Shown: positions 1 through 64,000 of the stretch, in pieces | Numbering within the stretch: the stretch's first letter is position 1 | Layout: each line of letters begins with the position of its first letter | Source: Phycisphaerae bacterium | GTDB taxonomy: Bacteria; Planctomycetota; Phycisphaerae; Sedimentisphaerales; Anaerohalosphaeraceae | Assembly (NCBI GenBank): GCA_014859965.1 | Contig: JACZKQ010000074.1 | Location: 62,001-126,000 of the forward strand | Length of the DNA: 64,000 nt | Direction: 5' to 3' | Translations under genes and position numbers: made by a program | The notes under the pieces: generated by a model | Databases searched by the model: none | Seen by the model: the letters and a program-made list of their open reading frames with translations, nothing else | What the model was told of the DNA's origin: nothing

Positions 1-2
1 CC

Positions 3-590
3 AAGGCGATTGTGACGGCCAGCGACCTGCTGGTGCGGTTCTGGTTTGTTCTGGTGTTGGCCGCTGCGCTGGCTGGTTTCGGGTTTCATCGCATCCGGAC
101 GAGCCCGGACGGGCGGCGGGGGCTGGAGCGCACCATGCTGCGGATTCCGATGTTCGGCGTTGTGGTGGGGCGTTTCGCGCTGGTTCGGTTCTGCCGGATG
201 TTAGGGACGCTTGTCGGAGCGGGTGTTCCGCTGGTGGGGGCGCTTCAGGTCGCCAGAGAGGCGATCGGCAACCAGGTGCTCGCCGACACGGTTTCGGGCG
301 CCATCGAGCAGGTGCAGCGCGGCAATTCTCTGGCGCGGAGTCTTCAGCAGTGTCCTGTGCTCTTCCCGCCGTCGGTGGTGGAGATGATCGCGGTGGCCGA
401 GGAAAGCGGGCGGCTGGATAAGGAACTGGTGCGTCTGGCGGGGGCTTATGAACAGGAACTGGACCGCCGGCTGAAGATGTTAGTGGCATTGGCGGAACCG
501 GCCATGCTGTTCTTAATGGCCGCGCTGGTGGGCACCGTGGTGATCGGCATGCTGCTGCCGATTTTTAACTTGCAGGAATTGGTGCGTTAA
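3..590 (+). CDS. gspF: Type II secretion inner-membrane protein GspF (5' end outside window)
   Basis: This is the C-terminal part (about 195 residues) of the polytopic inner-membrane platform protein of the type II secretion system. The frame is already open at the left edge, so the true start lies upstream; the GTG at 12 is internal. A membrane segment lies near the visible start (FWFVLVLAAALAGFGF). A T2SSF-type cytoplasmic repeat follows (the stretch with RFCRMLGTLVGAGVPL, then VAEESGRLD), and a final hydrophobic helix ends in LLPIFNLQELVR, the usual GspF ending. GspF anchors the GspE ATPase and the GspL/M assembly. It leads the gspG-D genes that follow on the same strand. Identity is clear from the family pattern and the operon order. 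Confidence 0.93.
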   Translation, partial: KAIVTASDLLVRFWFVLVLAAALAGFGFHRIRTSPDGRRGLERTMLRIPMFGVVVGRFALVRFCRMLGTLVGAGVPLVGALQVAREAIGNQVLADTVSGAIEQVQRGNSLARSLQQCPVLFPPSVVEMIAVAEESGRLDKELVRLAGAYEQELDRRLKMLVALAEPAMLFLMAALVGTVVIGMLLPIFNLQELVR

Positions 591-645
591 GAGTCGGCGG
601 GGTTTATCCCGCCCGACGTGACCGAAGTTTTTAAGGAAGACGGAC

Positions 646-1086
646 ATGGACAGGACATTCAAAGGACGGGTCAGACGAGGGGCGGGTTTCACGCTGATCG
701 AACTGCTGCTGGTGTTGGTGATTCTGGCGGCGCTGGCGGCGATTGTGACGCCGAAATTCGCCAGGCGTTCCGAGCAGGCGCGGGTCACCAGCACGGGCAC
801 GCAGATTGCGCAGTTCGAGGTGGCGCTGGATGCGTTCGAGATCGACGTGGGGCGGTATCCGACCGCCAGCGAGGGGCTGGACGCGCTGGTGCGGAAGCCG
901 TCCAACGCGCAGGGCTGGCAGCAGGCGTATCTGAAGCGCGACGTGCCGCGTGATCCGTGGGGCAACGCGTATATCTACCGTTATCCCGGGCAGCATAACG
1001 AGGACGGCTACGATCTGTATTCGTACGGTCCGGACGGCAAACAGGGCGGCGGCGACGACATCGTGAACTGGAGCGAAAATCGGTAG
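646..1086 (+). CDS. gspG: Major pseudopilin GspG
   Basis: This is the major pseudopilin, the subunit of the short periplasmic pseudopilus that drives type II secretion. The 146-residue protein has a basic leader, then the prepilin peptidase site G/FTLIEL with Glu at +5 and a hydrophobic helix (LLLVLVILAALAAIV). The globular domain carries the GspG signatures RYPTASEGLDALV, DPWGNAYIY and YSYGPDGKQGGGDDI; the last, Asp-rich loop is the calcium site in known GspG structures. The ATG start has an AAGGAAG ribosome-binding site at 633-639. It sits 55 bp after gspF. Confidence 0.96.
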   Translation: MDRTFKGRVRRGAGFTLIELLLVLVILAALAAIVTPKFARRSEQARVTSTGTQIAQFEVALDAFEIDVGRYPTASEGLDALVRKPSNAQGWQQAYLKRDVPRDPWGNAYIYRYPGQHNEDGYDLYSYGPDGKQGGGDDIVNWSENR

Positions 1087-1131
1087 TCGATCGGCATTCG
1101 GTGCGCGATTTCAGGCAAGGAGCTTTGGACT

Positions 1132-1629
1132 TTGAAAGAACGGGCGTTACAGAAGAGACAGGCGTTCACGCTGCTGGAATTGATTCTGGTGATGGTGATC
1201 CTGTCGACCGTTCTGGCGATGGCGGCGCCCTCGCTGAGGGGCTTCTTCGCCTCGCGTCAGACGCACGATGCGGCGGGCCAGATCCTGTCGCTGATCCAGT
1301 TGGCCGGCTCACAGGCCGTGAGCCAGGGGGCGACGTACCGGCTGAATTTTGAAACGGTCGAGGGGACGTACTGGCTGACGGCGCGACAGGGGGGCGCCTT
1401 CGAGGAACTCGGCACGGAGTTCGGACGGCGGTTTTCGCTGCCCAGGGACACGACGGTGGAACTGACCGGAGCGGGGCAGGATGCGGGGCTCGACTATGTT
1501 TCGTTCACACCGCAGGGGACGTGCACGCCGGCGACGATCACCCTGATGGACCGCCGGGGCGAGAAGGTGCGGCTGATTTGTCCGTCCGCGACGGAGACTT
1601 TTTCGATTGTCGAGGGCGATGCATTATGA
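1132..1629 (+). CDS. gspH: Minor pseudopilin GspH
   Basis: This is a minor pseudopilin of the type II secretion pseudopilus tip, 165 residues. It has a short basic leader and the prepilin motif A/FTLLEL followed by a hydrophobic helix (LILVMVILSTVLAMAAP). The residue before the cleavage site is Ala rather than the usual Gly. The start is TTG at 1132, chosen because AAGGAG at 1117-1122 is well spaced and no better start precedes the leader. The later RQTHDAAGQILSLIQLAGSQA stretch matches the GspH/FimT pattern. The stop overlaps the gspI start by 4 bp (ATGA), implying coupled translation. Confidence 0.88.
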   Translation: MKERALQKRQAFTLLELILVMVILSTVLAMAAPSLRGFFASRQTHDAAGQILSLIQLAGSQAVSQGATYRLNFETVEGTYWLTARQGGAFEELGTEFGRRFSLPRDTTVELTGAGQDAGLDYVSFTPQGTCTPATITLMDRRGEKVRLICPSATETFSIVEGDAL

Positions 1630-2030
1630 GAGGTGCGGCCGCGTACAATCGAAAGGCGTTATGCAGGCGAGGGCGTGCGTTTACGTTTATCGAACTGCTG
1701 GCGACTTTGGTGCTCATCGGTTTGGTGATGCCGGTGGCGATGCACACGGTGTCATTGTGTACGAGTCTGTCGGGGCAGTCGCGGGAACGGATCGAGGCGG
1801 CGACTTTGGCGAGGTCGAAGTTATGCGAACTGATCGTCGCGGAGCTTTGGCAGACGGGCGGTCAGAGCGGCGATTTCGGCGAGGACTGGCCTGGCTACCG
1901 GTGGACGGCCAGGCAGGCCGCGTGGAGCGATCCGATCGTTTCACAACTCGACGTGACGGTGCTGTGGACGGAGCGGGGCAAGGAGCGGTCGGTGACACTC
2001 AGCACATTGGTTCGTCCGGAGGAAGAGTAG
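1626..2030 (+). CDS. gspI: Minor pseudopilin GspI
   Basis: This is a minor pseudopilin that with GspJ and GspK forms the pseudopilus tip complex, 134 residues. It has a basic leader, the motif A/FTFIEL with Glu at +5 and a hydrophobic helix (LLATLVLIGLVMPVA). As in GspH the residue before the cleavage site is Ala. The ARSKLCELIVAELWQTG stretch fits the GspI pattern of an alpha-helix followed by small beta strands. The ATG at 1626 overlaps the gspH stop by 4 bp; earlier in-frame starts would lie inside gspH. Position between gspH and gspJ supports the name. Confidence 0.87.
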   Translation: MRGAAAYNRKALCRRGRAFTFIELLATLVLIGLVMPVAMHTVSLCTSLSGQSRERIEAATLARSKLCELIVAELWQTGGQSGDFGEDWPGYRWTARQAAWSDPIVSQLDVTVLWTERGKERSVTLSTLVRPEEE

Positions 2031-2031
2031 G

Positions 2032-2712
2032 ATGAACGCGATGCGGCGCACAGACAAGGGCTTCACGCTGCTGGAGATGCTGGCGGCGATGTCGCTGATG
2101 GTCGCGGTGGCGGCATGCCTGTATTCGAGCCTGTACACGGCGTTTCGGGCGCGGCGGAGCGCGGAATCGGCGCTCAATCCGACACTGACGGCGTGGCGGG
2201 CGATTGAACTGTTGAAGCAGGACCTGTCGGGTGCGCTTCCGCCGACGGGCATTCTGGCGGGCGGTTTTCTGGGCACTGATGCGCATGACGGCAAGGGATA
2301 CGATACCGACAGTGTCATTCTGCACACCACGTACGTGCACACGCTCGATGACGCGTTGTCCGACGGGATCAGCATGGTCGAACTGGTCATGGAGGAAGAT
2401 GCCGGATCGCGGCGTCTGGTCCGGCGGGTGACGACGAATCTGCTGTCGCCTCGCGCGGTCGAATCGGCGACGCAGATTTTGTGCCGGGGCGTGCGGTCTT
2501 TGAATATCCGGTATTTCGACGGGTATAGCTGGCGGGACGAGTGGGATTCGGCGGCGTACGAGAATACGCTGCCGGCGGCGATCGAGTTGGATCTTCTGGT
2601 GGAGTGTCGCCCGCAGGGCGCGGCGGCCGAGCTTCCCGTGCGGCGTCTGACGGCGAGTTTTCCACTGCCGTGCGGCGTGTCCTTGCAGGCGGAAGGGGAC
2701 GTGCGGATATGA
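2032..2712 (+). CDS. gspJ: Minor pseudopilin GspJ
   Basis: This 226-residue minor pseudopilin contributes to the GspI-J-K tip complex. The prepilin site is KG/FTLLEM with Glu at +5, followed by a helix (LAAMSLMVAVAACLYSSLYTAF). The body contains AWRAIELLKQDLSGALPP, typical of GspJ, and long beta-rich stretches. The ATG at 2032 follows the gspI stop directly and has a GGAGGAAG ribosome-binding site. Its stop overlaps the gspK ATG by 4 bp. Confidence 0.9.
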   Translation: MNAMRRTDKGFTLLEMLAAMSLMVAVAACLYSSLYTAFRARRSAESALNPTLTAWRAIELLKQDLSGALPPTGILAGGFLGTDAHDGKGYDTDSVILHTTYVHTLDDALSDGISMVELVMEEDAGSRRLVRRVTTNLLSPRAVESATQILCRGVRSLNIRYFDGYSWRDEWDSAAYENTLPAAIELDLLVECRPQGAAAELPVRRLTASFPLPCGVSLQAEGDVRI

Positions 2713-4070
2713 ACGGACGGCGCGGACACATCGATGCGAGGCGACGCGCGGGGACGGTCCTGATTGTGACGATCTGGGTGGTTCTCGTGCTGGCGGGGCT
2801 GGCGCTGGTGTTCGGGCGTTCGACGCGGGTGGCGATGCTTGTTTCGGCAAACCAGATTGCGTCTCTGCATGTCGAATGCACGGCAGCCGGGGCGCTGGCC
2901 TATGTTCAGGCGCAACTCGGCTTGGACCAGGAGACGTCGACGCTTCAGACGAGTGTGCCTTATGAAGCGATGCAGGTGGGTGAGGGGTATTTCTGGGTGC
3001 TGCGGTCGAACCTCGAAGACGACCGTCAGCGCGACTACGGCCCGACGGACGAAGCGGGCAAGATCAATTTGAATTCGGCGCCGTTGGAGGCGTTGTTGAA
3101 GCTGCCGGGCATGACGGCGGAGCTGGCGGCGTCGATCATCGACTGGCGGGACGAGGACGACGAGATTTCACCGGGGGGCGCCGAGAGCGAGTACTATCTG
3201 CTGCTGGAGGAGCCCTACAACTGCAAGAACGGGCCTTTTGAAACGGTGGAAGAGGTGCTGCTTGTCAAGGGGGCGTCGGAGGAACTACTCTACGGCGAAG
3301 ACACCAATCTTAACGGCATTCTGGACGACAATGAGAACGACGCCGACGCCAGCGATCCGCCGGACAATCGCAATGGGCGGCTCGACCGCGGCTTCTATGA
3401 TTACGTCACGGTGTACAGTGTGGAGCCCAATACCGACACCGCGGGCGGGCAGCGGATCAATGTCACCAATGCGAATAATATACAGCCGTTGGCTCAGAAG
3501 ATCATAGAGGTGGTGGGCGAGGAGCGTCTGACTCAGCTTAATTATCTTCCGCAAGGACGGCAGGTGCGGAACCTTCTTGAGTTCTATTATCGCTCCGGGC
3601 TGAAGATCGAGGAATTTGAACAGATTGCCGACAGCCTCACGACTTCGGACGCGGAGACTCTCTCGGGTCTGGTGAATGTGAATACGGCGGCCAAGGAGGT
3701 CCTGATGTGCCTGCCGGGGCTGGAGGAAAGCGATGCCGACGCGCTGGTGTCGTACCGCAAGGCGGGCGAAGGGCTGGAGTCGATCGCGTGGGTGACGAAG
3801 GTGCTGGAGGAGGAAAAGGCGATCGCCGTAGGCGGGGCCATTACGACGCGGTCGTTTCAATACTCGGCGGATATCGTGTGCGCCGCGGCCGACGGGCGTG
3901 CGTACAAGCGGATCAAAGCGGTCTTCGACACGCGCGAGGGCGCAGCGAAGGTGGTGTACTGGAAGTCGTTGACGCATTTCGGCTGGCCGTTAGAGCAGGA
4001 CGTTTTGACAGGGCTGCGGTCCGGCGGCGCACTGGCGGCGATTCATTGGCGGGCTGAAGGCAGAAAGTGA
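2709..4070 (+). CDS. gspK: Pseudopilin-tip protein GspK with extra helix-hairpin-helix region
   Basis: GspK caps the pseudopilus. The start at 2709 overlaps the gspJ stop (ATGA), giving 453 residues, longer than many GspK proteins. The N-terminal leader RRRAG/TVLIVTIWVVLVLAGLAL lacks the Glu at +5, as expected for GspK. At about residues 115-145 there is a SAM/helix-hairpin-helix block (AGKINLNSAPLEALLKLPGM, then IIDWRDEDDEISPGGAESEYY). A second hairpin block lies at about residues 318-345 (GLVNVNTAAKEVLMCLPGLEE). An Asp/Asn-rich loop (DTNLNGILDDNENDADASD) lies between them and may bind calcium. The strong GspK match rests on the NLNSAP and FETVEEVLLVKG blocks. Confidence 0.92.
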   Translation: MNGRRGHIDARRRAGTVLIVTIWVVLVLAGLALVFGRSTRVAMLVSANQIASLHVECTAAGALAYVQAQLGLDQETSTLQTSVPYEAMQVGEGYFWVLRSNLEDDRQRDYGPTDEAGKINLNSAPLEALLKLPGMTAELAASIIDWRDEDDEISPGGAESEYYLLLEEPYNCKNGPFETVEEVLLVKGASEELLYGEDTNLNGILDDNENDADASDPPDNRNGRLDRGFYDYVTVYSVEPNTDTAGGQRINVTNANNIQPLAQKIIEVVGEERLTQLNYLPQGRQVRNLLEFYYRSGLKIEEFEQIADSLTTSDAETLSGLVNVNTAAKEVLMCLPGLEESDADALVSYRKAGEGLESIAWVTKVLEEEKAIAVGGAITTRSFQYSADIVCAAADGRAYKRIKAVFDTREGAAKVVYWKSLTHFGWPLEQDVLTGLRSGGALAAIHWRAEGRK

Positions 4071-4072
4071 TT

Positions 4073-5479
4073 ATGGCAAAGACGAAAAATATCCTGGGCC
4101 TTGCATTCGAAGAACGTCGCATCCTTGCGGCGGAGGTGTCGATGCAGACGGACCGGCCTCAGTTGGTGCGGCAGGGCGTGTTCGAGACCGCCGGCGGTAT
4201 TGAGGATGCGGATGCGGTGCAGGTGGGCCAGCAGTTGCGGCAGTTCCTCAGGGCCGGGCAGTTTACGGCGCGCACGGCGGTGGTCGGACTGCCGGGACGC
4301 TGGATCGTGGCCAAGCAGGTGAAGATTCCGCCGGCGGACGACGAGGCACTGCCGGGCATTGTGCAGATCCAGGTGCAGCGGAGCTTTTCACTGGATGCGC
4401 AGGACCTGGCCTTTGATTTCTATCGGCGGCGGGAGGTGGATGCGAGCAGCACGCTTCTGCTGATGGCGACGCAGAATCGGCGGCTGTCGCAGATCGCATT
4501 GCTGGTAAGGGCCGCGGGTCTTCGGATCACCGCGGTGACGCCGACCAGCCATGCGATTCGTGTGTTCGAGCGCAGCGGCGTCGATTTGGGCATCTACCTG
4601 AGCGACGATGGTGTCGAGTTCTGGTCGGGCAAGGCCGACCTGCCGTGGATTCGGCACGTGTGGCGGCCGAAGGCGGCGGATGAACAGCAGGACCGGCTTT
4701 TGCAGGAAGAGGTGCGGCGGCAACTGGCGATGACGGCGCGCGACGGCGAGGCCGGTCAGCGGCGGCTGACTATTTACACGAGCCAGGAGCCGGCGGAGGC
4801 ATCGCTACAGCGGGCGGCCGACGCGATGTCGGGGCCGGATACAATCGTTGACGGGCACACCACGCTCTTCGAGGGCGGCTTGGGCGGTGCTGATGTTTCT
4901 CAGGCGGGCCGCACGGTAGGCGCGGCGGCGCTGGCGCTGGCAGGGTGCACGGGCAAGGCTTTCTACGTCGATTTTGTGAATTCCCACAGCGCTGCAAAGA
5001 AGCGCTCGCCGCGGGTGCGGGTGCGGCGGTGGGCGGCGATTCTCGGAGGAGCGGCTGTTATCGCCTTGATCGCGGTCGTGGTCGGCTGGCGACGGGACGT
5101 CCGGGATATCGCCACGTATACGCAGCAACTGGATGCGATGTCCTCCGATATTGCGGCGGCACGGCAGGTAGTCGATCGAATGTCGCATGCCGCGACGTGG
5201 ACGGTGCGGCGGCCGCACTTTCTGGATTGCCTGCACGCGCTGACCGGCGCGTTTCCGGACGAGGGCAGCGTGTGGGTGGTCAGCCTGGCGGTGCGCGAGA
5301 ACAAGCAGGGGCTGATTACGGGGCAGGCCCTGCGAGAAAGCAATGTGCTGGGCGTGCTGGATGCGCTCAAGGGCAACCCGGCGTTCGGCGAGGTGGCGAT
5401 GGTGTACATGCGCGACGCGGGCCGCACAACCAACGAAGTGTCGTTTGCGATTTCATTCAAATATCTGGCGATGGACTGA
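4073..5479 (+). CDS. gspL: Type II secretion assembly protein GspL (PilM/PilN-like)
   Basis: This 468-residue protein links the cytoplasmic ATPase to the inner-membrane platform. Residues about 5-300 form an actin-like PilM/GspL-type domain (ILGLAFEERRILAAEVSMQ; TAVVGLPGRWIVAKQVKIPP). A single membrane helix follows near residue 325 (WAAILGGAAVIALIAVVVGW), and a periplasmic PilN-like tail carries a coiled region and a ferredoxin-like fold with KGNPAFGEVAMVYMRD. That fused arrangement is GspL rather than separate PilM and PilN. A GTG at 4067 overlapping the gspK stop is an alternative start that adds two residues. Confidence 0.85.
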   Translation: MAKTKNILGLAFEERRILAAEVSMQTDRPQLVRQGVFETAGGIEDADAVQVGQQLRQFLRAGQFTARTAVVGLPGRWIVAKQVKIPPADDEALPGIVQIQVQRSFSLDAQDLAFDFYRRREVDASSTLLLMATQNRRLSQIALLVRAAGLRITAVTPTSHAIRVFERSGVDLGIYLSDDGVEFWSGKADLPWIRHVWRPKAADEQQDRLLQEEVRRQLAMTARDGEAGQRRLTIYTSQEPAEASLQRAADAMSGPDTIVDGHTTLFEGGLGGADVSQAGRTVGAAALALAGCTGKAFYVDFVNSHSAAKKRSPRVRVRRWAAILGGAAVIALIAVVVGWRRDVRDIATYTQQLDAMSSDIAAARQVVDRMSHAATWTVRRPHFLDCLHALTGAFPDEGSVWVVSLAVRENKQGLITGQALRESNVLGVLDALKGNPAFGEVAMVYMRDAGRTTNEVSFAISFKYLAMD

Positions 5480-5484
5480 CGGCG

Positions 5485-6045
5485 ATGTTATCAAAACGAG
5501 AAAGATGGATTGCGATTGGGGCGTTGATCATCCTGGTTCTGCTGCCGGCTGACAGGTTCATTTTGACCCCGGTCTTGGACAAGCTGGCCGCGGTGGCCGA
5601 CAGGCGGCAACAGCTCGTCGGGCAGCTCGACGAGGCGCAGAATTTGTTCGATCGGCGGCGCCTGATGGAAAAGAAGTGGCGGTTGTTCAGCAGCCAGGGG
5701 CTCGAGACCGAGTCGCAGGCGGAAAGCCGTGTCCTCCATGCGGTGGGGCAATGGGCACAGGACAGCCGGCTGACGATGACGTCGGTCAAGCCGCAGCGTC
5801 TGGCGACGGAGGGCACTGATTTGCAGGAGATGACTGTCTCGGTGGCGGGCACGGGCAGTCTTCAGGCGGCGGCGCGGTTTCTGTGGAACGTGGAACATGC
5901 CGCGATCCCGGTCAAGATTAAGGACTTGCAGTTGGGTTCGGCCAATGATACGGGCAGCGAGATGTCACTGCAGGTGCGGCTGTCGACCCTGTACATCGGT
6001 GCGGGCGAGGGGAAGGTTTCCAATGAGAACAATGAAGGCGTTTGA
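5485..6045 (+). CDS. gspM: Type II secretion protein GspM (PilO-like)
   Basis: This is a 186-residue inner-membrane partner of GspL. It starts with a basic residue cluster and one membrane helix (WIAIGALIILVLLPADRFIL), then a coiled-coil region (LDKLAAVADRRQQLVGQLDE) and a small ferredoxin-like periplasmic domain ending in beta strands (MSLQVRLSTLYIG). The start at 5485 lies 5 bp after gspL. Sequence identity in this family is low, so the name rests on topology, size and position after gspL. Confidence 0.8.
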   Translation: MLSKRERWIAIGALIILVLLPADRFILTPVLDKLAAVADRRQQLVGQLDEAQNLFDRRRLMEKKWRLFSSQGLETESQAESRVLHAVGQWAQDSRLTMTSVKPQRLATEGTDLQEMTVSVAGTGSLQAAARFLWNVEHAAIPVKIKDLQLGSANDTGSEMSLQVRLSTLYIGAGEGKVSNENNEGV

Positions 6046-6646
6046 TATGCGGCGAGGAAGATGGCTGTTGATCGTGACGGCGGCAATGCTGGTCGGCGTT
6101 TTGTGGGCGGCCGAAGGCGACGCACCGCCGGCCGACAATCCGCCGGGGTTGTGGGCCGATTACAGCCTTATCGCTCAGCGCAACATCTTCTCCCGCAATC
6201 GCGGGCGGCGTGCGGAGCGGACGGTCCGGAACGAGGCCGAGGAGGCGCCGCAGCCGACGGTGCTTGCGCCGGAGTCGTATATGGTGCTCAAGGGCATTGT
6301 CGCGGCAGGGCGGACATTTGCCGCCTTTATCGAGGACACGCGGACCAGCGAGGTGTTCCGCCTGGCGGTCGGCGGCATGATCGCGTCCGGCGAGGTCACG
6401 CACCTGACACTGGATTCGATTGTCTACAAGCAGGAGGAGAAGGAATCGACTATTCTGGTCGGGCAGACCCTCGCGGGCGGCAGCGGGCAGGTCGTGCTGA
6501 CCTTCGAGAACATCATGCAGTGGTCGACAACGCCCTCCGCCGCGACACCGGGCAGTTCCGCCGGGACGACGGCGCCGGCTTCCGAGGACGAAGCTGCAAT
6601 ACTGAAGAAACTGTTGGAAAGACGCAAACAAGAGCTTGGAGGATAA
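6023..6646 (+). CDS. gspC: GspC-like type II secretion protein
   Basis: This 207-residue protein has one N-terminal membrane helix or signal anchor (WLLIVTAAMLVGVLWAAE) and then a GspC homology-region-like stretch (YSLIAQRNIFSRNRGRR). A small beta domain follows (YMVLKGIVAAGRTFAAFIED; EVFRLAVGGMIASGEVTHL), resembling the HR domain that contacts the N0 domain of the secretin. The C-terminus ends in a charged helix (EDEAAILKKLLERRKQELGG). The ATG at 6023 has GGGGAAGG six bases upstream and overlaps gspM by 23 bp; ATG 6047 with AAGG upstream is a close alternative. Position directly before gspD supports the call. The family is divergent, so it is GspC-like rather than proven GspC. Confidence 0.72.
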   Translation: MRTMKAFDMRRGRWLLIVTAAMLVGVLWAAEGDAPPADNPPGLWADYSLIAQRNIFSRNRGRRAERTVRNEAEEAPQPTVLAPESYMVLKGIVAAGRTFAAFIEDTRTSEVFRLAVGGMIASGEVTHLTLDSIVYKQEEKESTILVGQTLAGGSGQVVLTFENIMQWSTTPSAATPGSSAGTTAPASEDEAAILKKLLERRKQELGG

Positions 6647-6649
6647 GCC

Positions 6650-9094
6650 ATGGCCGTTCGCAAAGCATTTGATAACCGGTCGATCTGCATAAAGGCCTTG
6701 CGGCTTGTGCCGATGCTGCTGCTGGCGATGCAGGTTGGGTTGTGCATCGCGCAGGACACCGCGACGGCGGGGCCCGAACCGAACGCCGTGGACGCATCCT
6801 CCGGTCTGGCGATCAATTTTCAGGATGTGCCGCTGCAGACGGTGTTGGAGTATCTTTCGGAGAAGGCGGGGCTGGTGGTCGTTACGGAAATGCCGCTGAG
6901 CGGGCGCGTGACCGTCATCAGCCGTACGCCCATTACGGTGGACGCCATTATCTCGCTGATCAACTCGACGTTGAAAGACAAGGGCATGGCGGCGGTGCGC
7001 GCGGGCAACACGCTGCGTGTGGTCAGCCTCACGAAGGCCAGGACGATGAACCTGCCGGTGACTGCGGGCAGCGATCCGGACGAGATCGTGGCGAGCGACG
7101 ACATTGTGACGCACGTGATTCCCATCCGGTACGCCGACGTGGCGAAACTTCGGACGAACCTTCAGCCGCTGCTTCCGGAGTACGCCACGATGGAGGCAAA
7201 CGAGGACGGCAATGCGCTGATCGTAACGGACACGACGGCGAACATCAAGCGCTTCATGGAGATCATTCGTGCGCTGGATACGCACATGGCCATGGTGGCC
7301 GAGATCAAAGTGTTTCATCTGAACCTTGCCGATGCGACGACGACGGCCGAGTTGATCAACAAGATATTCGAACAGGAAAGCCCGCAGACGAGCAGCCGCA
7401 CCCAGGCGCGGGGTCCGGAGGCGTTCTTTCAGATGATGGGCCCCGGCGGTCAGGGCGGGCGCGGAGGCCGACGCGGCGACGATGGCGATTCCTCCTCCTC
7501 CGGTGCCCGGGCGAACTCAAGCGTCGTGGCTTCGGCCGACCAGCGGACCAACTCCGTAGTGGTGCGGGGCCCGGCGGATATGTTAGGGGTGGTCGGCGAC
7601 GTGGTCACCGCCCTGGATTCCCGCAGCGCATCAGTGGCGGACGTGAAGGTGTTCCATCTGGAATACGCGGACGCCCAAAGCGCCGCCCAACTGGTCAACG
7701 AGGTCTTCGGCTCGCAGCGCACTTCGTCGACGCGGTCGCGTACGTCGGGTACGAGCAATATGCCCGTCACATTCCGCGGCGGACCGTTCGGACAGGCCGC
7801 CGGCGCGACCGAGACGTCGCAGGCATCCAGCACCATTGAGGTGGTGGCGGCCTCCGACGCACGGACCAACTCGGTGGTGGTCAGCGGACCGGCGAATACG
7901 CTTGTTGTGGTCGCCCAGATCATCAAGGAACTCGACGCCAATCCCGATCAGGAACGGCAGGTCTTCATCTATCCCCTGAAAAACGCCGAAGCCGCCAATC
8001 TTAAGGAAATTCTAAACAATCTCTTCAGTGAAATGCAGTCGCTGAACCAGGCCGGCGGCTCCACGACCCAGCGCTTCCAGGGCCAGACGGGACCGGGCGG
8101 CGCAACGGCCCAGGGCACATCGTCCAGTGACCTTTCCGAAGAAGCCTATTTTGAGGCCGACACGCACACCAACGTAATTCTGGTCATGACCTCGTCGAAG
8201 AACTACAAGATGATTGAGCCGATCATCGAAAAGCTTGACAAGCGGCTGGGGCAAGTCCTTATCAAGGTGCTCTTTGCGGAGGTGACCTATGGCGACTCTC
8301 TCGATCTGGGTTTCGAGTTTTCGTTCCTGAATATGCGAAAGGACGGCGATTTCCAGGATGTCGGGACGGGCTTCGGACTGGGCTCACAATCGGGAGGTTT
8401 GATTGTCAAGGCCCTCACGGGTGATATTAACATGACCCTGCGGGCGCTCCAGCAGAAGGGCAAACTGAACATCCTGTCGCGGCCGTATATTCTGACCAGC
8501 GACAACCAGACGGCCCGCATCCTGGTGGGCGAGGAAGTACCGTTCATCACCAACACGCGTGAGACCAATGAAGGGCAAACTATTAATACGATTCAATATC
8601 AGGATATCGGCATTATTCTGGAGGTCACGCCGTCGATTAATCCCGAAGGTCTGGTGATCATGAACGTTGTGCCGGAGATATCGACGACGACGGCGAAGAC
8701 CGTACCCATCTCCGAAACGGTGAATGCGGCCGTGTACGCCAAACGGTCCGCGGAGACCCGCGTCGCAGTGCGGGATGGACAGACCATCGTGATCGGCGGC
8801 CTGGTGAAGGACGAGATCAAGGAGAGCATCGACAAGGTGCCGTTGCTGGGCGATCTGCCGATATTGGGCGGTCTTTTCAGGCGGACCATTCAGGACAAGG
8901 GCAAGACCGAACTGCTGATATTCCTCACGCCGCACGTGGCGATGAGCGACGACGACCTGCAGGCGATCTCCAGCGCCCACGGACGCAGCGACAACATTGA
9001 AAAGGACGAAGACACCTCGGAGATGTTCCGCAAGCACATGGAGAGCATGCTGCAGGCCGATCTGGAGAAGGTCAAACCGGCTATCAAGCCATGA
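6650..9094 (+). CDS. gspD: Outer-membrane secretin GspD with an extra N-domain
   Basis: This 814-residue protein forms the outer-membrane channel of the type II system. A signal peptide (about residues 1-35) is followed by an N0 domain (INFQDVPLQTVLEYLSEKAG). Four N1-type repeats come next, marked by HVIPIRYADVAKL, KVFHLNLADATTTAEL, KVFHLEYADAQSAAQL and QVFIYPLKNAEAANL; classical GspD has three. Two repeats contain Gly/Ser/Arg-rich insertions, for example around residues 262-285. The secretin core follows (QVLIKVLFAEVTYGDSLDLG; EEVPFITNT; IQYQDIGIILEVTPSINPEG) and ends with GDLPILGGLFRR. GGAGG at about 6638-6642 is the ribosome-binding site. No obvious pilotin-binding tail was recognised. Confidence 0.96.
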   Translation: MAVRKAFDNRSICIKALRLVPMLLLAMQVGLCIAQDTATAGPEPNAVDASSGLAINFQDVPLQTVLEYLSEKAGLVVVTEMPLSGRVTVISRTPITVDAIISLINSTLKDKGMAAVRAGNTLRVVSLTKARTMNLPVTAGSDPDEIVASDDIVTHVIPIRYADVAKLRTNLQPLLPEYATMEANEDGNALIVTDTTANIKRFMEIIRALDTHMAMVAEIKVFHLNLADATTTAELINKIFEQESPQTSSRTQARGPEAFFQMMGPGGQGGRGGRRGDDGDSSSSGARANSSVVASADQRTNSVVVRGPADMLGVVGDVVTALDSRSASVADVKVFHLEYADAQSAAQLVNEVFGSQRTSSTRSRTSGTSNMPVTFRGGPFGQAAGATETSQASSTIEVVAASDARTNSVVVSGPANTLVVVAQIIKELDANPDQERQVFIYPLKNAEAANLKEILNNLFSEMQSLNQAGGSTTQRFQGQTGPGGATAQGTSSSDLSEEAYFEADTHTNVILVMTSSKNYKMIEPIIEKLDKRLGQVLIKVLFAEVTYGDSLDLGFEFSFLNMRKDGDFQDVGTGFGLGSQSGGLIVKALTGDINMTLRALQQKGKLNILSRPYILTSDNQTARILVGEEVPFITNTRETNEGQTINTIQYQDIGIILEVTPSINPEGLVIMNVVPEISTTTAKTVPISETVNAAVYAKRSAETRVAVRDGQTIVIGGLVKDEIKESIDKVPLLGDLPILGGLFRRTIQDKGKTELLIFLTPHVAMSDDDLQAISSAHGRSDNIEKDEDTSEMFRKHMESMLQADLEKVKPAIKP

Positions 9095-9114
9095 GGCCCG
9101 ACCTGCCAAATCGA

Positions 9115-9143
9115 TTGACGACTACTTATAAATTACGTACACT
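9115..9143 (+). promoter_or_regulatory. Sigma70-like promoter before tadA
   Basis: TTGACG at 9115-9120 and TACACT at 9138-9143 are separated by exactly 17 bp, in an AT-richer pocket just after the gspD stop. It would start transcription about 90 bp before the tadA ATG. This is a consensus match only. Confidence 0.55.
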
Positions 9144-9230
9144 GTCGGGCATGTGGCGGCTTGTGCCGTCGGTTCGCGCGCAGCGCATTGCGGACGTATG
9201 ACCTCCTACTTGGTAGGGCGACAGGTGTTT

Positions 9231-9755
9231 ATGGATAATGGCTTCGACAATTCGATTTCCGGCGGGGCTGATTTGCGCCCTGACGCAGACGAGCGGCACA
9301 TGGCGCGGGCGATCGACCAGGCGTACATCGCCGAGGAAAACGGCGACGTGCCCATCGGCTGCGTGATTGTGTACGAGGGGCAGGTGGTCGCCAAAGCCTA
9401 TAATCAGCGGGAGCAGTTGCACGACCCGACGGCGCATGCCGAGATCATTGCACTGACCCAGGCGGCCGAGTTCATTGGCAACTGGCGGCTGCACGGCTGC
9501 ACGATTTATGTGACGTTAGAGCCGTGTCCGATGTGCGCCGGGGCGCTGGTCCTGGCTCGAATGGACCGGCTCGTTTATGGCTGCGACGATCCGAAGACCG
9601 GGGCGGTCCGGAGCCTCTACAATATTGTGCAGGATGAGCGGCTGAATCACCGGCTGGAGGTGACGGCCGGCGTGCTTGCGGACAAGTGTACTGCGCAGCT
9701 TCAGGAGTTTTTCAAGCGGCGTCGGGAAGAAAAGCGAAATAGCGAGTTTCTTTAG
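9231..9755 (+). CDS. tadA: tRNA-specific adenosine deaminase TadA
   Basis: TadA converts the wobble adenosine of tRNA-Arg(ACG) to inosine. The 174-residue protein shows the cytidine/deoxycytidylate deaminase zinc site: HAE (His69, catalytic Glu71) and PCPMC (Cys99, Cys102). It ends with a TadA-type basic helical tail ([14 protein letters not shown]). The start was set at ATG 9231 because the conserved [20 protein letters not shown] core begins shortly after it; ATG 9198 would add 11 residues but has no clear ribosome-binding site. A promoter-like sequence precedes it at 9115-9143. Other nucleoside deaminases of this fold are the main alternative, but the TAHAE and [10 protein letters not shown] motifs favour TadA. 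Confidence 0.9.
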
Positions 9756-9770
9756 CCCGACACTTGCCAT

Positions 9771-9799
9771 TTGCATTTAACCTGTCTTGACGCTATATT
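9771..9799 (+). promoter_or_regulatory. Sigma70-like promoter before the FAD/Fe-S dehydrogenase
   Basis: TTGCAT at 9771-9776 and TATATT at 9794-9799 are spaced by 17 bp, about 40 bp upstream of the ATG at 9838. The -10 is a strong match and the -35 a fair one. Confidence 0.5.
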
Positions 9800-9837
9800 C
9801 CATGTCCAGAGCGGCACAGGTGTCGTAGTGTGGATTG

Positions 9838-12723
9838 ATGAGGACAGAATTGAAGAAGACCAGTGAGCAAATAGGGGCCGACCTGAGCGGTCTGGTCAAG
9901 GGCGACGTGCGGATTGATATCTTCAGCCGTATCGCGTTCGGCACCGATGCCAGCATCTACCAGATCCTGCCGCAATGCGTGGTCAGCCCAAAGGACACCG
10001 CGGATGTTGCGGCGGTTGTGCGATATGCCGCCGCAAACGATATCCCCGTGGTGGGCCGGGGCGCCGGCAGCGGTCTGGCGGGCGAGGCACTGTGCGACGG
10101 GATTGTGCTCGACATGGTGCGCCACATGAAACGCATCCTGTCGGCGGCGGAAGACGGATCGCAGGTCACCGTCGAGCCGGGGGTGGTGCTGGATGATTTG
10201 AACAACTATCTTGCCAAATATGGCAAGAAGATCGGTCCGGACCCCTCCAGCGGCAATCGTGCCGTCGTGGGGGGAGTTGTCGGCAACAATTCCACGGGCG
10301 CCCATTCTTTGGATTACGGCTATATTGCCGACTTCGTGGAGGAGATGGAGGTTGTGCTGGCCGACGGCAGCGTGGTGGAAGTATCCAATAATGTCGATCC
10401 GAATGCTGCGGCCGACCCGCGGTGTCGGCAGTTGGCGACCGCCTGTATGGGCGTGCTTGCCGACAGCGAGCAGATCATCGCCGACGCCCAGCCGAGGACA
10501 AAACGGAACCGCTGCGGGTACAATATAGTCGGGGTTTGTCATGATGGAAAGATCGATCTGGCGCGGCTGCTGACCGGCTCGGAGGGCACGCTGGCGGTCT
10601 TCACGCGCATTACGCTGCGGACGGTGGATGTGCCGGCGTGCAAGGCCCTCATGCAGATCGAGTTCGACACAATTGACCAGATGGCCCGGGCGGTGCCGGT
10701 AATCGTTGACTGCGGCGCCAGCACGTGCGAGCTGATGGACCAGGCGGTGCTCAAAATGGCCGCCGAATCGCTGCCTGCCTATCGTGACATCTTTCCCGTG
10801 CATTGTGCGGCGGCGCTGCTGGTGGAGCACAACGGCCGGAGTCAGGCGGAGGTGTTAGCCAAAATCGAAAAAACAGAGCGTGCCCTTGGGGGCCTGGCGG
10901 GGGCGTGCAAGCGGGTTCTCGACGCCAACCAGCAGAAACGGCTCTGGAAGTCGCGAAAGGATGCCGTGCCGCTGCTGCACCGCGAAAAAGGCCCGCGGCA
11001 GCCGATTCCATTTATGGAGGATGTTTCCGTTGAGAATACCCGCCTGGCGGAGTACTTGCGCGGTCTGGCGGCGATTGGCAAGAAATACGGCATCTCGCTG
11101 GTCTACTATGGGCACGCGGGCGATGGGGAATTGCACGTGCGGCCGTACCTGGACCTGACGAGCGCCGACGACATCCGAAAGATGCAGTCGCTGGCGGCGG
11201 AGGCCTTCGAACTCGCCTGGTCGCTGGGCGGCACGATCAGCGGGGAGCATGCCGACGGCCTGCTGCGGACGGGCTTTATCAGGCGGCAGTACGGGGATGC
11301 GTATTATGCGCTGCTTGGCGGCATAAAACATGCGTTTGATCCGCATGCGCTGATGAACCCGGGCAAGCTTATCAGTGATGATCCGGATATTATGATTAAA
11401 AACCTCCGGGCGTCGAATCCTGTCTTGACCGAACGGCTCCAGACCAACCTGCTTTTCGAATGCGACGCGTTTCGCTACGAGATTGAGCAGTGCAACGGCT
11501 GCGGCGTATGCATCAGTGCGCAGGCGGGCTCGCGGCTGTGTCCGGTGCATCGCGCGCTCAATGAGGAGCTTGCTTGTTCGAGGGCGAAGGCGAATCTGCT
11601 GCGGGCATGGATTACGGGCAAGCTCGATGAGGCGGCGTTCGAGTCCGACGAGTTCAAGCGGATACTGAGTCTTTGCGTTAACTGTAAAATGTGTTCGGTG
11701 CAATGTCCCTCGGGCGTGGACGTGTCCCGGCTGATCATGGAGGCCCGGTCGCAGCTTATCCGGCGTCGGGGCCTGACCATGACGGAAAGGGCCCTCACAA
11801 GCAACCGATACATGAGCGCGATGGGTTCGATGTTTGCACCGGTGAGCAATTATGTTATGGGTTTGCGTCCGTTCAAGTGGCTGATGGAGAAGGTCCTCGG
11901 CATCGACCGGCGGCGCGGTATGCCGAGATTTCGAAGAGGGACGTTTCTTAAACGGGGTCGGCGGTATCTGGCCAAGCAGCCGCCTCTGCCGAATCCGATA
12001 GATAAGGTTGCGTATTTTGCCGACAGTTATGCGAACTACAATGACCATGCGCTCGGTTTCGCGGCGGTTCAGACGCTGCGGCATATCGGCATCGAAGTGA
12101 TTCTGCCGGAGCAGTTGCCTGCGCCGATCACCGCGGCGGCTTACGGCAATGTGGCCGCCGCCCAAAAAGATTTTGCGTATGTGACGGGCCGACTGGCGAG
12201 CCTGGTTCGGTCGGGCTATAAAATTGTGTGCTCCGAGCCCAGCGCCGCACTGTGTCTGAAAGACGAACTGAAGCATTTCATCGACAATGAAGACGCCCGG
12301 CTGGTCAGCGCCAGCGCCTGCGAGTTGATGGGCTACCTTAATGACCTGCGCAAGGCGGGGCGGCTGAAAACGGAAGTTGTCGATTTGCTCGAAGGCGAGC
12401 GATATGCCTACCACGCGCCATGCCACTTGCATGTATTGGGTCAGGCTGGCGCGTGTGTGGAACTGCTGTCGGCGCTGACGCACGCACAGATCACTGACGT
12501 CGACGCGGGATGCTGCGGAATCGCGGGTACGTTTGGTATGCAGAAGAAGAACTATGAGACGGCGACAAAGATCGGAAGCCCGATGGCCGCCGCCCTCAAC
12601 GCCATCGAGACAAAGGATGCGATCACCGAATGCGGCGCGTGCAAAATGCAGATTGAACATCTGACCGACAAACGCGTGACCCATCCAATTAAGCTTCTCG
12701 CCCGGGCGTACGGGCTGGTTTAG
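9838..12723 (+). CDS. FAD-linked 2-hydroxyacid dehydrogenase with Fe-S and CCG domains (GlcD-GlcF / YdiJ type)
   Basis: This 961-residue protein oxidises a 2-hydroxyacid such as D-lactate, glycolate or D-2-hydroxyglutarate and passes electrons on through iron-sulfur clusters. The N-terminal FAD-binding type 4 domain (about residues 40-240) includes PVVGRGAGSGLAGEA and GNNSTGAHSLDYG. An FAD-oxidase C-terminal domain follows, with YYGHAGDGELHVRP and GGTISGEHADG. Two 4Fe-4S motifs are present: Cys552/555/558/568 and Cys613/616/619/623. The C-terminal cysteine-rich region has HAPCHLHVLG, GCCGIAG near residue 892 and ECGACKMQIEHL, as in GlcF-like heterodisulfide-reductase modules. The overall architecture matches E. 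coli YdiJ. The exact substrate cannot be read from the sequence. Confidence 0.88.
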   Translation: MRTELKKTSEQIGADLSGLVKGDVRIDIFSRIAFGTDASIYQILPQCVVSPKDTADVAAVVRYAAANDIPVVGRGAGSGLAGEALCDGIVLDMVRHMKRILSAAEDGSQVTVEPGVVLDDLNNYLAKYGKKIGPDPSSGNRAVVGGVVGNNSTGAHSLDYGYIADFVEEMEVVLADGSVVEVSNNVDPNAAADPRCRQLATACMGVLADSEQIIADAQPRTKRNRCGYNIVGVCHDGKIDLARLLTGSEGTLAVFTRITLRTVDVPACKALMQIEFDTIDQMARAVPVIVDCGASTCELMDQAVLKMAAESLPAYRDIFPVHCAAALLVEHNGRSQAEVLAKIEKTERALGGLAGACKRVLDANQQKRLWKSRKDAVPLLHREKGPRQPIPFMEDVSVENTRLAEYLRGLAAIGKKYGISLVYYGHAGDGELHVRPYLDLTSADDIRKMQSLAAEAFELAWSLGGTISGEHADGLLRTGFIRRQYGDAYYALLGGIKHAFDPHALMNPGKLISDDPDIMIKNLRASNPVLTERLQTNLLFECDAFRYEIEQCNGCGVCISAQAGSRLCPVHRALNEELACSRAKANLLRAWITGKLDEAAFESDEFKRILSLCVNCKMCSVQCPSGVDVSRLIMEARSQLIRRRGLTMTERALTSNRYMSAMGSMFAPVSNYVMGLRPFKWLMEKVLGIDRRRGMPRFRRGTFLKRGRRYLAKQPPLPNPIDKVAYFADSYANYNDHALGFAAVQTLRHIGIEVILPEQLPAPITAAAYGNVAAAQKDFAYVTGRLASLVRSGYKIVCSEPSAALCLKDELKHFIDNEDARLVSASACELMGYLNDLRKAGRLKTEVVDLLEGERYAYHAPCHLHVLGQAGACVELLSALTHAQITDVDAGCCGIAGTFGMQKKNYETATKIGSPMAAALNAIETKDAITECGACKMQIEHLTDKRVTHPIKLLARAYGLV

Positions 12724-12733
12724 GCCTTTCGGT

Positions 12734-13624
12734 ATGGATGCGAAGAGGGTTGGCGTACTTGCGATCTTAGGTTCGAGCATGATGTGGGCGCTGGAACCGC
12801 TGGCTGCCAAGGCCGCCTATCGTACGTCCGATTTTCTCCAGATGTCGGCAGTTCGGGCCGTGGTGGTGGCGGCTGTAGCGTGCTTTTATACCGTCCTTAC
12901 GAACCGGGCTGATTTCAGGATTCAACGATCGCACCTTCCGAAACTTGTGTACATCGGGCTGGCGGGCACGGTGATCGCCGATACGCTTTACTTCTTCGCC
13001 CTCACGAAGGTCCCGGTCATCAATGCGGTGCTGATCGCACATATGCAGCCGATATTCATCGTGCTGTTCGGTTTCTTTCTAATGCATGAGCGGCTTACAC
13101 GGTACGATTACGGCGGTATCGGTGTCATGATCGTTTCGGGCCTGTTTGTGACGACCCGGACGTGGGACAACCTGGCCCAGGTCCGGCTGGGCAGCACGGG
13201 CGATCTGTATGTGCTCGCGGCGACGGTGTTGTGGGCGACAACCGCAATTGCCATGCGGAAATACCTGTGCCAGGTCCATTCGGGGGTGATCACGTTTTAC
13301 CGTTACGTAGTTGCGTCGGCTGTATTCACGACCTATCTTGTTTGTGCAGGCGGCCCCGTCGGGCTGAATTGGTATCAGGCTGCGGTGGGGGTGATCAGTG
13401 CCACAGGGACCATTTTATACTATGAGGCGCTGAAGCGGCTCAAGGCCGCCCAGGTCGGGGCGCTGGAATTGTCGACGCCGCTGTTTGCGATGGTGCTGGT
13501 GTTGTTTGTGCCCACCGAAACGGTGACGGGCGTCCAGATCATGGGTATCGTGCTGTTGTTGTTCGGCTTACATCTCTTGTCGCGGACGGAAGCCAAGCCG
13601 GTTATTACGTTCATTGCGGATTAA
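12734..13624 (+). CDS. EamA-family (drug/metabolite transporter) permease
   Basis: This 296-residue integral membrane protein has about ten hydrophobic segments arranged as two EamA repeats. The first contains RVGVLAILGSSMMWALEPLA and ends with TLYFFALTKVPVINAVLIAH. The second starts around GDLYVLAATVLWATTAIAMR and contains ILYYEALKRLKAAQVGALE. Such proteins export amino acids, nucleobases or other metabolites; the substrate is not evident. It starts 10 bp after the upstream dehydrogenase gene and is probably cotranscribed with it. Confidence 0.88.
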   Translation: MDAKRVGVLAILGSSMMWALEPLAAKAAYRTSDFLQMSAVRAVVVAAVACFYTVLTNRADFRIQRSHLPKLVYIGLAGTVIADTLYFFALTKVPVINAVLIAHMQPIFIVLFGFFLMHERLTRYDYGGIGVMIVSGLFVTTRTWDNLAQVRLGSTGDLYVLAATVLWATTAIAMRKYLCQVHSGVITFYRYVVASAVFTTYLVCAGGPVGLNWYQAAVGVISATGTILYYEALKRLKAAQVGALELSTPLFAMVLVLFVPTETVTGVQIMGIVLLLFGLHLLSRTEAKPVITFIAD

Positions 13625-13866
13625 GAGCAAGTGGGACTGCGGACCGGAAAAAGCGTGCAAAGTCATCTTCCTTTCGTTAGAATAGCTCCTGCGATGTGGA
13701 TATCTGGGCTGCTTGAAGCGAAGTTCTCACGGCCGCTGAGCTGATGGAAACAAATCCGTTCCCAAAGAGCGTTGCTTTCAATACCCGGTCCCATTTGCAT
13801 CCGACAAACCGAAGACACGATGGTGAGGAAATGCTGACTTTAATCAGGACTTCGTAAGGACGAAAA

Positions 13867-15633
13867 ATGATTTACTTCTTCAGTATTCTGGCATACCTGC
13901 TTCTGTTGGGGTGCATCGGGGCATGGAAGTCACGGCAGGTCAAAACGGAAGAGGATTTTGCGGTGGCGGGGCGGACGCTGTCGCCGTGGATCATGGTATG
14001 CACGATGCTGGCGGTGTGGATCGGCACAGGGTCGATCGTGGGTAACGCGGAGCGGACGTACAAGGACGGGATGGCGGCCCTGATACTGCCGGCGGGAACG
14101 TTCATCGGGATGATTCTGCTTTCCATGATCGCCGCCAAGGCGCGGCGAATCGAGGCCAGCTCGGTGCCGGAGATTATCGGGGGGCGGTTTGGGCAGACGG
14201 CGCGGGCGCTTTCCGTGGTGTCGCTGATCGTGGCGTATATGGTGATTGTGAGCTACCAGTTCAATGCCGGCGGGGCGGTGCTGGAGGTGATTACTGGCAA
14301 GAAGCCGTCTGTGAACCTGGCTGTGGGGGACACTGTGACCGCAAGACAGTTGGTGCGGGGGTGGGTGATCTATACGCCGCCGGCGGACTGGACAGGTGAG
14401 GCGGTGATTGCGATGCAGGGCGATGACGATGGCGAGGCGGTGTACCGGGTGGAGGTTGTGGCCTCGGAGGAGATCGGCAAAGCAAAGGAGCGCCTCGAAG
14501 ATAAGACGCGGACGGTGGCGATCCGGCGAGACAATTACAAGCGGGTGCTGTACGATGATGCGGGGCTTTCGGAGGGGCACTACCGCATTGCCTCGTTTGC
14601 GGGCGAGGGTACGCTCGTGTTGGAGGAGCCGCGGCTGACAAAGGAGATCGCAACGGTTATTGCCGCGGTGTTCATTATCCTGTTCACCATGCTCGCCGGC
14701 CTGATGAGTCTTGCATACGCGGATATCGTGACCGGAATTGTGATTACCACAGCAATGTTGATTACGCTGCCGGTGTACTGGGTGATGGCCGGCGGTATCG
14801 CGGGGATGACGGAGGCGTTTTCGGCGATGGGGGATCGGCCGCAGCACATGCAGTTCTGGGGGGTGTATTCGCCCGTGACGATCATCAATTTCTGTCTGCC
14901 GGTTTTCCTGCTCGTTCTGGGGGATGCCAACCAGTATCAGCGGATCTTCGCCAGCCGCAGCGCAAAGGGCGCCAAGGCCGCGGTGACGACGATGATCTTT
15001 TTGGCCCTGGCGATAGAACTCCTGATTATCGCGTCTGCGTGGACGGCCGGCAGCATGACGCCGGATCCGGAAAACGGCAAGTACATTTTGATCTATGCGG
15101 CGAGGCATTATCTGCCCCTGCCGCTGGGGTGCTTGTTCATGGTAACAGTGGTGGGGATTATTGTCTCCACGGCGAACTCGTTTCTGCTGGTCCCTGCGAC
15201 AACGTTTATCAAGGACGTGTATTTGAACCACATTAACCCGAAGGCAAACGCTAAGAGGACCATTTTTATAAGCCGGTTCATGGTGGTTGTGTTCGGGGTG
15301 GTCGCATACATCGTCTCGCGAGCTTTTGCTGAATCCACGGGTTTTTTTGAGAAGGCCCTGTATGCGTTTACGATTTACGGGGCGTCGATCACACCCTCAC
15401 TGGTGGCGGCTATCGTGTGGCCGCGGGCGACGAAGGCGGGAGCAATCAGCTCGATTCTTTCAGGAACGGTTATTGCCCTGGTCTGGTCGGAGGCCGATTT
15501 CATACATGCGCGACTGCCCGAAGCGGTTTCAGGTCTCGATGCGGTGCTGCCGGCTATAACTGTTTCAGTGATCTGCCTGGTGGTTGTGAGTCTGCTGACA
15601 AAGAATCCTCAGCAGAATAAGGTGATAGATTAA
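13867..15633 (+). CDS. Sodium:solute symporter family protein with a soluble insertion
   Basis: This 588-residue secondary transporter belongs to the sodium:solute symporter (SSSF/LeuT-fold) family. The N-terminal segments show the family pattern (DFAVAGRTLSPWIMVCTMLA; WIGTGSIVGNAE). At about residue 129 the motif YQFNAGGAVLEVITG occurs. Instead of continuing directly to the next helix, the protein carries a hydrophilic insert of about 107 residues (149-256). The core then resumes with a helix followed by GLMSLAYADIVTGIVI. Later helices include FLLVLGDANQYQRIFASRSAK and GIIVSTANSFLLVPATTFIKD. TAAGGA lies just before the ATG. The 242-bp gap upstream shows no strong promoter. The gene precedes a secreted glutaminase-like protein and a peptidase, so amino acid or amide uptake is plausible; sugar uptake is equally possible for this family. 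Confidence 0.87.
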   Translation: MIYFFSILAYLLLLGCIGAWKSRQVKTEEDFAVAGRTLSPWIMVCTMLAVWIGTGSIVGNAERTYKDGMAALILPAGTFIGMILLSMIAAKARRIEASSVPEIIGGRFGQTARALSVVSLIVAYMVIVSYQFNAGGAVLEVITGKKPSVNLAVGDTVTARQLVRGWVIYTPPADWTGEAVIAMQGDDDGEAVYRVEVVASEEIGKAKERLEDKTRTVAIRRDNYKRVLYDDAGLSEGHYRIASFAGEGTLVLEEPRLTKEIATVIAAVFIILFTMLAGLMSLAYADIVTGIVITTAMLITLPVYWVMAGGIAGMTEAFSAMGDRPQHMQFWGVYSPVTIINFCLPVFLLVLGDANQYQRIFASRSAKGAKAAVTTMIFLALAIELLIIASAWTAGSMTPDPENGKYILIYAARHYLPLPLGCLFMVTVVGIIVSTANSFLLVPATTFIKDVYLNHINPKANAKRTIFISRFMVVVFGVVAYIVSRAFAESTGFFEKALYAFTIYGASITPSLVAAIVWPRATKAGAISSILSGTVIALVWSEADFIHARLPEAVSGLDAVLPAITVSVICLVVVSLLTKNPQQNKVID

Positions 15634-15656
15634 CCTGATTGTTGGAGCTTACTGCG

Positions 15657-17774
15657 ATGAAGAAGCAGGGTTGGATGGGTGGATTGGTGGTTGTTTTGGC
15701 GTGCGTGCTGACGGCGCAGGTTGCGGGGCAGGAGTTGGGGGCGTTTCGGCCTCCGGCGGTGCCGCTTGCGACGGTGGATCCATACATGAGCGTGTGGTCG
15801 TTTTCGGATACGCTGTATGATAGCTGGCCGCAGCACTGGACGGGGACGGTGCAGGCGATGGCGGGGATGATCCGTGTGGACGGGCGGGCGTACCGCTTTA
15901 TGGGGCCGGCGACGGTCTGTGCCGAGGCGGCACGGCAGACGGGCCTGGAGGTCTATCCGACACAGACGATCTATACGTTTGCGGCTGGGCCGGTGGAGTT
16001 AAAAGTCAACTTCACGACGCCGATGCTGCCCGATGAGCTGGGACTGATGGCCTCGCCGGTGACATACGTTCGGTTTGCGGTGCGATCGATGGACAATAAG
16101 ACGCACAATGTATCGCTCTATTTTGACGCCACCGGCGAGTGGGTGGTCGATAAGCCCGAACAAAAAGTGACGTGGCGCCGGATGCCGCAGGCGGTCGCGG
16201 GTTTCGAGTTCGTGCAAATGGGGTCGGCACAGCAGCCGATACTGGAAAAGTCCGGCGATAATCTGCGAATCGACTGGGGGCATTTGTATGTCGGACGGCA
16301 GCAATTGACGGGGGACCGGTCAGTTGTGGGCTTTGCCGACGATTGCCGGGAGGCGTTTGTCGCGTCTGGGAATATTCCGGAGAAGGATGACACGGATATG
16401 CCCCGGGCCGCAAATCAGCGTTGGCCGGTGATTGCGAGCGTTATGACGCTGCCGTCGGTGGGCGAGGCGACGGTCGAGCGGATCATAGTTTTGTCGTATG
16501 ATGACTTCTATTCCGCCGAGTTCATGCAGCAGAAGCTGCGCCCGTGGTGGTTCAAGGTCTACGGGAGCTTTCGGGCGATGTTGGAGCATGCGCTGCATGA
16601 GTATCCGGTAATCTTCAAGCGATGTGATGCGTTCGACAAGGAGCTGTTGACCGATGCGCGGGCCCTGGGCGGCGAGGCGTACGCGCGGCTGATCGCGCTG
16701 GGGTATCGACACACCTTGGCCAGCGGCAAGATCGTGGTGTCGCCGGACGGTTCGGCCCCGTGGTTCATGCACAAGGAGTGCTTCTCGAACGGCTGCATGA
16801 CGACGGTGGACGTGTCGTACCCGGCGTGCCCGTTCTTTGCCCTGTTCTCACCGGCACTCTTGAATGGCATGGCGGCGCCGGTGTTTGAATATGCGATGAC
16901 CGACGACTGGACGTTTGAGTTTGCGCCGCATGATATCGGCACCTATCCGAAGGGTAACGGGCAGGCGTACGGCCGCGATCGCAGGACTAACACGCTTCGG
17001 CTGGAAGGCCAGATGCCTGTGGAGGAATGCGGCAACATGATCCTGATGACGGCAGCGGCGGCGCGGGCCGACGGCGATATGACGCTGGTGAAGAATTATC
17101 GCGGGCTGCTGCGGCAGTGGGCGGAGTACCTGAAGGAGAAGGGGCTGGACCCGGAGAACCAGTTGTGTACGGACGATTTCACGGGACACCTGGCGCATAA
17201 CACGAATTTATCGCTGAAGGCGATCAATGCGCTCGGAGCGTATGGGATGCTGTGTGAGATGCTGGGGGATGCCGGCGAGGCTGCCTCCTACCGGCAGGCG
17301 GCCAAACAGATGGCAGCGCAGTGGGAGACGATGGCCGCCGACGGCGATCATTACCGGCTGACGTTCGATAAGCCGCAGACGTGGTCGATGAAGTATAATC
17401 TGGTGTGGGATGACCTGCTGGGTTTGGGGCTGTTCAAGCCGGAAGTGGCGCAGAAAGAAGTCGCGTATTACCTGAAGATACAGAATGCGTACGGGCTGCC
17501 GCTGGACAACCGGGCCGATTTCACCAAATCGGACTGGCTGGTGTGGTGCGCGACCATGGCGGAGTCCAAGGCGGATTTCGAAAAGCTCATCATGCCGCTG
17601 TATCGTTTCGTGAACGAGTCGCCGGACCGCATGCCGTTCAGCGACTGGTATTTCACCAGCACAGCGAAGGTGCGTGGCTTCCGGGCGCGGCCGGTGATCG
17701 GCGGGATATTTATTCGTTTTCTCGATGATGAAAAGCTTTGGAAGAAGTGGGTCGCGCGGGCAGACAAACCTTAG
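15657..17774 (+). CDS. Secreted glutaminase-A-family protein (DUF4965/DUF5127-like)
   Basis: This 705-residue exported protein resembles the fungal/bacterial glutaminase A (GtaA) family: an N-terminal beta domain (PPAVPLATVDPYMSVWSFSD, then SWPQHWTGTVQAMAGMIRVDG) and a C-terminal six-hairpin-like helical domain (TYPKGNGQAYGRDRR; MPVEECGNMILMTAAAA; WDDLLGLGLF). A signal sequence is present (MKKQGWMGGLVVVLACVLTA). Cys16 in VLAC could be a lipidation site, but cleavage after QVA is equally possible. ATG 15657 is chosen because GGAG lies 9 bases upstream; an in-frame TTG at 15639 is less likely. Related proteins hydrolyse glutamine outside the cell, though many bacterial homologues are uncharacterised and could act on glycans. 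It follows the symporter by 23 bp. Confidence 0.82.
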   Translation: MKKQGWMGGLVVVLACVLTAQVAGQELGAFRPPAVPLATVDPYMSVWSFSDTLYDSWPQHWTGTVQAMAGMIRVDGRAYRFMGPATVCAEAARQTGLEVYPTQTIYTFAAGPVELKVNFTTPMLPDELGLMASPVTYVRFAVRSMDNKTHNVSLYFDATGEWVVDKPEQKVTWRRMPQAVAGFEFVQMGSAQQPILEKSGDNLRIDWGHLYVGRQQLTGDRSVVGFADDCREAFVASGNIPEKDDTDMPRAANQRWPVIASVMTLPSVGEATVERIIVLSYDDFYSAEFMQQKLRPWWFKVYGSFRAMLEHALHEYPVIFKRCDAFDKELLTDARALGGEAYARLIALGYRHTLASGKIVVSPDGSAPWFMHKECFSNGCMTTVDVSYPACPFFALFSPALLNGMAAPVFEYAMTDDWTFEFAPHDIGTYPKGNGQAYGRDRRTNTLRLEGQMPVEECGNMILMTAAAARADGDMTLVKNYRGLLRQWAEYLKEKGLDPENQLCTDDFTGHLAHNTNLSLKAINALGAYGMLCEMLGDAGEAASYRQAAKQMAAQWETMAADGDHYRLTFDKPQTWSMKYNLVWDDLLGLGLFKPEVAQKEVAYYLKIQNAYGLPLDNRADFTKSDWLVWCATMAESKADFEKLIMPLYRFVNESPDRMPFSDWYFTSTAKVRGFRARPVIGGIFIRFLDDEKLWKKWVARADKP

Positions 17775-17791
17775 GTTGGAAGGACGGGCAA

Positions 17792-19183
17792 ATGTTTGCG
17801 GCTGAGACCTATGTGCGGCGGCGGCGGCGATTGACAGAACAGGTAGGCGCAGGGTTGATCGTGTTCCCGGGCAACGGTTCGAGCCCGATGAATTATAAGG
17901 ATAATCCATACGAATTCAGGCAGGACAGTTCGTTTCTTTATTTCTTTGGGATGGATGCACCCGGCCTTGCAGGGCTGATCGACGTCGAGGGCGCCCGTGA
18001 GATGATCTTTGGCGACGACGTGACGATCGATGACGTCATCTGGATGGGGCCGCAACGGAGCGTCGCCGAGGGGGCGGCGGAGGTCGGGGTGGCGGAGACG
18101 ATGCCCCTGAGCAGGCTGGCGGAGGTGCTGGGAACAGGTTTGCGGCGCGGGCGGCAGATTCATTACCTTCCGCAGTATCGACCGGAGAATGTGCTGTGGC
18201 TGCAGGACCTGCTTTCCATTTCGGCGCCGCAGGTTCGCGCCGGAGCATCGCCGGAGCTTATCCGTGCGGTAGTCGCCCAACGTTCGGTGAAATCGGCGGC
18301 GGAAGTCGAGGAAATCGAATCTGCGCTGGATATCTGTCATGCCATGCAGATGGAAGCCATGAAGGCGATCCGGCCGGGCGCATACGAGCGGGAGATTGTG
18401 GGGCTGATAGAAGGGCTGGTGATCGGGCGGGGATCGCAGGTGGCGTTTCCAACGATCTTTACCGTGCACGGCGAGACGCTTCACAACCACGACCACGGCA
18501 ACGTGATGCAGGGCGGGGACATTGTCATTAACGACTCTGGGGCCGAGTCGCAACTGCACTATGCTGGCGACATCACGCGGACGATTCCGGTGAGCGGGCA
18601 ATTTAGCGACCGGCAGAAGGACGTTTACAAGATCGTTGTGGACGCGCAGCGTGCGGCGTTCGACGCGGTTCGGCCGGGCGTGCTGTTTCGGGACGTGCAT
18701 CTGCTGGCCTGTGAGGTGTTGGCGGGAGGGCTGAAGGATCTCGGCGTGATGAAGGGTGATATTAAGGAGGCGGTCGCGGCCGGGGCGCACGCGCTGTTTT
18801 TTCAGTGCGGCCTGGGGCACATGCTGGGTCTCGACGTGCATGATATGGAGAGCCTGGGCGAGGATTACGTGGGTTACACGGAGGCGGTGGTGCGGAGCGG
18901 TCAGTTCGGCCTGCGGTCGCTGCGATTAGGCAGGGAATTGAAGCCCGGATTTGTCATTACAGTCGAGCCGGGGCTGTATTTCATTCCGCAGTTGATAGAC
19001 CAGTGGAAGGCGGAGAAGCGGCTGGCCGAGTTCATTAACTACGAGGTGGTGGACCGGTTCAGGGATTTCGGGGGCGTGCGGATCGAAGACGACGTCTTGG
19101 TGACGCAAAAGGATTGCCGCATCCTCGGCAGGCCCATCCCTCGAACGGTCGAAGCCGTCGAGGCGGCGTACGGCGAGAAGTGA
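17792..19183 (+). CDS. pepP: Xaa-Pro aminopeptidase (aminopeptidase P family)
   Basis: This metallopeptidase removes N-terminal residues preceding proline. The 463-residue protein has an AMP_N-type domain (about residues 1-135; FRQDSSFLYFFGMDAPG) and a pita-bread M24 catalytic domain. The metal ligands are visible: Asp in INDSGAE, Asp in AGDITRTIPV, His in GLGHMLGLDVHD, Glu in ITVEPGLYF and Glu in VRIEDDVLV. The ATG at 17792 has GGAAGGA upstream and follows the glutaminase-like gene by 17 bp. An upstream in-frame start would lie inside that gene. The pair suggests peptide or amide catabolism. Confidence 0.93.
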   Translation: MFAAETYVRRRRRLTEQVGAGLIVFPGNGSSPMNYKDNPYEFRQDSSFLYFFGMDAPGLAGLIDVEGAREMIFGDDVTIDDVIWMGPQRSVAEGAAEVGVAETMPLSRLAEVLGTGLRRGRQIHYLPQYRPENVLWLQDLLSISAPQVRAGASPELIRAVVAQRSVKSAAEVEEIESALDICHAMQMEAMKAIRPGAYEREIVGLIEGLVIGRGSQVAFPTIFTVHGETLHNHDHGNVMQGGDIVINDSGAESQLHYAGDITRTIPVSGQFSDRQKDVYKIVVDAQRAAFDAVRPGVLFRDVHLLACEVLAGGLKDLGVMKGDIKEAVAAGAHALFFQCGLGHMLGLDVHDMESLGEDYVGYTEAVVRSGQFGLRSLRLGRELKPGFVITVEPGLYFIPQLIDQWKAEKRLAEFINYEVVDRFRDFGGVRIEDDVLVTQKDCRILGRPIPRTVEAVEAAYGEK

Positions 19184-19197
19184 TCTCCCTGCGCAGG

Positions 19198-20232
19198 TCA
19201 GTCGGCGACTTTCAGGACAATCTTTCCGAACTGTGCGCCGCTCTCCATTTTTCTTAGTGCTTCGGCGGCGTGGTCAATCGAAATGACGGAATCGATAACG
19301 GGCCTGAACTTTGCTGTTTCGGCGGCGGCCAGCATGCGGCGGAAGTCCTCGGCCGAGCCCAGGGTGGAGCCCATGATGGTCAACTGGTTCCAATAGAGGG
19401 TCTGCAGATTGGTCTCGGCGACCGCACCGGTGGTCACGCCGCACAGGACGATGCTGCCGCCTTTGCGGACGGCGGCGAAGTCGATCGGCCACGTTGCAGC
19501 CCCGACTGTGTCCATCACAATGTCGACGCCGCGGCCATGCGTGATCTCGCGAGCGCGGGCGGCAACGTCTTCGGCCGTATAGTCGATCAGGTGGTGGGCG
19601 CCCAAGGCGGAGGCCTTGCCGAGCTTTTCAGGTGACGAGGAGGTGACGACGGTTTCGGCGCCGGCGTTCAGTGCGATGGCCAGTCCCGCCAGGGCGACAC
19701 CGCCCCCGATGCCGTGGATCAGAAGTGTGACGCCAGCCTGAAGGCGGCAGCGGGTCATGAGCATCCGCCAGGCGGTGAGCGTAGCCAGCGGCAGTGCGGC
19801 GGCCTCTTCGAAGTTGAGGTAGGCCGGCTTGGGCCGGACGCACCAGAATGGAACGGCAATCTTCTCGGCAAACGTGCCGGGACGGGACAGGCCAACGATG
19901 CCGAAGGATGCACACAGGCTGTGCTCGCCCCGCAGGCAGAATTCGCAGCAGCCGCAGCTGAGGCCGGGATGCAAAATGACGTGGTCGCCCTCGCGGACAC
20001 CGTGCGCCTGGGGTCCGGCGGCGGTCACTACCCCGGCAGCGTCCGAGCCGAGGACATGCGGCATGGGTATTTCGACGCCGGGTCGCCCGTTGCGTACGTG
20101 AATGTCGAGATGGTTCAATGCCGCGGCCTTGACCGCCAGAAGCACCTCGTCATCCTTTAGCACGGGCTCTTTCAGTTGGCCGACCCGAACGCGATCCATC
20201 GGTCCGTGAGAATCGATATAAACTGCCTTCAT
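19198..20232 (-). CDS. Zinc-dependent medium-chain alcohol dehydrogenase / quinone oxidoreductase
   Basis: This 344-residue NAD(P)-dependent oxidoreductase has a GroES-like domain with the proton-relay region NHLDIHVRNG and a structural zinc cluster CGCCEFCLRGEHSLC. The Rossmann domain carries HGIGGGVALAGLAIAL. The GRGVDIVMDTVGAATW and KIVLKVAD segments are typical of the MDR superfamily. ATG 20232 is preceded by GGGAGGGAAACA, a strong ribosome-binding site; an upstream in-frame start adding 19 residues is unlikely. It converges on the pepP stop with a 14-bp gap and no recognisable terminator. Substrate unknown. Confidence 0.88.
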   Translation of the reverse strand: MKAVYIDSHGPMDRVRVGQLKEPVLKDDEVLLAVKAAALNHLDIHVRNGRPGVEIPMPHVLGSDAAGVVTAAGPQAHGVREGDHVILHPGLSCGCCEFCLRGEHSLCASFGIVGLSRPGTFAEKIAVPFWCVRPKPAYLNFEEAAALPLATLTAWRMLMTRCRLQAGVTLLIHGIGGGVALAGLAIALNAGAETVVTSSSPEKLGKASALGAHHLIDYTAEDVAARAREITHGRGVDIVMDTVGAATWPIDFAAVRKGGSIVLCGVTTGAVAETNLQTLYWNQLTIMGSTLGSAEDFRRMLAAAETAKFRPVIDSVISIDHAAEALRKMESGAQFGKIVLKVAD

Positions 20233-20325
20233 TGTTTCCCTCCCTATTGGCAGGATTGCTCCTGGCACACCTTCGTCATCTGCATTCAAGCGCCGCCGCT
20301 ACAGGACCCGCATGCGGCATGAAAG

Positions 20326-20520
20326 CTACAGTATAAACTTCGAGTAGACTTGGACCCTCAGGTTTCGCCTCAATTCCTTGCTTTTGCCTCTGCGGCGGCG
20401 GTTCTGTTCCTGTACAGCCTCCCACGGCGTCTTGTGTCGCTTGTCCCACTGCCGGGTATCCCGGATCTGGACAGATTTGAATATCGGCCTGTTGTGCTGG
20501 TCTGTCGTAATGCGTTCCAC
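20326..20520 (-). CDS. Small basic hypothetical protein
   Basis: This possible 64-residue protein starts at GTG 20520 with AGGGGG close upstream on the minus strand. It is rich in Arg, Lys, Gln and Trp (RDTRQWDKRHKTPWEAVQEQ, then NRRRRGKSKELRR) and has no membrane segment, so it could bind RNA or DNA. I do not recognise the family. It lies in the otherwise empty 473 bp between the alcohol dehydrogenase and the phosphoribosyltransferase; the remaining parts (20,233-20,325 and 20,521-20,705) show no gene or clear signal. The support is the ribosome-binding site and a non-random composition, so the call is tentative. Confidence 0.4.
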   Translation of the reverse strand: MERITTDQHNRPIFKSVQIRDTRQWDKRHKTPWEAVQEQNRRRRGKSKELRRNLRVQVYSKFIL

Positions 20521-20705
20521 TCTGGCCCCCTAAATGCCCGTCGGGCTGTTTTTCGCTTGTGCTTGCACCTTTTATTTCGGCTCTTACTGCGTGCCTGCTT
20601 ATACGTTTGGCGTTTTGGCTGAAACCCGTGGACCAAATGACCGAATCATAAACAAGGGAAGTCACGAAGGTTCTGATAAAGCTGACGCATGTGGGGGGCG
20701 TGACG

Positions 20706-21350
20706 ATGTTCAAAGACCGCGCAGACGCCGGGCGGCACCTTGCCGAGGCGCTGGAGATATATAAGGATCAGACTCCGCTCATCCTGGCCATTGTTCGAGG
20801 CGGGGTAGAGGTCGGATACGAGGTCGCAAAACACCTGCATGCGGACTTCTCAATCCTGGTGTCACGCAAACTGCCCTTCCCCGACAACCCGGAGGCCGGC
20901 TTCGGGGCGATTGCCGAAGACGGCAGCCGATACATTAATCACGATGCGTCAGCCTGTCTTTCAGGTGCAATGATCAGAGAAATCACGGATCAGCAGACCG
21001 CGGAGTTGCGGCGGCGGGTTGAGGTGCTCCGCGGCGGCGTCCCGCTGCCGACCATTGAAGGGCGAACCGTGATCCTCATCGACGACGGGATTGCGATGGG
21101 TTCGACAATGCGGGCTTCGATTACGCTATGCAGGAACAAGAAGGCGCGTCGCGTCATCGTAGCCGCGCCTGTGGCGGGCCTGGAGACGGCCAAGCAGGTC
21201 GCACGATTCGCCGATGAGATTGTTGTCCTTTCCTGCCCGCAGAACTTCTATGCCGTCGCCCAAGCCTATGAGAACTGGTATGATGTCAGCGATGACGAAG
21301 TGACCCAGATACTGCATCGGTGGCAACTGGAAACCGCCAAGGCCACGTAG
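20706..21350 (+). CDS. Phosphoribosyltransferase-family protein
   Basis: This 214-residue protein contains the type I phosphoribosyltransferase PRPP-binding loop VILIDDGIAMGSTMRAS, preceded by an N-terminal half with LILAIVRGGVEVGYEVAKHL and SRKLPFPDNPEAGFGAI. This pattern matches the COG1926-like predicted phosphoribosyltransferases. The hydrolytic or transferase substrate is unknown. ATG 20706 is preceded by a GGGGGG stretch; a GTG at 20691 is an alternative. The gene ends one base before the convergent DUF72 gene. Confidence 0.85.
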   Translation: MFKDRADAGRHLAEALEIYKDQTPLILAIVRGGVEVGYEVAKHLHADFSILVSRKLPFPDNPEAGFGAIAEDGSRYINHDASACLSGAMIREITDQQTAELRRRVEVLRGGVPLPTIEGRTVILIDDGIAMGSTMRASITLCRNKKARRVIVAAPVAGLETAKQVARFADEIVVLSCPQNFYAVAQAYENWYDVSDDEVTQILHRWQLETAKAT

Positions 21351-21351
21351 G

Positions 21352-22095
21352 TTATGCACCGAGAAGAAGCGTGCGAAGCGTTCGGGCGTTTTCCACCGCG
21401 TAGCCGTGGATGTCATTATTGAAATAGGCGTAAACGTGGGTGACCTTGCTGCGGTGTTCGTCGATCCATCGAGCCCAGTCTTCCAGTTCGGATTCGGTGT
21501 ACTTGCCTTCATATCGCCCGCCGCCGGACCCGTGAAAACGCACATAGATTTTCTTGCCCGTGATGACGCGCGGCGGTGCGGAGACGCCGTGGTCGTGCAC
21601 ACAGACGCCGGCGCCGAACCTGTCGAGCAGGTCCCAGATGTCCTCATCGTACCAGCTTTCGTGGCGGAACTCAAAAAAGCTTTGCGTGCGATTGCAGACG
21701 AATTGCAGGAAGGTTTCCAGCCTGTCGAAGTTCTTATGGTAACTCGGCGGCAATTGAAAGAGGATGGGACCCAATTTGCTTTCCATGAGTTCGGCCCGTT
21801 CCATGAACAGGTCGATGGAATCCTCGGGATCGAGCAGCCGCTTGATATGAGTGATGTAGCGACTGGCTTTGAGGGTGAACATGAATCCCGGAGGGACGTG
21901 ATCTCGCCAGTTCTCGAAAGTGCCCGCCTGGGGCAGGTGATAGAAGGTGTTGTTGATTTCGACGGTGTCGAACTGTTCGGCATAGAAGCTCAGCCATCGG
22001 GTCTTGGCGAGGTCTTCAGGATAGAGAACGCCTTGCCAATGTGCATAGTGCCAGCCGGAGGTCCCCACGCGAATTTCACATTTCTTCTTCGACAA
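21352..22095 (-). CDS. DUF72 family protein (YecE-like)
   Basis: This 247-residue TIM-barrel-like protein belongs to the DUF72/YecE family of unknown function. Signatures are IRVGTSGWHYAHW near the start, FDTVEINNTFYHLP, FTLKASRYITHIKRL, GPILFQLPPSYH, FFEFRHESWYDEDI, YVRFHGSG and HVYAYFNNDIHGYAVENA. The start is TTG 22095 with AAGGA seven bases upstream. It lies 24 bp downstream of the E2 gene on the same strand, so it may be cotranscribed. The gap to the convergent phosphoribosyltransferase is one base. Confidence 0.9.
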   Translation of the reverse strand: MSKKKCEIRVGTSGWHYAHWQGVLYPEDLAKTRWLSFYAEQFDTVEINNTFYHLPQAGTFENWRDHVPPGFMFTLKASRYITHIKRLLDPEDSIDLFMERAELMESKLGPILFQLPPSYHKNFDRLETFLQFVCNRTQSFFEFRHESWYDEDIWDLLDRFGAGVCVHDHGVSAPPRVITGKKIYVRFHGSGGGRYEGKYTESELEDWARWIDEHRSKVTHVYAYFNNDIHGYAVENARTLRTLLLGA

Positions 22096-22119
22096 AAAGT
22101 ATTCCTTGGCGGCGAGATT

Positions 22120-23439
22120 CTAATACAGCGGTTCGATCGGGTATTCTATCATCTGCTTGAGGTCTCGCAGGAAATTGGCGCCGATGGCGCCGTCGATGAG
22201 CCGATGGTCGCAGGAAAGCGTCAGCTTGGCGCAGAGTTTGGCGCAGATCTGTTCGTTTTCGTCGGCAACGCAGATTTTCATGAACTCGCCGACCGCGAGG
22301 ATCGCCGAGCCCGGTGGGTTGATGATCGCGGTGAATTCCTCGATGCCGTAGGTGCCGAGGCTGCTCACGGTGAAGGTGCTGTCGGCGTAGTCTGCGCGGG
22401 TGAGAGCGCCCTTGCGGGTCTTATCGACGAGGGCTTTAAGTTCGGTATCGATCTGGAGGATGCCTTTTGCGCCGCAGTCGCGAACGACGGGGGCGATCAG
22501 GCCATCGGGCTGGGACACCGCCAGTGCGATATCGATGGCGGCGTGCTGCTCAATGGCATCTTCTTTCCATGTGGCGTTGACCATGGGGTGTCGTCTGAGC
22601 GTCTCGGCGACGAATTTGATCAGGAAGGCGTTCACGGAGACATGCGCGTTGAGACTTTTGTTCAGCCGGGCCCGGGCCGCCATGAGGTTTTCGACGCCCG
22701 CGGTGACCTTCAGATAGAAGTGGGGGGCCGAGAACTTCGAGCCGCTGAGCGTGTCGGCAATGACCTTGCGTTTGGGTGTGATCTCGATGGTTTTGTCTTC
22801 CAGTGTGCCCTGGGCGGCGGCAGTAGCGGCCTGGGGACTTGTCTTCGAAACGGCCGCCTTGACATCGTCGCGGGTGATTCGGCCGTCGGGGCCGGAGCCT
22901 TGGACCGTCGACAGATCGACTCCGCGTTCGTCGGCGAGTCGGCGGGCCAGCGGCGTGGCTACGAACTTACCTTCTGCTGCGGGCTTCGTCATCTTCTGTT
23001 GCGGAGGTGCCTCCTCCGGTAGTCTGGGTTTCTGGGTTTGCTCCGCCGGCGGTTCTGGTTCCGGTTCCGCTTTCTCCGGCGGCTTCTCGGCTTTGGCGGG
23101 CTCCTGAGGTTTCTTCTCGGCCTCAGCCGGCTTTTCAACGGCTTTCTCCTCTTTTTCGTGTTCGGGCTCCGCCGTTTTCGCAGCGCCCTCGGCCTTCTCG
23201 CCGGCCTCGCCGATCGTTGCGATCTCCTTGCCGACGGGCACGCTGGAGCCTTCCTGGGCGAGGATCTTCAACAGGACGCCGTCGGCCGGCGATTCGTACT
23301 CCATCGTCGCCTTGTCCGTTTCAACCTCACAGAGCACGTCCCCCTGTGCAACGGCGTCGCCTTCATTCTTGACCCACTTGACGATCACGCCCTCTTCCAT
23401 CGTGGGCGACAGGGCCAGCATCGGTATGTTCTCAGCCAT
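22120..23439 (-). CDS. pdhC: Pyruvate dehydrogenase E2 (dihydrolipoamide acetyltransferase)
   Basis: E2 transfers the acetyl group to CoA and forms the core of the complex. The 439-residue protein has one lipoyl domain (residues 1-80) with the lipoylated Lys in VETDKATMEYE. A long Pro/Glu/Lys/Ala-rich flexible linker (about 80-155) follows. The peripheral subunit-binding domain (about 158-195; ATPLARRLADERGVDLSTV, GPDGRITRDDV) comes next. The catalytic acyltransferase domain ends with LSCDHRLIDGAIGANFL, which contains the catalytic His-x3-Asp-Gly. GGAAGAG precedes the ATG. It lies 11 bp after the E1 beta gene. Other 2-oxoacid complexes are possible, but the E1 type favours pyruvate. Confidence 0.93.
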   Translation of the reverse strand: MAENIPMLALSPTMEEGVIVKWVKNEGDAVAQGDVLCEVETDKATMEYESPADGVLLKILAQEGSSVPVGKEIATIGEAGEKAEGAAKTAEPEHEKEEKAVEKPAEAEKKPQEPAKAEKPPEKAEPEPEPPAEQTQKPRLPEEAPPQQKMTKPAAEGKFVATPLARRLADERGVDLSTVQGSGPDGRITRDDVKAAVSKTSPQAATAAAQGTLEDKTIEITPKRKVIADTLSGSKFSAPHFYLKVTAGVENLMAARARLNKSLNAHVSVNAFLIKFVAETLRRHPMVNATWKEDAIEQHAAIDIALAVSQPDGLIAPVVRDCGAKGILQIDTELKALVDKTRKGALTRADYADSTFTVSSLGTYGIEEFTAIINPPGSAILAVGEFMKICVADENEQICAKLCAKLTLSCDHRLIDGAIGANFLRDLKQMIEYPIEPLY

Positions 23440-23450
23440 TGTTCTCTTCC

Positions 23451-24428
23451 TTATAGATACAGCACCTTTTCAACCGCGGCGAGAATCTTGTCGACGGACG
23501 GCTGAGCGGCCAATTCCAGTTGATGGTTATACGGCATGGGAATGTCTTCACTGGTGACCAGTTCCACCTGTGCGTCGAGCCGGTCAAAGCAGCGGTGCGA
23601 CACAAGCCATGCGACATACGCGCCGACACTGGCGATGGGCCAGCCCTCGTCGATGACGATGCAGCGGGAGGTTTTCGCGACGGAGGCGACGATGGCGGCC
23701 TCGTCAAGCGGACGCAAGCTTCGCAGGTCGATCACTTCGGCGTCGATGCCGTCTTGGGCGAGGGCTTCGGCGGCGGCGAGAACCATGTGCACTACCTTGC
23801 CGAACGTGATCAGCGTAACTTCGCGGCCGGGGCGCTTAATGTCGGCCTTGCCCAACGGAATAAGGTATTCGTCTGTCGGCACGTCGCCCTTGGCCCCGTA
23901 GAGCAGTTCGGCCTCCATCATCACGACGGGGTTGTCGTCGCGGATTGCGGACTTCAGCAGGCCTTTGGCATCGTAGGGCGTGGCGGCGCTGATGACCTTC
24001 AGGCCCGGCACATGCGAGTAAATGGCGTCCAGTGCCTGAGAGTGCTGACTGCTGAGCCATTCGGCGGGGCCGTTTGGGCCGCGGAAGACGATGGGCACGC
24101 TGAACTGTCCGCCGGACATGTAGCGCATCTTCGCGGCATTGTTGATAACCTGATCGAGGGCCTGAATACTGAAGTTGAACGTCATCCACTCGACGATCGG
24201 CCGCAGGCCCGCCATGGCGGCGCCGATGCCGATGCCTGTAAACCCTTCCTCGCTGATGGGCGTATCAATGACGCGGCGATCGCCGTACTTGTCGTGCAGT
24301 CCGCGGCTGACCTTGTAGGCGCCATTGTACAAGGCGACCTCCTCGCCAATGAGGAAGACGCGGTCGTCCCGGGCCATCTCTTCGTCTATGGCCTGGTTCA
24401 GTGCATCGCGATAGGCAATAACGGGCAT
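23451..24428 (-). CDS. pdhB: Pyruvate dehydrogenase E1 beta subunit
   Basis: This 325-residue transketolase-like subunit pairs with E1 alpha to decarboxylate pyruvate. It shows the E1 beta motifs RDALNQAIDEEMARDDRVFL, IGEEVALYNGAYKV, IDTPISEEGFTGIGIGAAMA and GGQFSVPIVFRGPNG. The C-terminal domain has EVIDLRSLRPLDEAAIVASV. ATG 24428 is preceded by GAGGA with six-base spacing; an upstream TTG at 24449 is less likely. It forms a block with the E1 alpha gene upstream and the E2 gene downstream. Confidence 0.94.
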   Translation of the reverse strand: MPVIAYRDALNQAIDEEMARDDRVFLIGEEVALYNGAYKVSRGLHDKYGDRRVIDTPISEEGFTGIGIGAAMAGLRPIVEWMTFNFSIQALDQVINNAAKMRYMSGGQFSVPIVFRGPNGPAEWLSSQHSQALDAIYSHVPGLKVISAATPYDAKGLLKSAIRDDNPVVMMEAELLYGAKGDVPTDEYLIPLGKADIKRPGREVTLITFGKVVHMVLAAAEALAQDGIDAEVIDLRSLRPLDEAAIVASVAKTSRCIVIDEGWPIASVGAYVAWLVSHRCFDRLDAQVELVTSEDIPMPYNHQLELAAQPSVDKILAAVEKVLYL

Positions 24429-24523
24429 ACCATTCCTCGCAGTTCTCAATGTGGCACGAGCATCCTGCCCGTGGTAACCCGCGCCGCAGTTCGCGCGGCT
24501 AAACCGTGCAACATCAATCTCAT

Positions 24524-25513
24524 TTACTTGAACACATCCTCATACATTGTCTCAATGGCAGGCATCTCGCTGGCCTCGGCAAAATCCACGGCCTCGGCCA
24601 CGGCCTGCTTGCAGCGTTTGTCCATCTGCTGATAGTCGTCCTCGGCGAGCACCCCATCAGCGGTCATTTTGTTTTTAAGGATCAGGATCGGGTCCTGCTC
24701 CTTTTGTTTGAGTATCTCTTCCTTGGTGCGGTAGGTTCCTGGGTCGCTCATCGAATGGCCCATGTAACGGTACGTGCGGAGTTCGAGCAGGCTGGGCTGG
24801 GACTCGGTCCGCACGGCGGCCACGGCTTCCTTGATGTTTTCGAAGACCGCGATGGCATCCATGCCGTCGACCTGTTTGCCCGGCATGTTATAGGACGACG
24901 CCAGCGAAGAAAGGTCGTGTACGGCGCTGACGCGGCGATAATCCGTCCCCATCCCGTACCAGTTGTTCTCGCAGATGTATACCACCGGCAGCTTCCAGAC
25001 GCCGGCCATGTTCAGCGCCTCGTGAAAAGAACCCTGGTGAACGGCGCCGTCGCCGAAAAAGCACAGGATGACCCCCTTTTCGCCTCTGTACTTTATCTTG
25101 AGGGCGACACCGGTCGCCAGCGGAATATGCGCCCCCACGATGCCGTGGCCGCCGTAAAAATGACGTTCGACGTCAAACAGGTGCATGGAGCCGCCTTTGC
25201 CGCGGCTGCACCCGGTGATCTTGCCATACAGCTCGGCCATGACGACCTTGGGGTCCATGCTCGCGGCGAGTGCGTGGCCGTGGTCGCGGTATGCCGTCAT
25301 AATATAGTCGCGCGCCGGATCAATCGCGGCGGCAGCGCCGACGGCGATGGCTTCCTGGCCGATGTAGATGTGACAGAAGCCGCCGATCTTGCGCAGACCA
25401 TACATTTGGGCGGCCTTCTCCTCGAAACGCCGGATCAGCAGCATGCCCTCCAGCAGACCTTTCAGAAACTCCGGTCCGTATTGCGTTTTTTTCTTTGCAT
25501 CGCTTTTGGCCAC
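24524..25513 (-). CDS. pdhA: Pyruvate dehydrogenase E1 alpha subunit
   Basis: This 329-residue thiamine-diphosphate subunit carries the TPP/Mg motif GDGAVHQGSFHEALNMAG and ends its cofactor region with VVYICENNWYGM. Upstream are ARDYIMTAYRDHGHALA and GCSRGKGGSMHLFD. The phosphorylation-loop-like stretch RYMGHSMSDPGTYRT is also present. The start is GTG 25513 with CAGGA upstream. It is the first of three PDH genes and lies 25 bp after the PPOX-fold gene. No dihydrolipoamide dehydrogenase (E3) gene lies in this window. Confidence 0.95.
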   Translation of the reverse strand: MAKSDAKKKTQYGPEFLKGLLEGMLLIRRFEEKAAQMYGLRKIGGFCHIYIGQEAIAVGAAAAIDPARDYIMTAYRDHGHALAASMDPKVVMAELYGKITGCSRGKGGSMHLFDVERHFYGGHGIVGAHIPLATGVALKIKYRGEKGVILCFFGDGAVHQGSFHEALNMAGVWKLPVVYICENNWYGMGTDYRRVSAVHDLSSLASSYNMPGKQVDGMDAIAVFENIKEAVAAVRTESQPSLLELRTYRYMGHSMSDPGTYRTKEEILKQKEQDPILILKNKMTADGVLAEDDYQQMDKRCKQAVAEAVDFAEASEMPAIETMYEDVFK

Positions 25514-25538
25514 CTTGTTGGTCCTGCGTAATAGTTTT

Positions 25539-25976
25539 TCAGAATGTAACGATTTCGCGCGAGGCCTTCATAGGTTTCAACCATGTTGCCTCCTCAATCA
25601 TGGTCTCGATGACGACGAATTCTTCGGCGGGCGCATTTGTCTTCCAGAAGACCGCCAGTCTGGGGCCCACTATGTCCATGAGTTCGGCTTTCAGCGCGGG
25701 ATTATCGATAACACGGGTCGGGCCGCTGAGATGAACGATTTCTCTGAGGTCACGAGTCTGAATCATCCACGCGGCCTGGCCGGATGCACCGATTTGATCG
25801 ACCTTGGCGGCGTTGGGCCTTGAGAATGCGAATATTGCGCCGCGGCGTTGTTTGAGCACTACCGGCGTCATCCATCGCATGTGAATGCGTCCATTGGAAT
25901 CGGCGGTCGCCAGTACCCCCGTCTTGGCCTCGTCGAGAATAACTTCAAGTTTGTTAGCCAGTTCGTGTGCTTGCAT
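25539..25976 (-). CDS. Pyridoxamine 5'-phosphate oxidase-fold protein
   Basis: This 145-residue protein has the split-barrel fold of flavin- or F420-binding PPOX relatives (general stress protein 26-like). Visible blocks are TGVLATADSNGRIHMRWMTP, GAIFAFSRPNAAKVDQI and QAAWMIQTRDLREIVHLSG. AAGGAGG precedes the ATG. Enzymatic activity is unknown; members act as flavin reductases or stress proteins. It sits between superoxide reductase and PDH and may share their redox-stress expression. Confidence 0.82.
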   Translation of the reverse strand: MQAHELANKLEVILDEAKTGVLATADSNGRIHMRWMTPVVLKQRRGAIFAFSRPNAAKVDQIGASGQAAWMIQTRDLREIVHLSGPTRVIDNPALKAELMDIVGPRLAVFWKTNAPAEEFVVIETMIEEATWLKPMKASREIVTF

Positions 25977-26082
25977 GGCCGAACCTCCTTCTTACTCGCC
26001 GGCGTATACACTTATCGCCGCGAGTTCCGACTGCGCACCCACTCAATCCCTGCTGCACGGCTGCATGGGCCCGTTTCGAGCA

Positions 26083-26469
26083 TCATTCTGAGATGTGTAT
26101 CTGCATGCGGCCTTCCCACGTGCCATGTATATTGCAGTGCGCAAATGCACGCAGCGTGTCATGGATATGGGTTAATGAGACGCGAACCCTCATAATGGGC
26201 GAGGTTGCAAGTGGAGTCAGACCGAGCCGTGCAATATAAGTATCGTCCGCGTACAAGTCGATAAAATCAAGGTAGTGCGTCGGCTCGATGCGGTGCGACA
26301 TGTGCTCGCCCACCTCGATCGTGACGTCAAAGGGCTCATTGGCACGGATATGCTCGGGGGCACTGATGACGACCACATGCTCCTTTTCGAGACTCGTCAT
26401 GTTTTCCATATCTGCGACCGTGTTGACGCCGCAGAGCAGGTCATCTTCACATTGCATGGGCTTATTCAT
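26083..26469 (-). CDS. Superoxide reductase (neelaredoxin-type), atypical
   Basis: Superoxide reductase reduces superoxide to peroxide without making oxygen, typical of anaerobes. The 128-residue protein shows the iron-centre pattern: His31, His59, His65 in THYLDFIDLY, and Cys112/His115 in CNIHGTWEG. It lacks the N-terminal desulforedoxin domain, so it is the one-iron type, but has about 27 extra N-terminal residues with Cys7 and Cys13. The Glu-Lys-His stretch that precedes the first His in classical enzymes reads Lys29-Glu30-His31 here, so the catalytic Lys position holds Glu. AAGGAGG precedes the ATG. Alignment was by eye. Confidence 0.83.
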   Translation of the reverse strand: MNKPMQCEDDLLCGVNTVADMENMTSLEKEHVVVISAPEHIRANEPFDVTIEVGEHMSHRIEPTHYLDFIDLYADDTYIARLGLTPLATSPIMRVRVSLTHIHDTLRAFAHCNIHGTWEGRMQIHISE

Positions 26470-26503
26470 TATCCCCTCCTTAAATCTTATTCAGGTTCTT
26501 CAT

Positions 26504-26531
26504 GGGGCCCGCCCGTTGCGAGGCGGGCCCC
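26504..26531. other. Strong inverted repeat between CBS and superoxide reductase genes
   Basis: A perfect 10-bp GC-rich inverted repeat (GGGGCCCGCC at 26504-26513 and its complement at 26522-26531) with an 8-base loop lies between the two minus-strand genes. No U-run follows on either strand, so it is not a typical intrinsic terminator. It could act as an RNA stability or attenuation element. Confidence 0.5.
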
Positions 26532-26562
26532 CTTACTAAATCCGGTAAGCGGCCGCCATCGC

Positions 26563-26994
26563 CTATCGTTGCGGGCAGGCCGGCTCTGAGACCTTCTCGA
26601 GAATTTGCCAGGCCAGGCGTTCGTCGCGGCTCTTGACCGCAAAATCCGCAAGCGAGCAATAGCCGACAAGTTCGTTGTTGTCATTGAGCACCACCAGCCG
26701 GCGAATGTCTTTTTCTTCCATAAGTTCGGCGGCTTCGTGGACGTCATCGCTTTCATAGCAGTAGAAGACCTGTGGCGTCATTATGTCTCTCACAGGCGTT
26801 TGGTTTACGTCTTTTCCCTGGGCAACGGCTCTGATGGTGATGTCACGGTCGGTAATCATGCCGGCCAGTTCCCCGCTTTCCCAGACCGGCAGCGACCCGA
26901 CATCCAATTGCTTCATTTTCTGGGCAGCTTCGACAAGCGTTGCCTGACTTTCAATCGTCTCGGCGCTGTATGTCATAATCTCTTTAACATTCAT
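26563..26994 (-). CDS. CBS-pair domain protein
   Basis: This 143-residue protein consists of two CBS domains: MNVKEIMTYSAETIESQATL to GMITDRDITIRAVAQG, and VRDIMTPQVFYCYESDDVHE to LVGYCSLADFAVK. Such stand-alone pairs bind adenosine nucleotides and act as energy sensors; the partner here is unknown. ATG 26994 is preceded by AAAGGGG; an upstream start at 27051 is unlikely. It lies upstream of the superoxide reductase gene on the same strand, from which a strong hairpin separates it. Confidence 0.9.
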   Translation of the reverse strand: MNVKEIMTYSAETIESQATLVEAAQKMKQLDVGSLPVWESGELAGMITDRDITIRAVAQGKDVNQTPVRDIMTPQVFYCYESDDVHEAAELMEEKDIRRLVVLNDNNELVGYCSLADFAVKSRDERLAWQILEKVSEPACPQR

Positions 26995-27332
26995 TACACA
27001 TCCCCTTTCCAAATACTTGTTTGAAGCACATTCCGGACCCGAGCATACCATCCTTCGTCGAGGGGTGGGTTGCTCTTTCAGGTTGGACCCCCGGTCCGTA
27101 CGGCTAAACCCCCATTCTGTATTTTACCCCCACAATCCTTGCGCATGTCGGCACAAAGGAAAGGCTTCTTAAATCAATTTGCACACGGTGGAGTGTGCAC
27201 CCAGGGGTATCGAGATTACACAGGCGCAGATGAAATGGCGGCACGGCGACCGGACAGGGAACAACGCAGGCGCAAACATTCTCCGCACCCATCCGCTTTG
27301 CGGCTCCCTGTGTCAGCAGGTCGGCTCAGTTG
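26995..27332. other. Intergenic stretch with a palindromic hairpin
   Basis: No convincing gene was seen in these 338 bases. A perfect 7-bp inverted repeat lies at 27180-27199 (TGCACAC and GTGTGCA, 6-base loop). On the minus strand it is followed by only a weak T-rich tail, so it could be a terminator for the small gene at 27333-27539 or an operator for the CBS gene. A GGACCcccGGTCC element lies near 27095. Confidence 0.4.
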
Positions 27333-27539
27333 TCACGTTCTGCCATTAATGCAGTAACGGCAGTCTTTATAGCCCGAAGCGTGGCCGTTTTCCAGCGATT
27401 GGAAAGAGAGGGCTTCTCCGGAGGCAACTGCCTGATCTATCCTGCATTGTTCCGTTTCAGAGTCCAGATCGTGAATTTGTTGTTTCTCCCTGTTGGCGCA
27501 GTAACGGGCGCCGTACAAGGGAGGACCAAGGCGTCTCAT
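27333..27539 (-). CDS. Small Cys-containing hypothetical protein
   Basis: This 68-residue protein starts at ATG 27539, preceded by AAAGGAGA ten bases upstream, a strong ribosome-binding site. It contains three notable blocks: an N-terminal GARYCANREKQQIHDLD, a central TEQCRIDQAVASGEALSF and a C-terminal GYKDCRYCINGRT. The four Cys (one, one, then Cys-x2-Cys) could bind a metal. The C-terminal motif resembles small planctomycete proteins I recall with a terminal Cys-x2-Cys-hydrophobic-Gly pattern, but I cannot name a family. A structured leader lies upstream (27,616-27,660). It is isolated in a long non-coding region. Confidence 0.6.
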   Translation of the reverse strand: MRRLGPPLYGARYCANREKQQIHDLDSETEQCRIDQAVASGEALSFQSLENGHASGYKDCRYCINGRT

Positions 27540-28167
27540 AGTGTTCCAATCTCCTTTGAACCATCTGGGTCTGTGCATTCACAGTTCAGCGTCGTTGCCT
27601 TGCTCCCGGCGAACTGCTATGGGGATGAACCCGCTTTTTGAAGGCGGGAACATCCCCAGCAGATCAACAGGCCAGAGTGACATCCATTTATCAATACAAA
27701 GACACAAGAGCTTCACAATTAAGGGGCGCACCCCCTCACAGAAATCCGTTTCCCTGCGCCCGGGTGGATTACCCATACAGGTACGTGCGATGAGTAAGCG
27801 AACGAGAACGGCAAGTGTTGATAGTCTTTTTTGGAATTTTTCAAAAATTTTTTAAAAGGGCGTTTTTACCGGCGCAAGCGGGGGTTTTCAGGGTCACCGA
27901 CGACTTATGCCTGGACCCTTCAGGCACAAATGTTAGCCGCGGACGCTTGCGGTTAACCTGCGTCCGGATATGACCGATGCTTACTACGTGAGGTCAGCGA
28001 ATGTCTCAAAACGGCTGCTCCGGCTTTAACGACCCGGAAATGCGCCAATTCGCTATGAGGACGGGTGATTATCAGCTTGCCGGCAGGGCCCACATGGTCG
28101 TCGGCAGGAGGGTGCCATCGCTCCGTTTTCACTCAACAAATGATGCATGGATATCCGGAGAATCGTG
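27540..28167. other. Non-coding region with several inverted repeats
   Basis: These 628 bases lie between two divergent genes. I see no convincing gene. They contain a strong hairpin at 27,616-27,660; a 7-bp stem of GGGCGCA/TGCGCCC at 27,724-27,761; a short AT palindrome AATTTTT-C-AAAAATT at 27,835-27,849; a TGCCTG/CAGGCA hairpin near 27,908; and a CGGACGC/GCGTCCG stem near 27,940-27,970. The last elements could belong to a structured leader of the dockerin gene. No known riboswitch was recognised. Confidence 0.4.
27616..27660. other. Strong long hairpin, candidate structured RNA
   Basis: GGGGATG at 27621-27627 pairs with CATCCCC at 27651-27657. Inside, CCCGC pairs with GCGGG, extended by weaker pairs, with small symmetric AA internal loops between the stems. 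Outer GCT/AGC pairing extends it. No T-run follows, so it is not a simple terminator. On the minus strand it lies about 80 bases upstream of the small gene starting at 27539. Confidence 0.5.
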
Positions 28168-29505
28168 ATGAAAAAGGAAGGTTTGATTCTGTGTTTACAT
28201 ATCGCTCTGGCTGCATTCGCCCAGGCCGCGGTGCGGGTCGATGTGTATGAAGCCGACGAGGTGACGCCGTTTGACGGCCGACCCTTGATGGTGGGCAGCG
28301 AACTGTCACTTGTAGTCTCCTCGGATACTGGTGATTACTGGGGCGGCGGGCTGTTTATCGAAGGCCCCGACAGGACGAGTGCCTGTCTGTCGGCCAGGGG
28401 CTTTAATCCCAACACGTGTGACTGGCAGGGGTCCCACTATGCCGGCGCCGGCGATGACGCGCGGGTTATCAGTTGGAAGGATCCGATTATGTGGGGATTT
28501 GATCTTTACACTTCGGATACCACTGGAATGCCGGGGAAATGGTTCGTGATCGATTATCGGGCCACCGGTAGCGGCGACCCAAATGTCCGGGTATACGACC
28601 ACGCCGCCAGCTTCAGCATCCCCAGCGATATAATCCAGTTTTCGCATGTGCCGTCACGTGATTTCAACGGCGACGGTGTGGTCAATATCGCCGATTACGT
28701 ACTGCTTGCCTCGCACTGGCTGGTTGAGGACTGCAATGAGCCAAATGGCTGCGGCCGGGTGGACATCAACGCCGACGGGTACGTAGACGTGCAGGACCTG
28801 GCGCTCTTTGCGGATTACTGGATGTGGGGAGTTCCACGGGTCCCGATCGTGGCGGTGGAGCCGGAGGTGACTTTCCGGATTGCCGATGCCATGGGATCAA
28901 ACGACATCAGTCTTTCCGCAGGTGAGTCCGTCATACTTTATGTCATGATGGAGAGAGGCGATGTTCCGATTCATACGTTCCACATTGAAGTGGATATAAA
29001 TAACCCGACCATCGGCAGTATTGACAATACGCCGTACGATCCTGATAACCCCCCGGGACCGGGCACTGCCCGTATTCTGGCGAAGCCGCGCGACGCGTTC
29101 TTTGATGATTGGGGTCCGGGTCAGTTGCAGCCCGAGGGAATCGCTTTAGGTGGAGTCTCTATTTCATCGCCCATGGCGGACGGGCCGCTGGCCAGCTTTG
29201 TCTACACCAGTCTGGGGACCGGTGACGTTACGCTGCACCTTTCAGATCTGCTTGCCGCTTACGATGTGCGGCTGGAGCCCATCGTGATCCACCAGGTAAC
29301 CCTTGGGATGCAGGCGACGTTCGGCGAAATGTCCTCCCCGGAGGAGAGCACACAGCCGTCTTCCGCTGCGCGTGATGTCGATGCGATCGTGGGTTTCCTG
29401 GAAGAGATATGGATCACTGAGGGCGATATGCAGGCCCTCGTCAGCGAAGCGGAGTGGCATACTTTTATCAACAGCGTCAAGCAGTCCGATTCACTTATCC
29501 AGTAG
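28168..29505 (+). CDS. Secreted dockerin-containing protein
   Basis: This 445-residue exported protein starts MKKEGLILCLHIALAAFAQA, a signal peptide. A first beta domain (about 20-155) follows. A type I dockerin pair then occurs at about residues 165-224: DFNGDGVVNIADYVLLASHWL and DINADGYVDVQDLALFADYWM, each with a calcium loop. The C-terminal half (about 240-390) has a cohesin-like beta pattern (VILYVMMERGDVPIHTFHIE), ending in a helical tail. ATG 28168 with GGAG seven bases upstream is preferred over ATG 28147. Dockerin repeats in planctomycetes need not mean cellulosomes. It precedes a C39-like peptidase gene by 34 bp. Confidence 0.8.
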   Translation: MKKEGLILCLHIALAAFAQAAVRVDVYEADEVTPFDGRPLMVGSELSLVVSSDTGDYWGGGLFIEGPDRTSACLSARGFNPNTCDWQGSHYAGAGDDARVISWKDPIMWGFDLYTSDTTGMPGKWFVIDYRATGSGDPNVRVYDHAASFSIPSDIIQFSHVPSRDFNGDGVVNIADYVLLASHWLVEDCNEPNGCGRVDINADGYVDVQDLALFADYWMWGVPRVPIVAVEPEVTFRIADAMGSNDISLSAGESVILYVMMERGDVPIHTFHIEVDINNPTIGSIDNTPYDPDNPPGPGTARILAKPRDAFFDDWGPGQLQPEGIALGGVSISSPMADGPLASFVYTSLGTGDVTLHLSDLLAAYDVRLEPIVIHQVTLGMQATFGEMSSPEESTQPSSAARDVDAIVGFLEEIWITEGDMQALVSEAEWHTFINSVKQSDSLIQ

Positions 29506-29539
29506 AGCGGCAGAACCGGGCGTGAGCAGGGAGACCACC

Positions 29540-31213
29540 ATGCAGAAGAAATGTATTTTTTTGGCAGTAGTTGTGTTGAGTACTGTTTACGGCCGGGCCG
29601 CCGGGCAGAGGCCGCTGGATCGCGCGGAAATACTGGACCTTTTGAAGGTTTTGACCGATGAGCCCCGGGATACGTGGATTTCATCCGGAGTGGTCCATGC
29701 AACGCGTCTCGAATACAGGGCTGCAACGGATCAAATTACGGAGTCCACAGTCCAGATCCGCTACGACGGCCACAAGTTCTACTGGGAAATCGATACCGAT
29801 TCAGCCAGTTTGCCGCCGGATGCGCAGCAGGGCAACCCGCGTGAGGTCGCTGACATGAAGTTGAACGCTCGTCGCGTCTTCGCGTGGGACGGCCAGCGGT
29901 ACACCGTTTACTCCAAGCAGGGCAATAATGCGATTGTCTTTGAGGACACCAGCACGATTCCCGTTGTGGTGAACGGTCCCTTGACCGCCGGCGTGATTCC
30001 ATGGGGATATGGGAAATTCACGTATGATGTGCTGTCCGGTGCGGAAGTGTCCGGAATTGAAACACAGCGGGAAGGGTTGACAATAATTGAGCTGACGGTC
30101 CGTATGACCGAGACGTTGCAGATGACGTGCGTCCTGGATCGCGACAAAGATTACGCGGTGCTGTCGAATACGGTGCGCAATGAGGGCCGGTCGCTGACCG
30201 TGAGGACGTATGACGGATACCGCCGGGTGGGCGGCCGGTGGGTGCCCCAGGTCGTGCAGATCGAGACCTTCGACGACAGCGGCAAACCGGCCCGGCTAAC
30301 GTCATACGATCACTGGAACCTGACACGTGTCAGCACGCAGATCCCCACGTCGAATCCCTTCGTCGTAGACATGGAGCCGGAAGCGTTTATCGAAGAGTAC
30401 ACGAAACTGTCGAAGAAACCGCTGACGTATTATCAACGTGAGCACGCGGACACGGAGTCACTGCGCCGAATGCGGCTGGAAATCATTGCGGCCGGGAAAG
30501 GGCGTAACGCTAACTGTGGAACGATAACCACACAATATGTCATGTCGCGTTGGAAGAAAAATATCACGCAGCAGCAGAGAACCTTGCTGGGCGAAAGCGA
30601 TGACGCAAGCACAAGTCTTTACACTATAAAACAGGTGCTGGCCGGTGCGGGGCTCAACTGCAGGGCAGTCAAAACGGACATAGATACTCTGCGTACACTG
30701 AGGAATTGTTCGGTGATTCTGCATCTGCCGGGCCGAAACCATTTTGTTGTGCTCGATCACATTGACGACCAGCGGGTATGGTTGGTTGATCTGGACCATG
30801 ACCGATTCTATTTTCCAGTGGGAATTGACCTGTTTACGCTCGACTGGCCGAGCGGTACGGCACTGCTGGTGTCGGCAGAACCGCTGCCGTTGTCAGCCGA
30901 ATCCGTGGAGATTCCGGATGCGCGGCTTAGGAAACTTGTGGGAGCCGACAGCCTTGGCACCTACTCGTGTACGCAGCGGATACAAGAATACCGCATTGTC
31001 TATTGCAGCCCCGCTATTGGCATGGTTTGTGCCGGCAGATATCGCGTTTACCCTGAGCTGTTCGGATGTGAATTAAGCGAAGGCGGCGGCGGTTGCGCCG
31101 GCGGCCCCGTGGCAGGTTCTTGGTACTTGGACTGTATCGAAAAGCCGTCCGACCCCGGCGAATGCGGCGTGACCGGTGAGTGGATTGTTCTTTACATTCA
31201 TGCATGTAAGTAG
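29540..31213 (+). CDS. Secreted C39-like cysteine peptidase with Cys-rich tail
   Basis: This 557-residue exported protein has a signal peptide (MQKKCIFLAVVVLSTVYGRA) and a beta-rich N-terminal region to about residue 300. A C39-type peptidase domain follows with the catalytic Cys in NANCGTITTQYV, His in NHFVVLDHID and an acidic residue in VWLVDLDHD. C39 domains usually cleave double-glycine leaders and are fused to ABC exporters; no ATPase or membrane domain is fused here. The last about 80 residues contain eight Cys. ATG 29540 has GGGAG upstream. It lies between the dockerin gene and a prepilin-like gene. Confidence 0.72.
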   Translation: MQKKCIFLAVVVLSTVYGRAAGQRPLDRAEILDLLKVLTDEPRDTWISSGVVHATRLEYRAATDQITESTVQIRYDGHKFYWEIDTDSASLPPDAQQGNPREVADMKLNARRVFAWDGQRYTVYSKQGNNAIVFEDTSTIPVVVNGPLTAGVIPWGYGKFTYDVLSGAEVSGIETQREGLTIIELTVRMTETLQMTCVLDRDKDYAVLSNTVRNEGRSLTVRTYDGYRRVGGRWVPQVVQIETFDDSGKPARLTSYDHWNLTRVSTQIPTSNPFVVDMEPEAFIEEYTKLSKKPLTYYQREHADTESLRRMRLEIIAAGKGRNANCGTITTQYVMSRWKKNITQQQRTLLGESDDASTSLYTIKQVLAGAGLNCRAVKTDIDTLRTLRNCSVILHLPGRNHFVVLDHIDDQRVWLVDLDHDRFYFPVGIDLFTLDWPSGTALLVSAEPLPLSAESVEIPDARLRKLVGADSLGTYSCTQRIQEYRIVYCSPAIGMVCAGRYRVYPELFGCELSEGGGGCAGGPVAGSWYLDCIEKPSDPGECGVTGEWIVLYIHACK

Positions 31214-31282
31214 CTGGCAACTGCGGCGACATGCCTGATTGTGCGGTTGCAACGCAGTGTTTATAGCAGTAGAATGGTGATC

Positions 31283-32077
31283 ATGAATCGCCATGGTTTT
31301 TCGCTGATAGAACTGCTTGTCGTCATTGCCGTTATCTCTTTGCTGATGGGGGCCTTGTCGCCTGGTTTGTGGTCTGCCAGACAGCAGGCGCAGGCTGTTT
31401 GGTGTACCTCCAATATGAAGCAGTTAAGCCTGGCCCTGATGATTTATGAGGAGGCGAATGGGAGGTTTCCCTACGCGTTTGATGACAGGATGGGGCAACC
31501 CATTCCAAACGGCGGGCATCCCGGCGATCCCCTGTGCGACAACATGGGGATATGGTGGTTGCATCAGCTCGAGGGTTTCATCGATGCCATTCTCGACAGG
31601 AATTCCCCGGCTTGGTGTGCGGCCCGCAAAGTCAAGGACCGCGGATTAGAGGCCAATATCCTCCTCGGCAACTATGGTGTCAATCGGGTGATATTGACGG
31701 ATTTGCAGGGCCCAGCGGGAGGTGAGTTTGTGGGTCCGCCATTAGGGCTGAAGCAGATCCGTCATCCCTCGGCCGTGCTGTTAATCACCGACAGCGGCTA
31801 CAGTCAGATAAGCTGGTATGGGGCGGCCGACAACGTCGTGCAGCGTTTTGAGAATGTAAACCGGGAACAGGCGTTCTATGTGCCCGGGCTTTCCATTAAC
31901 GTCAATCGTACATTCCCGCCGCTGTTTCACGAGGATGCTGTGAAAGGCCGGCACCCGAGAAGGACCATTAATGTGACCTATGCCGATGGCCACGTTAACC
32001 GCGCCAAAGCTGAGAGTCTGCTTGTGGAAGAAATCGGAGGGGGTTGGGCGAATCGTTCGCCCCTTTGGGTGCCGTAA
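31283..32077 (+). CDS. Prepilin-like protein with H-X9-DG-type C-terminus (DUF1559-like)
   Basis: This 264-residue protein has a canonical prepilin cleavage site HG/FSLIELLVVIAVISLL with Glu at +5 and a long hydrophobic helix. The body contains WCTSNMKQLSLALMIYEEANG, and the C-terminus has HPRRTINVTYADGHVNRAKAE, fitting the H-X9-DG signature of planctomycete prepilin-like proteins. ATG 31283 (MNRHGF) is chosen; ATG 31274 and a GTG at 31241 are alternatives. Processing would use a prepilin peptidase not seen in this window. It ends 10 bp from the convergent anti-sigma gene. Confidence 0.87.
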   Translation: MNRHGFSLIELLVVIAVISLLMGALSPGLWSARQQAQAVWCTSNMKQLSLALMIYEEANGRFPYAFDDRMGQPIPNGGHPGDPLCDNMGIWWLHQLEGFIDAILDRNSPAWCAARKVKDRGLEANILLGNYGVNRVILTDLQGPAGGEFVGPPLGLKQIRHPSAVLLITDSGYSQISWYGAADNVVQRFENVNREQAFYVPGLSINVNRTFPPLFHEDAVKGRHPRRTINVTYADGHVNRAKAESLLVEEIGGGWANRSPLWVP

Positions 32078-32087
32078 GTCAGGATAT

Positions 32088-33746
32088 TTACAGGCCGAGC
32101 TGCTTGATTAAGGCCTGAATGGACGCGCCGTCGGGATAGGCGATTTCCATATACTGGTTTAACGTGTACTCTGCTGTCGAGTCCATCCTGCTGTAGGATT
32201 CCGTTCTGAGGGGTCGTTTGGTATCGGGGTGCACATAGCCGCGCCATTTGCAGTAAACCGGTTCGCCGCCCAATGCCTTGTCTGTCCAGGTCATTTCATA
32301 GATGTGCGTTCCTTGCAGACCTGCATCGGTGACATCGTCCTCAAGGCGGTGCCATGTTGCGCCCTCAGGCGCGTTGGACAGTTTCGCGAAAGGCAGAATG
32401 TCCATGGGACCCGTCAGCGTTCCTGCCACTTTTGCAATCGTTTCACTATCCAGAGGGATTGTCTGATGTTGTCCCGTCGTGGCGTTGGCAAGTTTCCGGG
32501 CATTTGCCTCAAGATCCCAAAGATCGTACTGGTCTCCTGTTCTATACAGTTTAAGCTTCGGGTTCTGGCATATCCATATTTCCTGGAGGGCTTCTGCCCG
32601 CTGCCCGTCAAAGCGCTTGATGTGCATCGTATTAACGGCGGCCAGTTCCGCGTAGACACGGCTCAAATCCGTTGCTTTGACACTTGTGCCGTAAAGCAGG
32701 AGCACGGCCGCCAGAAAAACCGCAGCGGCGGCGGCGGCCGGTTTCAGGAACGGCCTTAAATGCGGATATAACCGTGCCGTTTGGCGACATGATTTTTCTG
32801 ATTCGAGCGGCTGGCTGTGGTCGGCAGACGGGGCGTGCTCAGGCCGTACACTTGCTGTGATATGGCTGGCGACCGCCGTCCGGGCCCGCGACAGATCGGC
32901 CATCGTGAAGCAGGTCACAATGCCGGATGCAGGACGCTCCATGATATGGGTGAGAGCGCCAAGCAGTGCCTGCAATTTGTCCATGCATCGACGACACGAG
33001 GACACATGCGCGAGCAGCGATGGGGACCATTCGGTGGGGGGCTCCGCAGCCGGGTCGACGCCATAGGGGAGACAGAGATCAAAGAGATGCCCGCAGGTGA
33101 CATCCTCGCATGAGCAGCCGTTGCGAGTGTGCTGCGGTTGAAGGCTCTTGGCAAGGGTCCAGCGTTCCTGCACCAGCAGGCGGCGGCAATCTGCACAGAG
33201 GCAGATATGCTTCAATACCGCCGGGGCGATGTCCTGGAAGTTTATTGCTGCTACGGAGCCTATGGCCTTGCGCGCCGTCCGGCATGTTTCATGGTCATGA
33301 CGCCCGGTTTCAGCCAGCATCTGACCCAGAAGGCAGTGCTGTCGGTGCGTCAGATGCAGGCGGCGGAGGGTCTCAATGTCGTCGGCGCATGCGGGGCATT
33401 CACGAATGTGCTCAGTGACGGGGGTGGGGCCCGGCACCTCGAACAGCAGATCGACCATGGGCGCAAGAAATGGCTTGACGGCATTGCAGTCGACACTACG
33501 GCCAAGAAGGGCCATGTGGAGTTCGAGATTTGCCGTAGAGGCGGCAACATCGACGTCGCACCGACAGGCGCCGGCCTGGTGATCCATGGCGGCGTTCAGA
33601 CGGTCGACTTCGGTCTTGCACCGGTCGCACCGGCCGATGTGATGCCATATGTTTTCCGGGATGTCGGTCGTCCTGTACCCGCAGAGAAAGTCATAGTAGT
33701 ACGGCCGGGCCATGTTGCAGGTCACCACGTGATCAGATATCTTCAT
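32088..33746 (-). CDS. Membrane anti-sigma factor with four tandem zinc-finger-like motifs
   Basis: This 552-residue protein probably sequesters the adjacent ECF sigma factor. Its cytoplasmic half has four His-x3-Cys-x2-Cys motifs (HIGRCDRC near residue 36, HIRECPAC, HICLCADC, HVSSCRRC), each preceded by another Cys 20-40 residues earlier. This is the zinc-binding anti-sigma (ZAS) pattern, four times over. A membrane helix lies at about residues 330-352 (AAAAAAVFLAAVLLLYG). The periplasmic part has about 200 residues, including WDLEANARKLANA and WRGYVHPDTKRPLRTESY. GGAGGGG precedes the ATG. The gene start overlaps the sigma gene end by 14 bp. Function is inferred from arrangement. Confidence 0.82.
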   Translation of the reverse strand: MKISDHVVTCNMARPYYYDFLCGYRTTDIPENIWHHIGRCDRCKTEVDRLNAAMDHQAGACRCDVDVAASTANLELHMALLGRSVDCNAVKPFLAPMVDLLFEVPGPTPVTEHIRECPACADDIETLRRLHLTHRQHCLLGQMLAETGRHDHETCRTARKAIGSVAAINFQDIAPAVLKHICLCADCRRLLVQERWTLAKSLQPQHTRNGCSCEDVTCGHLFDLCLPYGVDPAAEPPTEWSPSLLAHVSSCRRCMDKLQALLGALTHIMERPASGIVTCFTMADLSRARTAVASHITASVRPEHAPSADHSQPLESEKSCRQTARLYPHLRPFLKPAAAAAAVFLAAVLLLYGTSVKATDLSRVYAELAAVNTMHIKRFDGQRAEALQEIWICQNPKLKLYRTGDQYDLWDLEANARKLANATTGQHQTIPLDSETIAKVAGTLTGPMDILPFAKLSNAPEGATWHRLEDDVTDAGLQGTHIYEMTWTDKALGGEPVYCKWRGYVHPDTKRPLRTESYSRMDSTAEYTLNQYMEIAYPDGASIQALIKQLGL

Positions 33747-34338
33747 CGTTGTACCCCTCCCCATCGGACACCAACTGTCTTAATTTCTCGAGTCCAACCG
33801 ACACATACCGGCTCAACGTTTTTGGTTTAATGTTCATCCTTCTGGCCGCTTCCGCATTTGTATAATTGTCTCGGAAACGGAGAGTGACCGCCTCGGCTTC
33901 CGTGCGGCTCAGCCGGGTTTCTATAAGGTCAAAGAGTTTCAGGGCTTGCTCCCTGTCCATGACTACTGTGTCGGGTGTGTCCGGCAGAACTCCGGTGCGC
34001 GAGTAGATTCCGCAGGTCTCGATCGCGGAGCGATGGACCATGAGACGCCTGCGGTAATCCACTATATCGTTTACGATAGCCCTGTAGAGATAGCTTCTGA
34101 TATTGGTCACATACGAGGGAATTGGGTTTGCTACGATGGATAGAAAAAAGTCGTGGTAGAAATCGTGCGCCTCGTGGGCATCTTTGACATTCAATCGAAT
34201 AACTGTGCGGATGAACTCGCCATATTCGAGAAATATCTCTGCAGCGGCCTTAACGCTGTGGCGTATTCTTCGTTTTACCGGCAGGGCCTGCGACAAGGCG
34301 AACATCTCCTGGTACCTACGGTCTGCCGCACGTTTCAA
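33733..34338 (-). CDS. ECF-type RNA polymerase sigma factor
   Basis: This 201-residue sigma factor has region 2 (IRTVIRLNVKDAHEAHDFYH; SYLYRAIVNDIVDYRRR) and region 4 (LSRTEAEAVTLRFRDNYTNA, then EAARRMNIKPKTLSRYVSVG) with a helix-turn-helix. It is cotranscribed with the overlapping anti-sigma gene. The start is uncertain: TTG 34338 is used here, while ATG 34305 has AGGAG directly adjacent, which is poorly spaced. A consensus promoter lies at 34367-34394. It is divergent from the giant gene. Confidence 0.85.
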   Translation of the reverse strand: MKRAADRRYQEMFALSQALPVKRRIRHSVKAAAEIFLEYGEFIRTVIRLNVKDAHEAHDFYHDFFLSIVANPIPSYVTNIRSYLYRAIVNDIVDYRRRLMVHRSAIETCGIYSRTGVLPDTPDTVVMDREQALKLFDLIETRLSRTEAEAVTLRFRDNYTNAEAARRMNIKPKTLSRYVSVGLEKLRQLVSDGEGYNDEDI

Positions 34339-34366
34339 ACGCGTCGGCCGGGGCCTTCAATTTGGA

Positions 34367-34394
34367 ATTATACCGTTTGTGAACTGCTTGACAA
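34367..34394 (-). promoter_or_regulatory. Sigma70-like promoter for sigma/anti-sigma operon
   Basis: On the minus strand TTGTCA (34394-34389) and TATAAT (34372-34367) are spaced by 16 bp. The -10 is perfect. Predicted start near 34360, about 22 bases before the TTG start. Confidence 0.65.
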
Positions 34395-34484
34395 GATCGT
34401 CTTTGAAGAAAAATTCTGTGAGGCAGTCGCGGGTGACTCCCGCTCATCCTGATGTAAGTTTTCGCGAAGACCCGGAAAAATCGC

Positions 34485-34512
34485 TTGACACGCCAAGGGA
34501 GTTGATTAAAAT
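34485..34512 (+). promoter_or_regulatory. Sigma70-like promoter for the giant gene
   Basis: TTGACA at 34485-34490 and TAAAAT at 34507-34512 are spaced by 16 bp, a near-perfect match. Predicted start near 34519, giving a 5' UTR of about 42 bases with AAGGAG around 34539 before the ATG at 34561. It faces away from the sigma promoter, about 90 bp apart. Confidence 0.65.
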
Positions 34513-34560
34513 GGACTTCTGAATTGCGCGGGGAAAGCAAGGAGAGAGGCAAAAAGGCCC

Positions 34561-37500
34561 ATGAATCCGCTTCGCGGCATATGGTCTTCAGTTCGAAACC
34601 GGCGATTAGCCCGGGGGCATTTTTCACCAAAAACACCCAGGTTTACTGTAGAGCAACTCGAGGACAGGCTGTTGCTTTCGGCTGTCTGCCAGGTAGAACA
34701 AGAGTTGCTTGGCCCGCTTTCCGCCCACCGGAATGCTGCCTCTTCCACGATTGAAATGCAGGTCACATCTGGCGCCGTTGCGGCCGCCGAAGGCGATCCC
34801 TCAGGCGCCGCCCATTCGGCAATCGATCCCCTCTTTCACATTCCGGAAACTCAGCAGGACGCGAAAGCGTCCATAGGCAATGTTACCCAAGCTGAGCAGG
34901 ACGGCGTCGATGAAGACAAGGCATCTGAACCCGGCCCCGGCCCCGGACTTGTGCTCCTTTTAACCGTCGCCGGGGATGAGGCACTGACTTCCGAACAGAC
35001 GGGATCGTGCCGCAACGAACCAGACTGCCTCGGGGGATTCGAGCAGCAGGGAATAGTTGAGCAACTGACCGAGACGCTTCGTGCTCCGCACGGCCCGCCC
35101 GGCGGGGACCTGATCAGTGTTTTGCTCGTCGACAGCGCCGAGGCAGGCAAACTGGTGCACGTTGAAGCGAGCGGACAATTCGATGTTACAATACGGCTGA
35201 ACGCTGAAGATTCGTCTGTTATCGAGATTTTCGATAACAACGGTCGGGGTGTGCTTGCGCGTTATGCGGTGGACGACATCGACAGCGTGATCCTCATCGG
35301 AGGGCCTGACTCCAGTGACACAGTGCTTATCGATCTAAGCACGCCGTTTTCGCTTGCCGGCGGGGTTCACTTTGTCGGCGGCGAGGGCGGTTATGATCGG
35401 CTGACGGTATCGGGCGCCTCGGAGCTTTCGGCGGAGTTTTCCGACCTTGCCGACGAGGGTGGCCGGCTGATTGTTGCGGGCGCCGAGATCGACTTGACGG
35501 TCGCATATTCAGGTCTTGAACCTTTTGTATATCTGCGCGATTTTGGTGCAGTGGTCAACGCGGGGTCCTTCCGTTACGGCAATTCGCCGGACATACTGAA
35601 CGTAGGTAGTTTTACCCAGGCCGCGGGTGCGACTCTGGAGATTGAAATCGGCGGGTACAGTCCGGGGCCGGGCACACCGCTGAACAACGGTTTCGACCAG
35701 ATCAATGTCGCAGGCGCCGCGGCGCTTAGCGGTACCCTGAAGATCAGTCTGGTCAACGGTTTTATACCATCGCTGGGGGATACATTCGATTTCCTGACAT
35801 CCGGATCTGTCAATGGCCGGTTCTCACACGTTACAGGTCCGTTCGGCTTTGGCGACAGCAATCTCTACTTTGAAGTTGTCGAGCATGCTGATCGTTTACA
35901 GTTGCGGGTGGCGGAACTTCCGACAGGGACGGCGCTTCACACGACTACTGCGGCGACCGGGCGGATGGAGACGGCCTTGCAGCAATTAGCGGATCTGTCG
36001 GATCGGCTGCTGCGAGATCTCGTTCTTAGTGATCTGAAAATCAGAGGGGAGAATGTTGCCGGCACAGGCGTCACCCTGGATCAGCTTTTTGATTTGTCGA
36101 GCTACCTGGATGTGGGGCCGACGCTTGACGCCTATGCGGCTCCGCTTCTTGTGTTGGGTTCGCAAGTCGATTTCGATATCGCCGATTTCCTGAATTACCT
36201 GCGGACCAACTGGCTCGACAACCTGATGGGCGGCAACGCCTGCGACATTGCGTTCAGCGGCATGACATACACAGGCACATATAACTCGGTCACCCGTATC
36301 CAGTTGGAGTTCTCAGGGGCATCGAGTTATGGCAAGCGGATTCCAGTCGGCCTGAGCCAGTCCGTCTACGGTATCGGGCCTGCCTATACGGAGATGGAGG
36401 CGACTATAAACGTCGCCTTTGCGTTTGAGTTGTCGTTAGGGTGGGGCGACAGCACGGGAGCCACATACGGCTTCAAGGTGACGCAACTGGATATGGACGC
36501 GTCGCTGAATTCCATGGACGTGATTTTCCCGCTGATGATCGGCGGTCTTGAGGCGGCGGCAGGGCACCCCCGGCACGCGGCAGGTTCGGTGGACCTTGGG
36601 GTCCATCTGGATCTGGCATATCAGAACGGGGGCAGCGGCAGGTATGTAGTGACTTACGATCCGGTGGGGGATGCGGTAAGTGCGGTCAATGTGAGCCTGC
36701 CGATTTACGCGTCGCTTGCCGGGGTGGACATCAATCAGGGTGCGGAGGCGAGAATTAACATTGCCGGCCACATGTACCTGGTTTCCGAGGGAGGTCGGGG
36801 CAGCACCGATGTTAGCGCCAGTTCCGCCAATCTGGCAAGTTTCATCCCCTTTGTGAACCTGCGGGTTTCCGACATACAGGACAAGTTGGAATCGCTGCGC
36901 GACGAGTTCCTGGCGACCGTGGCCGTTTCGGACAGCTTCAACGTTGCGATACCCTTTATCGATGCGTCGTTAGCGGATGTGATCGATCTGGGGGCGGCGT
37001 TTGACCTTGGCGTTCTGAGCAAGCTTGACTTCGGCCAGATGCACAGTCTCCAAGACTTTGTGGCGGCTGTGACGGCGGCGGGGCTGTTGGCTCCGGGGGA
37101 GGCGGTCACCTATGACCCGGCGAGCCGCACGTTGGCGATCCCGCTGGATTTCGACATTGACCTGGGCGGCCTTAGCCTCCGCGATTTGGATGTGTTAGGG
37201 CGGATAACACTCAGTGTGCTGGCCGAGGCGGGCTTGATCCAGATCGGTGCATACGTTGATCCGGACAATCTGCTCGACAATGGATATGCGACCTTGGCCG
37301 CACTTTGGGCCGCCGGCGTGCTGAACGTCGATTCCGTGGCGAACTGGACCGGCATCAACACGGCGGCCTTGATCGACAGCGGCATCGCCGGAAATGCAGC
37401 ACTTGTGGCGCTGGGCCTCATCGGGGCGGGCAATCTCGTGGAACTGGACGACCTGATCGACAAGGGACTCGTGACCCTCGGCGACCTGGCCGAGGCGCGA

Positions 37501-40500
37501 CTCATTACGCCGAGTTCACTGGCGGCGAGCCTGGGCTTCATCCGCGACATCAACCTGGCCGCTACGAACATTGCCGACCTCGGAATCGACTTGACGAGCC
37601 ACGCAAGCATTGCAGACTTGGTAAATCTGGATGATCTGCTGGACAGCGGCCTGGCGACCCTCGAAAGCCTTTTTGACGCAGGCCTGCTGGACCTCGGGGA
37701 CATCAATCTCGATTCGCTGGGGATAAACGATCTGATTGGCTCGGGAATCGCTTCGTTGCAGGAATTGGTCGATGCGGGTCTGCTTGCGGCGACGGATTTC
37801 CTTTCGTCCGCATTGGTAAACATCTCCGACCTCCTGACGGCGACAGCGATTACGTTAGGCGATCTTGTCACCGCGGGACTGATCGATGCGGCAGGTTTCG
37901 CACAGAACACTGTGATAGGCGTCGGGGCTTTCTTCAGCAGCGGTCTTGCCACCTTGGCACAGGTGTTGGATGCGGCCCTGGTCGATGTCGATGATTTTGT
38001 GGACATCACTTTGACCTCGGCCAGTTTGATCTCCAACGCTCTCGCGACACAGTTTGAATTGAACTTCAATCATCTTATAGACGGCCTGGGCAACGTTTCG
38101 CTGCATGCCCTCGTGAATTCAGGGGTGGTTACACTGCGGGAACTGGTGCAGAAGGGCCTGGTTGCGGCGGGCAATCTATCGCTGCCTTCATTTTCGTTGA
38201 GCGACCTGTTCACTTCCGGGATCGCCGGTATAGCGCAACTGGTGGGCAACTCGCTGTTAGACGCGGCGGACCTGGTGAGAAGCAGGCTGAACCTTGAGCG
38301 GCTGCTGAGTTCGGGACTGGCAAGCGTCAATGATCTTGTCAATAACAATCTGATCGGCCAGGCGGATTTGCTTGTCGACGCAATCGATATTCCGGGGCTG
38401 ATCGAGTCAGGCCTGGCGGACCTTGGCGATCTGGCCCGTGAGAGCCTGATCGGACCCGCCCAAATGGCGATCGATGAGTTGCTGGCCTCGGACATCGGAA
38501 CCCGGGCCGCATCCTTGCTGACGAGCATTCAGGGCAACGGAGGACTGATCGGGCCGGGGTCGATCATCGATCTGGACGCACTGTTGGCGAATTCGCCGAT
38601 CAAACTGCACCATCTGATCTATTTCGGCATCATCGACCATAATGACGTGCGGCCGCTGGGCGACGTGGATGCGGATGCACTGGGGCAATCGCACATCCTC
38701 GACGAAGGATTGCTGAACCGGTACACGCCTGCCGAACTGGTCGCGATGGGCTATCTTACCATCGGGGATTTGATCGAACTGGGGCAATTAAAGCGCGCGG
38801 ACCTTGCGGACCTGCCGCCGGCGGACCTTGATCTGTTTGGTTTTTCACGCAGCCTGATCGAAGCGCTGGATGCCCTTGGCCTGGTGCTGCACGGCGACGG
38901 CATTGCGCTGGCCAACCTGCTGAGCGCGACGAAGGTGACCATCGCCGACCTGCTTCGCTTCGGGCTGATTGGCACGGACGATCTTTCGGTCGATCTCTCG
39001 CCGGTTCTGCTGAAAGATATTTTTGTGCAGGGTACGGTCAAGCGGAGCAGCCTGCTGATCTCGGATGTGTTGGAGCGGGCGGCGCTGGAGACATACGTGG
39101 CGCAGAACGCTCAAGGACGCAAAGTGGTCGCTGTTGGCGATCTGATAACTAGCGGTCTGGCGACATTAGCCGATCTTATTCGGTACGGTCTGTTAACGGC
39201 TTTGGATTTCGACTTGGCGGCCGCGAGCGTTTCGGAGAATGATCTGCTTGCGGCCGGTCTTGTGACGCAAAACAAATTGGACAACAATGGTCTCGTGCAG
39301 GATGGCAGCCCGGACTTCGTGAACGTCAGCGACCTGGTCCGTCTGGGTTTGGTGACGTTGAAAGATTTGGCGGGAGTGTTTACCGGTGTCCAGTTGCACT
39401 TGCAGACGAGCCAACTGCGTGAGGCGGATATCCTGGCTGCCAACGTCGTGGGCATCAATCTCCTGGACGCTGCCGGTCTGGGGCAGGTGAACGTTGATCT
39501 CGAAGGGCTCTTCGGCATCGGCCTGGTGGGTGAAGATGACCTGCTTGCGGCTGGCCTCGTGAACGCCAGTGATTTCTGGAAGACCAGCGTGGTCACGCTG
39601 CGGCAGCTTGTTGACGCCGGACTGGTCGACACGAGCGATCTGGCCGCCAATGGTGTCGTTGATCTCGACGTGCTGCTGCAATCGGACGTTGTGGGAGCGC
39701 AGTATCTTGCAGATCAGGGTCTCGATGCCGACGGCGACGGGTATGTGCTGATCGAGGACTTCCTGCTGGATGCCTACGGGACCTTTGCGGAACTTGTGCG
39801 GCGCGGCCTGCTGCGGCGGGATAAGTTTCTTAATAAGGTATTCGAGCAGAGCATCCTGGAGGCGATCACCGTCCTCAACGATGTGATGGAACTTGTGCCT
39901 TTGTTCGAGAATGACCGGCTTGATCGTTACGTGCATTTGGGTTCGGTGGGGCTGGATACGCTACTTGGCTCGATCCTTTATGATGTCACGTTGGCGGAAT
40001 ATGTCGCGGCCGAGTTCGTCGACGTTTATGACTTTGAGAACATCGATCTGGCGGTTGCCGATCTTGAGGCAGCGTTTGCCGTCGACATCGACGATGCATA
40101 TGTCACGACGATTCCGCTGTACAGCCTGATTGCACTGGATCTCAACGCCGTTACGCTGGTTGATCTGATCGATGCGGGTTACGTGACTGCCGGCGACCTG
40201 GCGAGCCCGGGGGTGCAGCTTGACATTGTCGCCTTGGAGCGCTCAGACCTCTTCGAAGCGGGAGACCTCAATAACTACATCAGCGCCCATGCTATTTACC
40301 TGTATGACCTGATCGGCGAAGTATTCATCGGCGACCTGGTTACGCTGGGCCTGCTCGATGCGAGTGATTTGATCGTGCGGAACCTCGGACAGCTCGAGCG
40401 GATGGTTGCCGACGGCCTGCTCGACAAGAACAGTTTTGTCGACAAAGCAATAAGTGCGGCGGCGCTGAATGCAAACGGCATCGTCACCACGGCGGACCTG

Positions 40501-43500
40501 AATGCGTTCAACCTCGTCAGCGGGGGCACGGTGTTGCTGCAACGGTTGCTGGCGTCGGGTCTGGTCTCGCTGGAGCAGCTTATCGGGGCGGGCTTTGCGG
40601 ATGAGAACGACCTGACCCGTGCCGCATTGGGCATAGCGGTGGACCGCATCCACGCTTCGGACATCCTCGACAGGGCATTGATTGAGGCGCATACGCTGAT
40701 TATTGGGGCCGACAGCGACAAAGTATTCCTCAACGGGGCGACAAGCCTGCTGAGCAGCGGCATTGCGACACTGCGTGAACTGATCAAGAAAGGCGTGGTT
40801 AATCCATCCCATCTCGATGCCGCGGCCACGGTCGACAAAGACGAACTGATTGCCCGAGGTCTTGCCAGGCTGAGCGATCTGATCGCGGGGGGCCTGATTG
40901 CGGCGTCGGACATCGCCCCGGCATCTTCGGTGTTTGACCTCGAAAGACTGGACCGGACCGGGGCACTGCGGTTGAGCAGCCTGCGAAGTCTGGACCAGAT
41001 GATTGCACTGGGTCTGGTGACGGCGGCCGAGGTCGACGGCCTGGGCTCGCTTGGGGTGGCCGATCTGGTGGGATCGGGGCTGGTGACAGCGAGTGACCTG
41101 GTGGATAGCGGCCTGCTGGGTACGCACGTTGATCTTGCGGCCCTGCTGGATTCAGGGCTGGTGACAATCGATCAATTGAAGGCCGCTGGGCTGGACAACC
41201 GCAGCGGCCGGGTGGAACTCGCAGGGCTGCTGGATGCGGTGGCGTTGGGGGTCACATTGGGTGAGTTGCAGGCCGCGCAGATTGTGCCTGCTTCAGTGGA
41301 TGTCGACGCACTGATCGATTCGGGCCTGGTGACGCTGCTGAAACTCGTCGAAGGCGGTGTGGACAAGGCGGCGCTCCTGGCGACGGCCTTTGCCGGCAGC
41401 GTAACGATTACAGAAAGCCAGCTTGTGGCCGCCGGCCTGTTCGATCCGATGGTGAACATCGTCGATCTGGCGGATTCCGGACTGGCGACGATCAGCAGTC
41501 TCGTCGGGGCCGGGCTGGTTGCCGCAACGATCGACACGGCGGAGTTGATCCTGCTCAATCTGGTCACAGGCGAGCAGTTGGTGCAGGCCGGCCTCATAAC
41601 GCAGGGGCAGCTTAACAGTCACAACTTCCCATCGGTCAGTACGGTAAGCCTGATTAATGCACGGTTGCACGCCGGCGACGCCACATCGCACATCATGACG
41701 GTTGCGGACCTGGCGGCCAACGGATTCTTCAGCGCAAACATCGACCGCGGCAGCCTTATTGCAAGCGGGCTGGTCACAAACAGCCAACTCAACGCCAGGG
41801 GTCTGACGGGCAATCCCATCAATCCGCGACTGTTGATTGTTTCAGGGCTTGTAACGGCGCGCCAGCTTGAGACCGCCGGGCTCATCGACTCAGCGATTAA
41901 TAAGAACAGTCTTATCGCCGAGTCAGGGCTGACCGAATCCCAACTCGTCGAGGCCGGGTTGTTGTCCGGCGTGATCGATCCGCAGGGGATCGTCAACGAG
42001 GGGTGGGTGACATTAGCCGCCTTGGAAGGCGCCGGGCTGATCCGCGAGCCACTGATTGTCCGAAGCGATCTGGATGCTCTGGGTACAGTGGATTATGACG
42101 TGCTCAACCTGGGCTGGCTTGAAATCGAGCTATTGATCAACGCGGGAGTGGTGGATGCCACTGATCAGGTCGATCTGGATGATCTCTTATATATCGAGAT
42201 CGCCTCCTTAGGCCGGCCGATGCTCAATGTGGCGGACCTTGTGCGTCGTGGGCTGATTGACGCGACAGACCTGGACGGGTATGATCTCGATCTCTTCGGC
42301 CTGACCGGCCATACGGTTTCGTTGGCGGGCGATTACGGCCTGAGTCTCACGGGGCTGATTTCCAACGCCGAAGCCGAACTGGCCGCGACCGTGAGCGGGG
42401 CGTTTGACCTCCTGATCGATGTCGACGGTCAGCCGGGCGGGGCGACCGAAGGGCAGGTCGTTTGGAGCATCAGGGATTTCACCCTGACCGCGACAGTGGC
42501 CTACGACGTGTTTGACATCGACGTTCCGGCCAGACTCGGCTTCATCGGCGTCGTATTGGCCGATGTGCCGGGGGTTGACAACCTCGTCCGTGTCAGCCTG
42601 ACGCGCACCGTCGTGCTCGATAGCGACGGCAATCTCGGCACGACTAACGATCGAACGTTTACACTTGACGAGATTCTAAGTAACGATTTCGATGCTATAG
42701 TCTCCGCGGCGCTGACGGGCGAGGCGACCGCGGTGCTTCGCGGCATGACGGTGAATACCGGCTTGGGAGGCTTGGGGGTCGCGCATGGGGCCGAGATACG
42801 CTTCGAAGTGGAGGACCTCGGCCGCTCGAAATCAGACAGCGACTACGTCACGCTGGAAATGAGCGATATTCCGGGCATGTTCCGCGTCTATGAGTATCTG
42901 AGACTCGAAGACCTGATGGCGACCATTCTGCGGGCCAGGAATTACGTCCTGCAAGCCTTCGATCAGCTCCCGTTCTTCGTGACCGATCCGAACTCGCCGA
43001 TTTACGAGCTGCTCAAAGACGTCACGATTCCGATCATCAATAAGTCGCCGGGGGAACTCCTGGGCCTGCTCGACACGATCAACAACGCCGTCGATCGTGT
43101 GCAGCGGGCGCTTCTTGACCCGGACAACGACCTCCAGGCGCTGATCGGCTTGGTGATGGAGAAGCTGGGGCTGGACATCAATCTCGACAGCGACATCTTC
43201 TCTGTCAGCATCGCCGCGGGCGTCCTCGTGATGACCCTGAAACTGGAGGAGGAGTTCGAAGAAACGGTTCCGTTTGATTTTGACCTCGCGGCGTTCGCGG
43301 GGCTTGTCGGCGGCCTCCCGGGCTTGGAAGGCATCAGCGATCTGGTGGCGATTGCCGGCAGCGGCGAGATCAACGTCAAGGCGTTCGGGCGGGTGATGAT
43401 CCAGGCGGGTGTGGATGCGTCCGGCCGCAACGAGGCCCTGCCCATTGACGTTTTCCTGTTCGATTGGGATGAGGGGCTTGGGACGGGGACGCGGGTCGAC

Positions 43501-46500
43501 GCCGGCTTCAAGCTGCTGGCGAGGAATATATCGCTGAACTTCGAAGTCTTCGACTCCATCGGCCTGCGTACCAATGACGAAGGCCTCAACTACGACCGCG
43601 ACGGCATGGGCGGCCCGGACGGTGTGCTCTATACGACTGAGCTGACAATCGATGCCGACGGAAACGCCACGACAAATCCCGAATTGATCGATCCCGATGA
43701 CAAGTCCGACTTCGTGACCGTAGCATTTGTCCTGGATCAGCAGCCGGGCACGGGCATCACCGACGACGGGCGTTACCGCTTCAACGAAACACTTCTCGGC
43801 GACAACGTGAACTTCACCGGAGTCGACGGCGGTTTCGAGCTGTTCATGCCGCTGACAATCGAGGTGTTCGGCACCGAGATCGACCTGACCACGCCGCTGT
43901 GGATTCGCACGAATCCGGCGTACAACACGGCAACCAACGAGGGGCTGGAGCAAATCTTCCGCCACATGTTCGACGTTAATCCGGGACCGCACGATCCGGT
44001 GATCATCGACGCGCCCAACATTGTCGACGAGTTAGGTAATCTGGTCGACAGCGTCATCCGCGGGCTGCTGGAGGACCTGGCGGGGTTCATCGGCGACCTC
44101 AAGCAGCAGTTGCTCGATTCCAGTTTCTTCGACTTTGAAATACCGGGCACGGGCCGCTCGATCAACAGCTTTTTCGAAGAGGCGAGCGCGGCCGACAACG
44201 GCCTTGCCGGCGTGGACACGGCGACCGGCGTTGCGGCGTTTCTCGACGTTGACACTTACGTCTTCGCGTACCTGGAGACGATCCACTGGATCGGGACCCA
44301 CTCTGTGGCCGATGGCGGCGTGAGTATAGCCGATATCTGGAATGGACTGGGCGCCTTCCTGCGGGATCACTGGATGGTCACGCTGCCCGGCATCGGTTCT
44401 CAGGGCAATCCCGGGTTCTTCACGGTGGACAGTGCCGGCGATGAACTGAACATCGCTGTCAACATACCTTGGACGATCAGCGACACAATTTCAATCGATT
44501 TGGGCACGGACCTTGATGCGGTGGGTCTGGAGTTCGATGCGGCTCTGAACTTCGCATTTAATATCTCCACCGGACTTTCCTTCGACTTCACGGTAGATCT
44601 GGCGGGCGAGAGCAGCGCGTTTAATTTCAACGAGTTCTTCTTCGACGCGGCGGTCAACGCAACGGGCATTGATCTCGGCGTCGGCTACGGCAGCGTAAAC
44701 ATTTCGACAAATGCAGCGGGAACCGCGTCACTGCGTTTGGGCGGCAGCGTTTACATGCACGACGGCAGTTTCACATTCAACCACGCGCACAACAAGGCCG
44801 GCACCACGACCTTCCAAAACAGCATTTCTCTGTCGCTGCCGTTCTATGTCATGGCGCTGGAGCTGGGGTCCCTGAGCTTTGCGGACACCGACTTCTATGA
44901 CGGCGTGCTCGATCCTGGCTTCGACGTGGACCTGCGCGACATCGGCGGCATCCTGACTGAGGCGGCCTACCTGGTACTCGACTGGCTGGGCCAGGAGATC
45001 AACGATGTCAAGGGCGACCTGGTCCCGATCTATGCCCCCAACGGCACGGTGATCAGCGACGGCAACGAATACCTCACGCAGACCATTCCGGGTACGGACA
45101 TCTCGCTCAATCGCATCCTCGGTTTCGACAGCCTGCTCAATCTGGGGCAGTACATCCGGCATTATCTGCGGCCGGCGTTGAGCGATTCCGGTTTCGTCCG
45201 TGACTACAGCATTCCGTTAGGCAACCCCGCCGCGGCCGGCGAAACGGGCGCCAACTACTACAGTCCTGACGGCCCAACGTTGGGCGGCTTCTTCCAGTAT
45301 CTGGAAGCGAACTGGATACCAACCCTTGGCGGGCAGGCGGGCGGTCTGGCGTGGGATCCGATCATGGACGGCGATGACATCGTCGGCATCGACATTACAT
45401 TTACGCAGGACTTTCCGTTCACGCGAACCGTGGGCCTTAACTTCGGTGAGGAAGTCGACAGCATCGGCCTGCGGGTCGACGGCGACATGGAAATGAATCT
45501 CGACGTCATCATCGATCTTGCGATGGGTCTGTCGTTCAACTGGCTTACCGACGAGATCGATTTCGACATTGATCACCTGATCTTCCAGGGCCATGCCGCG
45601 GTGGACAACGTCGTGGTGGGGGCGTCGATAGGGCCGCTGCGCGTCAGCCTCGGCAGCGAGACAGGTCAGAAGGGGCGGCTGTCGCTCGACCTTGGGGCGG
45701 AGATTTCGTACATAGACGGTGTGGTCGATTTCTTTCCCACCCTGAATACGGCGACCGAGCAGAACAATTATATTGACGTGCAGGTGCCGATCTATGCTTC
45801 GCTCGGCGACGTGAACTTCGGCGCCGGCGGCAATCCGCCGCGGCTGTTGTTGAGCGGAACGATCTTCCCGGCGGCGGGCGGCCCGGCGCTGAGCTTCAGC
45901 CACGAGAACATGGAGCAACTGCTGGACTTCAGCGATTTCAACCTGGGTTCGCTGATTTCGATCATCCAGAGCACGCTCGACTGGCTCAGCGATCTCAGCG
46001 GGTCCGACTTCATGTCCTACGAGGTGCCTGTCATCAACAAGACTCTCGGCGAATTGTTCGACTTCGCCACGACCTTCAGCGACCGCATCATGTCGCGGAT
46101 CGATTTTGAGCGGATCAGGTCCGTTCAGGACTTCATCGATGAGTTCGTCGGCGCCGGTATTCTTCCGGCTGGCATGAATGTCGTCTACGATTCCGTCAGC
46201 CGCACTCTGAGGCTGCCCGTCAGCTTCGACTTCAACCTGAACGATTTCAATCTCAGGAACCTGCAGAACCTGGGCGACATCGATTATGCGCAACTGCTCA
46301 GCATGGGTGCAATCGATCCGGATGCGATGTTGGATAAGGACACGGTCCTGGACGGCCTGCTGAGCATGGTCGTGACGCCGCTTCGTGAATTGGCGCGGTG
46401 GGAACTGATCGGACCGGACTTCTTCAATCCCGGCACGACGATCTCGATTTCCGAGATGGTGAGCCTCGGCTTGATTGAGGCCGGCGCGCTGCCCGGCACG

Positions 46501-49500
46501 TCAATCTCGCTGGCCAACCTGCTCGATTCCACCGCGGTCAACGTCAGCCTGACGGACCTCTTCGATTATGACCTGCTCTCGGCGGCGAACTTCGCGGCAA
46601 ACAAACTGCTGGATTTCGACGACCTCATGGGGTCGCGCCTGATCACCCTCAATGATCTGCTGTCACTTGGCGTAACGCTCTACGGCCGGGATCGCGTCAC
46701 CATGGTCACGAATCCTGCGGATGCGGCCTTTGTGAGTCTGACATCGCTTCTCAGCAAGCGAGCGTACTCGCTGGCCGACGCGATCAGCATGGGGTTCCTC
46801 TCACAAAGCGAGTTCAACCTGACGGGGACCATTCTTTCGATTGCCGGCCTCGAAACCGCCGGCTTGATCACGGCCGGGGCGCTGGCCTCGCTGGGCACTC
46901 CCACCATCTCTTTAGGAGACCTGCTGTCGTCGAGCCTGGTCAGCGTGAGCCTGACCAGCCTGATCAACGCTGGGTTGGTGGGCCGGGCGAACCTCACCGA
47001 CCTGGCGCAGGTTGCAGCGCGGAACCTCGGCTTTAACGGTTTCGATCTCTACGGCCTGGTCGACCTGGGCATGATCAGCCAAAGCCATATTACCTCGTTT
47101 GAGTACGATTTCTTCAGAATCGAAAACCTCCCGATCAACTTCGGGTTTGATCTGGGCGGCGTGCTGGAGATGGGGACGACCGCCACCATCGACGCCCGGG
47201 TAACAGTCGAGGCGGGCTTCGAATGGGTGATCGATTTCGACGGCATTACGGGCACCGAGGGCCTCCAGTTCCTCATCAACAACGCCCGCCTCGCCGGCCG
47301 GGCATCGCTCGACGTCGAGGATCTTGAGTTCCTGGCCCGACTGGGCTTTATTGAATTGACCGCCGGCGGCCCGGGCACCGATTCGGGCGTGCACCTCTTC
47401 GCCGAGGCGGTTATTACGCTGGATGAGGACGGCGACATTAACACCACCAACGATCGGCAGTTCTCGTTTACCGACCTCATCACGGGCGGCCTTATCGACC
47501 ACTTCCTCTTCGACTTCACCGGCTTCGGCGAGGCCCGCCTGCGGAGTCTGGACATTCACCCGAATATCCCCGGGCTCAACGAGGCCGGCCTCAATGCTAT
47601 GGAAATCAGCATCACGATCCCCGATTTTCTGAATTGGGACGTGGTGGAGGTCATCACACAGGGCGAGGCGACCGCCCAGCAGATTCAGCAGCATCTCGAT
47701 CAGGACCACGTCGTCATCATCATCCCGAACTTTTCCGACGCATTCAACGTTCGGAACATGGATTTCGCCGCCATCATTGAGGCCATCCGCACGGGCGTGG
47801 AGTTCCTGGAGTCGGCCCTTGAAGATACATCCTTCTACAACGCCCAAATTCCGATCATCAACCGCCGCGTCAGCGACGCCTTCGAGTTCGTCGAGGACCT
47901 GCTCGACAAGGTCGAACTGGCCGCCCGAGATCCCGCCGCCGTGCTTCAGGAGGTCGAGGATATCATCGAGCGAGCCCTCGGAATCCACGACAACAATACA
48001 CTTCCCAGCAACCAGCAGACCTTTGCGTTGACGCTGGACGGCGGCGACGTCCTGAAGATTCATATCCAGTGGGACAAATTCCTTTCCGACTTCCTGACCG
48101 AAGAGTACATGAACCTGAGTTTCTCCTTCAATCTCGGCGACATGATCGGCATCTTCGGCGGCTCTCTCGGAAGCGGATGGGATTTCATCAATCAACTGGT
48201 CTCTGCCGGCGCCGACATTTCATGGGATGCCTATGTCGAGATGACCATCGACATCGGCATCGACTTCGGTGATATCCTGAGCGGCGACATCGACTTCTTT
48301 CTCTACGATTTTGACGACCATGGCACGGCCGGCGCCTCCGACGACACCGGCACACGTGTAACCATTGGCCTCAAGGTGGAAGGCACGAATCTGGAACTGA
48401 TGTTCAATCCGTTCGACATTGGCGTCAAGAACGGCTCGGCCCACCTTGGGCTGCTCACCTACGACAACGGTCATAACTACTACACGCCGGGTGCGCGGGT
48501 CACGTCCGCTGACTTCGCGACGTTCACCTTAGGAATCGATCAGCAGTCAGGCGGTTCGGACGACGGGCGGTTCTATCTCTTCTCCGAAAGCATCGCAAAC
48601 AACTTCACCTATGATCTGGTCGGCGGATTCGACATCTACCTGCCGCTCGAAATACCGCTCCTGAGCGTCGACCCGCTGCACGTCTATACCAATAACGATC
48701 CGACGACAGGCTGGGGCGATGGGGCCCTGTTGGAGGCGCTGCGGCGATTGGCCGGCAGCGGCTCGGCCGGACCGGACGCGGTCATTGTCGACCTTCCGTC
48801 GATAACTCTGCCGGATTTCGACCTGATGAGTATCCTTAACGATCCATCCTACATCCTGGATGGCATCGACTGGGCCCTTGGCATGCTTCAGGACGGCATG
48901 TCGTCGAGTTTCGCACAGGATATCCCGCTCATCGGCGACAAGCTCAACAAGGCCGCCAACTTCCTGCGTGACATTCGCGTCGGGTTCCTCGCCGACCTGC
49001 GGGCCAGGCTCAACGGGCCCGGCGCCGCGATTGAGTTCATCCGCGATTCGATGTGGGACGTCTTCGGGCCGGGCAACCTTAACATCATCACCGACGCCGA
49101 TGGCAACGGCCTCATCGAGAAGAAGGACATCCGGGTCGGCTGGTATGATGCCGAAGGCATTCTTCTAAAGATCTGGAAAGAAGGCGAAACCGTACCGCGC
49201 GACGGCTACATCTACGATTCCAACGGTAACCATCTGTCCGGTGCGACCGAGGTGCCGACGGGCGGATTCCGGGTTCATGCCGACGCCGACGCCATCCAGT
49301 TCGACATCCCGTTAGGCGGACTGGTGTTCGGCACGGGCATCGACATCCCGCTCAATATCGACGTTCCCGGCTTCGGCTTGCAGGTCGACGGCGGTTTTGC
49401 GGTGGAGATGCGGTGGAGCTACGACTTCGGGTTCGGGCTGAGTCTGGAAGACGGCTTCTACATGAGCACCAATGACCTCGACAATCCAAGCGATCCGGAA

Positions 49501-52500
49501 CTGGAGGTGGAGATCGCCGCCTTCCTCGATGGCGAGCCCCTGAACAACGCTGCGGTGACGCCGTTCTACGCCGAAGGCAAGCTGCTGTTCTTCATCCTCA
49601 GCGTCGAGGATATAGATCGTGACGAGGGCCGCGCGGGCTTCCAGCCCAGCGGCGTGTTCGGGTTCCTCGAACTGGATATCATGGGCGATGCCCAAACGGG
49701 CCGCATGACTCTGAATCACCTGATTTCCTCGCCGATCACCGATGTGTTCGACATTAACTTCGGAATCGAGGCCACGCTCAACCTGACCATGACCCTCGAT
49801 ATCGGCGGTGTCGGCTTGCCGCGGCTTAAGGCGGACTTCGTGGCCGACTGGGCATGGGACCTCGACAATGGGGCAGGCGAACCCGAGTTCGGTCTATACA
49901 ATCTGCGGATCGAGATAGGTACATTTATCACCGATGTGCTGAAGCCGATCACGGACAGGATCAGCGATATCCTTTCGCCGTTTAAGCCCATCGTGGATGT
50001 TCTGCTGACGGATATTGACGGTCTGGGCACTTTTGTCGATCCGCCGAACCTGCTTGGCTTGATCAATCTGATCGCCCGTACTCTTGGCTATTCCGAATTA
50101 CCCGAATCGTTTTTCTATGCCGTCAAGAGCATCATCGATATCGCGTTGGAGGTCGATTCGATGATCGGCACGGATGGCGAAATCCTCCTCGGCGATATTC
50201 TGGGGCTCGGCACAAACAACGTGACCGCCCGGCAGGCACAGAGTTCCCTGCCGTCGCAGTTGCAGTCGTTTATGGACCGGATTACTTCCGAGAGCACCGG
50301 CCAGCGCGCCTCGACGGGCGTTCAGAGCGGGGGCTCATCCACCGACCGGGGCGGCTTCAAAATTGTCGACTACATCCTCGACATCAGCAACTGGATGAAG
50401 CTGATCACCGGCGGCGATGCGATCCTCTTCACCTATGAAATGCCCTACCTCGAATACGAACTGAACTTCCGCCAGCAGATTGCGTCGATCCCGATCGGGC
50501 CGGTGGTGCTGAACCTCTACGCGGTCGGCGGATTCAGTATCGGCGCCGACCTCGGTTTTGGCTATGACACGTACGGCATCAAGCGGGCGATTCAGACGGG
50601 CAACTGGTGGGAGGCCTTTGACGGCTTCTACATCGCCGACTGGGGCATAACGAGCGGCGTCGAGAAGGACGAACTGACGTTCGGCATAGAGATCGGTCTG
50701 GAGGCGTCGATCTGGGCGCTGCTCGTCGAGGCAGGCCTCGGCGGGGTAGTCGGCTTTGAAGCGGGGCTGGACCTGCAGGACATCAACGACGACGGCCGCA
50801 TCCGCATATCCGAGTTGATCACCATGTGGAATTATACGGGCAACGACGCCCCCGGCGGCCTGCTGAATATCATCAACCTGCACGGCCGCGTGTATTTCGA
50901 AGCGTACGTCTTTGTCGATGTGGGTATCTCCATCCCGTTCGTCGGCAAGATCATGTCGCGGGTCGTGGATTGGACCATTTTTGACATCACATTGGCGGAG
51001 TGGGAATATAATGCACCCAAGGTGCAGCCCGTGCTCGCGCACGCCGACGGCGATACACTGATCCTTCATACCGGCAAACGCGCGGGCGAGCGAGAGTACT
51101 TGGACACTCAGGACGGCGGCGAACATTTCACGCTGACAGGCAATGCGAGTTCCATCAATGTTGCCTATGGCGACTGGAACTGGACCTATACCGGCAGTTT
51201 TACGAAGGTCATCGCCGACGGCGGGGCGGGTAATGACGTGTTCGACGCGTCCGGCCTGTCGGGTGTTGCCGTCGAGTTTGACGGCGGGCCTGGGGACGAT
51301 CGCCTGACGGCCGGGTCGGGTGCAGCGGCCAGATTGATCGGCGGGGTCGGAAACGACACCTTGAATGCGGCCAATGCGATCGGCACTGTTTATATCGATG
51401 GCGGTGACGGCGACGACAAAATTACCGGCGGCAGTTCCGCCTCCGCGACCAACGTTCTTCTCGGCGGTAACGGCGACGACCGCATCACGGGCGGCGATGG
51501 CGACGACTTCATTACGGGCGGCCCGGGCGCCGACTCCCTGACCGGCATGGGAGGGATGGACACTTATTACTTTGGCCCCGGCTTCGGCGAGGACCGGTTC
51601 CGCGATATCGATGGTGATACCATCCTGGATATGAGCGCCGTCGGCGACAACATGACCGTGAATATCTCCGATACGAGCATAAGCATCAGCACCCCGAACG
51701 AGGAGTTGCGCGTCGGACGCTCCAAGGTGACGCATCTGATTCTGGGCACGGGCGTCGATACGATTCTCATATCCAGTCTGCCGGAGCGGACAATGGTCAT
51801 CGAGGACACGGGCGGCGCGAGCACCTACACCTTCACACTGGGCCGCAATTCCTCCAATAAGCAGGACGGCGTGATTTCCATTGTCGACCACGATACGGCA
51901 TTCGATGAAGTCATTCTGCAGAACCTCATCGGCATGCAGATGGACCCGAACCTGCCGGACATCCTCACGATCAATGATCATGAGATCAGGAATGGCCGCG
52001 AGGTCATCCGGTGGACCGACGACGTCGAGAAGTTCACGCTCATATGCCAGGAATCGCAGATCAATGAGCAGGGCGTCACCACCTTCCACCCGCGTGACCT
52101 CACGATCATCTCGACAGTTCCCGGCGGCTCGAACATGGGCGCCAGCGATTTGTATATCTCGGCCCGCAACCTGACGATCCGGCCGGCCGTCAACGGTGGG
52201 GCGATGCATTTTGCGGGCGATAACATCGTCATCGAAGTCGTTGAGGACGTCGTTCTGGATTCGTCGGTACACGCCACCGGCGACTTCGATATCACGGCCG
52301 ACAGCATCGGGTCGCAGTACGGCTCAAGCAATCCGCTGGTCGTCGACAGCGCCGATACGGTGGGAACGATTGACCATGAAATCGACGCCCATGACATGGA
52401 CTGGCACATCCGCGTCAGCAGCCTGTGTGTCAATGTCCAGATCAATGCCATCAATAACGGCCGCCTCAATGTCTACACGGCCAATGAGGCCGCCGAGGCG

Positions 52501-55500
52501 TATATCTCCCTCTACGAAGATATCACGTCCGGTTCCGGCGACAACCGCGACAATCTTGGCGGCGGTACGATGCGGTTCGTCGCTCAGGGCGTCGTCAACC
52601 TCTACGGCGGCATGCGGTTCCTGGGCGCCGGCTCGCACCTGGTCCTGGCCGGCGACAACATCTACAATCACACGTACGCGATGTCCAACAGGATCCAGAC
52701 CACCGTCGGCGGCCTGACCGTCCTCACGCGGACCGAAGGCGTGCTCGCCGGCTCTGAAATCGTCATCGAGGAGACCGACAGTCTCGTCATCTACGGTCTC
52801 ACCGATATCCCCGATTCGCCCAACGCCGCTCCGGTGGGCGTCTCCAGCGCACACGGCATCATCTCCATAACCCTCTTCGGCGTGGATGCACGCCTGACCT
52901 TGGACACCGGCAGCATCATCACCCGCGACCCCGGCAAGGACATCACACTGCGGGCCGACGACTTCGATTTCCTGTCCGGCCCCGTCGAGCGGGATCCCGA
53001 CCCGGACCGCCCCCGCGGCGGAGTCATCGGCACGGGCAAACTGACGATCGTCACATCTCACGCCGAGCACTTCCTCCTCGGAACGGCTGCCGAGCACCCG
53101 ATGGGCAATGACTGGACCTATATCCGCGAGATGTATCCCGCATTTACTGCTTATCCTTGGCACGTCGGCGGCAACTTTACCGGCGAAGGTTCGGACGCCA
53201 CCTATGACGATGACGGCTCGCTCTTTGCAAACACGGTCCACCTGTCCACACGCGATCTGTCGGCAATCAAGGAAGGCTTCACACTCATCACCATCGGCGA
53301 CAACTCGACCTACCGGATGATCTTCGGCGATGCCATGGATGCCCAAATTGTCAAGATGGACGGCCGCCCGCGCGTCCGCGATTCGTCCTTCCGTGACAAC
53401 GTCGTGTTCAATGCCGACCGCATCTTCATCGAGGGCGAAGTCGAGGCCCAGGCCCATTTGGGCGATCCGCTGGTCGTGGTCCAGATGAACACCGAGCGCC
53501 TGCACATCAAGTCCAAGAACATCAACGCCCCATTGGGCGGGATGGATTCCGGCATCACAGGCGACTACCTCGACCTCTTCGGCATCACCCAGCGCATGAT
53601 CGTCGACGGCTGGGTGATCACGAATAACGGTGATATTAAAGTCGATATCCAAGGCGCCGGCGAGACCTATGTATCGCCCATGATGACCGACGTCCTCGAT
53701 AACAGCAAGCGCCTCAACAACTTTATCCAAGGCGTCCAGGGGATCCTCCGCACCAACAAGGACGGCGGCGTCATCGAAATCATCACCCGCAACTCCGTCG
53801 TCCTGGAAGGCCGGTCCTATGTCTATGGCGACAGCGCCCGCATTACCATCCTGCCCGGCACGTTCTTCGAACTGGTCCAGATCGCCGGCGGCATGTACGC
53901 TCCTGGCGACAACAGCCTGATTCATATCGAGGCGCCCGGCGCCGTCTACATCAATGGTGAAATCCTCGCCGGGGCCGAGTGGCGGGGCGGCGTCAAGGTC
54001 AAGGTCGCCGAAGGCGCCGACGTGGTGATCACGACCCCGCACGAACTGCGAATCTATGGAGCGATCACCTCCACGGATGTGATGCAGCTCGAAGGCAGGA
54101 TCGATTGGAACTACAACGACCGCGATGCCGTCGACGCCAGCATTCACCTCACCGGTCAGTTGACCTCGTTGGCGGACAACAGCCTCCTGCGTCTGGAAGG
54201 TCCGGACGACATCATTATCGAAGGCAGCATCTTCGTCCGCGGCAAGAATTCCGGCCTGTTGATCGATTCCGGCCAGCGGGTAAAATTCGCGACCTCGTTC
54301 GTCGAAGTGGAAGACGGCATCGACATCTTCGGCCGCGGCCAAACCGCCGACCTCGACCTGCTGGACCAGACGGGCAACCCGCTCGTCAGCAGCGTCCTGG
54401 TCGAGGCCACCGCGGTTATCACCTCATTTCAGAACGGCAGCAACATCAACATCACCGGTGCTTATGACGTGGACATCTTCGGCTCCATCGTTGCCGGCGG
54501 CGCCATCGGTCCGATGGGCGTCACCTGGGCCGGGGTCGATTCGCAGGCCACCATCATCGCTGGCCAGCAGGTCTACCTGGATTCCGGCGTGCTTGCCTCC
54601 GACACCGTAACGCTCATCGGCGGCCTGGCCGGGCCTGACGACCTCAGCCTCGACCCCGCCGGTGTCGACCATCGCATCAGCGTCGTGATCACAACCGCCG
54701 GCGGCATAACCGCAGCGGGCCGCACCTCCGACGGCTCCCATGGCCTGGTCTATATCTATGGGGAATCCGGCGTCGAAATGATGGGCCACATCTACTCCGG
54801 CGCCAATAAGTCCCTGCTCTTCGACGCCGAAGGCAACCTCATCAAGGAAATCATCGACTGGAGCACCAGCGTCGGCGGCGACGTGATCATCGAATCGCCC
54901 GGCCAGGTTTTCATCGGCGGCTGGGCGGAGAACGAGCGCAACCAGGTCGCACTGGCCGGCGATGTCGACCTATACTTCCAGGACGGCGGCGGTACGCCAT
55001 TGGGCATGATCACTATCACGGCCGCCATGACCGCCGGCAATGATCGCCTCAGCGACCTTATCGCCCAGATCCAGGCTGCGCTCGATCCGGTCTTCGGCGG
55101 GGCAATCAATGTACACGCCCGCGACAATCGTGTGATCTTCTCCGGCGACAACCCGTTTGTGCTCACCGCTTCCTCAGTTAACGTAACCCTTCTGGGGCTG
55201 CCGGGCGGCAATGTTACGGCCAATGAGGTCGTGCCGAACGCCGAATACACGGCGCCGGCGGCCTATGCAGCGGCGGCAGCCGCCCAGCAGGTGACCTTGG
55301 TCGTCAGGAAAGGCAACGGCAGCGCCTGGGGCCAGATCACCTTTACGGTCGCTGCGGGCACGACCTTGCAGGAAGTGGTCAATCAGCTCAATCAGGAACT
55401 GGACAACTCCATCCTGAACGATTTCCGCGTCGCCTCCGATGCCGGCCGGCTGGTGTTCAGCAACGCCTACGACTTCCAACTGGACGCGGCCTCGTCAAAT

Positions 55501-58500
55501 CTCGGCGTCCTTGGCATGACCGACGTCGGCAGCGGCACCGTAGCCTCCACGCGGGCGGCCTCGACATACGAAATTCGCGCCATCAATTCACTCTTCGGCG
55601 AGGTCCTCGTCACAGGCGGATACATCGCGGCCAAGCACGAGATTCATCTGCGAAACGTCGACACCGCTGAGCATCCTTACACTGGCCCCAACATCGGTGT
55701 ACGCATCCAGGGCTCCAGTGAAATCACAACGCACGTCGACTACAGTTTCATCGATATCCAGTCCAAGTATGACGCCGAAATCGAAGGCCACCTGATCGCC
55801 GGCGGTAAGGTGGTCAACACGCGCGACGCCGAAACCGGCGGCTACATCGGCTCGGAGTTGATCGATTTCGGCACGGCCGCCGCCCATACCGAGATTCGGA
55901 TCACCGCCGAACATCAGGTCCGCATCGGAACGACCCTGCGGGCCGGCGGCAAAATACACATCACCGGCGGCGACGACCCCTTCGAGGGCGACCCAAACGA
56001 CATCTTCAACTTCACCGACACCAGCGTCCTGCTCTACGGCTCGTCGCTTCTGGAGACGTGGGGCGAGAACAGCCGTATCATCCTCGACGGCCCGGACGCC
56101 ATCAAGGTTCTCACACCGACCCACTTCGAGGAGATCGAGCCGGACGTCTGGGTCAAGGGCGACCTCGCTCGCATCGTCGCCGAAGGCACGTTCATGCAGC
56201 AGGGCTACCTGCCCGTCGATGTCACGTTCCACATGTGGAAGCGCGTCGGCGATAGCGAGTTCAGCGAATGGATCACCATTCCCGCTATTGACCTGGGCAA
56301 CGATGCGGCGCTGATCGCCTTCATCCAGATGGTCTTTAATGGCAGCACCCACTTCAGCAGCATCGACGACCACTTTGAGATCAGCTACGAAGGCCGCTAC
56401 TTCATGATGACCGCCCACGGCTTCGATTTCGCCATTCTGGCGGATTCGAACAACATCGACCTCCTGGGCCTGGCGCCCGTGACCAGTTCCGTAAAGTACT
56501 ACCCGCAAGCGCGACTCGTTGCGGACGTGCCTTTGCCGACAACGGGCCAGCTCGTCGCCGATGTCACCCTCGACATCCGGATGGTCAACCTGATGGGCGG
56601 CACAATCACCGGTTCCGTGACAATCACCGCCGCCTCGACGGCGACCAACGCCACGCTTGCCGATCTCATCGCCGACATCAACGCGGCCCTGGACGCCGGC
56701 GCATTTGCACCCATTGATGCAGTCCTCTCCGACGGCAAACTGATGCTGACCAGCCTCGGTTATGAGTTTGAGGTTCTGGATACCAGCCGACACATTAATC
56801 TGTTAGGCCTCCGAGGCGTCTGGGAGACCATCGAGTACCGCGAATTGTCCGAACTGTTAGCCTCGGGCGCCGTGCCGACCACCGGTCAACTGGTGCGTGA
56901 CGTCGTCCTTGTGATCCGGATTGACGAAGTGGACTTGGACGATATTTTGCTCGGCGCCGTCACGATCACGGCGGCGAGCACGTCGGACAATGCCACGCTC
57001 GTTGACCTGATTGCGGATATAAACGCCGCCTTGGATACCGCGGAAGTTCCCCGTTACACAGGCACGCACTTCGGCGATTACATCCATGCAGAAAACAGGG
57101 CCGGCACGCTGGTTCTGATCGGCACCCACGACTTCAAGGTCAAGAGCGCTTCGCGGAACGCGGCGCTGCTTGGCCTGACAAGGGGCGTGGACCTGAACGC
57201 GTCCTATGTGTTGTTCGACGCCTATGTGCGGGCGCAGGCGGCGCCGACCTCACCGGTGCTGTCCGTCCCGGTGACGCTGCAAATTGCCATCACCGACACG
57301 GCCGGCGTTCGCGACATCTCGGCAGTGGTCGCCGTCGATGCCGCCAACGGCACGTTGAGCGACCTCGCCGAGGATGTCAACGCCGCACTGCTCTTGGCAG
57401 GCGCCGGCGACATTATCGTAAGCGTCGACGGCGGACGCCTCGTCTTCCGCAGTCTGTACGATTTCACGATCAAGAACACATCCCTTAATGCGGCTCGCCT
57501 GGGTCTCATCGTTGTTGCACTCGGCAATAACGCAACCTCCGTGCGGGCCCCGTCCGTTTACGAAGTGGCCGCCGCCAATCCGCTGCCGTCAATGGGCGTG
57601 CTGGCCGAAGATGTCGTCTTGGAGATCAAAGCGACCGACACCGACGACATCACGACCACCGCTTTCGTGACCATCCTGAGGATCGACTCGCTCGGCAACC
57701 TCTCGGTGGACGATCTCGCCGGGCTCGTCGCCGCCCGGCTTCAGGCCGCCGGCTTCGATATCACCGTCAGCAACGCGAGCGGGCGCCTCCTTTTCGCCAG
57801 TGACACAGTGGATATCGAGATCGCCGCGCATTCAAAGGCCGCCGACTTGCTGGGTCTCTTCAACGTCGCTGCGGGGACGGCCGAACACTCCAGCCGCGCC
57901 CTGTCTGTCTTCGAACTCGTGGCCGACGACAACCTGGTCACCACCGGCATCCTGGCCGACAACATTGCATTCAATGTGGTCATGTCGACCATCGATCCCA
58001 ACGACGACCCGGCCCGCCTGAGCCCGAACCTTTCCATGCCGGACGCGATCACCGGACACAGAGAAAATGTCATCTACGGCACCGTGATTGTCTATCGTGC
58101 CGATACACTGGACAATGCCGCCGCCACCAATGCCGAGTCGCTCAACAATCTCATCGACGACATAAACGCCGCTTTCGTACGCGGCGGCTTCCGCGAGATC
58201 AAGGCCTCCCTGGATGAATCGGGCAGCATTGTCTTTTCCAGCGCAAGGGCGTTCGAACTCGACGTTGAACACACCGTTCTTCGGGCCGAGGCCGAGATCC
58301 CCTCGCCGGTGTTGGATAGCAATGTGAGACTGGACATCCGAATTGAACTGCCGGGTGGCACCTACACGGCATCAGTGGTGATCGCGCGTGACGTGACCAA
58401 CAATTCAAACGAGGACCTGTGGAAAGATATCAGCAGCGCACTTAAATCCCTGCTTCCTGCTGACTGGATTCAGGTGCGCCTCGTCGGCAACTATGTGGAA

Positions 58501-61500
58501 TTCTACAGTCGGTATGGGTTTATGGTCGAGAGGACTTCCGTCAATGCCAACCTGCTGGGGCTTGCAGCGGTGACGTCGGACAGCGATGCGGCGGGAATTC
58601 GACTTGAGCCGGCGAGCAATGCCTTCGTGCCAGGCTTTACAGGCATCCAGGCTGGCGCCCAAATCGCAGTGCGGCCGCCCATCGTGCACCGCGTCACGCC
58701 GGTCAACAGTATGGTCAACGGTGTGCTGTCTGACAACATCGTCCTGCGTCTTTTCATAAACGGCGCCGCGTACGTCGGCACGGTGACCATAGCCGCCGCG
58801 GCAACCGACGGTACCCAAACGGGCACTGCCGCAAATGCCGGCATTGCCGACCTCGTCGACGACATCAACAGGGCACTGAACGCGGCAGCCGTGCCGGACC
58901 ATCCGGGTATGCACTTCGGTGACCTGATTACAGTGCGTGATGAGCGCGGGGTGCTCGTCTTCGTGAGCAGCCATAACTTCACGCTGAACAGTCAGGCCGG
59001 CGACAATCTCGACCAGTTGGGCTTTGCCGTCGGCATGTTCAATTCCACCCTGTCGACCCCGGATTTCGAAGTCCAGGCAAACGTCGATCTGCCCGCCAAC
59101 GGCATTCTGACCGCCGATGTCGCGCTGGTTGTCGCCATTGACAACGGCGCAGGCGGCCTCTGGACAAGCACAGTACTTGTTGAGCAATCGCAAACGGCCG
59201 CCAATACAGGTCTGAGCGACCTGCTGCTGGACATCGAAAACGCCTTCATTCAAGCCCAGGTTTTCGACGGCACGGTGGCGACAGGGGCATGGGCCAGCCA
59301 GTTCATCACAGTCACATGGCGGGCCGGCCGCCTGGTCCTGGCCTCGTCGCGTCCTTTCACAATTGATGGCGATGCATCGATCAACTCCGCCCAGATCGGA
59401 TTCACGGCCGTGGGTCCCGGCAGCGATGCCGTGGCGGCCCAACCGGCCCCGGCCCACGAACTCGCCCCCTTCGATGTCGCTGCCGGCCGGCGCGTTCCGC
59501 TTCCGGCAAGCCGCGGCCTCGCCCAGGACGTGGTCCTCGATCTCCGTGTGTACGATACGTATCCCAATCCGATCAGCGAGTATACAGTCACGATCAGCGC
59601 GGCGCTTACGGCCGACAATACGAGCATCGCGGATCTGATCAACGACATCAACAGTATGTTGCCCACGAATGTCCGGGCGATGAACGACAACGGCTTCATC
59701 GTCTTCGAGAGCGGCTACAAATTCCAGATCGAATACAAGTCTGTCAATGAGACCCTGTTGGGACTCACCGCAATGCCGCACGGTGAAGACATCGAAGCCA
59801 ACCGCTCCTCGAACAGCGGTGTCCTGACCGAAGACGTCACACTTGTGATATGGGTAAATCTGGGCACACAGAAGATCGTCGGCGAAGTCACGATCGCGGC
59901 CGCCGACACTGCCGACAACAAGATCGGCGGCCGCATCATGGACCTGGTTCTGGATATCCAGACGGCCCTGAACACCGCCAGCTATGTCAATCTCGCCAAT
60001 GAACCCTATACCGACGATTTCGGCAACGACCCTGTGACGGTCGGCGGCGTTGCGGACCCGATCATCAGGGTCAAACTGAAGAACGGCAAAATTCTCTTCA
60101 CCAGCCAATACTACTTCAGAATCCTTGCTGATTTCCCGAACCCGTCCGGCACGGGCTTTCTGGAAAGCGTCAACGCAGCGCTGTTAGGCTTGGATATGGT
60201 GGCTGATGAGACGGATGTCGAATCGTCTCGGCCGTTCAACATCATCGCCGCGGCGGCCGGTTCTGAGGTGATCTTCGGTTCGGTGGGAAACCCGGTCGGG
60301 TCACTCTATATTGCCGGTTCCGTACTCTCGGACCACCAGATTACACTCGTCGAGGGCCCCGACACCGATCTCGACCTCGACTGGTCGGCCCTCCTGCAGA
60401 CGGTCAACGGCCCGATCGTCCTCGACCTCGGCGACAACGGTTTCCTTAAGGGCGACCTTATCGCGGGCGGCAGCCAGGGCGACGTCATCCTTACGGCCCG
60501 AGACACTCTGACGCTCAACGGCCATATTCTGGCCGGCCGCAACGTGCTGATCTCTGCGGGGCACACGGCGACAAGCCCCGGCGCTGACAGCGTAACCATC
60601 AGCCCGACGGCCTGGCTCAGGACGCACAGCCCGTCGGCAATCGCACAACGCATCCGGATCGACGGTTATAACAACGTCATCGTAAACGGCCCCATCGGCT
60701 CGCTCCAGACCGACGACCCGCGCATGGCCGGTGACGTGCTCATCGATTCACAAAATGGCGACATCGTCGTCACCCGCGAAAGCGGCTGGATCGAAACTGC
60801 CGGCCGCATCGTACTCACCGCCGAAGACATCGCCATAGACGGCGTCATTAAGAACGCCGCGGCAAGCGCACCGGCGCCCGCAGGCGAACCGCTGCCCGAG
60901 CACTACGAAGTGGTCATCAGCCCCTCGGCCACGCTCACGCTCACCGGTGATGTCGACGCGGTCGGCTCAATCCTGATCAGCGTCCCCACCGATTTCACGC
61001 TCGTCGGCCAGATCGAAGCGGGCGGCATGGAGACGTTCCACTTCATCACCGAGGAACGCGGGTTCCTGAACGGCGGCCATGAGCGTGTGCGGATCGTCGC
61101 TCCCAACATCGCCATCAACGGCGGCACGGGCGTCGAAGGAGCCGACGGCACGGATGCCGACACATCACCGTATCTGAGTGAAGGCCAGACCTACCTGCAC
61201 GGGGCATCAGTCGTGGCGTCCGGCCTCGTCCAGCTTGTGACACCCGGCGGCATCGACATCAGCTCGGCAAGCACCGTCGTAGTGCGGCACGACAACGGTC
61301 TCATCGAACTCGACGCCCCGTATGTGGATATCCTGGGCGCCCTTTATGCCGGCGCCGATCCCAACCGCGTTCAGATGGGCGAACTGCCCGGCTTCACCTG
61401 GAGAGGCGAGCAGGCCCGCATTCTGATCACCGCCGACCAGATCGTCACCATCGGCGGCGACGACCAGGCAACCGATCTGGACGTCGTCAACGGCGACGCC

Positions 61501-64000
61501 GACATTGTCGGTGAGATCATCGAGCGCGGCGGATCGCTCCAGGCCACCGGAGCCATCGTGATCAATGTCTCCGGCGGCGCAACTTCGAAATTCCTCCTCC
61601 GCCAGACCAGCTTCATAAAGACCGACGCCGAGGCCGTCACCGAAAACATTGCCTATCCGGGCGCTTTCAGTTCAATTGTGATTACAGCTGACAGCGGCGT
61701 CACCGTCTACGGTGTCATTCAGGCCCTGGACCCTGCCTCAGACGTCACGCTCAATTCCGGCCGCGACCAACTGCTCATTGCCGGCTACACCGAGGCCGGC
61801 GATCAGCTCGTTCTCGTCGGCGCCAATTCGCTCTCCTCTGCCGACATCAGCGTCCTCCTCACCAAGCTGCTCTACGAAACACGAACCGTCGAAGTGATGA
61901 CGACGGCGGCCGCGTCAGGTACGTTCACCATGGACGCCAACGGCCAGCTCATCGACGACTATGGCTTCCTGATCGCCAAGAACGCCTCCGGTCACGTCAT
62001 CGTCGACGCCTTCGGAACGCCCGCACTCCTGACTGATTCGCAGGGCCACTACATCCTCGGCGGCATGCCCATATACATCGCATATGACGACACCCGTGCG
62101 CCCTTCTACGTCGACAAGGAAGGCTATCGGCTTACCGAATACTTCGAAATGATCGCAGGCAATCCGCTGCCTGCTAACGGCCGCCTCACGTCCAGTGTGA
62201 TGCTCAACCTGCGGCTGGACAACGGTCTTGGAACGGTCATCGACGGCCCCAACGTCGTGATCAGTGCCGCCGCCACCGCCGCCTTCACGTCGCCGGCCCA
62301 GTTGATCAACCACATCAACGCGGTGCTCGACGCCGGCCCGTTCGCGGCGATTAGCGTTCTGGAACGCGGCGGCATGCTTGTCCTGACCGTCGTCGGTTAC
62401 GAAATTGAGATCGAAAGCGCCTCCCTCAATCTCGCCCAGTTGGGCCTCCAGACCCGCGAGACCACCGTGCGTTTCTTCCACGTTGACGCCGGCGGCCAAC
62501 TGCTCGACGCGTCCGGCCTTGTGGTGAACGGCCGCGGCATGCGTCTGGACGCAAGCGGCAACCTCGTCAACGCATACGGCTATCGCATCGACGAATACGG
62601 CAACTTCATCAACCAGTACGCCGAGGCGATCAACGCCTACGGCGACCGCGTCGACCAGTATGGCAATCTCATCGCCGACGACCATGTCACACTCATCGAC
62701 AGCGAAGGCTATAGGATCAACGCCGGCGGCCTGCTCCTCAACGCCTCCGACGGCCTGCTCAACGGCGTCGGCGCCCGCCGCACCGCCGTCGAGATCGCAG
62801 GCATCCATTACCTCGCCGACCGCTGCGGCAATCTCGTCAGTTCCGAAGGCGAGCTGATCCGTCGAATCGACAGCACATGGTACCTGATCAACGACCGCGG
62901 CGAACTCGTCGACGCAAGCGGCGTGCCCGTCGTTGGCTTCCAGATGCCCGCCGAGGCCCAGGGCACGCCGGTCGTCGTCGACCCGCTCACCCTTGAGCAG
63001 CCGGTCCACGTCGGCCCGCGATGGAACCACGGCGGCATTCAGCCCGGCAACGGCTTCAAGACCACCACCGGCAAGGTCCTCATCGACCTGCCCGCCCGGC
63101 TAAGCGGCGGCACACTGAACGCCACCGGCCCCACCGGCGAAATAACCATCACCGGCGACAAGGCCATCTACCTCTACGGCATGGTTGGCCGTGTATATCT
63201 CAACGACGGCGCCGACTCGGCCGCCGCTGTCGATGTCACCCAGGTACACATCCAGTCCATCTCGGACATCTACCTCTGGACCGATGCACTGGTCAACGCC
63301 CGCAACATTATCGACATGACCGCCGCCAACATCTGGGGCCGCGACGAGAGCGTCACTATTGCCCGCCACCCGTATTCCCAGGTCCGCCTGACCGCAACCG
63401 GCACGGGCCCGGATTCCGGCAGAATCTACATCGCCCGCAGTGAAATCTATTACTTCCGCGCCTACGTCGCCGCCCAGGGCCTCGTCGAACTCAACGGCTA
63501 TGACGTCGGCATCTACGGCACCGTCGCCGTCGAAGGCGCCGCCCTGAACGATTCCCCTGCCTCGCCGCACTCGCGCGTCGCAATCAATGCCGACCGCAAC
63601 ATCCTCGTCCGCGGCGAGATCCTCGCCGCCGGTGACGCCGCCCTCAACGCCGGCCTTGCCGATCCCACTGGCAGCATTATCGTCTCCGCCGAAGGCAAAA
63701 TCGCCGCCGGCCGCAATTCCGCCGTCAGCGGCAACATCACCCTCGACGCCCCCGGCGAAGTCATCCTGCTCGCCTGGGACGACACTATGAACGACGCCCT
63801 CCAGTTCGCACCCGCCTACGTAACCTACGAGCCCGTCTACGTCGACGTGGTCACCGGCTACCGCAGGGTCGAGGCCGGCTTCATTCTCCGGCCAGTCGTC
63901 CATTGGATTCCCACCATCACCACCGAACAGACCGGCTTCGACGAAGTTAAAGTCGGCAGCGAATTCGGCAGCGTCGAGGCCCGCCTCTTCCAGGACGGCT
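34561..64000 (+). CDS. Giant modular surface-type protein (LEPR-XLL/RTX type), 3' end outside window
   Basis: One reading frame runs from ATG 34561 to the window edge without a stop: at least 9,813 codons. Upstream the frame is closed by TAA at 34507, so the start is well placed. N-terminal residues 33-41 read LEDRLLLSA, the LEPR-XLL-type signature of giant planctomycete proteins. In order: beta-rich module (about residues 180-460); super-module 1 (521-3560) containing a huge 11-residue repeat array (about 881-2580); super-module 2 (3561 to about 4850) with a shorter array; further beta modules and EF-hand-like loops; RTX nonapeptides (about 5553-5673); filamentous-haemagglutinin-like repeats (about 5680-6800); flagellin-IN-like domains (about 6800-8550, one more near 9200); mixed beta-helix; and Tyr-Gly heptads near 9310-9410. 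Likely a calcium-binding adhesin or matrix protein; export route unknown. Codon use becomes increasingly C-ending toward the 3' end. Confidence 0.9.
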   Translation, partial: MNPLRGIWSSVRNRRLARGHFSPKTPRFTVEQLEDRLLLSAVCQVEQELLGPLSAHRNAASSTIEMQVTSGAVAAAEGDPSGAAHSAIDPLFHIPETQQDAKASIGNVTQAEQDGVDEDKASEPGPGPGLVLLLTVAGDEALTSEQTGSCRNEPDCLGGFEQQGIVEQLTETLRAPHGPPGGDLISVLLVDSAEAGKLVHVEASGQFDVTIRLNAEDSSVIEIFDNNGRGVLARYAVDDIDSVILIGGPDSSDTVLIDLSTPFSLAGGVHFVGGEGGYDRLTVSGASELSAEFSDLADEGGRLIVAGAEIDLTVAYSGLEPFVYLRDFGAVVNAGSFRYGNSPDILNVGSFTQAAGATLEIEIGGYSPGPGTPLNNGFDQINVAGAAALSGTLKISLVNGFIPSLGDTFDFLTSGSVNGRFSHVTGPFGFGDSNLYFEVVEHADRLQLRVAELPTGTALHTTTAATGRMETALQQLADLSDRLLRDLVLSDLKIRGENVAGTGVTLDQLFDLSSYLDVGPTLDAYAAPLLVLGSQVDFDIADFLNYLRTNWLDNLMGGNACDIAFSGMTYTGTYNSVTRIQLEFSGASSYGKRIPVGLSQSVYGIGPAYTEMEATINVAFAFELSLGWGDSTGATYGFKVTQLDMDASLNSMDVIFPLMIGGLEAAAGHPRHAAGSVDLGVHLDLAYQNGGSGRYVVTYDPVGDAVSAVNVSLPIYASLAGVDINQGAEARINIAGHMYLVSEGGRGSTDVSASSANLASFIPFVNLRVSDIQDKLESLRDEFLATVAVSDSFNVAIPFIDASLADVIDLGAAFDLGVLSKLDFGQMHSLQDFVAAVTAAGLLAPGEAVTYDPASRTLAIPLDFDIDLGGLSLRDLDVLGRITLSVLAEAGLIQIGAYVDPDNLLDNGYATLAALWAAGVLNVDSVANWTGINTAALIDSGIAGNAALVALGLIGAGNLVELDDLIDKGLVTLGDLAEARLITPSSLAASLGFIRDINLAATNIADLGIDLTSHASIADLVNLDDLLDSGLATLESLFDAGLLDLGDINLDSLGINDLIGSGIASLQELVDAGLLAATDFLSSALVNISDLLTATAITLGDLVTAGLIDAAGFAQNTVIGVGAFFSSGLATLAQVLDAALVDVDDFVDITLTSASLISNALATQFELNFNHLIDGLGNVSLHALVNSGVVTLRELVQKGLVAAGNLSLPSFSLSDLFTSGIAGIAQLVGNSLLDAADLVRSRLNLERLLSSGLASVNDLVNNNLIGQADLLVDAIDIPGLIESGLADLGDLARESLIGPAQMAIDELLASDIGTRAASLLTSIQGNGGLIGPGSIIDLDALLANSPIKLHHLIYFGIIDHNDVRPLGDVDADALGQSHILDEGLLNRYTPAELVAMGYLTIGDLIELGQLKRADLADLPPADLDLFGFSRSLIEALDALGLVLHGDGIALANLLSATKVTIADLLRFGLIGTDDLSVDLSPVLLKDIFVQGTVKRSSLLISDVLERAALETYVAQNAQGRKVVAVGDLITSGLATLADLIRYGLLTALDFDLAAASVSENDLLAAGLVTQNKLDNNGLVQDGSPDFVNVSDLVRLGLVTLKDLAGVFTGVQLHLQTSQLREADILAANVVGINLLDAAGLGQVNVDLEGLFGIGLVGEDDLLAAGLVNASDFWKTSVVTLRQLVDAGLVDTSDLAANGVVDLDVLLQSDVVGAQYLADQGLDADGDGYVLIEDFLLDAYGTFAELVRRGLLRRDKFLNKVFEQSILEAITVLNDVMELVPLFENDRLDRYVHLGSVGLDTLLGSILYDVTLAEYVAAEFVDVYDFENIDLAVADLEAAFAVDIDDAYVTTIPLYSLIALDLNAVTLVDLIDAGYVTAGDLASPGVQLDIVALERSDLFEAGDLNNYISAHAIYLYDLIGEVFIGDLVTLGLLDASDLIVRNLGQLERMVADGLLDKNSFVDKAISAAALNANGIVTTADLNAFNLVSGGTVLLQRLLASGLVSLEQLIGAGFADENDLTRAALGIAVDRIHASDILDRALIEAHTLIIGADSDKVFLNGATSLLSSGIATLRELIKKGVVNPSHLDAAATVDKDELIARGLARLSDLIAGGLIAASDIAPASSVFDLERLDRTGALRLSSLRSLDQMIALGLVTAAEVDGLGSLGVADLVGSGLVTASDLVDSGLLGTHVDLAALLDSGLVTIDQLKAAGLDNRSGRVELAGLLDAVALGVTLGELQAAQIVPASVDVDALIDSGLVTLLKLVEGGVDKAALLATAFAGSVTITESQLVAAGLFDPMVNIVDLADSGLATISSLVGAGLVAATIDTAELILLNLVTGEQLVQAGLITQGQLNSHNFPSVSTVSLINARLHAGDATSHIMTVADLAANGFFSANIDRGSLIASGLVTNSQLNARGLTGNPINPRLLIVSGLVTARQLETAGLIDSAINKNSLIAESGLTESQLVEAGLLSGVIDPQGIVNEGWVTLAALEGAGLIREPLIVRSDLDALGTVDYDVLNLGWLEIELLINAGVVDATDQVDLDDLLYIEIASLGRPMLNVADLVRRGLIDATDLDGYDLDLFGLTGHTVSLAGDYGLSLTGLISNAEAELAATVSGAFDLLIDVDGQPGGATEGQVVWSIRDFTLTATVAYDVFDIDVPARLGFIGVVLADVPGVDNLVRVSLTRTVVLDSDGNLGTTNDRTFTLDEILSNDFDAIVSAALTGEATAVLRGMTVNTGLGGLGVAHGAEIRFEVEDLGRSKSDSDYVTLEMSDIPGMFRVYEYLRLEDLMATILRARNYVLQAFDQLPFFVTDPNSPIYELLKDVTIPIINKSPGELLGLLDTINNAVDRVQRALLDPDNDLQALIGLVMEKLGLDINLDSDIFSVSIAAGVLVMTLKLEEEFEETVPFDFDLAAFAGLVGGLPGLEGISDLVAIAGSGEINVKAFGRVMIQAGVDASGRNEALPIDVFLFDWDEGLGTGTRVDAGFKLLARNISLNFEVFDSIGLRTNDEGLNYDRDGMGGPDGVLYTTELTIDADGNATTNPELIDPDDKSDFVTVAFVLDQQPGTGITDDGRYRFNETLLGDNVNFTGVDGGFELFMPLTIEVFGTEIDLTTPLWIRTNPAYNTATNEGLEQIFRHMFDVNPGPHDPVIIDAPNIVDELGNLVDSVIRGLLEDLAGFIGDLKQQLLDSSFFDFEIPGTGRSINSFFEEASAADNGLAGVDTATGVAAFLDVDTYVFAYLETIHWIGTHSVADGGVSIADIWNGLGAFLRDHWMVTLPGIGSQGNPGFFTVDSAGDELNIAVNIPWTISDTISIDLGTDLDAVGLEFDAALNFAFNISTGLSFDFTVDLAGESSAFNFNEFFFDAAVNATGIDLGVGYGSVNISTNAAGTASLRLGGSVYMHDGSFTFNHAHNKAGTTTFQNSISLSLPFYVMALELGSLSFADTDFYDGVLDPGFDVDLRDIGGILTEAAYLVLDWLGQEINDVKGDLVPIYAPNGTVISDGNEYLTQTIPGTDISLNRILGFDSLLNLGQYIRHYLRPALSDSGFVRDYSIPLGNPAAAGETGANYYSPDGPTLGGFFQYLEANWIPTLGGQAGGLAWDPIMDGDDIVGIDITFTQDFPFTRTVGLNFGEEVDSIGLRVDGDMEMNLDVIIDLAMGLSFNWLTDEIDFDIDHLIFQGHAAVDNVVVGASIGPLRVSLGSETGQKGRLSLDLGAEISYIDGVVDFFPTLNTATEQNNYIDVQVPIYASLGDVNFGAGGNPPRLLLSGTIFPAAGGPALSFSHENMEQLLDFSDFNLGSLISIIQSTLDWLSDLSGSDFMSYEVPVINKTLGELFDFATTFSDRIMSRIDFERIRSVQDFIDEFVGAGILPAGMNVVYDSVSRTLRLPVSFDFNLNDFNLRNLQNLGDIDYAQLLSMGAIDPDAMLDKDTVLDGLLSMVVTPLRELARWELIGPDFFNPGTTISISEMVSLGLIEAGALPGTSISLANLLDSTAVNVSLTDLFDYDLLSAANFAANKLLDFDDLMGSRLITLNDLLSLGVTLYGRDRVTMVTNPADAAFVSLTSLLSKRAYSLADAISMGFLSQSEFNLTGTILSIAGLETAGLITAGALASLGTPTISLGDLLSSSLVSVSLTSLINAGLVGRANLTDLAQVAARNLGFNGFDLYGLVDLGMISQSHITSFEYDFFRIENLPINFGFDLGGVLEMGTTATIDARVTVEAGFEWVIDFDGITGTEGLQFLINNARLAGRASLDVEDLEFLARLGFIELTAGGPGTDSGVHLFAEAVITLDEDGDINTTNDRQFSFTDLITGGLIDHFLFDFTGFGEARLRSLDIHPNIPGLNEAGLNAMEISITIPDFLNWDVVEVITQGEATAQQIQQHLDQDHVVIIIPNFSDAFNVRNMDFAAIIEAIRTGVEFLESALEDTSFYNAQIPIINRRVSDAFEFVEDLLDKVELAARDPAAVLQEVEDIIERALGIHDNNTLPSNQQTFALTLDGGDVLKIHIQWDKFLSDFLTEEYMNLSFSFNLGDMIGIFGGSLGSGWDFINQLVSAGADISWDAYVEMTIDIGIDFGDILSGDIDFFLYDFDDHGTAGASDDTGTRVTIGLKVEGTNLELMFNPFDIGVKNGSAHLGLLTYDNGHNYYTPGARVTSADFATFTLGIDQQSGGSDDGRFYLFSESIANNFTYDLVGGFDIYLPLEIPLLSVDPLHVYTNNDPTTGWGDGALLEALRRLAGSGSAGPDAVIVDLPSITLPDFDLMSILNDPSYILDGIDWALGMLQDGMSSSFAQDIPLIGDKLNKAANFLRDIRVGFLADLRARLNGPGAAIEFIRDSMWDVFGPGNLNIITDADGNGLIEKKDIRVGWYDAEGILLKIWKEGETVPRDGYIYDSNGNHLSGATEVPTGGFRVHADADAIQFDIPLGGLVFGTGIDIPLNIDVPGFGLQVDGGFAVEMRWSYDFGFGLSLEDGFYMSTNDLDNPSDPELEVEIAAFLDGEPLNNAAVTPFYAEGKLLFFILSVEDIDRDEGRAGFQPSGVFGFLELDIMGDAQTGRMTLNHLISSPITDVFDINFGIEATLNLTMTLDIGGVGLPRLKADFVADWAWDLDNGAGEPEFGLYNLRIEIGTFITDVLKPITDRISDILSPFKPIVDVLLTDIDGLGTFVDPPNLLGLINLIARTLGYSELPESFFYAVKSIIDIALEVDSMIGTDGEILLGDILGLGTNNVTARQAQSSLPSQLQSFMDRITSESTGQRASTGVQSGGSSTDRGGFKIVDYILDISNWMKLITGGDAILFTYEMPYLEYELNFRQQIASIPIGPVVLNLYAVGGFSIGADLGFGYDTYGIKRAIQTGNWWEAFDGFYIADWGITSGVEKDELTFGIEIGLEASIWALLVEAGLGGVVGFEAGLDLQDINDDGRIRISELITMWNYTGNDAPGGLLNIINLHGRVYFEAYVFVDVGISIPFVGKIMSRVVDWTIFDITLAEWEYNAPKVQPVLAHADGDTLILHTGKRAGEREYLDTQDGGEHFTLTGNASSINVAYGDWNWTYTGSFTKVIADGGAGNDVFDASGLSGVAVEFDGGPGDDRLTAGSGAAARLIGGVGNDTLNAANAIGTVYIDGGDGDDKITGGSSASATNVLLGGNGDDRITGGDGDDFITGGPGADSLTGMGGMDTYYFGPGFGEDRFRDIDGDTILDMSAVGDNMTVNISDTSISISTPNEELRVGRSKVTHLILGTGVDTILISSLPERTMVIEDTGGASTYTFTLGRNSSNKQDGVISIVDHDTAFDEVILQNLIGMQMDPNLPDILTINDHEIRNGREVIRWTDDVEKFTLICQESQINEQGVTTFHPRDLTIISTVPGGSNMGASDLYISARNLTIRPAVNGGAMHFAGDNIVIEVVEDVVLDSSVHATGDFDITADSIGSQYGSSNPLVVDSADTVGTIDHEIDAHDMDWHIRVSSLCVNVQINAINNGRLNVYTANEAAEAYISLYEDITSGSGDNRDNLGGGTMRFVAQGVVNLYGGMRFLGAGSHLVLAGDNIYNHTYAMSNRIQTTVGGLTVLTRTEGVLAGSEIVIEETDSLVIYGLTDIPDSPNAAPVGVSSAHGIISITLFGVDARLTLDTGSIITRDPGKDITLRADDFDFLSGPVERDPDPDRPRGGVIGTGKLTIVTSHAEHFLLGTAAEHPMGNDWTYIREMYPAFTAYPWHVGGNFTGEGSDATYDDDGSLFANTVHLSTRDLSAIKEGFTLITIGDNSTYRMIFGDAMDAQIVKMDGRPRVRDSSFRDNVVFNADRIFIEGEVEAQAHLGDPLVVVQMNTERLHIKSKNINAPLGGMDSGITGDYLDLFGITQRMIVDGWVITNNGDIKVDIQGAGETYVSPMMTDVLDNSKRLNNFIQGVQGILRTNKDGGVIEIITRNSVVLEGRSYVYGDSARITILPGTFFELVQIAGGMYAPGDNSLIHIEAPGAVYINGEILAGAEWRGGVKVKVAEGADVVITTPHELRIYGAITSTDVMQLEGRIDWNYNDRDAVDASIHLTGQLTSLADNSLLRLEGPDDIIIEGSIFVRGKNSGLLIDSGQRVKFATSFVEVEDGIDIFGRGQTADLDLLDQTGNPLVSSVLVEATAVITSFQNGSNINITGAYDVDIFGSIVAGGAIGPMGVTWAGVDSQATIIAGQQVYLDSGVLASDTVTLIGGLAGPDDLSLDPAGVDHRISVVITTAGGITAAGRTSDGSHGLVYIYGESGVEMMGHIYSGANKSLLFDAEGNLIKEIIDWSTSVGGDVIIESPGQVFIGGWAENERNQVALAGDVDLYFQDGGGTPLGMITITAAMTAGNDRLSDLIAQIQAALDPVFGGAINVHARDNRVIFSGDNPFVLTASSVNVTLLGLPGGNVTANEVVPNAEYTAPAAYAAAAAAQQVTLVVRKGNGSAWGQITFTVAAGTTLQEVVNQLNQELDNSILNDFRVASDAGRLVFSNAYDFQLDAASSNLGVLGMTDVGSGTVASTRAASTYEIRAINSLFGEVLVTGGYIAAKHEIHLRNVDTAEHPYTGPNIGVRIQGSSEITTHVDYSFIDIQSKYDAEIEGHLIAGGKVVNTRDAETGGYIGSELIDFGTAAAHTEIRITAEHQVRIGTTLRAGGKIHITGGDDPFEGDPNDIFNFTDTSVLLYGSSLLETWGENSRIILDGPDAIKVLTPTHFEEIEPDVWVKGDLARIVAEGTFMQQGYLPVDVTFHMWKRVGDSEFSEWITIPAIDLGNDAALIAFIQMVFNGSTHFSSIDDHFEISYEGRYFMMTAHGFDFAILADSNNIDLLGLAPVTSSVKYYPQARLVADVPLPTTGQLVADVTLDIRMVNLMGGTITGSVTITAASTATNATLADLIADINAALDAGAFAPIDAVLSDGKLMLTSLGYEFEVLDTSRHINLLGLRGVWETIEYRELSELLASGAVPTTGQLVRDVVLVIRIDEVDLDDILLGAVTITAASTSDNATLVDLIADINAALDTAEVPRYTGTHFGDYIHAENRAGTLVLIGTHDFKVKSASRNAALLGLTRGVDLNASYVLFDAYVRAQAAPTSPVLSVPVTLQIAITDTAGVRDISAVVAVDAANGTLSDLAEDVNAALLLAGAGDIIVSVDGGRLVFRSLYDFTIKNTSLNAARLGLIVVALGNNATSVRAPSVYEVAAANPLPSMGVLAEDVVLEIKATDTDDITTTAFVTILRIDSLGNLSVDDLAGLVAARLQAAGFDITVSNASGRLLFASDTVDIEIAAHSKAADLLGLFNVAAGTAEHSSRALSVFELVADDNLVTTGILADNIAFNVVMSTIDPNDDPARLSPNLSMPDAITGHRENVIYGTVIVYRADTLDNAAATNAESLNNLIDDINAAFVRGGFREIKASLDESGSIVFSSARAFELDVEHTVLRAEAEIPSPVLDSNVRLDIRIELPGGTYTASVVIARDVTNNSNEDLWKDISSALKSLLPADWIQVRLVGNYVEFYSRYGFMVERTSVNANLLGLAAVTSDSDAAGIRLEPASNAFVPGFTGIQAGAQIAVRPPIVHRVTPVNSMVNGVLSDNIVLRLFINGAAYVGTVTIAAAATDGTQTGTAANAGIADLVDDINRALNAAAVPDHPGMHFGDLITVRDERGVLVFVSSHNFTLNSQAGDNLDQLGFAVGMFNSTLSTPDFEVQANVDLPANGILTADVALVVAIDNGAGGLWTSTVLVEQSQTAANTGLSDLLLDIENAFIQAQVFDGTVATGAWASQFITVTWRAGRLVLASSRPFTIDGDASINSAQIGFTAVGPGSDAVAAQPAPAHELAPFDVAAGRRVPLPASRGLAQDVVLDLRVYDTYPNPISEYTVTISAALTADNTSIADLINDINSMLPTNVRAMNDNGFIVFESGYKFQIEYKSVNETLLGLTAMPHGEDIEANRSSNSGVLTEDVTLVIWVNLGTQKIVGEVTIAAADTADNKIGGRIMDLVLDIQTALNTASYVNLANEPYTDDFGNDPVTVGGVADPIIRVKLKNGKILFTSQYYFRILADFPNPSGTGFLESVNAALLGLDMVADETDVESSRPFNIIAAAAGSEVIFGSVGNPVGSLYIAGSVLSDHQITLVEGPDTDLDLDWSALLQTVNGPIVLDLGDNGFLKGDLIAGGSQGDVILTARDTLTLNGHILAGRNVLISAGHTATSPGADSVTISPTAWLRTHSPSAIAQRIRIDGYNNVIVNGPIGSLQTDDPRMAGDVLIDSQNGDIVVTRESGWIETAGRIVLTAEDIAIDGVIKNAAASAPAPAGEPLPEHYEVVISPSATLTLTGDVDAVGSILISVPTDFTLVGQIEAGGMETFHFITEERGFLNGGHERVRIVAPNIAINGGTGVEGADGTDADTSPYLSEGQTYLHGASVVASGLVQLVTPGGIDISSASTVVVRHDNGLIELDAPYVDILGALYAGADPNRVQMGELPGFTWRGEQARILITADQIVTIGGDDQATDLDVVNGDADIVGEIIERGGSLQATGAIVINVSGGATSKFLLRQTSFIKTDAEAVTENIAYPGAFSSIVITADSGVTVYGVIQALDPASDVTLNSGRDQLLIAGYTEAGDQLVLVGANSLSSADISVLLTKLLYETRTVEVMTTAAASGTFTMDANGQLIDDYGFLIAKNASGHVIVDAFGTPALLTDSQGHYILGGMPIYIAYDDTRAPFYVDKEGYRLTEYFEMIAGNPLPANGRLTSSVMLNLRLDNGLGTVIDGPNVVISAAATAAFTSPAQLINHINAVLDAGPFAAISVLERGGMLVLTVVGYEIEIESASLNLAQLGLQTRETTVRFFHVDAGGQLLDASGLVVNGRGMRLDASGNLVNAYGYRIDEYGNFINQYAEAINAYGDRVDQYGNLIADDHVTLIDSEGYRINAGGLLLNASDGLLNGVGARRTAVEIAGIHYLADRCGNLVSSEGELIRRIDSTWYLINDRGELVDASGVPVVGFQMPAEAQGTPVVVDPLTLEQPVHVGPRWNHGGIQPGNGFKTTTGKVLIDLPARLSGGTLNATGPTGEITITGDKAIYLYGMVGRVYLNDGADSAAAVDVTQVHIQSISDIYLWTDALVNARNIIDMTAANIWGRDESVTIARHPYSQVRLTATGTGPDSGRIYIARSEIYYFRAYVAAQGLVELNGYDVGIYGTVAVEGAALNDSPASPHSRVAINADRNILVRGEILAAGDAALNAGLADPTGSIIVSAEGKIAAGRNSAVSGNITLDAPGEVILLAWDDTMNDALQFAPAYVTYEPVYVDVVTGYRRVEAGFILRPVVHWIPTITTEQTGFDEVKVGSEFGSVEARLFQDG
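34657..34683 (+). other. LEPR-XLL-type N-terminal signature
   Basis: Residues 33-41 of the giant protein read LEDRLLLSA, preceded by a basic N-terminus and PRFTVEQ. This short motif sits at the N-terminus of many giant planctomycete proteins and is thought to act in export or surface targeting. No classical signal peptide hydrophobic core precedes it. Confidence 0.75.
36121..37200 (+). repeat. Beta-rich module preceding array 1 (super-module copy 1)
   Basis: This region of about 360 residues contains FLNYLRTNWLDN, VSLPIYASLAGVDI, VAIPFIDASLADVIDL, SLQDFV and YDPASRTLAIPLDFDIDLGG followed by LSLRDL. Each block recurs in the same order in 45241-46260 (FFQYLEANW; VQVPIYASLGDVNF; YEVPVINKTLGELFDF; SVQDFI; YDSVSRTLRLPVSFDF). 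The match is clear by eye, including the position directly before a leucine-rich array. Confidence 0.75.
37201..42300 (+). repeat. Large array of an 11-residue leucine-rich repeat (array 1)
   Basis: About 1,700 residues are built on an 11-residue (33-bp) unit resembling D-L-V-x-A-G-L-V-T-x-x, usually as pairs separated by a variable third unit, giving a 30-40 residue higher-order period. Examples: DLLDSGLATLESLFDAGLL, DLVTAGLIDAA, ELVQKGLVAAGNL, DLVGSGLVTASDLVDSGLL. Dozens of units occur. Gly-Leu at fixed positions looks like a helix C-cap and Thr/Asp a helix N-cap, suggesting short helices stacked as an alpha-solenoid. One EF-hand-like loop (DADGDGYVLIED, 39724-39759) interrupts it. I know no named family that fits. 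Confidence 0.8.
39724..39759 (+). other. EF-hand-like calcium loop inside array 1
   Basis: The 12 residues DADGDGYVLIED fit the DxDxDGxVxxxD pattern of a calcium loop, with acidic residues at 1, 3, 5 and 12 and Gly at 6. It sits in the middle of the repeat array, where it could act as a calcium-dependent hinge. Confidence 0.55.
42361..42860 (+). repeat. Post-array module with DG-TTND motif, copy 1
   Basis: The region following array 1 contains LLIDVDGQPGGATEG and VVLDSDGNLGTTNDRTFTLD. The same blocks follow array 2 (47,161-47,640: WVIDFDGITGTEG; ITLDEDGDINTTNDRQFSF). The Asp-rich loop may bind calcium. Confidence 0.7.
45241..46260 (+). repeat. Beta-rich module preceding array 2 (super-module copy 2)
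   Basis: Second copy of the module at 36,121-37,200, with the same ordered blocks (FFQYLEANW; VPIYASLGDV; VPVINKTLGELFDF; SVQDFI; YDSVSRTLRLP). It is followed by a short leucine-rich array. Confidence 0.72.
46261..47100 (+). repeat. Short array of the 11-residue leucine-rich repeat (array 2)
   Basis: About 280 residues of the same repeat type as array 1: ELARWELIGPDFF, EMVSLGLIEAGAL, GLETAGLITAGAL, DLLSSSLVSVSLTSLINAGL. It lies in the equivalent position of the second super-module and is about one sixth the length of array 1. Confidence 0.75.
47161..47640 (+). repeat. Post-array module with DG-TTND motif, copy 2
   Basis: Second copy of the 42,361-42,860 module: WVIDFDGITGTEG, then ITLDEDGDINTTNDRQFSF, LITGGLIDHF. 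It follows array 2, keeping the module order of copy 1. Confidence 0.7.
49093..49128 (+). other. EF-hand-like calcium loop
   Basis: DADGNGLIEKKD fits the canonical EF-hand loop (acidic 1, 3; Asn 5; Gly 6; Ile 8; Asp 12), located in the middle of the giant protein. Confidence 0.6.
50779..50814 (+). other. EF-hand-like calcium loop
   Basis: DINDDGRIRISE fits the EF-hand loop with Asp 1, Asn 3, Asp 5, Gly 6, Ile 8 and Glu 12. It lies about 440 bp before the RTX repeats. Confidence 0.65.
51217..51580 (+). repeat. RTX calcium-binding nonapeptides
   Basis: About eight units of the GGxGxDxLx type: GGAGNDVFD, GGPGDDRLT, GGVGNDTLN, GGDGDDKIT, GGNGDDRIT, GGDGDDFIT, GGPGADSLT, followed by GMGGMDTYYFG. 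Such repeats fold into a beta-roll on binding calcium, typically in secreted adhesins and toxins. Confidence 0.93.
51600..54960 (+). other. Filamentous-haemagglutinin-like beta-helix region
   Basis: About 1,120 residues of short beta-strand repeats typical of right-handed beta-helices: VVLDSSVHATGDFDITADSI, NLYGGMRFLGAGSHLVLAG, RIFIEGEVEAQAHLGDPLVV, YINGEILAGAEWRGGVKVKV, VDIFGSIVAGGAIGP. The recurring G-x-I-x-A-G and V-x-I-x-G steps support this. Family assignment is by pattern only. Confidence 0.65.
54961..60220 (+). repeat. Tandem flagellin-IN-like domains
   Basis: Approximately 13 divergent units of 100-150 residues start near 54,961, 55,261, 56,194, 56,521, 56,861, 57,235, 57,575, 57,925, 58,300, 58,700, 59,080, 59,480 and 59,810. 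Each follows the plan: a strand with L-x-x-D-V-x-L, then VTITAA-x-T-x-x-N-x-x-L-x-D-L-I-x-D-I-N-x-A-L, a loop, G-R-L-V-F-x-S, F-x-I-x-x-x-S and N-x-x-L-L-G-L. Good examples are LADLIADINAALDAG and GRLVFRSLYDFTI. The plan resembles the flagellin hook IN motif. Region 55,572-56,193 contains intervening beta-helix sequence. Confidence 0.75.
61924..62070 (+). repeat. Short Tyr-Gly heptad tract
   Basis: FTMDANGQLIDDYGFLI, followed by similar D-x-x-G steps (VDAFGTPALL; DSQGHYIL), forms a small tract related to the longer heptad array at 62,485-62,790. Confidence 0.55.
62150..62460 (+). repeat. Isolated flagellin-IN-like domain
   Basis: One further unit of the flagellin-IN-like plan: NPLPANGRLTSSVMLNLRL, PAQLINHINAVLDAGPF, GGMLVLTVVGYEIEIES, SLNLAQLGL. 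It is separated from the main array by about 1.9 kb of beta-helix-like sequence and lies between the two heptad tracts. Confidence 0.7.
62485..62790 (+). repeat. Seven-residue Tyr-Gly repeat array
   Basis: About 12 units of a heptad with D/N at position 3 and Gly near position 6: RLDASGN, LVNAYGY, RIDEYGN, FINQYAE, AINAYGD, RVDQYGN, LIADDHV, followed by weaker units. The DNA is not perfectly periodic, so it is old or under selection. It somewhat recalls YD repeats of Rhs proteins but the spacing differs. Confidence 0.7.

Follow-up and report, generated by a model that had tools for sequence, protein, structure and literature searches.

A C39 peptidase of Phycisphaerae-class planctomycetes that probably matures its own eight-cysteine tail

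In the available parts of the literature, C39 peptidases are familiar chiefly as domains of ABC exporters, where leaders are trimmed during export (PMC6363468, PMC10885120). The window analyzed here, that is, the whole 64,000-nucleotide stretch of DNA, encodes a C39 protein that stands apart from any such exporter, and the question that this locus raises is what its peptidase cuts. Our analysis points to the protein's own tail as the most likely substrate because a conserved ComA-type site directly precedes the cysteine tail, and we consider the protein to be, probably, a secreted precursor that bears its own maturation protease. Its parts follow one another in the order signal-peptide-like start, LolA/LolB-like domain, C39 peptidase, double-glycine leader, and eight-cysteine domain (Table 1).

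Table 1. Features of the C39 locus, in coordinates of the window
Feature	Position	Strand	Details
Dockerin protein, signal-peptide-like start, first gene of apparent operon	28147..29505	+	Pfam Dockerin_1, E 5.8e-8
C39 protein gene	29540..31213	+	557 aa plus stop; frame confirmed exactly
Signal-peptide-like N terminus, residues 1-22	29540..29605	+	Hydrophobic stretch; model helix 2-17
LolA/LolB-like beta domain, residues 25-290	29612..30409	+	Foldseek, VIA-align
C39 peptidase domain, residues 303-447	30446..30880	+	Pfam, conserved catalytic residues, VIA-align
Cys326	30515-30517	+	Catalytic residue, C39 domain
His401	30740-30742	+	Catalytic residue, C39 domain
Asp417	30788-30790	+	Catalytic residue, C39 domain
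ComA-type double-glycine leader, residues 455-469	30902..30946	+	..I-PDAR-L-RK-L-V-G-A; alignment, pattern match
Predicted cut after Ala469	between bases 30946 and 30947	+	Leader motif
Predicted released peptide, residues 470-557	30947..31210	+	88 aa, eight Cys, pI about 4.7
Pseudopilin-like protein	31283..32077	+	Prepilin N terminus; DUF1559 match
Putative transmembrane anti-sigma factor	32088..33764	-	H-x3-C-x2-C repeats; hydrophobic segment about residues 339-362; C-terminal part beyond
ECF sigma factor	33733..34338	-	NCBIfam sigma70-ECF, E 5.2e-15

Profile, fold, and catalytic residues all place the protein in the C39 family. Pfam Peptidase_C39 (PF03412) matched residues 322 to 443 (E 5.6e-11; 42.8 bits against a cutoff of 22), and all 54 members of the family matched the same model at E 0.01 or better. 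When 55 sequences were compared, the window's included, Cys326 and His401 were present in every one and Asp417 in 54; all three are invariant in the 54 rows of alignment A1, which leaves out the tail-less relative at locus L063 described below. An AlphaFold2 model of the protein made with a 54-row alignment (mean pLDDT 89, pTM 0.86) gave a C39 fold, and the VIA-align list for residues 303 to 448 was headed by the ComA and LahT double-glycine proteases (ComA peptidase 3k8u, Z 13.6 over 131 residues, rmsd 2.6; LahT 6mpz, Z 13.5). A preliminary description had named structure prediction of the Cys/His/Asp site and the catalytic cysteine of homologs as checks on the peptidase; the C39 fold of the model and the presence of the cysteine in the homologs agree with it. 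Other papain-like proteases follow in that list at Z about 11, among them the toxin domain of a CDI system (8ssm, Z 11.4) and PeiR (8z4n, Z 11.2); being not far below ComA, they show that specificity is not fixed by the fold alone.

Classical C39 enzymes have a glutamine at -6 from the catalytic cysteine. This proposed oxyanion glutamine is not conserved in the C39 proteins that we aligned; many homologs have glutamine at -2 and -4 from the cysteine, where the window protein has none. Together with HlyB, which is also among the fold neighbors of the C39 domain (VIA-align Z 13.2), this observation lends something to a reading in which the domain is inactive and, like the C39-like domains of type I secretion systems that do not cleave, serves as a chaperone-like receptor, here for leader and tail. 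However, domains of that kind typically lack the catalytic cysteine, and with Cys, His, and Asp invariant in 54 rows we consider an inactive domain highly improbable. That C39-like domains without activity exist is stated in the available text of PMC5557850, and the role of the proposed oxyanion glutamine is questioned in that of PMC6363468.

No transporter domain in the C39 protein exceeded its cutoff in Pfam or NCBIfam, and the fused transmembrane and ATPase domains of an AMS/PCAT exporter are absent; PHROGs returned a single weak ABC-transporter match, by way of the C39 domain. The four highest-scoring 19-residue windows in a hydrophobicity scan all begin at residues 3 to 6. Because of this signal-peptide-like start, the C39 protein should act outside the cytoplasm. 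The preliminary description had proposed a C39 peptidase with no fused transporter, acting outside the cytoplasm beside a dockerin protein and a prepilin-like protein, and in each of these points it agrees with our results.

Between the N terminus and the peptidase lies a domain resembling LolA3 (9tp6; Foldseek E 7.9e-9, VIA-align Z 11.9) and the DUF1329 protein 4z48 (VIA-align Z 12.2 for 202 residues at rmsd 5.5, covering residues 25 to 278 of the model). LolB 9tpm aligned to the model with a VIA-align Z of 13.1, the aligned range extending to residue 529, and fold searches with the full model listed mostly LolA/LolB and C39 families. The window protein shares this N-terminal fold with LolA-, LolB-, and RseB-like proteins but, unlike them, has it fused to a peptidase. 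Pfam also gave a match under the cutoff (E 0.0052) to the readthrough protein of a plant virus, which was discarded as chance; a PDB sequence search with the C39 protein gave two chance-level matches only, and a PADLOC scan of four proteins gave no match.

The linker between peptidase and tail has the sequence of a double-glycine leader matching the ComA motif. As given in the available parts of the sources, that motif is Phe(-15), Ile(-12), Leu(-7), and Ile(-4) (PMC10885120, PMC6363468), followed by a GG, GA, or GS cut motif (PMC10885120). The window leader has Ile at -12, Leu at -7 and -4, Gly at -2, and Ala at -1; Ser455, at -15, is not hydrophobic. Across 54 sequences, hydrophobic residues (ILVMF) occupy -4 in 54, -7 in 45, -12 in 52, and -15 in 36, with Phe at -15 in 24, and position -1 is Gly, Ala, or Ser in 52 (23, 18, and 11, respectively). 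Gly at -2 is found in 54/54 by construction, the register having been set on the Gly nearest the aligned column. The remaining positions are mostly polar or variable, apart from -3 (32/54) and -19 (43/54), which are often hydrophobic. The GG/GA/GS pair and the hydrophobic residues at -4, -7, -12, and often -15 that characterize a ComA-type leader are present in the linker; the N-terminal position that such a leader has in a small precursor is not, the leader being internal in the fused proteins.

A strict regular expression for the leader matched 42 of the 54 linkers, and the full pattern with Phe(-15) matched 18; after shuffling of the linkers (1,000 shuffles), the corresponding values were 0.29 and 0.002 per 54. 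Outside the linker, in 29,585 residues, the strict pattern occurred 15 times and the full Phe(-15) form 0 times. Close relatedness was limited by taking representatives with less than 60% identity, of which 21/29 carry the strict pattern. The 12 linkers that fail it do so at -7 (eight sequences, five with Gln and three with Ala), at -12 (one), or at the Gly-Gly-like pair or its spacing (three). In the AlphaFold2 model, a short helix at residues 460 to 463 corresponds to leader positions -10 to -7, and residues 472 to 475, just past the predicted cut, form one of two segments with pLDDT below 50. For LahT, the available text of PMC6363468 describes leader positions -4 to -11 as a two-turn helix that puts -4, -7, and -12 into the protease groove.

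The preliminary description had supposed that the peptidase processes other extracellular or cell-surface proteins. The tail would then stay attached as a binding module, with the linker as a hinge, and the C39 domain would cut other proteins of the surface. Conserved neighbors with exported features are at hand, and FapD, an exported C39 peptidase free of a transporter, has a target reported as unclear in the available text of PMC5557850. A mere hinge is difficult to reconcile with a linker that is conserved mainly at leader-recognition positions, however, and a similar leader sits directly on separate Cys-domain precursors in the split arrangement described below. Moreover, no recurrent double-glycine leader was found in the four neighbor families, where the pattern occurs anywhere in 3/55 (dockerin protein), 5/49 (pseudopilin, at most 3 at one column), 3/47, and 1/41 sequences. 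We therefore find it unlikely that the tail stays attached and other proteins are cut. The double-glycine sites that the preliminary description had suggested seeking in the neighbors turned up, conserved, in the chain of the C39 protein itself, and we infer that the C39 domain, once exported, cuts the chain to which it belongs.

The tail contains exactly eight cysteines (residues 477, 489, 497, 510, 519, 532, 542, and 556), as had been noted before, and homologs with the same tail, which the earlier reading had proposed to look for, were found: all eight cysteines are invariant in 52/52 aligned sequences, including the window's. From residue 476, the tail forms a separate small beta-rich domain in the model, in which the predicted released peptide has a pLDDT of 84. 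On our best reading, cleavage would release an acidic peptide, about 88 residues long, that could contain up to four disulfides. At E 0.1, no single Pfam family matched the tails of two or more of the 52 members (best E 0.023), and among PDB folds the best Foldseek match had E 0.67 and none of 999 chains reached a VIA-align Z of 5. Most of the mature parts, as predicted, have an acidic pI (median 4.5, range 4.1 to 8.4, n = 52), and mean pairwise identity is 0.40 in the released part, 0.42 in the peptidase, and 0.31 in linker plus leader. This even conservation and acidity fit a binding or signaling part better than a fast-evolving bacteriocin; therefore, the tail appears to be a conserved binding, structural, or signaling part rather than a diversifying toxin.

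An antimicrobial role for the freed peptide, microcin- or bacteriocin-like, would make the locus a competition system. The domain is cysteine-rich, and the available text of PMC10885120 treats double-glycine leaders and C39 peptidases as typical features of bacteriocins and peptides related to them. Such a role is at odds with the acidity of the mature parts and with their being nearly as conserved as the enzyme. It is also at odds with the genes alongside: among the four scanned neighbors, we recognized no immunity, modification, or ABC export gene, so that the maturation, immunity, and export genes of a RiPP or bacteriocin system are missing from this set. An antimicrobial function thus seems to us decidedly doubtful; it concerns what the peptide does and is compatible with self-cleavage.

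The proposed relation between peptidase and tail can also be examined where the two are apart. Genome G106 carries the fused gene (contig C247) plus a split arrangement (contig C198, locus L063), in which two small open reading frames of 127 and 126 amino acids are followed by a 466-residue LolA-C39 relative that has no tail and stops about where the leader would start. Each small precursor has a signal-peptide-like start and, behind that stretch and still near the N terminus, a leader with F(-15), I/V(-12), A(-7), V/I(-4), and GG, followed by an eight-cysteine domain. Because of the Ala at -7, neither meets the strict pattern. A profile of these precursors aligned along 90 columns with the leader and tail of the fused proteins (E 1.5e-10, probability 96.9). 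The occurrence of protease and substrate both fused and as separate proteins supports a functional link between them. The peptidase activity of the L063 relative is uncertain because it has Gln at the catalytic Asp column and gave no match to the Pfam C39 model.

Free tails were sought in 198 related genomes and 392 genomes of the phylum, and separate precursors were found on this one contig of one genome. A query with both L063 precursors matched 8/198 genomes and revealed no second split locus. Several candidate free tails were rejected: two lay at contig ends (G145:C235 and G104:C158), one was a chance match to a membrane protein (G029:C52), one had no matching frame on reexamination (G034:C113), and rescanning of two weak matches (G129:C146 and G125:C151) gave nothing. 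The reexamination covered these six matches; others, at G064:C7, G079:C653, and G002:C219, were weak or fragmentary.

We determined how constant the surroundings of the C39 gene are. The genes usually run from the dockerin protein through the C39 protein to the pseudopilin, with the anti-sigma-like protein and ECF sigma factor convergent to them. Under distance limits of our own setting, and in 62 named loci that share genomes with the loci of alignments A1 and A2, homologs were counted wherever the contig left room: the dockerin protein upstream on the same strand in 39/48 loci, the pseudopilin downstream in 43/54, the convergent anti-sigma-like protein in 40/48, the sigma factor in place and orientation in 37/48, and all four neighbors in 25/36. 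In five named loci (L123, L130, L131, L132, and L140), the best dockerin-protein match was on the other strand. The anti-sigma role of the H-x3-C-x2-C protein is suggested by its position and layout; no Pfam family exceeded its cutoff on this protein. A profile comparison of its C-terminal part with the LolA-like domain of the C39 protein was negative, and 3/36 of its members matched Pfam LolA_like weakly (best E 0.0063). When the upstream regions of operon and sigma gene were searched for an ECF promoter common to both, nothing clear emerged except A/T runs.

The C39 protein had a match in 90/198 related genomes (E ≤ 0.001), a count that includes its own genome, fragments at contig ends, and one weak match outside the order. 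Because of this count and the usually conserved neighbors, the protein is more than a chance occurrence. In a class-wide sample, 36/298 genomes matched at E ≤ 1e-5, including two outside the order, both partial, and a phylum-wide query with the tail matched 7/392 genomes, the window's own included, all of the same order. Full-length matches are therefore confined, among the genomes sampled, to the window's order within the class Phycisphaerae, several members of which are 98 to 99% complete and have no match. A contig database gave 0 relatives to a single-protein query and 62 to an alignment query. The titles of the 62 named loci mark all of them as metagenome-derived genomes; 59 bear planctomycete names (Planctomycetota, Phycisphaerae, Phycisphaerales, Sedimentisphaerales, and others) and 3 read "uncultured bacterium." The aligned homologs are 55 distinct proteins from the best 30 matches and 40 chosen places, of the 90 matching genomes; alignment A2 leaves out L048 and L068, which are cut by contig ends, and alignment A4 uses 36 of 43 listed sequences.

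With the ComA/LahT-type peptidases of AMS/PCAT exporters, the window protein shares the C39 fold and catalytic residues, and its family shares the leader motif at -15/-12/-7/-4 plus GG/GA/GS. In contrast to them, it has no ABC transporter, has its own signal-peptide-like start and a LolA-like partner domain, and carries the substrate leader in the same chain, C-terminal to the peptidase. The nearest functional precedent that we found is FapD of the Pseudomonas functional amyloid, likewise a transporter-free C39 peptidase, with a Sec signal; the available text of PMC5557850 describes it as periplasmic, calls its target unclear, and mentions no fused substrate. A FapD model was matched at E 0.01 or better by 27/54 members (best 6.8e-7), and the window protein scored 15.1 bits against the NCBIfam FapD equivalog model, whose cutoff is 330. 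No Fap proteins were recognized among the four scanned neighbors. By these tests, the window protein is neither an AMS/PCAT exporter nor FapD. FilB, a putative C39 peptidase of a pilus system (NCBIfam NF050078), was matched by 5/54 members at E 0.01 or better and by the window protein itself not at all at E up to 1; a search for literature on the filABCDEF pilus system found nothing. The window protein is distinguished by a leader and substrate within its own chain, by predicted export through Sec, and by its LolA-like domain, and no paper on such a fusion or locus was among the open-access literature matches listed.

In the mechanism that we propose, Sec would export the whole chain. Outside the cytoplasm, the leader segment would dock on the C39 domain of the same or a sister molecule, and that domain would then cut, in cis or in trans, after residue 469 to free some 88 residues. 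The LolA-like domain, for its part, may serve to hold partners or to position them. More tentatively, the ECF sigma/anti-sigma pair might control or sense the system, and the freed domain, together with the dockerin protein and the pseudopilin, might act at the cell surface. Whether this amounts to a new secretion and maturation logic, with a Sec-exported fusion of C39 peptidase and precursor using self-cleavage in place of an ABC exporter to free a disulfide-rich peptide, is a proposition to which we give about even chances; as part of it, the locus with its own ECF sigma/anti-sigma pair would be a candidate peptide-signaling or surface-assembly system. The fusion suggests a new bacterial route for releasing a small disulfide-rich protein without the usual transporter. 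If the proposal is true, double-glycine processing is uncoupled from ABC export, a conserved disulfide-rich secreted domain that matched nothing in our searches is defined, and a surface system linked to a sigma factor becomes accessible to study in planctomycetes of the class Phycisphaerae. Because the likely substrate is encoded in the same gene, the specificity of an exported C39 peptidase can be tested with one construct.

Other C39 proteins came to light during these searches. In another genome of the order, L178:1350-4145 (-) encodes 932 amino acids with a signal-peptide-like start, TPR-like repeats, and a C39 domain, followed by a leader-like segment, ..FAKLAKKELSNILLG.., that lacks a Gly-Gly pair and by repeats that we take to be of the YD/RHS type. 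It is possibly another in-chain C39 arrangement; as a query against 196 genomes, it found itself and two members of the window's C39 family only. L179:1693-3174 (-) combines a signal-peptide-like start, a C39 domain, and, behind the latter, a region with a CGAC motif, presumably thioredoxin-like, in one protein. Two further C39 matches lie in the window's own genome, at L072:1489-2310 (-) and L073:827-1522 (+), in proteins that have several hydrophobic stretches each and lack a cysteine tail.

The same genome (G000) has 31 dockerin matches and no Pfam Cohesin match. Past the sigma gene, a giant frame at 34561-63999 (+) spans 9,813 amino acids in the window and runs off it; from its coordinates, it is probably the 14,875-amino-acid dockerin-bearing frame of that genome. 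It opens with the motif EQLEDRLLLSA, which we take to be a planctomycete-type start.

Follow-up and report, generated by a model that had tools for sequence, protein, structure and literature searches.

The window analysed here is a 64,000-nucleotide stretch of a Phycisphaerae bacterium contig (Planctomycetota; Sedimentisphaerales; JACZKQ010000074.1). Near its middle, a minus-strand open reading frame with an ATG at 33746 and its stop codon at 32088-32090 encodes a 552-residue protein carrying four ZAS-like modules, the same coordinates at which a first-pass annotation had placed an anti-sigma factor. The gene lies between an ECF sigma factor gene and three convergent genes, and the protein belongs to a family of 81 homologues. 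The features of the locus, in order of coordinate, are as follows:

28147-29505, plus strand: gene for a secreted protein with a dockerin domain (Dockerin_1, E 6e-8)
29501-31213, plus strand: C39-type cysteine peptidase gene
31241-32077, plus strand: pseudopilin-like gene (N_methyl, DUF1559)
32088-33746, minus strand: anti-sigma factor gene, 552 aa, four ZAS-like modules
32091-32684, minus strand: C-terminal domain, presumably extracytoplasmic, aa 355-552
32679-32750, minus strand: single predicted transmembrane segment, aa 333-356 (Kyte-Doolittle 2.2)
32907-32957, minus strand: conserved juxtamembrane segment, aa 264-280 (...IxxRxxSGxxT)
32943-33125, minus strand: module 4, aa 208-268; ligands C213, H247, C251 and C254; longer first loop
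33141-33299, minus strand: module 3, aa 150-202; ligands C155, H180, C184 and C187
33297-33503, minus strand: module 2, aa 82-150; ligands C87, H113, C117 and C120
33573-33734, minus strand: module 1, aa 5-58; ligands C10, H36, C40 and C43; RsrA-like spacing
33733-34338, minus strand: cognate ECF sigma gene (TIGR02937, E 5e-15), with a TTG start as listed

The sigma gene overlaps the start of the anti-sigma gene by 14 bp, and a sigma-70-like promoter (TTGTCA-N16-TATAAT, 34362-34395, minus strand) can be seen by eye just upstream of it. Divergent from the sigma gene is an open reading frame of more than 9,800 codons (34561-63999, plus strand) that continues past the window end and whose place beside the sigma gene is not conserved in relatives. 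Its N-terminus carries the segment VEQLEDRLLLS, which is typical of the very large surface proteins of planctomycetes. Between a CBS-domain-like gene and the dockerin gene is a gap of about 1.1 kb (27051-28147); neither the gap nor any other part of the window matched Rfam, and no match to PHROGs was obtained.

The four ligand sets all have the form C-x(n)-H-x3-C-x2-C and all lie N-terminal to the hydrophobic segment (residues ~333-356), so that the first-pass description of an upstream cysteine for each motif (C10, C87, C155 and C213) ahead of the membrane helix is borne out. The motif letters are HIGRCDRC (H36), HIRECPAC (H113), HICLCADC (H180) and HVSSCRRC (H247), and the step from the first cysteine to the histidine is 26, 26, 25 and 34 residues in modules 1 to 4, respectively; module 4 has the additional signature C[ED]xV...FDY. 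When the 335-residue cytoplasmic part was shuffled 20,000 times, none of the shuffles gave four motifs and the maximum was three. Profiles built for each module from up to 81 sequences were compared pairwise by hhalign, giving E values of 3e-11 (modules 1 and 2), 5e-10 (modules 1 and 3), 1e-7 (modules 1 and 4) and 5e-7 (modules 2 and 3). Column-shuffled decoys did no better than E 0.0026 (0.004 for the module 1-2 pair). The module 2-4 and 3-4 comparisons were weaker than those of the other pairs, and their values are not decisive alone because certain unrelated segments used as controls scored up to 37% probability and E 3.5e-4. By these profile comparisons, modules 1 to 3 are mutually homologous and module 4 is related to them, with a more distant first cysteine.

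The single hydrophobic segment separates the N-terminal anti-sigma part from the C-terminal domain, which by hydropathy is the layout of RsiW and RseA; exactly one such segment is predicted in 79 of the 81 family members. The juxtamembrane segment is common to two- and four-module members, with R271 kept in 69, S274 in 77 and T278 in 79 of the 81. The C-terminal domain of about 200 residues is conserved in the family, and searches with the window protein and its relatives gave no reliable family match for it; it also did not match the C39 protein by profile. A LolA-like identity was considered for this domain and appeared just as isolated weak LolA_like matches in single relatives. AF2 run on the single sequence gave a pLDDT of 38 for the cytoplasmic part and 37 for the C-terminal domain alone, too low for a usable model.

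ZAS proteins are defined by H-x3-C-x2-C with a fourth ligand, Cys or His, 23-26 residues N-terminal to it, and their genes are typically placed after the gene for their ECF sigma factor (PMC4960319). The core motif occurs four times in the window protein and in modules 1 and 2 of all 81 members, and the fourth ligand falls within the defined distance in modules 1 to 3 and outside it in module 4. An ECF sigma gene immediately precedes the anti-sigma gene in 78 of the 81 loci, and the two often overlap. Pfam zf-HC2 (PF13490) matched neither the window protein nor its isolated modules, and matched 14 of 24 and 11 of 40 relatives (best E 1e-8). When a profile of modules 1 and 2 was searched against a sample of 392 genomes from the phylum, ordinary ZAS proteins with a single module (C-x-LLxxYLDGEL-x-HLxxCxxC) were among its hits, and each motif-bearing open reading frame in the loci fetched from outside the order had exactly one motif. 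If the protein were instead a zinc-finger regulator tethered to the membrane, with DNA or some other partner as its target, the missing zf-HC2 match in the window modules would be accounted for, and zinc fingers of other kinds do bind DNA; this is nonetheless scarcely credible given the nearly constant place after an ECF sigma gene, the fit of ligand spacing and module profile to ZAS, and the zf-HC2 matches in relatives. The protein is most likely an anti-sigma factor that is ordinary in kind and unusual in architecture, real and conserved, with a core that is more than decoration. The first-pass reading, four ZAS-like motifs in tandem in an anti-sigma factor, is supported by its sequence, module homology, upstream ECF genes and order-wide conservation. 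No tandem ZAS anti-sigma factor was found in the literature searched, and the available portion of the ASDI survey (PMC7406223) mentions no tandem two-to-four-module arrays.

Members of the tandem family occur in 88 of the order's 161 genomes and in 47 of its 84 genera; within the 392-genome phylum sample, proteins with at least two modules were found solely in this order. The ligands are conserved in relatives whose sequences are 21-34% identical overall to that of the window protein. The H/C/C ligands of module 1 are kept in 81/81 members and its first cysteine in 79 of 80 aligned rows, with histidine replacing it in one member (HHCC). Module 2 keeps its full set of four ligands in every member (81/81). 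Module 3 is the module most often lost or degraded. Four modules are present in 43 of the 81 members and two in 30; the other 8 have module 4 but no intact module 3. The two-module state was mapped on a quick tree made with modules 3 and 4 and the sigma factor left out, and required nine changes; two- and four-module sisters occur inside genera g47, g70 and g73. Such change counts alone do not separate gain from loss, and repeated loss or degradation of modules 3 and 4 as a cassette, even within genera, is the simpler reading of the sequences because these modules are homologous wherever present. Sequence comparison establishes the four ligand sets, the homology of the modules, conservation across the order, linkage to an ECF gene and the recurrent switching of modules 3 and 4, most simply read as loss.

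This pattern bears on how much of the array works. If only module 1, or modules 1 and 2, were the working anti-sigma domain and modules 3 and 4 were spacers or decoration without their own function, the absence of the latter from 30 members, their switching within three genera, the ligand decay in module 3 and the non-canonical spacing of module 4 would be expected. Against this, the ligands are strongly kept where the modules are present: in module 4, the histidine in 51/52, the two following cysteines in 52/52 and 49/52 and the first cysteine in 48/51 (48-52 of up to 52 overall), and in module 3 the H/C/C set in 42-43 of 45-46. In proteins this diverged, such retention argues for selection, and we regard the spacer explanation as rather unlikely.

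The integration of redox or zinc signals, also raised by the first-pass annotation, is possible because the modules are of the CHCC type. In its full form, as a sensor whose modules form disulfides and shed zinc stepwise to grade a thiol-stress response, as RsrA does with one site, it draws on the fact that all four modules are CHCC, a type open to oxidative release (PMC4960319), on the retention of H/C/C in modules 1 and 2 throughout the family, and on the many extra cysteines of the window protein. The several further cytoplasmic cysteines are, however, mostly not conserved among the 81 members, module 3 ligands are lost in several of them, one member is HHCC in module 1, and the conserved membrane segment and external domain point to a signal from outside; we consider such a sensor improbable.

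The sigma factor has SigW (5wuq, E 3e-8) as the best solved relative of its profile. Each locus contains one sigma gene. In the 15 genomes searched, the cognate sigma scores 117-246 bits and the next ECF paralogue about 50-63, a gap seen with two- and four-module anti-sigma factors alike; in the window's own genome the values are 210 and 56 bits. Fourteen of the 15 genomes have a single cognate sigma, and the exception (G121) has two, in two complete loci. The first-pass suggestion that the protein binds several sigma factors is unsupported because there is one cognate sigma per locus and the nearest paralogues are remote. A hub of this kind, in which each module sequesters a different ECF sigma and one sensor frees several together, would give a use to four related modules with diverged surfaces and to the several remote ECF paralogues in the genome. 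It is very improbable in view of the single sigma gene, the score gap in both kinds of genome, and the retention of the cognate sigma where modules 3 and 4 are lost.

On the downstream side of the anti-sigma gene, and convergent with it, lies the three-gene cassette (28147-32077, plus strand), of which the dockerin gene is the first gene. Its gene order is kept across loci, with a similar dockerin open reading frame at 47-48, the C39 peptidase gene at 58 and a similar pseudopilin open reading frame nearby at 69-70 of the 81 loci; contig ends account for many of the loci without cassette genes. The catalytic Cys and His of the C39 protein are each kept in 56/56 sequences and the Asp in 55/56. 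The C-terminal part of the C39 protein is a Cys-rich tail of about 80 residues, possibly disulfide-bonded.

An unsupervised promoter search recovered no motif. The motif described here was first spotted by eye in genus g2, where [AT]ATCAA[CT]-N16/17-CG[CGA]CT[TA] lies upstream of both the sigma gene and the cassette, and was then tested by hold-out. A PWM trained solely on sites upstream of sigma and dockerin genes in families f1 and f2 recovers a site in 11 of the 29 regions upstream of C39 genes in family f7, versus an average of 0.27 (maximum 1) in shuffles and 0 on the reverse strand. The motif is missing from about two thirds of the upstream regions in relatives. The window itself has no convincing ECF-type site, so regulation of the cassette by the sigma in the window's genome is suggested by analogy with relatives. 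Genome scans in g2 give few sites, including those at the sigma gene, the cassette, a divergent secreted protein and flgB-flgC, and in three of six scanned genomes (G001, G015 and G049) the total motif count shows no excess over the control pattern. In four g2 genomes (L202-L205) the motif also stands ahead of the flagellar operon flgB-flgC; among the genomes scanned this site is limited to genus g2, the other genera giving no convincing instance. Genes for large secreted proteins in g2 genomes (L206 and L207) are preceded by the motif as well and are possible further regulon members. The -35 AAC and -10 CG (CGxC) elements and their spacing resemble those of known ECF promoters, and we infer that it is owned by this ECF sigma. 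FliA is still in contention as its owner, since FliA-type sigmas are present in all 11 genomes checked, although the elements and spacing look ECF-like to us. Comparison among relatives establishes both the conserved convergent cassette and a shared motif of ECF type.

Taken with its neighbours, the protein is probably a membrane-anchored class I ZAS anti-sigma factor whose four-module array, with modules 1 and 2 as core and modules 3 and 4 optional, clamps the sigma factor until regulated release. Class I domains consist of a three-helix bundle plus helix 4. Helix 1 contacts sigma-4 and helix 4 contacts sigma-2 (PMC7406223). Each intact module would bind one zinc, and the array would sequester the adjacent ECF sigma. 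Module 1 has the strongest helix-1-like signature (YYYDYL), and its first helix may sit on sigma-4; the juxtamembrane segment is a candidate sigma-2-binding helix, and modules 2 to 4 would lengthen the clamp. Distance-correlation (mirror-tree) tests singled out no sigma-contacting module. The sigma would then be released by a signal at the extracytoplasmic domain. Regulated proteolysis of the RsiW kind, triggered from outside, is the most likely route, given that the membrane segment and external domain are conserved; no site-1- or site-2-type protease was identified in the locus. The freed sigma would transcribe its own operon and the dockerin/C39/pseudopilin cassette. More tentatively, this may be an order-wide, usually single-copy ECF system in which a multi-zinc clamp of two to four modules, tuned by repeated in-frame cassette loss, controls a C39-peptidase, pseudopilin and dockerin surface-protein cassette.

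Known ZAS proteins have one zinc module, whereas this family has a strict two-module core with two more modules gained or lost within genera, and it offers a natural experiment on anti-sigma/sigma binding and the role of zinc in it. Its conserved cassette and promoter motif also supply an initial regulon, open to testing, for a sigma factor of this order that is otherwise uncharacterised. RsrA of Streptomyces coelicolor, a CHCC-type ZAS protein with ligands C11-H37-C41-C44 (PMC4960319), has the spacing of modules 1 and 2, but is a soluble protein of 105 residues with one module, in contrast to the four modules, predicted membrane segment and C-terminal domain found here. RsiW, the partner of SigW in Bacillus subtilis, is the best solved match of the two-module profile, a weak one (E 0.26), and like the window protein (by prediction) is membrane-anchored with a cytoplasmic ZAS domain and an ECF partner; it has one HHCC module, and its regulated proteolysis has been shown while that of the window protein is assumed. 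Proteins of the zf-HC2/ASDI group share with the window protein an H-x3-C-x2-C motif and upstream Cys encoded beside an ECF sigma gene, and their single-module members occur across the phylum, whereas two to four modules in tandem were not found outside this order.
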